IMG/VR virus record: IMGVR_UViG_3300032893_000302
Span: 1 to 20,839 of that record
DNA from: a virus
DNA: 20,839 nt
Strand: one strand, 5' to 3'
Both the position numbers and the translations under genes were made by a program. Positions within the stretch are counted from its first letter, which is position 1. Every line of letters begins with the position of its first letter. Shown piece by piece: positions 1 through 20,839 of the stretch. The notes below the pieces were generated by a model that searched no databases, had not been told where the DNA came from, and was given only the letters and a program-made list of their open reading frames with translations.

Positions 1-110
1 AGGCCGCCGGCTCGGGCTCCCGCCCAACCAAGTCGGTGCACGGCATCATGGACAGCTCGCCGGCGCATCCGCACCAGCTGGGCCGCGCGCCCAAGGGCTT
101 CCTGAAGTAG
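1..110 (+). CDS. 3' end of an unidentified small gene (partial)
   Basis: The reading frame is open from the left edge (first full codon at position 3) and stops at TAG 108-110, giving at least 35 residues that end in RAPKGFLK. The sequence is rich in Gly, Ser, Pro and His and shows no domain I recognise. The next gene starts four bases after this stop, which fits a compact phage operon. A start at ATG 48 would leave only a 20-residue peptide, so the true start probably lies outside the window. I cannot assign a function. Confidence 0.5.
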   Translation, partial: AAGSGSRPTKSVHGIMDSSPAHPHQLGRAPKGFLK

Positions 111-114
111 GCGC

Positions 115-270
115 ATGCCGCCCGTCTCCAAGAAGCAGCAGAACCTGATGCGGGCCGTGGCGCACGACTCCAAGTTCGCCAAGAAGGTCGGCATCCCGCA
201 GAGCGTGGGCAAGGAGTTCTCCGGCCCAGTCAAAAAGCCGGCTCACAAATCCAAGCACCGCGGGAAGTGA
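115..270 (+). CDS. Small basic conserved phage protein (51 aa)
   Basis: The protein starts MPPVSKKQQNLMRAVAH and continues with KFAKKVGIPQSVGKEF before a Lys/His-rich tail. This pattern, an SKKQ-x-LM-AVAH segment followed by KVGIPQSVGKEF, resembles a small protein family I know from many tailed phages, usually close to the terminase or portal genes. Its role is unknown. It is strongly basic, so nucleic-acid contact is possible, but that is inference. The ATG at 115 is the only sensible start and lies just after the preceding stop. The next gene starts four bases after its TGA. Confidence 0.75.
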   Translation: MPPVSKKQQNLMRAVAHDSKFAKKVGIPQSVGKEFSGPVKKPAHKSKHRGK

Positions 271-273
271 CCC

Positions 274-429
274 GTGGACCTGGCAGCCTACACGCAGCTG
301 GCGCGCGTCAGGTCCGAGCCGATCGAGACTTGGCAAGCCCTGGCCGTCGCCCAGACTGTCGACCGCGTGCGCAAGCACATGGACATCGCCATCCGCGGGC
401 GGCATCTGCTAGAGCGGCGCGGAAAATAA
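274..429 (+). CDS. Hypothetical small phage protein (51 aa), GTG start
   Basis: A GTG at 274, four bases after the previous TGA, opens a 51-residue frame ending at TAA 427-429. The product (MDLAAYTQLARVRSEPI at the start, a Arg/Gly-rich end) looks mostly helical, with regular hydrophobic spacing. I recognise no family. Support is positional: it fills the gap between two genes on the same strand with no spare sequence and uses GC-rich codons like its neighbours. The GTG start has no strong upstream purine run, so the start is tentative. Confidence 0.5.
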   Translation: MDLAAYTQLARVRSEPIETWQALAVAQTVDRVRKHMDIAIRGRHLLERRGK

Positions 430-444
430 TGTAAGGGGAATAAA

Positions 445-732
445 ATGTCTGAAGCCGGGCCAGTGCCTCCCCGGGGGCGCGGGCGGCCGAAGGGGTCGAA
501 AAACAAAACTCCCCAGATTATCAAGGAAATGGTGCTCACGGCGCTCGACAAAGAGGGCGGCGTGAAATACTTCCGGAAATTGGCGCAGGAAAATCCTACC
601 GCGTTCGTGACATTGGTCGCTAAAATCCTCCCCACGCAGATCACTGGCGCGAACGATGGCCCAGTGCAGGTGGAGAAGGTCGAACGTGTCGTCGTCCAGC
701 CCCCGAACTACGCTGACGATCCCGACAGCTGA
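445..732 (+). CDS. Terminase small-subunit-like protein with AT-hook (95 aa)
   Basis: Residues 10-21 read RGRGRPKGSKNK, an AT-hook-like minor-groove-binding motif. They are followed by a helical segment (IIKEMVLTALDKEGG) and ENPTAFVTLVAKILPTQI. The order of a GRPKGS-NK motif, a short helical region and NPTAF-LL-K-LP is typical of phage proteins encoded just before the large terminase and thought to be DNA-recognition or small terminase subunits. P22 gp3 is longer (about 162 residues), so this may be a minimal or unrelated version. An AGGGG run at 432-437 lies a suitable distance before the ATG. The 3' end overlaps the terminase gene by 47 bases. The packaging role is inferred from motif and position. 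Confidence 0.7.
   Translation: MSEAGPVPPRGRGRPKGSKNKTPQIIKEMVLTALDKEGGVKYFRKLAQENPTAFVTLVAKILPTQITGANDGPVQVEKVERVVVQPPNYADDPDS
672..679 (+). promoter_or_regulatory. Ribosome binding site deciding the terminase GTG start
   Basis: GGAGAAGG lies six bases before GTG 686, inside the preceding gene. The alternative ATG at 656 has no purine-rich sequence in the right place and would add ten residues unlike other terminase N-termini. This favours translation from GTG 686. Confidence 0.6.
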
Positions 733-2017
733 AGTCTTCGTCCCGCTGCTGTCGCCTGGCCGCTACAAGGGCGCGTACGGAGGTCGCGGCTCGGGCAAGT
801 CCCACTTCTTCGCCGAGAACTTGGTCGACGACGCGCTGCGCATCCGCGGCTTGCGCGCGGTGTGCGTCCGCGAGGTGCAGAAGGCGCTGAAGGAGTCGGC
901 CAAGCAGCTGATCGAAGACAAGATCAAGGCGCTCGGCGTCGCCCACCTGTTCGGCGTGCAGGAAGACCGGATCATCACGCCAGGCGGCGGGGCGATCATT
1001 TTCCGGGGGATGCAGGACTACAACGCCGAGAGCATCAAGTCGCTCGAGGGCTATCACCGGGCGTGGGTGGAAGAGGCGCAGACCCTGTCGGCCCGCTCGC
1101 TCACGCTGCTGCGCCCCACCATCCGCGCGCCGGGCTCCGAGCTCTGGTTCAGCTGGAACCCGCGCCGCAAATCCGACGCCGTCGACAAGCTGCTGCGCGG
1201 GGCCACGCCGCCCACCGGCGCCATCGTCGTCGAGGCGAACTGGCGCGACAACCCGTGGTTCCCCGCCGAGCTCAACCAGGAGCGCATCGACGACCGCCGC
1301 GACCGGCCGGAGGAGTATGAGCACATCTGGGAAGGCGGCTATCAGAAGGTCACCAGCGGGGCCTACTACGCCGCGGGCCTGCTGCAGGCCAAGCGCGAGG
1401 GCCGGATCGGGCGCGTGGCGCGCGACCCGCTGATGAGCGTCAAGGCGGTGTTCGACATCGGCGGCACGGGCGCGCGAGCTGACGCCTGCGCCATCTGGAT
1501 CGTCCAGTTCATCGGCAAGGAGATCCGATGGCTGAACTACTACGAGGCCGTGGGCCAGCCGCTGGCGACGCACGTGGCGTGGCTGCGTGCCGAGGGCTAC
1601 GACAAGGCGCACTGCATCCTCCCCCACGACGGCGCGACCAACGACCGCGTGCACGACGTGAGCTTCGAGAGCGCGCTCAAGGCCGCGGGCTTCACCGTCG
1701 AGGTCATCCCCAACCAGGGTCCAGGTGCGGCCAAGATGCGCATAGAAGCGCTCCGGCGCCTGTTCCCGGCCTGCTGGTTCAACGAGGAGACCACCGAATC
1801 CGGCCGCGAGGCGCTAGGCGCCTACCACGAGAAGAAGGACGAGCAGCGCGGGATCGGCCTGGGCCCGAACCACGACTGGTCGTCGCACGGCGCCGACGCG
1901 GGCGGCCTGGTCGCGGTCGCCTACGAGGCGCCCAAGATCAAGCGCGCCGAGCCGCAGGAGCGTAAGGTCTACACCAGCATGGACGGCGACATGGGTGACG
2001 CCTGGATGGCCAACTAG
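686..2017 (+). CDS. terL: Terminase large subunit, ATPase and nuclease (443 aa)
   Basis: This is the motor that packages DNA into the procapsid through the portal and cuts the concatemer. From GTG 686 the N-terminal ATPase domain carries a Walker A loop, GGRGSGKS, at residues 32-39, and a Walker B-like strand RAWVEEA with acidic pair Glu129-Glu130. The C-terminal half looks like the RNase H-like nuclease: FDIGGTG with Asp257, LPHDG with Asp315, and NHDWSSHGAD with Asp397 and Asp404, which would supply the metal ligands. The length is normal for the PBSX/Terminase_3-6 type. The gene overlaps the small-subunit-like gene upstream. An upstream ATG at 656 (453 aa) is the alternative start but lacks a ribosome binding site. 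Confidence 0.93.
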   Translation: MSSSSPRTTLTIPTAEVFVPLLSPGRYKGAYGGRGSGKSHFFAENLVDDALRIRGLRAVCVREVQKALKESAKQLIEDKIKALGVAHLFGVQEDRIITPGGGAIIFRGMQDYNAESIKSLEGYHRAWVEEAQTLSARSLTLLRPTIRAPGSELWFSWNPRRKSDAVDKLLRGATPPTGAIVVEANWRDNPWFPAELNQERIDDRRDRPEEYEHIWEGGYQKVTSGAYYAAGLLQAKREGRIGRVARDPLMSVKAVFDIGGTGARADACAIWIVQFIGKEIRWLNYYEAVGQPLATHVAWLRAEGYDKAHCILPHDGATNDRVHDVSFESALKAAGFTVEVIPNQGPGAAKMRIEALRRLFPACWFNEETTESGREALGAYHEKKDEQRGIGLGPNHDWSSHGADAGGLVAVAYEAPKIKRAEPQERKVYTSMDGDMGDAWMAN

Positions 2018-2019
2018 TC

Positions 2020-2232
2020 GTGCGCTTCCAGGAATATTTCTTCTGGTCGCCGATCATGGACGCTGACGCCTGCCGCCTGAGCATGTGCGACGCCCACGGT
2101 CGGGAGTTTTTTTGCATAGTCCCGTACGATGATGGTAAAGCTTGGCGCGCGCGCCGCGACGAATACCTCGGGTACATCACCCAGGCCATCGACGCGGGGC
2201 TTCAGCCGGGCGAGGTCAGGTTGCGCCGATGA
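2020..2232 (+). CDS. Hypothetical phage protein (70 aa), GTG start
   Basis: The frame opens at GTG 2020, two bases after the terminase stop, and ends at TGA 2230-2232, overlapping the next ATG. The product starts MRFQEYFFWSPIMDAD and includes CIVPYDDGKAWRARRDEY and AIDAGLQPGEVRLRR. The charged, aromatic mixture looks like a real folded small protein. ATG 2056 is an alternative start that would shorten it by 12 residues. A run of seven T at 2107-2113 lies inside the frame and encodes Phe-Phe; the frame stays open across it. I recognise no family. Translational coupling to the next gene is likely. Confidence 0.6.
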   Translation: MRFQEYFFWSPIMDADACRLSMCDAHGREFFCIVPYDDGKAWRARRDEYLGYITQAIDAGLQPGEVRLRR

Positions 2233-2588
2233 GCATTTATCACCTGCTGCAAGCCTCGCAGACCGCGACGAGCGCCACCCCACAGACGCCCGGTGTCAAG
2301 CCGGCCGGCGGCTACGGCAGCGGCCAGCCGCCTGCCCAGCAGCAGTTCGAGCTCGTGGTGTCCGGCGTGAACGCCGTCTCCGCCACCGCCCAGGTCTACG
2401 GCTCGAACGACGATCCCAACGGCGCCGCCGGCCAGTCGTGGACCGCGATCGGCGACCCGATCACCGCGACCGGCTCCAACCTCGCCAGCGCCACGTTCAC
2501 CGCCCAGACGTCGTACGGCTGGTACACGGCCGCGCTGACGGCGCTCACTGGCACGAGCGCGGTCGCCGACGTCAAGATGAGCGCGTGA
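2229..2588 (+). CDS. Hypothetical structural-type phage protein (119 aa)
   Basis: ATG 2229 overlaps the preceding TGA (ATGA). The first 40 residues are rich in Ala, Thr, Gln and Pro. The rest alternates polar and hydrophobic residues in a beta-rich pattern (QFELVVSGVNAVSATAQVYG, then SATFTAQTSYGWYTAALTAL), ending VADVKMSA. This composition resembles small beta-sandwich virion proteins such as decoration or head-completion proteins, but no specific family is recognised. It contains SYGWYTAALTALTGTSA, which resembles segments of small phage proteins encoded near head genes. Function is not assigned. Confidence 0.65.
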   Translation: MSIYHLLQASQTATSATPQTPGVKPAGGYGSGQPPAQQQFELVVSGVNAVSATAQVYGSNDDPNGAAGQSWTAIGDPITATGSNLASATFTAQTSYGWYTAALTALTGTSAVADVKMSA

Positions 2589-2592
2589 CCAG

Positions 2593-2748
2593 ATGCGCGC
2601 CGTCGTCGAGCCGTCCGGCCGCAAGGACGAATGGGCCTGGCAGGTCCGCCGCAAGCGCGATCGGGTGATCGTCGGTCTGTTCAAGACCCAGGAGCGCGCC
2701 GAGGCGTGGATCGCGTCGACCAAGTCGGTGCAGCAGGTGGCGGCGTGA
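2593..2748 (+). CDS. Small basic phage protein (51 aa)
   Basis: ATG 2593 opens five bases after the previous stop and the frame ends at TGA 2746-2748. The product has a Trp-rich centre (DEWAWQVRRKRDRVIVGLF) and a helix (KTQERAEAWIAST). The order 'polar strand, basic strand, then a helix starting T-x-E-x-AxxW' resembles small DUF2188-like proteins, which are a beta-beta-beta-alpha fold of unknown role. That resemblance is weak and from memory. The stop codon overlaps the next GTG start. Confidence 0.55.
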   Translation: MRAVVEPSGRKDEWAWQVRRKRDRVIVGLFKTQERAEAWIASTKSVQQVAA

Positions 2749-2906
2749 GAGAGCTAGGCCACCCGCTCGAGGGCGAGGTGCTCCCGCCCGCGCCGAAGCT
2801 TCAGTCGACGATGGCCGACGCTGTCTATCTCGTGTTCTGCACCTGGCGCGGGTGGGTTGGCCTGGCCATCGCTTTCGCCGGGCTACGGATAGCCCTTCAC
2901 CCCTGA
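2745..2906 (+). CDS. Hypothetical small protein with possible membrane segment (53 aa)
   Basis: GTG 2745 overlaps the previous TGA, and the frame ends at TGA 2904-2906. The C-terminal half (VYLVFCTWRGWVGLAIAFAGLRIAL) is hydrophobic with one or two Arg and could form a single membrane segment. No family is recognised. The gene is supported by exact stop-start overlap with its neighbour and by the lack of any other candidate in 2749-2917. A small membrane protein in a phage can be a lysis accessory factor or an inner-membrane effector, but nothing here decides that. Confidence 0.45.
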   Translation: MRELGHPLEGEVLPPAPKLQSTMADAVYLVFCTWRGWVGLAIAFAGLRIALHP

Positions 2907-2917
2907 GAGGAGTCGTC

Positions 2918-3166
2918 ATGGACGCTCAACAGCTGCCGCAGTACCGCTCGCACAAGATCGTTCGCGCCGCCCCGATCAAGGCCTTTGACGTCGTGAAATT
3001 GACGGTCGACGTCGAGCTGCCTGAGATGGGCGCAATGCTCGGCGTGCCGGACAATTTCTTCGCCCGCGGCGCGCCTTCGATCGGCGACTACCTGGTGGTC
3101 TACGACGACAGCTATATGTCGTGGTCTCCCAAGAAGGCGTTCGAGGACGGGTACAGCGCCCTGTGA
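2918..3166 (+). CDS. Conserved small phage protein, GDYLVVYDDSY type (82 aa)
   Basis: ATG 2918 follows an AGGAG at 2908-2912. The protein begins MDAQQLPQYRSHKIVRAAPI and ends in PSIGDYLVVYDDSYMSWSPKKAFEDGY. The pairing of 'YxSHKxVxAxxI' at the N-terminus with 'GxYxVxYxDxYxSxSPxxAFExGY' at the C-terminus is a recurring small phage protein that I know from many tailed-phage genomes; its function is not established. A longer frame upstream is rejected because the ribosome binding site points to 2918. The stop overlaps the next GTG start. Confidence 0.78.
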   Translation: MDAQQLPQYRSHKIVRAAPIKAFDVVKLTVDVELPEMGAMLGVPDNFFARGAPSIGDYLVVYDDSYMSWSPKKAFEDGYSAL

Positions 3167-3324
3167 AGAACGAAACGCCGTCCTCACACCCCAAGCAACG
3201 GGCGTACGAGCAGCACCGCCGGGAGTGGGCCGAGATTCACGGCCGGCCGATCCCGGCCGATCGCCCGGCCGCTATCCGCTACGGCGGCACGCAGCCGGTG
3301 TCCGACAGGGAGTGGAAGAAGTGA
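3163..3324 (+). CDS. Hypothetical small phage protein (53 aa), GTG start
   Basis: GTG 3163 overlaps the preceding TGA (GTGA) and the frame closes at TGA 3322-3324, again overlapping the next GTG. The product is hydrophilic (QRAYEQHRREWAEIHGRP, then IRYGGTQPVSDREWKK) with many Arg and His. No family is recognised. The double stop-start overlap argues that it is translated, coupled to the genes on either side. Confidence 0.5.
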   Translation: MKNETPSSHPKQRAYEQHRREWAEIHGRPIPADRPAAIRYGGTQPVSDREWKK

Positions 3325-3617
3325 CCGTCCGCCCGCTTCTCGACCGCATCCACGTCCGCCCCGCCGCCGACCGGCGCCTGTCGCCCGGCGGGATCGTACT
3401 GCCGGAGATCCGCCGCGAGCGCATGAAGACCGGCCACCTGGTCCCGGGCGAGCAGAAGACCCGCGAGGGCGTGGTCACCGCTGCAGGTCCGAAGGCGGGC
3501 GACGTCCAGATCGGCGATCGCGTCCTGTTCTACGGGCACGTGGGCTTCCCCACCGTCATTGACGGCGAGGAGCTGCTCGTCATGAAGAACGAGGACATCC
3601 TTGGGATTTTTGACTAG
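3321..3617 (+). CDS. GroES-like co-chaperonin (Cpn10 family, 98 aa)
   Basis: The protein begins MTVRPLLDRIHVRP, has the loop strand SPGGIVLPE, then REGVVTAAGP, IGDRVLFYGHVG and ends DGEELLVMKNEDILGIFD. This is the full Cpn10 pattern in order: R-P-L-x-D-R, GGI-LP, G-V-AxGP, GDRVLF and EELL-M-x-x-DILGI. Length is normal for GroES (about 97 residues). GroES caps the host GroEL chamber; phage versions such as T4 gp31 adapt the chamber to fold the coat protein. The residues between LPE and REGV, RRERMKTGHLVPGEQKT, form a charged insertion. The mobile loop that contacts GroEL lies before SPGGIVLPE and reads AADRRL, shorter than in host GroES. Spacing: GTG overlaps the preceding stop. Confidence 0.88.
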   Translation: MTVRPLLDRIHVRPAADRRLSPGGIVLPEIRRERMKTGHLVPGEQKTREGVVTAAGPKAGDVQIGDRVLFYGHVGFPTVIDGEELLVMKNEDILGIFD

Positions 3618-3643
3618 TAGACGGTTGCACAAGGAGGTGCACC

Positions 3644-3832
3644 ATGACCATCAAGGTAACCGTCAGCGTCAACGGCAACTACAAGATCCCGATCAAAAAG
3701 GGGGAAGAAGTCACTTGGCTCTCCGGCAAGGGCCATGAAGGTCCGAACGTCCAAGACTTCTGGCCCAACGATCACGGCGACGGAACCGTCCTCGTGATCG
3801 GCCCCGAAGAACCCGACAACGACGAGGCGTGA
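3644..3832 (+). CDS. Hypothetical small phage protein (62 aa)
   Basis: A strong AAGGAGG at 3631-3637 sits six bases before ATG 3644, one of the best ribosome binding sites in the window. The product has a beta-strand start (MTIKVTVSVNGNYKIPI), a Gly/His-rich centre (KGHEGPNVQDFWPNDHGDG) and an acidic tail. No family is recognised. The strong initiation signal suggests it is made at high level compared with its coupled neighbours, which may point to a structural or chaperone-associated role; that is inference. Confidence 0.65.
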   Translation: MTIKVTVSVNGNYKIPIKKGEEVTWLSGKGHEGPNVQDFWPNDHGDGTVLVIGPEEPDNDEA

Positions 3833-3835
3833 GCT

Positions 3836-4066
3836 GTGATTAAGGGCCGTACGGTTAGGGTGAGCGACTGCCCGCAGGTGCTCACGCCTGAGGTGATCAT
3901 CGCCCTGCCGGACGGCTTCACGCTGCACGAGCTGCCGGACGGTACAGTAGCGCTCTGGAATGGCTGGGCCTTCATCGAGTTCGACAGCTTGGAGACTGCG
4001 CTGTCCGGTCTGCAGGTCGGCGTCGATGTGCTCAACCTCGCCACGGCGTGTCCGGGGCTGCACTGA
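3836..4066 (+). CDS. Hypothetical phage protein (76 aa), GTG start
   Basis: The frame opens at GTG 3836, four bases after the previous stop, and closes at TGA 4064-4066, overlapping the portal ATG (TGATG). The product reads MIKGRTVRVSDCPQV and later PDGFTLHELPDGTVALWNGW. The repeated pattern of PDG turns suggests a small beta-rich protein. No family is recognised. Its position immediately before, and coupled to, the portal gene fits a head-assembly operon. Confidence 0.55.
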   Translation: MIKGRTVRVSDCPQVLTPEVIIALPDGFTLHELPDGTVALWNGWAFIEFDSLETALSGLQVGVDVLNLATACPGLH

Positions 4067-6282
4067 TGGCCAACAACCCGCGAGACCCGAAGGACGACGG
4101 CAAGATCAAGCTCCCGCAGATCCAGGCCGGCATGAACAAGCGCGGGCCCACCGCCAGCGACGGCGGCAAGGGAGGCGACGACGGCGAGTGGACGTGGCTC
4201 GGCCGGCAGAAGTTCGAGGAAAAGGACGCCGACATCCTGGCCCGCGCGCGCAGCCGATTCGAGCGCACGGCCACTTCAGAAGCGGAGAACCGCAAACGCG
4301 CCGAGGACGACCTGAAGTTCCGCGACGGCCAGCAATGGCCCGCGGACGTCGCCGCACAGCGGAACATGGACAAGCGGCCGTGCCTGACCATCAACAAGCT
4401 GAACACGTTCGTGCACCTGATCACGAACGACATCCGCATGAACAGGCCGGCGATGAACGTGTCGCCGGTGGGCGAGCGGGGCGACAAGGAAGCGGCGAAG
4501 ATGTTCCGCGGCCTGATCCGCCACATCGAACGCGCCAGCGCGGCCGACATCGCCTATGACACCGCGACCGACAATCAGGTCACCAACGGCTTCGGCTACA
4601 TCCGCCTGCTGCTGGACTGGGAGAGCCCCGACAGCTTCCACCAGGTGCTGCGCATCGGCCGCGTGCGCAACCCGTTCACCGTCTACTTGGACCCCGACCG
4701 GCAGCAGCCCGACGGCAGCGACAGCCGCTTCGGCTTCGTGACCGAGGTCATGCCGCTCGACGAGTTCAAGGCTCTCTGGCCCGACCTGTCGCCGTCGTCC
4801 TACGACCTGGGCGCCATCGGCGACAAGTGGAAGGAGTGGAGCTCCAAGGACGGCGTTCGCGTCTGCGAATACTATGAAATCACTCACGAAACTCGCACGC
4901 TGGTGGAGCTCGACAACGGCTTCACCGGCTGGGCCGACGAGCTCGACGACAAGGTCAAGGACAGCCTGAAGGCCAAGCGCCTCACCTACCGCCGCAAGCG
5001 CGAGGCGCAGTACCCGAAGGTCATGCACTACAAGCTGACGGCCATCGACATCCTCGAGCGCGAGGAGTGGATCGGGTCGCACATCCCGATCGTGCCGGTG
5101 ATCGGCGATGAAATCGACATCGGCGGCAAGGTCTCCCTCCGCGGCGTGGTGCGCGACGCCAAGGGCCCGCAGCAGATGTACAATTACTGGCGGACCAGCG
5201 AGACTGAGCTCGTCGCCCTGGCCCCGAAGGCGCCCTACATTGTCGAAGAGGGCCAGATCGAAGGCCATGAGCGCCAGTGGAAGAACGCCAACACCCGGTC
5301 GTTCCCCTACCTGTCCTACAAGGGGACCAGCGTCGCCGGCAGGCCCGCCCCGCCGCCGCAGCGCCAGCCCTCGCCCCAGATCCCCGCAGGTGTCGTCCAG
5401 GCCGCCCAGAGCGCCGCGCAGGACATGATGGCGACCACGGGTATCCGCTTCGACGCCACCATGCAGGAGCGCATGACCGACGAGAGCGGCCGCGCGATCC
5501 GCGAGCTGCGCCGCACCTCCGACATCGGCGCCTTCCACTACGCCGACAACCTCAACCGCTCGCTCCGCTGGCTGGGCGAACAGCTGCTCGAGGCCATCCC
5601 CAAGGTCTACGACGAGGAGCGCGTGGTCACGATCCTGCGCGAGGACGACCAGGAGGAGCAGATCAAGATCAACCCGGCCGCCAACGCAGCCTATGGCGAG
5701 CAGAAGCGTCCTGACGCCGGCCCGGTGAAGATCTTCAATCCCAAGATCGGCAAGTATGGCGTCACCGTCACCATCGGCGAGAGCTACGCCACCAAGCGCA
5801 TCGAAGCCGCCGAGCAGATGATGGCCTTCGTCAAGGCGCTGCCGAACACCGCCGCCATGGTCGCCGACCTGATCGCGGCCGAGATGGACTGGCCGGGCGC
5901 CGAGAAGATCGCCTCGCGCCTGGCCAAGGCGATCGACCCAAAGCTGCTCACGCCCGATCAGAAGGACATTTCGCCGCAGGTGCAGGCGCTGATTCAGAGC
6001 CTGGAGACGCAGGTGAAGATGCTGCAGGGCGAACTGCAGCAGGCCCTGGCCGCGGTGAAGGACAAGTCCGAAGACCGCGACATCGCCCGGGAGAAGATCA
6101 CGGCCGACTTCGAGGCGAAGATCCTCGCCATTGTGCAGAAGGCCGAGGCCGAACGCTCCAAGCAGGAGAACGAAAACCTGCGGGCTGTGGTGCAGCACGT
6201 GAAAGACCTTACAATGCACCTCATGCCGAAACCCCAAGAGCCGGAGCGCGAAGCCGGCGAGGAGCCTGACGAAAATGCCTGA
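4066..6282 (+). CDS. P22-type portal protein (738 aa)
   Basis: The portal forms the dodecameric ring at one capsid vertex through which DNA enters and leaves. The length, 738 residues, is close to P22 gp1 (about 725). Diagnostic stretches include RPCLTINKLNTFVHLITNDI, NRPAMNVSPVG, GFGYIRLLLDWE, RVRNPFTVYLDPD, and later ATTGIRFDATMQERMTDESG. The last ~110 residues form a long heptad-rich coiled coil (from about residue 634, LIQSLETQVKMLQGELQQAL, to about residue 712), matching the C-terminal helical barrel of P22-like portals. ATG 4066 overlaps the previous stop; a start 18 bases upstream is possible but lacks the coupling. The scaffold gene overlaps its end by eight bases. Confidence 0.93.
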   Translation: MANNPRDPKDDGKIKLPQIQAGMNKRGPTASDGGKGGDDGEWTWLGRQKFEEKDADILARARSRFERTATSEAENRKRAEDDLKFRDGQQWPADVAAQRNMDKRPCLTINKLNTFVHLITNDIRMNRPAMNVSPVGERGDKEAAKMFRGLIRHIERASAADIAYDTATDNQVTNGFGYIRLLLDWESPDSFHQVLRIGRVRNPFTVYLDPDRQQPDGSDSRFGFVTEVMPLDEFKALWPDLSPSSYDLGAIGDKWKEWSSKDGVRVCEYYEITHETRTLVELDNGFTGWADELDDKVKDSLKAKRLTYRRKREAQYPKVMHYKLTAIDILEREEWIGSHIPIVPVIGDEIDIGGKVSLRGVVRDAKGPQQMYNYWRTSETELVALAPKAPYIVEEGQIEGHERQWKNANTRSFPYLSYKGTSVAGRPAPPPQRQPSPQIPAGVVQAAQSAAQDMMATTGIRFDATMQERMTDESGRAIRELRRTSDIGAFHYADNLNRSLRWLGEQLLEAIPKVYDEERVVTILREDDQEEQIKINPAANAAYGEQKRPDAGPVKIFNPKIGKYGVTVTIGESYATKRIEAAEQMMAFVKALPNTAAMVADLIAAEMDWPGAEKIASRLAKAIDPKLLTPDQKDISPQVQALIQSLETQVKMLQGELQQALAAVKDKSEDRDIAREKITADFEAKILAIVQKAEAERSKQENENLRAVVQHVKDLTMHLMPKPQEPEREAGEEPDENA

Positions 6283-7210
6283 TCCAGCCGCTCTTGCGAT
6301 GGCCCGGCAGGGCCCCACGCTGTCGGCGACGTCCGACATGCCCGCGCCTGCGGCCCAGCCCACGCCTGCCGACGACAGTCAAAAAGCCGCCGCTGTTGAC
6401 GAAACCGCTGCAGGAGCGGATAAATCAACCACCGCGGCGGAAAATGACGCGGGCGAGAGCGCCGCCGGCTCCAAGGAAAAGGGCGAAGGGACCGATGTCC
6501 CGGCTTGGCAAAAGGCGCGCATCACCGCCGAGGCCAACAAACGTCGGGCTGCCGAAGAACGCGCGAAAGCCCTAGAGACCGAGAACGCCCGCCTGCGGGA
6601 ACTCAGCCTCAAGGCCCTCGAGCAAGTCACGGCCAAGCCGGAGCCGAAGGAAGATCCCCGCCCGTCGCGGGACACCTTCGACGACCCGGACGCCTACGAC
6701 AAAGCGCTCGAGGCGTGGGCAGGACGCCAGGCCGCCGCCAAGGCGGTGGCGGACGACCGCAAGGCGCGCGAGACGGAGCAGCAGCGAGCTCGGGCCCAGG
6801 AGACCGTCGACACCTACAACGCCCGCCGGGCCGAGTTCGTGAAGGCCAATCCGGACTTCGAGGAGATCGTCGAGGCCGACGACCTGCACTTCACCCCGGC
6901 CATGACCGTGGCGATCGTGCACGACGAGGATGGCCCGGCAGTGGCGTACTACCTCGCGAAGAATCCCGAGGAGTTCGACCGGATCTCCAAGATGGACACG
7001 GCCCAAGCGGCGGTAGCGATCGGACGGATTGCGGCGCGCTTGAACAAGCAGCCCGTCGATCCGAAGCCCGATCCCATCAAGCCGCTGAACGGATCACGGG
7101 CGTCCGCGGCCGGCAAGTCGGCCGATGAGATGTCGATGGCGGAATATGCGGCCAAGCGGGAGGCGGATCGTCTCGCAGCTTGGAAGGCCAGGACCGGCAG
7201 AACCAACTAG
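6275..7210 (+). CDS. Scaffolding protein (311 aa)
   Basis: The position between portal and coat, the length (P22 gp8 is about 303) and the composition point to the procapsid scaffold. The first ~70 residues are Ala/Pro/acidic and disordered. From about residue 75 a coiled coil runs through WQKARITAEANKRRAAEERA, KALETENARLREL and a second helical region RKARETEQQRARAQETVDTY. The C-terminus is basic and helical (MAEYAAKREADRLAAWKART), which in scaffolds contacts the coat protein. GAGGAG at 6259-6264 serves ATG 6275, inside the portal gene. Scaffolds diverge quickly, so assignment is by architecture and synteny rather than sequence. Confidence 0.85.
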   Translation: MPDPAALAMARQGPTLSATSDMPAPAAQPTPADDSQKAAAVDETAAGADKSTTAAENDAGESAAGSKEKGEGTDVPAWQKARITAEANKRRAAEERAKALETENARLRELSLKALEQVTAKPEPKEDPRPSRDTFDDPDAYDKALEAWAGRQAAAKAVADDRKARETEQQRARAQETVDTYNARRAEFVKANPDFEEIVEADDLHFTPAMTVAIVHDEDGPAVAYYLAKNPEEFDRISKMDTAQAAVAIGRIAARLNKQPVDPKPDPIKPLNGSRASAAGKSADEMSMAEYAAKREADRLAAWKARTGRTN

Positions 7211-7228
7211 CCCTCGGACGTCTGAGGG
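7211..7228 (+). other. Inverted repeat between scaffold and coat genes
   Basis: CCCTCGGACGTCTGAGGG is an inverted repeat with one G-T wobble, lying directly after the scaffold stop in the 37-base gap before the coat gene. No T-tract follows, so it is not a standard intrinsic terminator. It could be an RNA hairpin that protects or regulates the downstream coat message, or a chance palindrome. Confidence 0.35.
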
Positions 7229-7247
7229 CCCCAGCAAGGCTCTTTAG

Positions 7248-8432
7248 ATGTCCGACAACTCACTTCTCTCGCCGAGCATCATCACCAAGGAAACGCTGGT
7301 CATTCTGGCGAACAACTTGGTGGCCGCGGGCAAGGTCAACCGCCAGTTCGAGAACCAGTTCGTCAAGATCGGCGCCTCGCTGACGGTGCGCAAGCCGAAC
7401 CGCTACGTCGTCTCGAACGGCCCGGCGCTGCAGATTCAGGACATCGTCGAGCCGTCGACCTCGATCACCATCTCCAACCAGCAGCACGTCGACTTCCAAT
7501 TCAGCAGCCAAGACCTGACCCTCACCATCGAGGAGTTCAGCGAGCGCTACGTGAAGCCGGCCTGCGAGCCGCTGGCCAACTCCGTCGACCAGGCCGTGCT
7601 GGCGCTCGCGACCCAGGTGCAGAACCTGGTGGGCACGCCCGGGACCACGCCCAACGCCTTCACCTCGCTCTCGGCCGTGGGCCAGCGCATGGACGAGGGC
7701 GGCGTGCCGCAGGACGGTCGCGTCCTGGTCATCAACCCGGCGGCCTACTGGTCGCTGTCGAACGCCTTCATCGGCCTGTACGTCAAAAGCGTGGCCGAGC
7801 CCGCGTTGAAAGGCTTCCTCGCCAACATCGCCAACTTCGAAATCTACATGGACCAGAACGTCCAGGTGATGACGAACGGCGCGTATGGCGGGACCCCCGT
7901 CGTGAACGGCGCCAGCCAGACGGGCGGATCGATCGTCACCAATGGATGGACCGCCTCGGCGGCCATCTTCAACGGGGGGGAGGTGATCACGTTCGCCGGG
8001 GTGTATGCGGTCAACCCCCAGAGCAAGCAGTCGACGCTGTCCTTGCAGAACTTCACCGTCATCGGCCCCGTGACCGCCGACGGCAGCGGCAACGCCACGA
8101 TCCCGGTGTACCCGTCGATCATCACGTCGGGCGCCTACCAGACCTGCTCGGCCTCGCCTGCCAACCTGGCCGCGGTCAGCGTGATCAGCGGCACGGCCTC
8201 GACCGGCTACCCGCAGAACATCGGCTTCGTGAAGGACTGCTTCGGGCTGGTGACCGTGCCCATGGAGCTGCCCGAAGGCGTCGACTTCAAGGCGCGCGAG
8301 ATGTGGAAGGGGCTCTCCCTGCGCATCATCCGCGCGTACGACATCAACAACGACGTGTTCCCCTGCCGGATCGACATCCTGTACGGCGTGAGCACCTACT
8401 ACGCCGAGCTCGGCTGCCGGCTCACGGGGTAA
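7248..8432 (+). CDS. Major capsid protein, P22 coat-like (394 aa)
   Basis: The N-terminus (SLLSPSIITKETLVILANNL, then VNRQFENQFVKIGASLTVRK) matches the start of P22-like coat proteins, in which an N-terminal helix and the long E-loop shape the HK97 fold. RYVVSNGPALQIQDIVEPS and later VDFQFSSQDLTLTIEEFSER follow the same family pattern. The length is 394 residues compared with about 430 for P22 gp5. A weak AAGG at 7236-7239 lies before ATG 7248. It follows the scaffold gene directly, as in P22. A seven-G run inside the gene (around 7975-7981) is in frame. No signal or cleavage motif is visible, which fits a coat that needs a separate scaffold. Confidence 0.92.
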   Translation: MSDNSLLSPSIITKETLVILANNLVAAGKVNRQFENQFVKIGASLTVRKPNRYVVSNGPALQIQDIVEPSTSITISNQQHVDFQFSSQDLTLTIEEFSERYVKPACEPLANSVDQAVLALATQVQNLVGTPGTTPNAFTSLSAVGQRMDEGGVPQDGRVLVINPAAYWSLSNAFIGLYVKSVAEPALKGFLANIANFEIYMDQNVQVMTNGAYGGTPVVNGASQTGGSIVTNGWTASAAIFNGGEVITFAGVYAVNPQSKQSTLSLQNFTVIGPVTADGSGNATIPVYPSIITSGAYQTCSASPANLAAVSVISGTASTGYPQNIGFVKDCFGLVTVPMELPEGVDFKAREMWKGLSLRIIRAYDINNDVFPCRIDILYGVSTYYAELGCRLTG

Positions 8433-8435
8433 CGC

Positions 8436-8615
8436 ATGCTGAAGCAGCCGCTCTACCAGGTCCGCGTTGAGCTCCGGGACGGCCGGGAAATCCCCGTCGG
8501 CCCGAAGGTCATCAAGGACGCCGCCGACCAGTTCCTGGCCGCGATCAAGGACCAGATCCTCGCCGGCCGCGAGCAGCGCTGGGCGAACCCGCGCGTCGTT
8601 CTCTGTCTGACCTGA
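8436..8615 (+). CDS. Conserved small phage protein after the coat gene (59 aa)
   Basis: ATG 8436 starts four bases after the coat stop. The product, MLKQPLYQVRVELRDGREIP followed by VGPKVIKDAADQFLAAIKDQ and ending RWANPRVVLCLT, has a beta hairpin, a 'PVGP' turn and a long helix. The pattern 'K-LYxVxxExRxGxxxPVGPxxxKDA...AIxxQI..G.....NPxVV' is a small protein common next to phage head genes. Its role is not established. It is too short to appear on typical length filters but has good spacing and family-like features. Confidence 0.75.
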   Translation: MLKQPLYQVRVELRDGREIPVGPKVIKDAADQFLAAIKDQILAGREQRWANPRVVLCLT

Positions 8616-8622
8616 GGGACAC

Positions 8623-9711
8623 ATGCCCGTCGTCACCGCCACCAAGTCGACCACCGCCGGCCCGCGCAACCTGTCGGACCAGAACAGCCAGGGCACGATC
8701 CTTGGCGACTCGCCGTCGGACCTGATCGGGTTCTTCGGCGGCACGCCCGGCGGCGTCGCCGGCAGCGTCACCAACCCGCCCGGGATTGTCCAGCCAGCCT
8801 CGCAGGGCACGCTGAAGGGCGCCACGGGCGTGGTCACCGTCTACGCGACCACCCAGACGCCGTCTTCGGTAGCCCCGAACACGACCGCCGAGCAAACGAT
8901 CACCGTCACCGGCGTCGCCACCGGCCAGGTCGTCGCGGTGCAGAAGCCGACCGCGCAGGCGGGCTTGGCCATCGTCGGCGCGCGCGTCTCGGCCTCGAAC
9001 ACCGTGGCGATCACCTTCGCCAACGATACGGCCGCCACGATCACGCCGACGGCGACCGAGACCTACCTCGTCGAGGCGTTCCCCGCCGCGCTGGTGCTGA
9101 CCGCCACGCTCTCGCCCGCCGCGGTCGGCCCGAACGCTGTCGTCGAGCAGCAGTTCGCCCTCACCGGCCTGCCGGCCGCGTCGGCGGTGGTGGTCAACAA
9201 GCCGACCGCGCAGGCCGGGCTGGGCATCACCAACGTCCGCACGGTCTCGGCCGGCGTCGTGGGCATCACCTTCGAGAACTTCACCGCCGCGACCATCACC
9301 CCGACCGCCTCGCAGTCGTACGCGTTCTTCGCCGCGCGAGAGGTGGCGATCGCCCCAGTGATGAAGACCGTCACCGCCAGCCTCGCGCCGGCCGCCGTCG
9401 CGCCCAACACCACCGCCGAGCAGACCTTCACCGTCGCCCAGGTCCCGTCGACTGCGCAGGTCTATGTGAATAAGCCCAGCCTGACCACCGGGCTGGGGAT
9501 CGGCACGGCGCGGGTCAGCGCCGCCAACACCGTCGCCATAACCTACATCAACAACACTTCGGCCACGATCACCCCACCGACCGAGACGTACACGATCGGC
9601 GTGCTGCCCTCGGCCTCGCCCGCCGCCGGCTCGAGCACCGCCTACAACGCGCAGTACGGCGGCTCCGATCACGCGGCGATGGTGGCCCTTGGCTTGGTGG
9701 CGGGGCCGTAA
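8623..9711 (+). CDS. Three-repeat beta-rich virion protein, likely capsid decoration or head fibre (362 aa)
   Basis: The first ~70 residues include SDLIGFFGGTP, a motif that I associate with small phage head proteins. Three tandem units follow, at about residues 73-152, 159-236 and 250-327. Each has a PNxxxEQxF/I strand, a 'KPTAQAGLxI' or 'KPSLTTGLGI' turn, a VSAxNTVAIT-like strand and 'T/S-ATITP' near the end. The alternation of hydrophobic and polar residues suggests an Ig-like or related beta-sandwich. The gene lies two genes after the coat protein and has a GAGGG ribosome binding site before ATG 8623. A role on the capsid surface is inferred from position and repeat architecture, not from a named family. 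Confidence 0.7.
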   Translation: MPVVTATKSTTAGPRNLSDQNSQGTILGDSPSDLIGFFGGTPGGVAGSVTNPPGIVQPASQGTLKGATGVVTVYATTQTPSSVAPNTTAEQTITVTGVATGQVVAVQKPTAQAGLAIVGARVSASNTVAITFANDTAATITPTATETYLVEAFPAALVLTATLSPAAVGPNAVVEQQFALTGLPAASAVVVNKPTAQAGLGITNVRTVSAGVVGITFENFTAATITPTASQSYAFFAAREVAIAPVMKTVTASLAPAAVAPNTTAEQTFTVAQVPSTAQVYVNKPSLTTGLGIGTARVSAANTVAITYINNTSATITPPTETYTIGVLPSASPAAGSSTAYNAQYGGSDHAAMVALGLVAGP

Positions 9712-9852
9712 TAGGCTCTGCCGAGTACGGATGCGTCGTTCGGGGCGGACTCCGGCGGTTGCGCGCCGCGACCGGGCACACCAAGCGGGCCACGAGGCGC
9801 CCCATTTGCCACGTAGGCTGTATGGCTCGCATCGGCGTTTGGAGGCTCAAGC
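9712..9852 (+). other. Intergenic gap of 141 bases
   Basis: This is the longest gap in the window. It is GC-rich, with a GGAGG at 9841-9845 serving the next gene. I see no convincing -35/-10 pair and no hairpin followed by a T-tract. A short frame from ATG 9822 shares sequence with the downstream gene in a different frame and looks like noise. Confidence 0.5.
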
Positions 9853-10581
9853 GTGAAACAGTGCGTGATCCTGGCGACACCCTGCCTGAACCACGCCGTC
9901 GCGCTTGAGTTCCTCCGATCCGCCGTCGCCACAACCCACCTGCTGTCCAATCGGTTCCTGGCCGACGGAGACTTCGGCTTCTCCTGGCAGCAGCGCGCGG
10001 GCGACTGCTTTGTGGCCAAGGTCCGATCCAAGCTGGTCGGCGAGTTCCTGGACAACCCGCACGCGACCGACCTGTTCTTCATCGACGACGACCTGGGCTG
10101 GCCGCCCGAGAAGGTGCTCGAGTTCCTGGACAGGCCCGAGCCGATCCTGGCCGGCGCCTACCCCAAGCGCAGCGACACGCTCGACTGGCCGGTGTCGCTG
10201 CTGTCGGACGCGGCGACGGGCGAGCTGATCGAAGACCAGGGGCTGATCGCCGCGGACCTGGCGGCCACGGGCTTCATGCGCATCAAGCGCGCCGTGCTCG
10301 AGGCGCTCTACCCGCTGGGCCCGGTGTTCCGCGAGCGCGAGGCGGACGGCGTCGAGCGCCAGTGGCGCGCGGTGTTCAACTCCGGCCCAGCCGACGACGG
10401 CCAGTGGTGGGGCGAGGACTACCACTTCTGCAACCTCGCCCGCGCCAACGGCTTCGACATCTGGGTTGATCCCAGCATCGAATTTCACCACCGCGGGCAG
10501 AAGCGTTACACAGGGACGCTCGCGCAGAGCCTGGACCAGTTCCGGGCCCGCGCCCGCCAGGCCGCAAGGAGCGCTGCATGA
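9853..10581 (+). CDS. Phage glycosyltransferase-like protein, GT-A fold (242 aa)
   Basis: GTG 9853 is preceded by GGAGG seven bases upstream. The N-terminus (CVILATPCLNHAVALEFLRS) starts like GT-A nucleotide-sugar enzymes. ATDLFFIDDDLGWPPEKVLE at about residues 71-90 carries Asp78-Asp80, the expected DxD metal-binding motif, followed by a helical segment and LAGAYPKR. Near the end GEDYHFCNLARANGFDIWVD (Glu188, Asp189) and EFHHRG supply the acidic base and His positions usual for this fold. The substrate cannot be read from sequence. Encoded between head and tail genes, it may glycosylate virion proteins, DNA or a host polymer. The stop overlaps the next ATG. Confidence 0.8.
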   Translation: MKQCVILATPCLNHAVALEFLRSAVATTHLLSNRFLADGDFGFSWQQRAGDCFVAKVRSKLVGEFLDNPHATDLFFIDDDLGWPPEKVLEFLDRPEPILAGAYPKRSDTLDWPVSLLSDAATGELIEDQGLIAADLAATGFMRIKRAVLEALYPLGPVFREREADGVERQWRAVFNSGPADDGQWWGEDYHFCNLARANGFDIWVDPSIEFHHRGQKRYTGTLAQSLDQFRARARQAARSAA

Positions 10582-11213
10582 CCACCGCCGAGCATCAGGA
10601 ATACCCCAAGTACATGACCCACCCGATGCACCAGCCGTCGAAGATGGAGAAGATCCAAACCGTCTATCCCGGCGGCAAGGTGGTGGAGGACACGAAGGGC
10701 ACTGCCGAGCGCTTCCCGCCGGTGATGGTAAACAACGCCGATCAGGAGGGGATCCACGCCGCTCAGGGCTACGTCGCAGGCGGCAAGAGCGACCCGGAGA
10801 CGTTCAAGCGGCTGGTTCAGGCCGGCGCGTCATCCCCCGGCGGCGGCGCGTACACGCCCGCCGAGTTCCCCAAGTGGGTGAACGGCGTCCTTTGCGATGA
10901 TGAAGCGCAGGAGCAGGCGGCCATGCCGTTGGTCATGGCCGAGCCGCGCGACAACGATCTTGTTCGGGCAGCTTGTGGCGGTCTGATCGATGAGGTGTCG
11001 ACCACCTCGGCCGAGTCAGACCCGCGCGACGACCTGATCACCGAAATGCGACAGCAGATCGCCGAGATGCGCGATAGCATCGCCGCCTTCAAGGCCGCCA
11101 ATGCCATCGCCAAGGCCGAGGGAGCGTCACCCACGCCCCCCGCGCCGCTTCCGGTCACCCAGACGCCGGACCTCACCCGCCACCGTGGGCGGCCGCGTAA
11201 AGCGTCGCAGTAG
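10578..11213 (+). CDS. Uncharacterised phage protein with C-terminal AT-hook-like tail (211 aa)
   Basis: ATG 10578 overlaps the previous TGA. Two related motifs occur: EYPKYMTHPMHQPS near the start (from residue 8) and EFPKWVNGV in the middle. Both resemble the short 'YPKW(x)xHP' module found in phage proteins. A helical segment (LITEMRQQIAEMRDSIAAFK) precedes a Pro-rich linker and the C-terminus RHRGRPRKASQ, an AT-hook-like basic tail. The protein is probably multi-part: N-terminal module, helical middle, DNA-binding tail. I do not recognise a named family and cannot state its function; a virion-associated or DNA-contacting role is inference. Confidence 0.65.
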   Translation: MTTAEHQEYPKYMTHPMHQPSKMEKIQTVYPGGKVVEDTKGTAERFPPVMVNNADQEGIHAAQGYVAGGKSDPETFKRLVQAGASSPGGGAYTPAEFPKWVNGVLCDDEAQEQAAMPLVMAEPRDNDLVRAACGGLIDEVSTTSAESDPRDDLITEMRQQIAEMRDSIAAFKAANAIAKAEGASPTPPAPLPVTQTPDLTRHRGRPRKASQ

Positions 11214-11216
11214 GCC

Positions 11217-11948
11217 ATGACCACTGCCCAGGACCTGATCACCGGCGCGCTGCAGCTCCTGGGCGTCTACGACCCAGGCCAGGCGCTGACGGCCGCCGAC
11301 GCCGCGCTCGGGCTTGAGGTGATGGGCGACATGTTCGACAGCTGGTCGAACGAAAGCCTGACCTGCTACGCCTGGCTCACGTCGCAGATCACGCTGGTGG
11401 CCAACCAGCAGAGTTATCCGGTCGGACCCGGCTCGAGCTTCAACACCGTCCGGCCGATCCGCATCCTCGAGGACCCGGGGACCTGCTTCATCCGCGACAG
11501 CAACCAGAACGACTATCCGATCCAGGTTCTGCCGCAGGACATGTGGAACCTGATCGGGCTCAAGACGAACACGTCGGACATCCCCGACACGCTGTTCTAC
11601 GACCCGCAGTTCCCACAAGGGATCATCAACATCTTCCCCATCCCGACGATCGCCTACACGCTGTTCTATTCGAGCTATCTGCAGCTGGTCGATCCGAGCG
11701 TGCTGACGAGCTCTGTCAGCCTACCGCCGGGCTACAACAAGATGATCAAGTTCAACTTGGCGATTGACCTGAAGCCGTACTTCGACGACGCCAACCTGGA
11801 TCCCGTCGTCATCGCCCAGGCGGCCGAGAGCAAGGCGAACGTCAAGCGGTCGAACATGAAGGTGGTCGAGGCTGTCTACGACAACGAGATCGTGTCGCGC
11901 GCCTCGCCGACGTACAATATATATCGCGACAGGCAGAACGGTACCTGA
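11217..11948 (+). CDS. P22 gp4-like head-to-tail adaptor (243 aa)
   Basis: The start, TAQDLITGALQLLGVYDPGQ, with LTAADAALGLEVMGDMFDSW, is the signature of P22 gp4-type tail accessory factors, which bind below the portal and close the DNA-filled head. The middle (LPQDMWNLIGLK, then DTLFYDPQFPQGIINIFPIP) and the end (MIKFNLAIDLKPYFDD, KSNMKVVE-like helix) continue the pattern. At 243 residues it is longer than P22 gp4 (about 166), with the extra length in the central beta region. It is placed directly before the gp10-like gene, as in P22. In P22, gp4 was reported to have muramidase activity; no catalytic motif is visible here. Confidence 0.85.
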   Translation: MTTAQDLITGALQLLGVYDPGQALTAADAALGLEVMGDMFDSWSNESLTCYAWLTSQITLVANQQSYPVGPGSSFNTVRPIRILEDPGTCFIRDSNQNDYPIQVLPQDMWNLIGLKTNTSDIPDTLFYDPQFPQGIINIFPIPTIAYTLFYSSYLQLVDPSVLTSSVSLPPGYNKMIKFNLAIDLKPYFDDANLDPVVIAQAAESKANVKRSNMKVVEAVYDNEIVSRASPTYNIYRDRQNGT

Positions 11949-11950
11949 GC

Positions 11951-13372
11951 ATGAAGACGCCGTTTCTTGGCCCGGCGTACCGATCACGCTCGCCCAACCT
12001 CGCCGATCAGCGCCTGATCAACCTATACCCGGAGATCGTCGAGACGAAGACGGGCAAGGAAGTCGGCGCTTTCTACAGCTGCCCGGGGCTGGTGCAGGTC
12101 GCCACCGTCGGCGCGGGCCCGATCCAAGCCATGCACGCCTTTGAAGGCCAGACCCTCTACGTCGTCTCGGGAAACCAGGTCTACGCGCTAGACACGTCGC
12201 TTGAGGCCCGCTCGGTAGGCTCGATCACCGTCAGCACTTCGCCGATCAGCATCATTGACAACGGCGTGCAGGTGGCGATCTTCCAGAACCCGAACGCCTA
12301 CAGCATCGTGGGTGGCGACTTGGCCCCCATTGCCCTGCCGTTCACCAATCCCGGGATCGCCGTCTACCAGGACGGGTTCGGCGTGGTGAACGAGGTCGGC
12401 TCGATCAATCTCTGGCAGTCGAACTCGTTCGACCTCACCACCTGGGATCCGCTGAACTTCGACACCGCAGACGGCTCGAGCGACTACATCGTCGCGCTGG
12501 GTGAGCTTCACCGACAAATCGTGGTCCTGAAGCAAGATCATGCTGAATTCTGGATTAACGCGGGAAATCCTGGCTTCGTCTTCCAGCGGCTGGATGGCGT
12601 TCATCTCAACGTCGGGTGCGTCGCCCCAGGCTCTCTGGCCAACCTCGGCGAGAACCTGCTCTGGCTCGGCCGCAACGCCGATGGCAACAACATCGTGCAC
12701 CTGCTCAACGGCTACGAGCCGCGCGACATGTCGACGCACGCGCTGGTGCGGGAGTTCAACAGCTACCCGACGACGACGGACGCGATCGGCTTCGCCTACC
12801 AGCAGGAACGCCACCTGTTCTATGCCCTGACGTTCCCCAGCGGCAACGCGACGTGGGTGCTCGACCTGACCGCCAGCCAGCAGCTCGGCGTGCCCTGCTG
12901 GCATCAGCGCGCCGGCTTCTCAAACGGCCAGTTCAACCGCTACGCGGGCCAGTGCGCCGTGAACTTCGCAGGCCAGATTCTGGTCGGAGATTTCGCGAGC
13001 GGGAACCTATACTCGCTGGACCTGGATAACTTCCAGGACAACGGGCAGACGCGGAAGTGGCTTCGCTCCTGGCGCGCGCTGCCCAAGCCGACGCTGCGCT
13101 CGACCAAGTACCACTGGCTCGCCATTGACCTCGAGACCGGAATCGACGTGCCGGACGGGGCCAATCCCCAGATCGTGCTGCGCTACAGTGACGATGGCGG
13201 CCACAACTGGTCGAACGAGCGGCAGACGTCGGCGGGTCTGACCGGGCAGACCGACCTGCGGGTCAAGTTCAACCGCTTGGGTATGTCGCGGCGCGGCCCA
13301 TCTGACCGGATCTTTGAGCTGTCGGGAACCGATCCGTTTAAGGTGGCGCTGTTGTCGGCGGAATTCGGCTGA
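11951..13372 (+). CDS. P22 gp10-like packaged-DNA stabilisation protein, tail hub (473 aa)
   Basis: The N-terminus, KTPFLGPAYRSRSPNLADQR followed by LINLYPEIVETKTGKEVGAF and CPGLVQ, is the diagnostic pattern of the gp10 family (Phage_stabilise). Strands continue with a repetitive WD-like beta architecture (LYVVSGNQVYAL, LLWLGRNADGNNIVHLLNG, WLRSWRALPKPTLRSTKYHW). The length is 473 residues, almost the same as P22 gp10 (about 472). The product caps the portal-gp4 channel and anchors the tail. It starts two bases after the gp4-like stop and its own stop overlaps the collar gene start (TGATG). Confidence 0.92.
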   Translation: MKTPFLGPAYRSRSPNLADQRLINLYPEIVETKTGKEVGAFYSCPGLVQVATVGAGPIQAMHAFEGQTLYVVSGNQVYALDTSLEARSVGSITVSTSPISIIDNGVQVAIFQNPNAYSIVGGDLAPIALPFTNPGIAVYQDGFGVVNEVGSINLWQSNSFDLTTWDPLNFDTADGSSDYIVALGELHRQIVVLKQDHAEFWINAGNPGFVFQRLDGVHLNVGCVAPGSLANLGENLLWLGRNADGNNIVHLLNGYEPRDMSTHALVREFNSYPTTTDAIGFAYQQERHLFYALTFPSGNATWVLDLTASQQLGVPCWHQRAGFSNGQFNRYAGQCAVNFAGQILVGDFASGNLYSLDLDNFQDNGQTRKWLRSWRALPKPTLRSTKYHWLAIDLETGIDVPDGANPQIVLRYSDDGGHNWSNERQTSAGLTGQTDLRVKFNRLGMSRRGPSDRIFELSGTDPFKVALLSAEFG

Positions 13373-14079
13373 TGCAGACGCAGGGCTTTCCGCTGCAGAA
13401 TCAGCCGCCGCTGGTCGGCGTGCCGGCGCTGTTCAATCAGGTCTGGTTCCAGTTTTTTCAGACGCTGTGGAATCGTCTCGGCGGCGCGCAGGTGGCCGCC
13501 GTGGTCCCAAGCGGCGCGATGCTGCCGTGCGGCGGCCCCGTGCAGGACGGCTACATCCTGTGCGACGGATCGGCGGTGTCGCGCACCGAGTACGCCGCAT
13601 TATTCGCCGTGATCGGCACGCGGTGGGGCGCCGGCGACGGCTCGACGACCTTCAACGTCCCCGACATGGTCGACCGCTTCCCGGTCGGGGCGGGAAACCT
13701 GTACGCGCTGGGCGACACCGGCGGGGCGGCGAGTGTCGAGCTCACGACCGCCCAGCTGCCGGCCCACAACCACGCGGTGACCGATCCGGGGCACACCCAC
13801 AACATCACCGACCCGGGGCACACGCACACGGTCAGCGATCCCGGCCACGTACACTCCTCGGTCGTCGCGGCGTCAAACGTCACCACCGGCACGTCAGCGG
13901 GCGGCGTGACCGCCGGGAACACCGGCTCGGCGACGACCGGGATCACCAATCAGTCGGCGATGACTGGTGTAGCGACCGTAGCCACTACCACCGGCGTCAC
14001 CACCCAGAACACTGGCTCGGGAACGGCAGTGCCGACCCTTCCGCCCTATGCCGCCGTCACGTGGATGATCAAGACATGA
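13372..14079 (+). CDS. Tail collar domain fibre protein (235 aa)
   Basis: Residues 47-109 are a phage tail collar domain: PSGAMLPCGG, GYILCDGSAVSRTEYAALFA, IGTRWGAGDGSTTFNVPDMV and DRFPVGAG. The first ~40 residues (FPLQNQPPLVGVPALFNQVW) probably attach to the virion. Four HxH pairs follow at His132/134, His141/143, His150/152 and His159/161, the last three in TDPGHTH-like repeats. Such HxH stretches bind metal in trimeric fibres. The C-terminus is a Gly/Thr-rich repeat ending PPYAAVTWMIKT, usual for collar fibres. In P22 this slot holds the tail needle gp26 (about 233 residues), which this protein replaces. It is likely the receptor-reading or adhesion fibre. Confidence 0.88.
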   Translation: MQTQGFPLQNQPPLVGVPALFNQVWFQFFQTLWNRLGGAQVAAVVPSGAMLPCGGPVQDGYILCDGSAVSRTEYAALFAVIGTRWGAGDGSTTFNVPDMVDRFPVGAGNLYALGDTGGAASVELTTAQLPAHNHAVTDPGHTHNITDPGHTHTVSDPGHVHSSVVAASNVTTGTSAGGVTAGNTGSATTGITNQSAMTGVATVATTTGVTTQNTGSGTAVPTLPPYAAVTWMIKT

Positions 14080-14633
14080 GCACGCCCTTTTTCATCACCG
14101 GCCTGCCGCGCTCGCGCACCGCGTGGTTCGCCATCGCCACGTCGACCGACAGGTCGGTCTGCCACCACGAGCCGCATTATGGGGACTTCGAAACCGCGGC
14201 CGAGCTCTGGGCGATGCAGTCGCGGTACGAGTTCGTGGGCATTGCTGACGCGGGCCTCGGCATGCATCTGCGGCGGATCCTGGACGAGGTCGGCCCGCGG
14301 ACGCTGATCATCGACCGCGGCCCCATGGCGGTGGCGGGTTCGCTGCGCAAGTACATGGGGTTGAGCGAGCAGCGGCTCGGGCCGGGCTGGTATCCAGCCC
14401 TGCTCGCCCGCCTCGAGGTGCTCGGCGCGGCGCTGGCCGTCGAGCATTCGCTGATCAAGCGGGTCGCCTTCGACGATCTCACGGACGTCGACACGCTGCG
14501 CGCCTGCTTCGACTGGCTCATGCCCGGCTGCAAGCCGCTGAACCTGGTGCAGCTCATGCACATGAACATTCAGAGCGATTTGGGCTATAACCTCGCCAAG
14601 CTGAGCCGTTTCCGCGACCTCTCGGCGACCTAG
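14076..14633 (+). CDS. Sulfotransferase-like P-loop protein (185 aa)
   Basis: The N-terminus FFITGLPRSRTAWFAIATST matches the PAPS-binding 5' phosphosulfate loop of sulfotransferases (G-x-PRS-x-T). CHHEPHYGDF follows. A later strand, TLIIDRGPMAVAGSLRKYMG, matches the 3' phosphate-binding motif R-x-P-x-x-V-x-x-S (Arg81, Ser89). At 185 residues it is shorter than bacterial or animal enzymes (about 250-350), as are other phage-encoded members. The ATG overlaps the collar gene stop. The reaction would be sulfate transfer from PAPS to an acceptor on a glycan, a protein or a small molecule. The acceptor is unknown. The catalytic His cannot be fixed from sequence alone. Confidence 0.72.
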   Translation: MSTPFFITGLPRSRTAWFAIATSTDRSVCHHEPHYGDFETAAELWAMQSRYEFVGIADAGLGMHLRRILDEVGPRTLIIDRGPMAVAGSLRKYMGLSEQRLGPGWYPALLARLEVLGAALAVEHSLIKRVAFDDLTDVDTLRACFDWLMPGCKPLNLVQLMHMNIQSDLGYNLAKLSRFRDLSAT

Positions 14634-14642
14634 GAGGGCATC

Positions 14643-15389
14643 ATGCCGTTCATTGCGCTCGCCGTCGCCGTCGGGCTGGGCGGCATCGCCTCCGGCGCCG
14701 GGGCGGCCATAGCTGGCGGCCAAGAGGCCAGCGCCGCCAAGAACGCCACCCAGGCCCAGCTGCAGATGTACAACGAGACGGTGGCGCGCGAGCAGCCGTT
14801 CGTCTCGGCGGGCACGAACGCGCTCGCGGCGCTGCAAGGCGGTCTGGGCCTGGGCCCGGCGACGGCGGGCGGCCCGGCGGCCGGCAGCTTGGTCGCGCCG
14901 TTCAACCCCGCCAACCTCGCCCAGACGCCGGGCTATCAGTTCCAGCTGCAGCAAGGCGAGCAGGCGCTGCAGGACGCGGCCAGCGCCACCGGCGGCGTCG
15001 GCGGCGGAAACGCGCTGAAGGCGCTCACCCAGTTCGGGCAGGGCTTGGCGGGGACCACCTACCAGCAGCAGCTGCAGGACTACCTGGCGCAGCAGTCGCA
15101 GATTTACAACGAGCTCTCCGGCGTCTCCACCACCGGCGCCAACGCGGCGGCCAACCTGGGTTCGATCGGCACGACAGTCGCCGGCCAGATCGGCAGCAAC
15201 ATCCTCGGCGCCGGCAATGCCGCGGCGGCGACCACGGCGGGAATCACCAACTCGCTCACCGGCGGGCTGAACACACTGTCGTCCAACTACCTGCTGGCCC
15301 AACTTCTTCAAGGCGGCGGGTTCGGCGCCGCCGGGGGGGCCGCGGCGGGCACGGCTGGCCTGGGCGACGTCGGCGCTGCGTTCGGGTGA
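14643..15389 (+). CDS. P22 gp7-like DNA ejection protein (248 aa)
   Basis: A strong AGGAGG (14632-14637) serves ATG 14643. The N-terminus is hydrophobic and Gly/Ala-rich (FIALAVAVGLGGIASGAGAA), like a membrane-active or signal-like stretch. The centre carries the gp7 pattern TPGYQFQLQQGEQALQDAAS followed by GGNALKALTQFGQGLAG. The end is Ala/Gly/Leu-rich (LLAQLLQGGGFGAAGGAAA). Length is close to P22 gp7 (about 229). gp7-type proteins are packaged in the virion and released with the DNA to help it cross the envelope. Position between the tail module and two larger ejection-type genes matches P22 gp7-gp20-gp16. Confidence 0.82.
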   Translation: MPFIALAVAVGLGGIASGAGAAIAGGQEASAAKNATQAQLQMYNETVAREQPFVSAGTNALAALQGGLGLGPATAGGPAAGSLVAPFNPANLAQTPGYQFQLQQGEQALQDAASATGGVGGGNALKALTQFGQGLAGTTYQQQLQDYLAQQSQIYNELSGVSTTGANAAANLGSIGTTVAGQIGSNILGAGNAAAATTAGITNSLTGGLNTLSSNYLLAQLLQGGGFGAAGGAAAGTAGLGDVGAAFG

Positions 15390-15392
15390 ACC

Positions 15393-16802
15393 ATGGCCCT
15401 GGACCCTTCGATCATCCTGGACATCAACCCGCAGCCGATCGATCCCAACACCTACGCGAAGGTGTTCCAGCAGGCCGCACAGCTGCGGGAGATCCGTGAT
15501 CAGCAGCAGTCCCAGAACATGCTGCGCGCGCTGGCGCAGCAGCCTGGCAACATCGACCCGAAGACGGGCTCGTTCACGCCCAACGCGTTGGCGCAGATCA
15601 CCAAGGTCAATCCGCAGCTGGGGATGAAGCTCGGCGAGCAGGCCGTGCAGGCGGAGAACGTCGCGGCCGAAGCCGAGATGCACAAGTCGCAGGCGTTTGC
15701 GGACAAGATGAAGGCTTCGCACGAGGTGGCGTCCGAGGCGGTGGACACCTACGACGCGGCCCTGGCCGGCGGCGCATCGCCCGACGCCGCGCGCATGCAG
15801 GCGCAGGACGTGCTGACCAAGGGTGTCGACAAGCTGCGCAAGTCCGGCATGTTCTCTGACGCCGAGCTCGCCCAAGCCCAGACGGAGTTCGATCCGGTGC
15901 GGACGCGCGCCAACGCCGGCAAGACGGCCGAGTGGCTCGACCGGGTGGAGCAGGCCAAGAAGGACGCGCTGGCCGAGAAGAAGGCCGAGGAGACCGAGCG
16001 CCACCAGCGGGAGGTCGAAGCGCGCGAGGAGCGCCATGAACGCGTCCAGGAGGGCTTGGAGGGCGCTCGCCTCAAGCTCGAGGAGCGGAAAGAGGCCCGC
16101 GAGGAGCGCGCGGCGAGCGACAAGCCCAACTTGTCGCCGCTGGCGATCGAAGGGGCCGCCGAGCAACTCCTGGCCGGCGATCGGTCGGTGCTGCAGAACT
16201 TCGGCCGCGGCAAGCAGGGCGCCGCCGACCTGGCCGCCGTGCGCAATCGGACCTTCGAGCTCGCCGCCGAGCGAGGCCTGAAGGGCGCCGACCTCGCCAA
16301 CATCGACGCCGCGTTCAGGGGTCAGGTGGCCGGCGAGCAAGCGCTGGGCCGGCGCGGCTCGCAGCTCGAGCAGGCCGGCAGCGCGCTCGAGGGCATGATC
16401 GGGCTGTCGAAGGAAGCCTACTCCAAGCTCCCGCGCGGCCAGTTCGTGCCGTTCAACAAGCTGCGCGCGATGGTCGACCACAACCTGTCGAGCCCCGAGC
16501 AGGCCGCGGCGTTCCAGTACGACGAGGCGGTGGTGAACGCCTGGGCCAAGAGCATCAACCCGAGCGGCGGCCTGACGGTATCGGACGTCAAGCGCGGCGA
16601 GGAAATGCTGAGCAAGGTCACCAGCGTCGAGGCCCACAACGCGGTGCTCGATGCGATGCTCAAGGAAGTGGCCAAGGAGCGCGGCGCCAACGTGTCGGCC
16701 CGCGCCAACCTGCGCGACCAGGGTGAGAAGGGTCCCGCGCCGCCGCCGGGGAAGAAGCTCCGCTACAACCCGAAAACGGGTGAGCTGGACGAAATCAAAT
16801 GA
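15393..16802 (+). CDS. Ejection protein, P22 gp20-like by position and length (469 aa)
   Basis: The length is 469 residues, close to P22 gp20 (about 471), and the gene sits between gp7-like and gp16-like genes. The N-terminal half is helical, with QQAAQLREIRDQQQSQNMLR. A long charged coiled coil follows at about residues 190-245 (AKKDALAEKKAEETERHQRE and onward). The C-terminal part includes FVPFNKLRAMVDHNLSSPEQ and ends in a proline-rich, basic tail. No enzymatic motif is visible. Ejection proteins diverge beyond easy recognition, so the assignment relies mainly on context. The stop overlaps the next ATG by four bases. Confidence 0.68.
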   Translation: MALDPSIILDINPQPIDPNTYAKVFQQAAQLREIRDQQQSQNMLRALAQQPGNIDPKTGSFTPNALAQITKVNPQLGMKLGEQAVQAENVAAEAEMHKSQAFADKMKASHEVASEAVDTYDAALAGGASPDAARMQAQDVLTKGVDKLRKSGMFSDAELAQAQTEFDPVRTRANAGKTAEWLDRVEQAKKDALAEKKAEETERHQREVEAREERHERVQEGLEGARLKLEERKEAREERAASDKPNLSPLAIEGAAEQLLAGDRSVLQNFGRGKQGAADLAAVRNRTFELAAERGLKGADLANIDAAFRGQVAGEQALGRRGSQLEQAGSALEGMIGLSKEAYSKLPRGQFVPFNKLRAMVDHNLSSPEQAAAFQYDEAVVNAWAKSINPSGGLTVSDVKRGEEMLSKVTSVEAHNAVLDAMLKEVAKERGANVSARANLRDQGEKGPAPPPGKKLRYNPKTGELDEIK

Positions 16803-18673
16803 CCATCGAAGTCGAAGGCCCGGACGGTCACACGGTGGAGTTCCCCGACGGCACGCCGACGGCGACGATCAAGGCGGCCATGGCCAAGCACTTCGGGGGG
16901 CCTAAGACTGCCGCGGCGCCCAAGGATCCGCATGACGAGGAGATCGAGCGCCAGCGGCAGATGATCCTGCAGTCGCAGGCCGAGCGCGAGCACCCGCTGG
17001 AAGCCTACGGCGAGACGGTCAAGGGCGCGGTCGACGCGGTGGTGGGGGACGTCAAGCGCCAGTTCACCGTACCCAAGAACTTGGGGGAGCTCGCCGAGCG
17101 TGCCTTCGATGCGACCAATCCGACGCATGCGGTGGCGGATGCGCTCAGCGCGGTCACGGCCCCGTTCATCGGCGGCCCGGGCGCGGTGGTTGAGCGCGCC
17201 ACGCGCTACAAGATGACGCCCGACCAGGTCGAACGCTTGGCCAAGACGCGCGCGGCGCTGCCGCCTGCCCTGCGCGACGTGGTCGCCCCGATCCCCAAGG
17301 GCTTGGATCCGACCGAGGCGCTGGCGGTGCTGGGCCCGGAGATGGGCGCTGGCGAGCAGGCGGCGTACCGCGCCAAGATGCTGGGCGGGGCGGGAACCGC
17401 CGCCAAAGCCGCTCCGGAGACCGCTGGGGCCGCTCGCGAGGCCGCGGCGGCTGCGGGCAAGCCGCAGGGGCGGACCAAGCCCACGGCCCCCGCGTTACCC
17501 GCGGGGACGCCTGCTGAGCGCTACCGCGCCCGCGTCGATCGCCTCACCAAGGAGGGCGTCGAGCTCACGCCGGGCCAGATCAAGGGCGGCGAGGCCCGCC
17601 GGCAGGAGGAGGCGCACAAGTCGCACCCGCTCTGGGGCAAGGCGGTGCGCGAGGCCGAGAACAAGTCCATCGTCTCGTTCAACCGCGCCACCTACGACAA
17701 GGTGCTGGCGCCGCTCGGCGAGAAGGTGGCCGCCAAGGAGCTGCCCGACGACATGATCGGGCGGGAGGGGATCGACCTGGTGGGCAAGCGCATCGGCGCG
17801 GCGTACGAACGGATCCTGCCCAAGATGCGGGCCAAGCCCGACCACCAGCTGGTCGAAGACCTGTCCGAGATCAAGGAAGACGGCGGCCTGCTGGGGCCCT
17901 ACGAAAGCACACTGAACCACATCATCGACCAGCGGATCGTCAAGCGCATGCAGGCTGGCGAACTCGACGGCCGCGAGGTCAAGCGGCTCGAGAGCGAACT
18001 CAGCTACTTGGCACGGCAGTACGGGTCGTCGCAGGACGGTGCTCAGAAGCTGCTGGCCGACCATATCGAGCGCGTGCAGAGCGCCCTGCATGACAACATG
18101 GAGCGCCACTCAGATCCGGCCGTGCGGGAGCAGCTGAAGAAGACCAACCAGGCATGGGCCGGGTATGTGCGCCTGCGCGGCGCCGCTGCCAACCGCGCCT
18201 CGTCCGGCGGGGTGTTCACCGTGGGCGACCTGCTCTCGGCGATCAAGCGCGAGGACAAGAGCCCCGGGAAAGGCTCGTTCGCGCGCGGCGATGCGATGCT
18301 GCAGGACCTGGCCGAGGATGCGAACGCGGTCATCCCCAACCGACTGCCCGACAGCGGCACGCCCGAGCGCCTCGCCCGCAACCGCATGGCGGGCGGTGTG
18401 GGCGCTAGCGTCGGCGGGGCCATCGGCGGCATCCCGGGCGCCGCAGCGGGGTGGGCGGCCGGCGAGGCGGTCAACGCCGCGGTGCCTCCGCTGACCAACC
18501 GCCTCGCGGCCATGGCGATCCGCGAGCGCCGCGCCGCCGCGCTGCAGCCCGGCTCGTCCCGGAACTACCTGAAGGGCGCCACCCAGCGCGTCGCCCGCGC
18601 GGCGCAGGCCGGCGCGATCACTTCGGCGATCACCGCCGAGCAACGCCGGAACCAGGAAAAGCCCCAGCAATGA
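16799..18673 (+). CDS. Ejection protein, P22 gp16-like by position and length (624 aa)
   Basis: The first residues (MTIEVEGPDGHTVEFPDGTP, then IKAAMAKHFGG) form the small 'VEFPDGTPxxxIKAAM' module found at the start of many large phage internal virion proteins. The central part is helical and rich in Arg/Lys/Glu (residues about 230-450), with RYRARVDRLTKEGVELTPGQ. Near the end a Gly/Ala segment (GGVGASVGGAIGGIPGAAAG) has the regular small-residue spacing of a glycine zipper and could insert in a membrane. The length, 624 residues, is near P22 gp16 (about 609). No lysozyme or transglycosylase catalytic motif was seen. It probably enters the cell with the genome. ATGA overlap at each end suggests coupled translation. 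Confidence 0.7.
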   Translation: MTIEVEGPDGHTVEFPDGTPTATIKAAMAKHFGGPKTAAAPKDPHDEEIERQRQMILQSQAEREHPLEAYGETVKGAVDAVVGDVKRQFTVPKNLGELAERAFDATNPTHAVADALSAVTAPFIGGPGAVVERATRYKMTPDQVERLAKTRAALPPALRDVVAPIPKGLDPTEALAVLGPEMGAGEQAAYRAKMLGGAGTAAKAAPETAGAAREAAAAAGKPQGRTKPTAPALPAGTPAERYRARVDRLTKEGVELTPGQIKGGEARRQEEAHKSHPLWGKAVREAENKSIVSFNRATYDKVLAPLGEKVAAKELPDDMIGREGIDLVGKRIGAAYERILPKMRAKPDHQLVEDLSEIKEDGGLLGPYESTLNHIIDQRIVKRMQAGELDGREVKRLESELSYLARQYGSSQDGAQKLLADHIERVQSALHDNMERHSDPAVREQLKKTNQAWAGYVRLRGAAANRASSGGVFTVGDLLSAIKREDKSPGKGSFARGDAMLQDLAEDANAVIPNRLPDSGTPERLARNRMAGGVGASVGGAIGGIPGAAAGWAAGEAVNAAVPPLTNRLAAMAIRERRAAALQPGSSRNYLKGATQRVARAAQAGAITSAITAEQRRNQEKPQQ

Positions 18674-20839
18674 GGGTGCTGATCATCGACTGCGAGCTGA
18701 TGGGCCTGGACTTCGCCCAGCGCTGCGTCGAGGACGGCCACGAGGTGCGCTGGTTCCTCAACCCTTCGACCGGCAAGGAGGGTGTGGGGTTCGACGGCGT
18801 CAAGCGCGTCCCCGATTGGCGCGAGCACATGAAGTGGGCCAAGGACGGCCTGATCGTGCTCACCGGCAACGCCAAGTACCTGCGCGAGCTCGAGGGCTAC
18901 CGCCGCATGGGCTTTCCGGTGTTCGGACCGTCGGTGGCCAGCGCCAAGCTCGAAATCGACCGGGCGGCCGGCATGCAAGCGATGCAGGAGGTCGGGATTG
19001 AGATTCCGCCCTACAAGCAGTTCGCTTCCCTGAAGGCCGCCGAGACCTTCGCCCGCAAGAGCGACCAGGCGTGGGTGTTCAAGACCATGGGCGACGAGGA
19101 GGACAAGTCGCTGTCCTACGTCTCCTCGGACCCCGCCGACCTGGTCGGCTGGCTGCAGCGCCAGCAGGCGCGCGGGCTGACGCTCAAAGGCCCCTGCATG
19201 CTGCAGGAGAAGATCGACATGGTGGCCGAGTTCGGGGTGTCCGGCTGGGTGGGGCCGGCGGGCTTCCTGGCCGACAAGTGGCAGCTGTGTTTCGAGCACA
19301 AGAAGCTGATGGCCGGGGACAAGGGCCCGAACTGCTTCACGCCTGATTCGGAGGTGCTGACGCGGACTGGCTGGAAGGCCTGGCCTGAGGTCACCATGGA
19401 CGACGACATTTGCACGCTAAAAGACGGTCAGATTGAGTACGAGAAGCCTAAGCGGGTGGTCGTCGGCGACTTCGACGGCGAGTTGATCGGGTGGCAGACG
19501 CCGTACTTGGACATTCTGGTCACACCCGGTCACAACATGTACGTGCAAGATGATCACTACCGCCAGCCGTTTTGGTTCGAGCCCGCGCACGAGACGCTGG
19601 GCCGACGCCGCACAGTTTTGCGAGCCGGCGGAGTTTGGCGGGGCGACCCGTCCCCGATTGCTGGCGAGCTCGAGCATGCGGCCCTCCTGGGCATTTATCT
19701 CGCCGACGGCAGCACTCACCGAGGTGAGGTAGTTTTTGGTAATCTGCCGGATCACAAGATCGCCGAATTTTCCCAGATCGTGGATTTGGCCGGATATGGT
19801 TTCAGGCTCCGCGGGAGAGATCTGGTTATCGGAGCGCCGTCGCTGGCCGAGTATTTCCGCGCCTTCGGTAAATCGCACGAGAAATTCGTGCCGAGCCAGA
19901 TGAAGGACGCCGAACCCAGTGTGATCAAAGCGTTCCTGGATGCCTACGCGTTAGGAGACGGAACCCGACGCCAAGGGAATCTCACGATCAGCACCAGCAG
20001 CCGCCGAATGGCGGACGACCTCCAAGAGCTCGCCCTGAAGGTCGGATGGGCTGCCAATGTCCGCGTCCGCGATCGACGTGGGGAGGCCCACCAGATCGGC
20101 GGCTACACCTGCGTTACCAACCACATCGGCTATGAGGTTGGGATTTCCAAGGACCGCCTGAAGGCCGAAATCTCGCCGGACTGCGCCTATCGGGATCGCT
20201 ATGCCGGCAAGGTCTACTGCGTCACGGTCTCGTCTCACGTCATATACGTCCGCCGCAACGGGAAGGCGTGCTGGATTGGACAGACTGGAGAGATGGGAAC
20301 GGTCTGCCAGTACGTGGAAGACGATCCGATCGTCGACGCGGCGCTGAAGCCCATGGAGCTCGCGTTGATCAAGGCGGCCCACCGCGGCGACTTCGCGGTG
20401 AACTGCGGGATCGACCGAAAGGGCCGCGCCTGGCCGTTCGAGTTCACCTGCCGGCTCGGCTGGCCGGCGTTCTTCATCCAGGTCGCCAGCCACAAGGGCG
20501 ACGTGGCGCAGTGGATGCGCGACCTGCTGGATGGCAAGGACACGCTCAAGGTGCGGCGCGATGTCGCGATCGGGGTGGTGCTGGCCCAGCCGCGGTTCCC
20601 CTACGGCGATTCCAGGCCCGAGATGGTGGAGGGCAACCCCATCGGCGGGATCGAAGGCGTCTGGTCGCAGGCGCATCCGGCGCAGATGATGCGAGGGGTG
20701 GGCCCGGTGATGGGCGGCGGCCGGGTGGTCGACGCGCCGACCTACCAGACGGCCGGCGAGATCGTCGCGGTGATGACTGGCCTCGGCGCGACCGTCGAAG
20801 ACGCGCGCAAGGACGTGTACGGCGCGGTCGACGAGGTCA
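18670..20839 (+). CDS. PurD-like ATP-grasp ligase interrupted by an intein (partial at the right edge)
   Basis: The frame is open from ATG 18670 (overlapping the previous TGA) to the window end. Without the intein the residues follow glycinamide ribonucleotide synthetase (PurD): FGPSVASAKLEIDRAAGMQA (residues 85-104), VFK (137-138 area), FEHKKLMAGDKGPN (208-221) joined to TGEMGT, EFTCRLGWPAF (591-601), and GVVLAQPRFPY with a C-terminal LGATVEDARKDVYGAVDEV like the PurD C-domain. PurD normally joins glycine to phosphoribosylamine using ATP. Here the N-terminal GG-REHA motif is missing (MRVLIIDCELMGLDFAQRCV), the Gly-rich ATP loop is altered, and the RFGDPE signature reads RLGWPA. The spliced product would exceed 400 residues, near PurD's ~430. 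Function is PurD-like but the substrate is uncertain. Confidence 0.83.
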   Translation, partial: MRVLIIDCELMGLDFAQRCVEDGHEVRWFLNPSTGKEGVGFDGVKRVPDWREHMKWAKDGLIVLTGNAKYLRELEGYRRMGFPVFGPSVASAKLEIDRAAGMQAMQEVGIEIPPYKQFASLKAAETFARKSDQAWVFKTMGDEEDKSLSYVSSDPADLVGWLQRQQARGLTLKGPCMLQEKIDMVAEFGVSGWVGPAGFLADKWQLCFEHKKLMAGDKGPNCFTPDSEVLTRTGWKAWPEVTMDDDICTLKDGQIEYEKPKRVVVGDFDGELIGWQTPYLDILVTPGHNMYVQDDHYRQPFWFEPAHETLGRRRTVLRAGGVWRGDPSPIAGELEHAALLGIYLADGSTHRGEVVFGNLPDHKIAEFSQIVDLAGYGFRLRGRDLVIGAPSLAEYFRAFGKSHEKFVPSQMKDAEPSVIKAFLDAYALGDGTRRQGNLTISTSSRRMADDLQELALKVGWAANVRVRDRRGEAHQIGGYTCVTNHIGYEVGISKDRLKAEISPDCAYRDRYAGKVYCVTVSSHVIYVRRNGKACWIGQTGEMGTVCQYVEDDPIVDAALKPMELALIKAAHRGDFAVNCGIDRKGRAWPFEFTCRLGWPAFFIQVASHKGDVAQWMRDLLDGKDTLKVRRDVAIGVVLAQPRFPYGDSRPEMVEGNPIGGIEGVWSQAHPAQMMRGVGPVMGGGRVVDAPTYQTAGEIVAVMTGLGATVEDARKDVYGAVDEV
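19333..20283 (+). mobile_element. Intein with LAGLIDADG-type homing endonuclease (317 aa)
   Basis: The intein begins at Cys222 (TGC 19333) in CFTPDSEVLTRTGWKAW, a standard N-terminal block A. Block B is ILVTPGHNMYV with Thr285 and His288. Two endonuclease motifs follow: LLGIYLADG (residues 339-347, Asp346) and FLDAYALGDG (422-431, Asp430). The C-terminal block reads AGKVYCVTVSSHVIYVRRNG, then KACWIGQ, and the next extein residue is Thr539. The last residue is Gln, not Asn, and the penultimate residue is Gly, not His. Removing it joins GDKGPN to TGEMGT, restoring the PurD loop GPNTGGMG. Both acidic motif residues are present, so the endonuclease may be active. Splicing itself is predicted. Confidence 0.92.

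Follow-up and report, generated by a model that had tools for sequence, protein, structure and literature searches.

Conserved substitutions at the substrate site of a PurD-like ligase family encoded beside phage DNA-ejection genes

The stretch of DNA analyzed here, hereafter the window, comprises the whole of IMG/VR record IMGVR_UViG_3300032893_000302 (20,839 bases), and the last gene within it belongs to a widespread virus-specific family of PurD-like ligases in which substrate-binding residues have been swapped in a conserved manner and which very probably joins different molecules than PurD. Both sequence and structure give good support to the view of this protein as a phage-specific PurD-like ligase that is under strong selection and has changed substrates. 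From the computed fold, retained and replaced residues, selection, clade and synteny we further infer catalysis, substrates and target, and moderately favor an active ligase of the carboxylate-amine type whose substrates have changed and which probably modifies virion or ejection proteins.

The ligase gene and its genomic context

The list of ORFs, domain and profile matches, and synteny with relatives identify the window as a phage structural operon (Table 1). The original prediction had placed the ligase gene in such an operon, and the synteny of the neighboring ejection genes supports that placement. The ATG of the ligase ORF overlaps the TGA of the preceding ejection gene by 4 bp, and the ORF remains open through the end of the window, the spliced in-window product being 406 aa in length. 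Since the relatives examined are contiguous and approximately 440 aa long, the ORF is truncated, with about 35 residues lying beyond the window.

Table 1. Features of the window, with the evidence for each
Feature	Position	Strand	Evidence and remarks
Large terminase	656-2017
GroES-like protein / co-chaperonin	3225-3617		PF00166 (E 1.4e-12); follows terminase and precedes portal
P22-like portal	4048-6282
Scaffold-size and coat-size genes			In the structural operon
Protein of phrog_1574	9853-10581		Matches phrog_1574 (unknown), weakly a glycosyltransferase family; adjoins coat-region genes
Head-closure protein	11951-13372
Collar-domain tail protein			In the structural operon
Sulfotransferase-like protein	14076-14633	+	Family alignment and model; directly upstream of ejection cassette
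Ejection cassette gene 1	14643-15389	+	Inferred from order and size; same in relatives (cluster 4)
Ejection cassette gene 2	15393-16802	+	Inferred from order and size; same in relatives (cluster 5)
Ejection-type protein 3	16799-18673	+	phrog_26400 DNA ejection protein, E 1.2e-13; synteny; ends QQ
Ligase, N-extein	18670-19332	+	Pre-ATP-grasp domain and first part of ATP-grasp domain; whole-length alignment with intein-free relatives
Rewritten ATP loop MGDEEDKSLS	19087-19116	+	PurD counterpart of G-x-GKGV type; loop Lys at 19105-19107 kept
Putative intein, 317 aa	19333-20283	+	ORF residues 222-538; Cys1 to Gln317, +1 Thr; LAGLIDADG_3, E 1.5e-9
Ligase, C-extein	20284-20838	+	Remaining ATP-grasp domain and GARS C-domain; end lost to window edge
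Motif EFTCRLGWPA	20440-20469	+	PurD equivalent E-F-N-x-R-F-G-D-P-E

The insertion within the ORF, not detailed in the original prediction, is a putative intein by its N-terminal Cys, in-frame position, C-terminal Gln and +1 Thr, and by the existence of relatives without an insertion, the relatives recovered in extein scans with the spliced sequence and with the profile being free of inteins. It interrupts the ligase at the active-site motif GPN|TGEMG and would have to splice out before the active site could form. Related inteins occupy exactly the same site in L177, L178, L179 and L181, bringing the total to five phages; the ligases of L179 and L181 fall in a more distant sister subfamily that shares the SGE and E-x-T-x-R signatures. 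The last intein residue is Gln in the window and in L177, and Asn in the others.

Relationship to PurD

A profile built from 21 members of the ligase family retrieved, among solved structures, PurDs at E down to 1.7e-39, with no other hit below E 0.1, and at the level of sequence the relationship between the ligase and PurD is therefore far beyond chance. Both GARS_A and GARS_C were matched by all 21 members scanned; in L004, GARS_C scored above and GARS_A just below the cut-off. Structure prediction, which had been proposed together with the original prediction, yielded an AlphaFold2 model (from 59 relatives; mean pLDDT 95.8) showing the complete fold of PurD. Specifically, 13 PurD entries lead the structural search (Z 31.9-35.8, 18-23% identity), well ahead of PurK and PurT at Z of approximately 24. 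Domain matches, modeled fold and conserved catalytic residues thus uphold the earlier statement that the ATP-grasp core and C domain are intact. In a library of viral structures, no full-length PurD-like match was listed; the named viral structures matched the model in part, the best reaching a TM of 0.45 over the query.

Like PurD (TIGR00877; PDB 2yw2, 2xcl, 2qk4, 1gso), the phage ligase combines N, ATP-grasp and C domains with the ATP-binding Lys, the Mg-binding Glu and the carboxylate-binding Arg, whereas it differs in sequence (approximately 21% identity), in its conserved swaps of substrate residues, and in its position next to ejection genes. The fold, the lysine pair K137 and K145, and the acidic metal ligand E273 place it in the ATP-grasp superfamily, whose overall plan is shared by PurK and PurT; these enzymes are nonetheless farther from it than PurD is by sequence, by structure, and in a tree with PurT-type outgroups. 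In this tree, inferred by a quick method with a midpoint root from phage members, outgroups and 30 cellular PurDs (all of one phylum), a branch with an SH-aLRT of 99 and a stem of 2.48 changes per site sets off the phage rows, and another, with a support of 98, sets off the cellular PurDs. Such a topology fits an old split between ligase and PurD and does not fit a host purD having been captured recently. Phage-encoded ATP-grasp ligases have been described before, in that ATP-grasp or COOH-NH2 ligases are annotated, and amidoligase and amidotransferase genes listed, among the phages compared in one study (PMC6209634); no amidoligase or amidotransferase genes were seen at E 1e-5 among genes of at least 90 aa in two near-complete genomes of relatives.

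Retained and replaced residues

The original prediction singled out three departures from PurD, each of which was examined across 60 phage members and 30 cellular PurDs, with residues numbered by the L036 protein. The GGREHA motif, which in PurD forms the N-terminal loop that presumably binds phosphoribosylamine, is replaced, reading ELMGLDFA in the window, and the RFGDPE signature reads RLGWPA, both as predicted. The ATP loop likewise has the sequence predicted, but it is rewritten and not lost, K145, the counterpart of the Lys in the GKG of PurD, being kept in 59 of 60 members. Because all three changes are family-wide states, they are not errors in a single sequence.

Nine further residues are shared by both families and kept in all 60 phage members (E94, K137, K210, G218, G222, E273, R277, G279 and P281), while E186 is kept in 58, with Asp in the rest. 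Set against these are positions at which a residue found in 30/30 PurDs has given way to a different one in 60/60 phage proteins: Lys to R97, Glu to Q178, Asp to E208, Gly to E223, and Asn to T275. At two additional positions the replacement varies, PurD Asp becoming W280 (49 members) or Tyr (10), and PurD Glu becoming A282 (39, the rest mixed). Within the motif EFTCRLGWPA, then, the metal-binding Glu and carboxylate-binding Arg are kept, and Asn, Asp and Glu have become Thr, Trp and Ala. Both GGREHA and the Pro-Glu of GPE are absent from the phage family; over the whole PurD signature (GGREHA, GPE, GKG, D-H-K and E-x-N-x-R-x-G-D-P-E), the Lys, metal Glu and Arg remain and the other elements are replaced.

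In PurD, ATP is recognized by Lys103, Lys143, Glu185, Glu192 and Lys214, and glycine by Asp212, Arg287 and Glu292 (PMC8880213). When these contacts are mapped, the published numbering being matched to the Aquifex PurD alignment by residue counting, the ATP-recognizing residues and the Arg on the carboxylate side are retained, one glycine contact has changed to Glu, and another is usually lost. As the residues recognizing the amine of glycine and, presumably, phosphoribosylamine are replaced by another conserved set, the phage ligase would not be expected to make GAR. Since the ATP, Mg and carboxylate-Arg residues are retained, it is proposed, by analogy with PurD, that the ligase, having bound MgATP, would convert a carboxylate to an acyl phosphate and then pass the acyl group to an amine.

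Scores against the purD model agree with the residue data. The NCBIfam purD equivalog has a cut-off of 288 bits, against which L036 scores 72 bits and cellular PurDs score 482-628 bits; the best E-value among 59 members is 3.4e-32. By the tests run, namely score and signature residues, the phage ligase is not PurD.

Distribution, selection and hosts

A search with the spliced ligase sequence recovered 30 viral contigs, and a profile search, with confirmation, raised the number of IMG/VR stretches encoding relatives to at least 514, the family thus being common in environmental phages. Genome contigs yielded seven copies. In a collection of GenBank phages, the only close relative lies at 42140-43336 of MW202796 (L031), a stretch without an annotated gene, and no PHROG family matches the ligase at E 0.1. 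For six pairs of ligases with unsaturated synonymous sites, dN/dS ranged from 0.037 to 0.15, and the residues that are invariant across members down to 38% identity are the catalytic Lys, Glu and Arg.

Against the purD model, the copies integrated in four hosts score 65-108 bits, and three of the four host genomes also carry a true purD. In the fourth, Rhodanobacteraceae ZG21-1 (G028; L099 and L203), purH is present and no PurD above the cut-off was found among the contigs searched, possibly owing to an assembly gap; the best match to the purD model in this genome is the prophage ligase.

Ejection genes and accessory enzymes

In most loci the ligase gene comes after an ejection-type gene. The distance between the two is below 1.2 kb in all 49 loci tallied and below 10 bp in 21, with 4-bp overlaps in 16; two more loci, at 4.2 and 6.8 kb, were left out of this tally. 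Between ejection gene and ligase there is often a gene (e.g., L004:9642-10001) for a protein of 113-141 aa that shows a conserved HEL(V/I)E motif and, judged by eye, resembles a metallopeptidase, and in some relatives lysis genes are found nearby, downstream of the ligase.

Upstream of the ejection genes, at least one sulfotransferase-like, Asp/Asn beta-hydroxylase-like or acetyltransferase-like gene is present in 48 of 64 ligase loci, and none of the three kinds in the other 16. After grouping at 85% identity the proportion is 35/49, as compared with 0/11 for phages without the ligase, controls that are few, divergent, in some cases partial, of shared ancestry and thus not independent of phylogeny, and one of which, PBR31, carries an acetyltransferase annotation not picked up by the search. 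The Asp/Asn beta-hydroxylase-like oxygenase is recognized by PF05118 in 8 of 26 records, and the label acetyltransferase-like derives from one annotated relative (MW202796). A model of the window's sulfotransferase-like protein (pLDDT 87.5) has tyrosylprotein sulfotransferases as its best, though weak, PDB matches (E 4.6e-5, TM 0.63 over the query). The same protein carries GLPRSRTAW, a motif of P-loop type.

The ejection protein nearest the ligase is poorly conserved except at its C-terminus: among homologues from ligase-bearing loci, 24 of the 33 left after deduplication have Gln there, and among homologues or proteins in the equivalent position of phages without the ligase, 3 of 11 do (Fisher p 0.012, uncorrected for relatedness). 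Overlap of the two genes does not force this residue, because several homologues have CAG before TAA or TAG. The association is suggestive and not independent of phylogeny; given the three ligase-free phages that share the Gln, it was set aside as proof of the ligase's target and kept only as a hint.

Possible functions

The changed substrate-site residues around an intact core agree with the original prediction of a ligase with different substrates, whereas the accompanying idea of a modified base found no support, no genes for DNA base modification being seen at E 1e-5 among genes of at least 90 aa in the two near-complete relatives inventoried. The neighborhood instead favors modification of a protein or peptide: a position among late ejection genes and near sulfotransferase-, hydroxylase- and acetyltransferase-like genes suggests that the ligase may add an amino acid, or some comparable group, to a peptide or to a protein of the virion or ejection machinery. 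A bolder version, in which the ligase and these three kinds of enzyme form a cassette for the covalent modification of DNA-ejection proteins, with the C-terminal Gln of ejection protein 3 as one possible site, strikes us as distinctly unlikely. We know of no post-translational maturation of the ejection machinery in any characterized phage.

It is possible, though unlikely, that an active ligase instead acts upon a small molecule or a component of the host envelope (an amino acid conjugate, a cell-wall precursor or a nucleotide), its late-gene position merely setting the time of expression. PurD itself acts on small molecules, the phage protein preserves the fold down to the C domain, and the lysis genes of some relatives lie close by; yet neither of the two genomes inventoried revealed biosynthetic partner genes at E 1e-5, and the recurrent neighbors comprise ejection genes together with types of enzyme that commonly have proteins as substrates. 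A genuine though diverged GAR synthetase, serving as an auxiliary purine gene, would share the fold and C domain, and viral purD is listed as such a gene in snow phages (PMC11097641) and vent viruses (PMC12043954), a gene of GART type being likewise listed for ocean viruses (PMC11360552). The host in which no true purD was found among the contigs searched would also suit this explanation, which is nevertheless highly improbable given a score far below the equivalog cut-off, conserved changes at GGREHA, GPE, the metal Asn and two glycine contacts, the purD genes of the other three hosts, and the lack of purine genes at E 1e-5 in the two relatives. Location among structural genes and altered substrate motifs might, finally, point to a catalytically dead structural protein retaining the PurD fold, but this is hardly to be credited when the catalytic residues are invariant among such divergent members and five phages carry a homing intein within the active-site motif.

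Implications

Annotation of the phage ligase as a purine gene should be avoided, as the family is prone to be called purD in virus surveys and such a label would misread it as purine metabolism. As a relative of PurD that has the same fold and C domain and changed substrates, the family constitutes a natural experiment in ligase specificity. Should the target of the active ligase favored here prove to be the ejection apparatus, its activity would represent a new step in virion assembly.

Follow-up and report, generated by a model that had tools for sequence, protein, structure and literature searches.

A probable mobile LAGLIDADG intein in the ATP-grasp loop of a phage PurD-like ligase

The window analysed here, 20,839 bases of DNA from an uncultured P22-like phage, ends within an open reading frame (ORF) that resembles GAR synthetase (PurD) in its outer parts and an intein in its middle part. 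This raises the question whether the middle part belongs to the ligase or is an excised and mobile element, and what kind of ligase it interrupts. The ORF begins at ATG 18670, which overlaps the stop codon of the upstream ejection-protein gene (16799-18673), and comprises 723 codons with no stop before the window end. Codons 19333-20283 encode 317 amino acids (CFTPDSEVLT...KACWIGQ) without stop or frameshift; the preceding sequence runs to ...GDKGPN at 19332 and the following one starts with TGEMGT... at 20284. The in-frame codons confirm the position given in the initial annotation, which had placed a 317-residue insert exactly between GPN and TGEMG. The parts of the interrupted gene are the following:

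18670..19332, plus strand: N-terminal extein (221 aa) of the PurD-like ATP-grasp ligase, ending ...GDKGPN (purD TIGR00877, E 9.5e-8)
19333..20283, plus strand: predicted LAGLIDADG intein, 317 aa, from Cys1 to Gly-Gln317, between GPN and TGEMG (sequence, profile matches, alignments, precursor model)
19333..19371, plus strand: intein block A, CFTPDSEVLTRTG, with the N-terminal nucleophile Cys1 (invariant in the 8 inteins of alignment A2)
19522..19533, plus strand: block B motif (T-x-x-H) of the intein, present as TPGH at residues 64-67 (T64, P65 and H67 invariant in alignment A2)
19684..19710, plus strand: first of two LAGLIDADG-type motifs (LLGIYLADG), spanning intein residues 118-126 and retaining its acidic residue (alignment A2)
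19933..19962, plus strand: second of these motifs (FLDAYALGDG), spanning intein residues 201-210, likewise with its acidic residue retained (match to Pfam PF14528 over intein residues 197-255; alignment A2)
20200..20283, plus strand: intein blocks F and G, YAGKVYCVTVSSHVIYVRRNGKACWIGQ, with Cys at the Asp/Cys position of block F and a C-terminal Gly-Gln, not His-Asn
20284..20838, plus strand: C-extein, first residues T(+1)GEMG, 185 aa, truncated by the window end (purD TIGR00877, E 0.0025)

Removal of the insert leaves a continuous sequence of 406 aa, which aligns from end to end with about 25 proteins from viral contigs at 55-66% identity and with nothing at the junction. Deletion thus restores an uninterrupted PurD-like sequence, as had been claimed. 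Since the gene is truncated by the window end, the 406-aa sequence is partial, and the spliced product would comprise about 440 residues by comparison with the empty homologue L005 (439 aa) rather than the approximately 400 proposed earlier. Of the 141 distinct family proteins in the fetched loci, a motif search scored 114 as empty. Nine further family proteins of about 440 aa fall outside the motif; the three inspected read GPNCGEA or GPNCGES and carry no insert. The site is also empty in MW202796, a cultured-collection record in which the ORF is unannotated. A scan of 84,980 genomes, with patterns reaching close relatives only, returned no cellular PurD with this intein and only empty-site homologues, at least some of them evidently prophage-borne. 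An assembly artefact is ruled out by the occurrence of the same junction in independent contigs. Chance is not a reasonable explanation of the insert and its flanking matches.

The insert matches Pfam LAGLIDADG_3 (PF14528) with an E value of 1.5e-9, above the curated cut-off, and, from residue 1, the PHROG of intein-bearing thymidylate synthases (E 1.1e-11). Besides Cys1 and the TPGH of block B, it possesses in block F a Cys with a nearby His (VYC...SSH in YAGKVYCVTVSSHVIY), and Thr+1 at 20284-20286 provides the nucleophile of the C-extein. Both LAGLIDADG motifs retain their acidic residues. Structure prediction agrees with the sequence profiles. The model of the window precursor (pLDDT 86.4, with junction residues 210-220 below 50) matches GAR synthetases and, in addition, the inteins TliVMA, PhoVMA and PI-SceI; the best structural match of its intein part is 7qsu, a VMA intein with homing endonuclease (4e-19), and VMA inteins are also the best match of the intein sequence profile (1.3e-14). 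These features support the assignment of the insert as a class-1 intein carrying a LAGLIDADG homing endonuclease, for which splicing is predicted.

At its C-terminus, the intein ends with Gly-Gln in place of the His-Asn of block G. The initial annotation was right in reading the insert as an intein, but the C-terminal Gln and the absent penultimate His had gone unremarked. The Gln is common to the inteins of the window, L002, L061, L062 and L067, all five with Thr+1, and the remaining inteins at the same site end in Asn, their +1 residue being Ser, Thr or Cys. The penultimate His is absent from every intein at this site, including those with C-terminal Asn, and its loss is therefore no defect peculiar to the window. 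A C-terminal Gln is a known but uncommon variant. Inteins of this kind use the class-1 pathway with cyclisation of Gln (reviewed in PMC4031507), hence the Gly-Gln end is compatible with class 1. Splicing is slow in two archaeal Gln inteins and is improved by a change to Asn, whereas the ribonucleotide reductase (RNR) intein of Chilo iridescent virus (CIV) splices better with its native Gln than with Asn (PMC4031507).

Exactly the same insertion point, referred to here as site a, is occupied in L002, L003/L030, L004, L061, L062, L064/L065, L067, L068/L070, L071-L073 and L083. Some of these contigs are near-copies; at least 10 other phage contigs carry a site-a intein. Five residues downstream lies a second point, site b (GPNTGEMG/C...GN/TV, slashes marking the intein borders), with inteins in L063, L066 (ligase ORF 3998-6346) and L069. 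The site-b inteins form a different clade from that of the window; one loop contains two insertion points. A more distant ATP-grasp relative, L044 (2161-4500), is linked to the ligase family by a profile comparison (hhalign, probability 95%, E 2e-8) and carries an intein at LTDPTIR/C...GN/CPYPPG, a position aligned with EFT-R-G-W-P, the second catalytic motif; the scan for an empty-site homologue of L044 returned L044 itself only, and the position of this site is thus approximate.

The histories of inteins and exteins at site a are in conflict. Between the window and L002, the inteins share 59.6% identity and the exteins 40.5%; for L030 the values are 47.2% and 26.3%. The relation is reversed between L002 and L071 (intein 28.0%, extein 59.0%). 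The exteins closest to that of the window (~66% identity) carry no intein. Maximum-likelihood trees place the window intein as sister of the L061 intein (96/93) and the window extein in a group with the empty L005 and L008; the L061 extein is sister to L188, an empty homologue in a Rhodanobacteraceae genome (100/100). Sporadic distribution and a phylogeny at odds with that of the host are thus both found, as for a homing intein, and judged by these sequence comparisons the intein is mobile and horizontally transferred. Site-a inteins fall into two separated groups, L071/L072/L083 and the rest, which makes at least two invasions of the site probable.

Base composition was compared as well. GC3 in the window is 0.74 for the intein and 0.94 for the extein, and in all 12 site-a cases examined the intein has the lower value of the two. 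The window C-extein contains 14 AT-ending codons, five of them within its first 16 codons (P ~0.003, chosen post hoc), and this cluster is consistent with co-conversion of flanking sequence on homing. For the close pair L071/L072, dN/dS is 0.095 in the intein and similar in the exteins (0.07 and 0.04), which places the L071/L072 inteins under purifying selection; the window intein and its relatives are too diverged for this comparison, with synonymous sites saturated. We infer that the endonuclease cuts DNA.

Concerning the host protein, TIGR00877 (purD) matches the whole ORF with an E value of 7.8e-11, and the extein halves match solved GAR synthetases. The host profile against PurD/GAR synthetase gives an E value of 5.7e-42. 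The AlphaFold2 model of the empty homologue L005 (pLDDT 93.9) displays the PurD fold over its whole length, with the N, A and C domains. GAR synthetases make up all 15 top PDB matches of this model (TM ~0.7-0.75), well ahead of PurK and PurT. A PHROG search with L005 gave no match. The PurD equivalog cut-off of 288 bits is not reached by the window ORF (41.4 bits), L005 (86.7 bits) or L030 (91 bits). Moreover, the EFN motif is EFT in the window, and the Thr is invariant in 23 homologues (alignment A5). The Asn of EFN is a metal ligand in ATP-grasp enzymes. Because of the score far below the cut-off and the change from EFN to EFT, the host is called PurD-like and not PurD; the earlier description as a phage PurD-like ligase is upheld, and the protein is no proven GAR synthetase. 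On sequence grounds we regard it as a PurD-like ATP-grasp ligase with possible activity on a purine precursor.

The gene adjoins genes of DNA-ejection proteins (PHROG 598 and 26400, in the window), and portal, scaffold, coat and head-closure genes are also found in its region. This set of virion genes resembles that of P22. In several relatives, among them a Rhodanobacteraceae genome, the ligase follows ejection genes and precedes a tail-fibre gene. This location and the invariant Thr in place of the EFN Asn suggest that the substrate of the ligase may be other than a purine precursor. As separate observations, the head module of the window encodes a GroES-like co-chaperonin (3225-3617; PHROG 3188, 9e-12), a 10-kDa chaperonin is also annotated close to the connector gene of MW202796, and an ORF at about 14076-14633 of the window, starting MSTPFFITGLPRSRTAW, may encode a sulfotransferase.

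The insert is very probably a mobile intein of class 1 that encodes a LAGLIDADG homing endonuclease and interrupts the GPN/TGEMG loop of a phage PurD-like ATP-grasp ligase. The following mechanism is proposed. The precursor would be synthesised whole, Cys1 would attack at the GPN junction and Thr+1 would receive the N-extein. Gln317, in place of Asn, would then cyclise and release the intein, and in the remaining ligase of about 440 aa the GPNTGEMG loop would be uninterrupted. On co-infection, the freed intein would cut intein-less alleles at the conserved site, and repair after cutting would copy it into the empty allele.

A more far-reaching view takes the GPNTG loop for an intein hotspot where slow or conditional Gln-terminated inteins time a virion-module ligase modifying a target that is not a purine precursor; we consider this very improbable. 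Also very improbable is a role of the intein as a switch, whose slow or conditional Gln-dependent splicing would postpone ligase activity to late infection or to a certain state of the host. Before splicing, the inserted residues should leave the ATP-binding loop inactive, the Gln variant is kept in related contigs and the gene is located in the virion module, all of which would suit such a role, but the intein is sporadic in close relatives, with L061 occupied and its near relative L188 empty, so that any regulation would be no conserved need of the ligase. About as improbable is that the insert represents a splicing-defective relic or a slow intein, with an inactive or partly spliced ligase and persistence mainly by homing. 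The replacement of His-Asn by Gly-Gln and the slow splicing of the two archaeal Gln inteins argue in this direction. Against it, the same Gln and Thr+1 are retained in L002, L061, L062 and L067, the penultimate His is missing even from same-site relatives with C-terminal Asn, the uninterrupted reading frame of the window insert keeps all other catalytic positions intact, and the viral CIV RNR intein works better with Gln. Finally, the insert is in frame and carried by several family members, as a normal accessory domain of the ligase (e.g. a Hint or LAGLIDADG regulatory domain) would be, yet the likelihood of such a domain is practically nil, since more than 110 distinct members, the majority of the family, align without any insert exactly at this point, the loop interrupted by the insert is the most conserved one of the ATP-grasp, and the phylogenies of insert and host disagree.

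The mobile intein of the window resembles several known systems. It aligns over residues 1-317 with the phage thymidylate synthase inteins (Corynebacterium phage P1201; PHROG 85), likewise of the LAGLIDADG type, at 28% identity (E 2e-30), but these reside in another host gene and at another insertion site. Mycobacteriophage inteins (nucleotidyltransferase, TerL and others) are also phage-borne, located in functional motifs and biased to ATP-binding proteins, and the nucleotidyltransferase intein is about 28% identical to that of the window across the full intein; among the hosts shown in the excerpts of Kelley et al. 2016 (PMC5050341), there is no PurD-like protein. The best structural and profile matches, VMA inteins with homing endonuclease (TliVMA 7qsu/7qss, PhoVMA 7qst, PI-SceI), differ in that their hosts are archaeal or yeast V-ATPase catalytic subunits. 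The inteins of CIV ribonucleotide reductase and Pyrococcus abyssi Pol II (PMC4031507) share the replacement of the terminal Asn by Gln; unlike them, with RNR and DNA polymerase II as hosts, the window has Thr+1 and a Gly before Gln. The host protein shares fold, profile and GPNTG loop with PurD/GAR synthetase (2yw2, 2xcl, 5vev), but deviates in reading GPNTGEMG instead of GPNTGGMG and EFT instead of EFN, in its low profile score and in its place in a phage virion module.

A search of 5.39 million open-access papers yielded no intein described in PurD or in any PurD-like protein, and within this range the suggestion of an undescribed insertion site stands. Conserved ATP-binding sites are the usual pattern of intein insertion (PMC5050341), and both inteins in ATP-binding motifs and the occupation of several sites of one gene are well known (PMC5050341, PMC10643990). 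The intein is of an ordinary kind, but its host gene and insertion point seem to be undescribed. They would add to the intein map a new host family, the PurD-fold ATP-grasp ligases of P22-like phages, with at least two adjacent insertion points, and would show that inteins prefer ATP-binding sites not in P-loop proteins alone but also in an ATP-grasp loop. Since many related phages hold either occupied or empty alleles, and inteins and exteins clearly conflict, homing between uncultured phages can be studied in this natural system; C-terminal chemistry can be compared directly between the Gln and Asn variants of one site. For annotation, it has to be borne in mind that the interrupted gene reads as a protein of 720-780 aa with mixed matches and may be miscalled.

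Relatives of the window intein also occur outside the ligase family. One of them (34%) interrupts a glycosyltransferase in a viral contig (L042:735-3314). Others lie inside long repetitive proteins resembling tail or structural proteins (L045-L049, L059), an uncommon kind of intein host.
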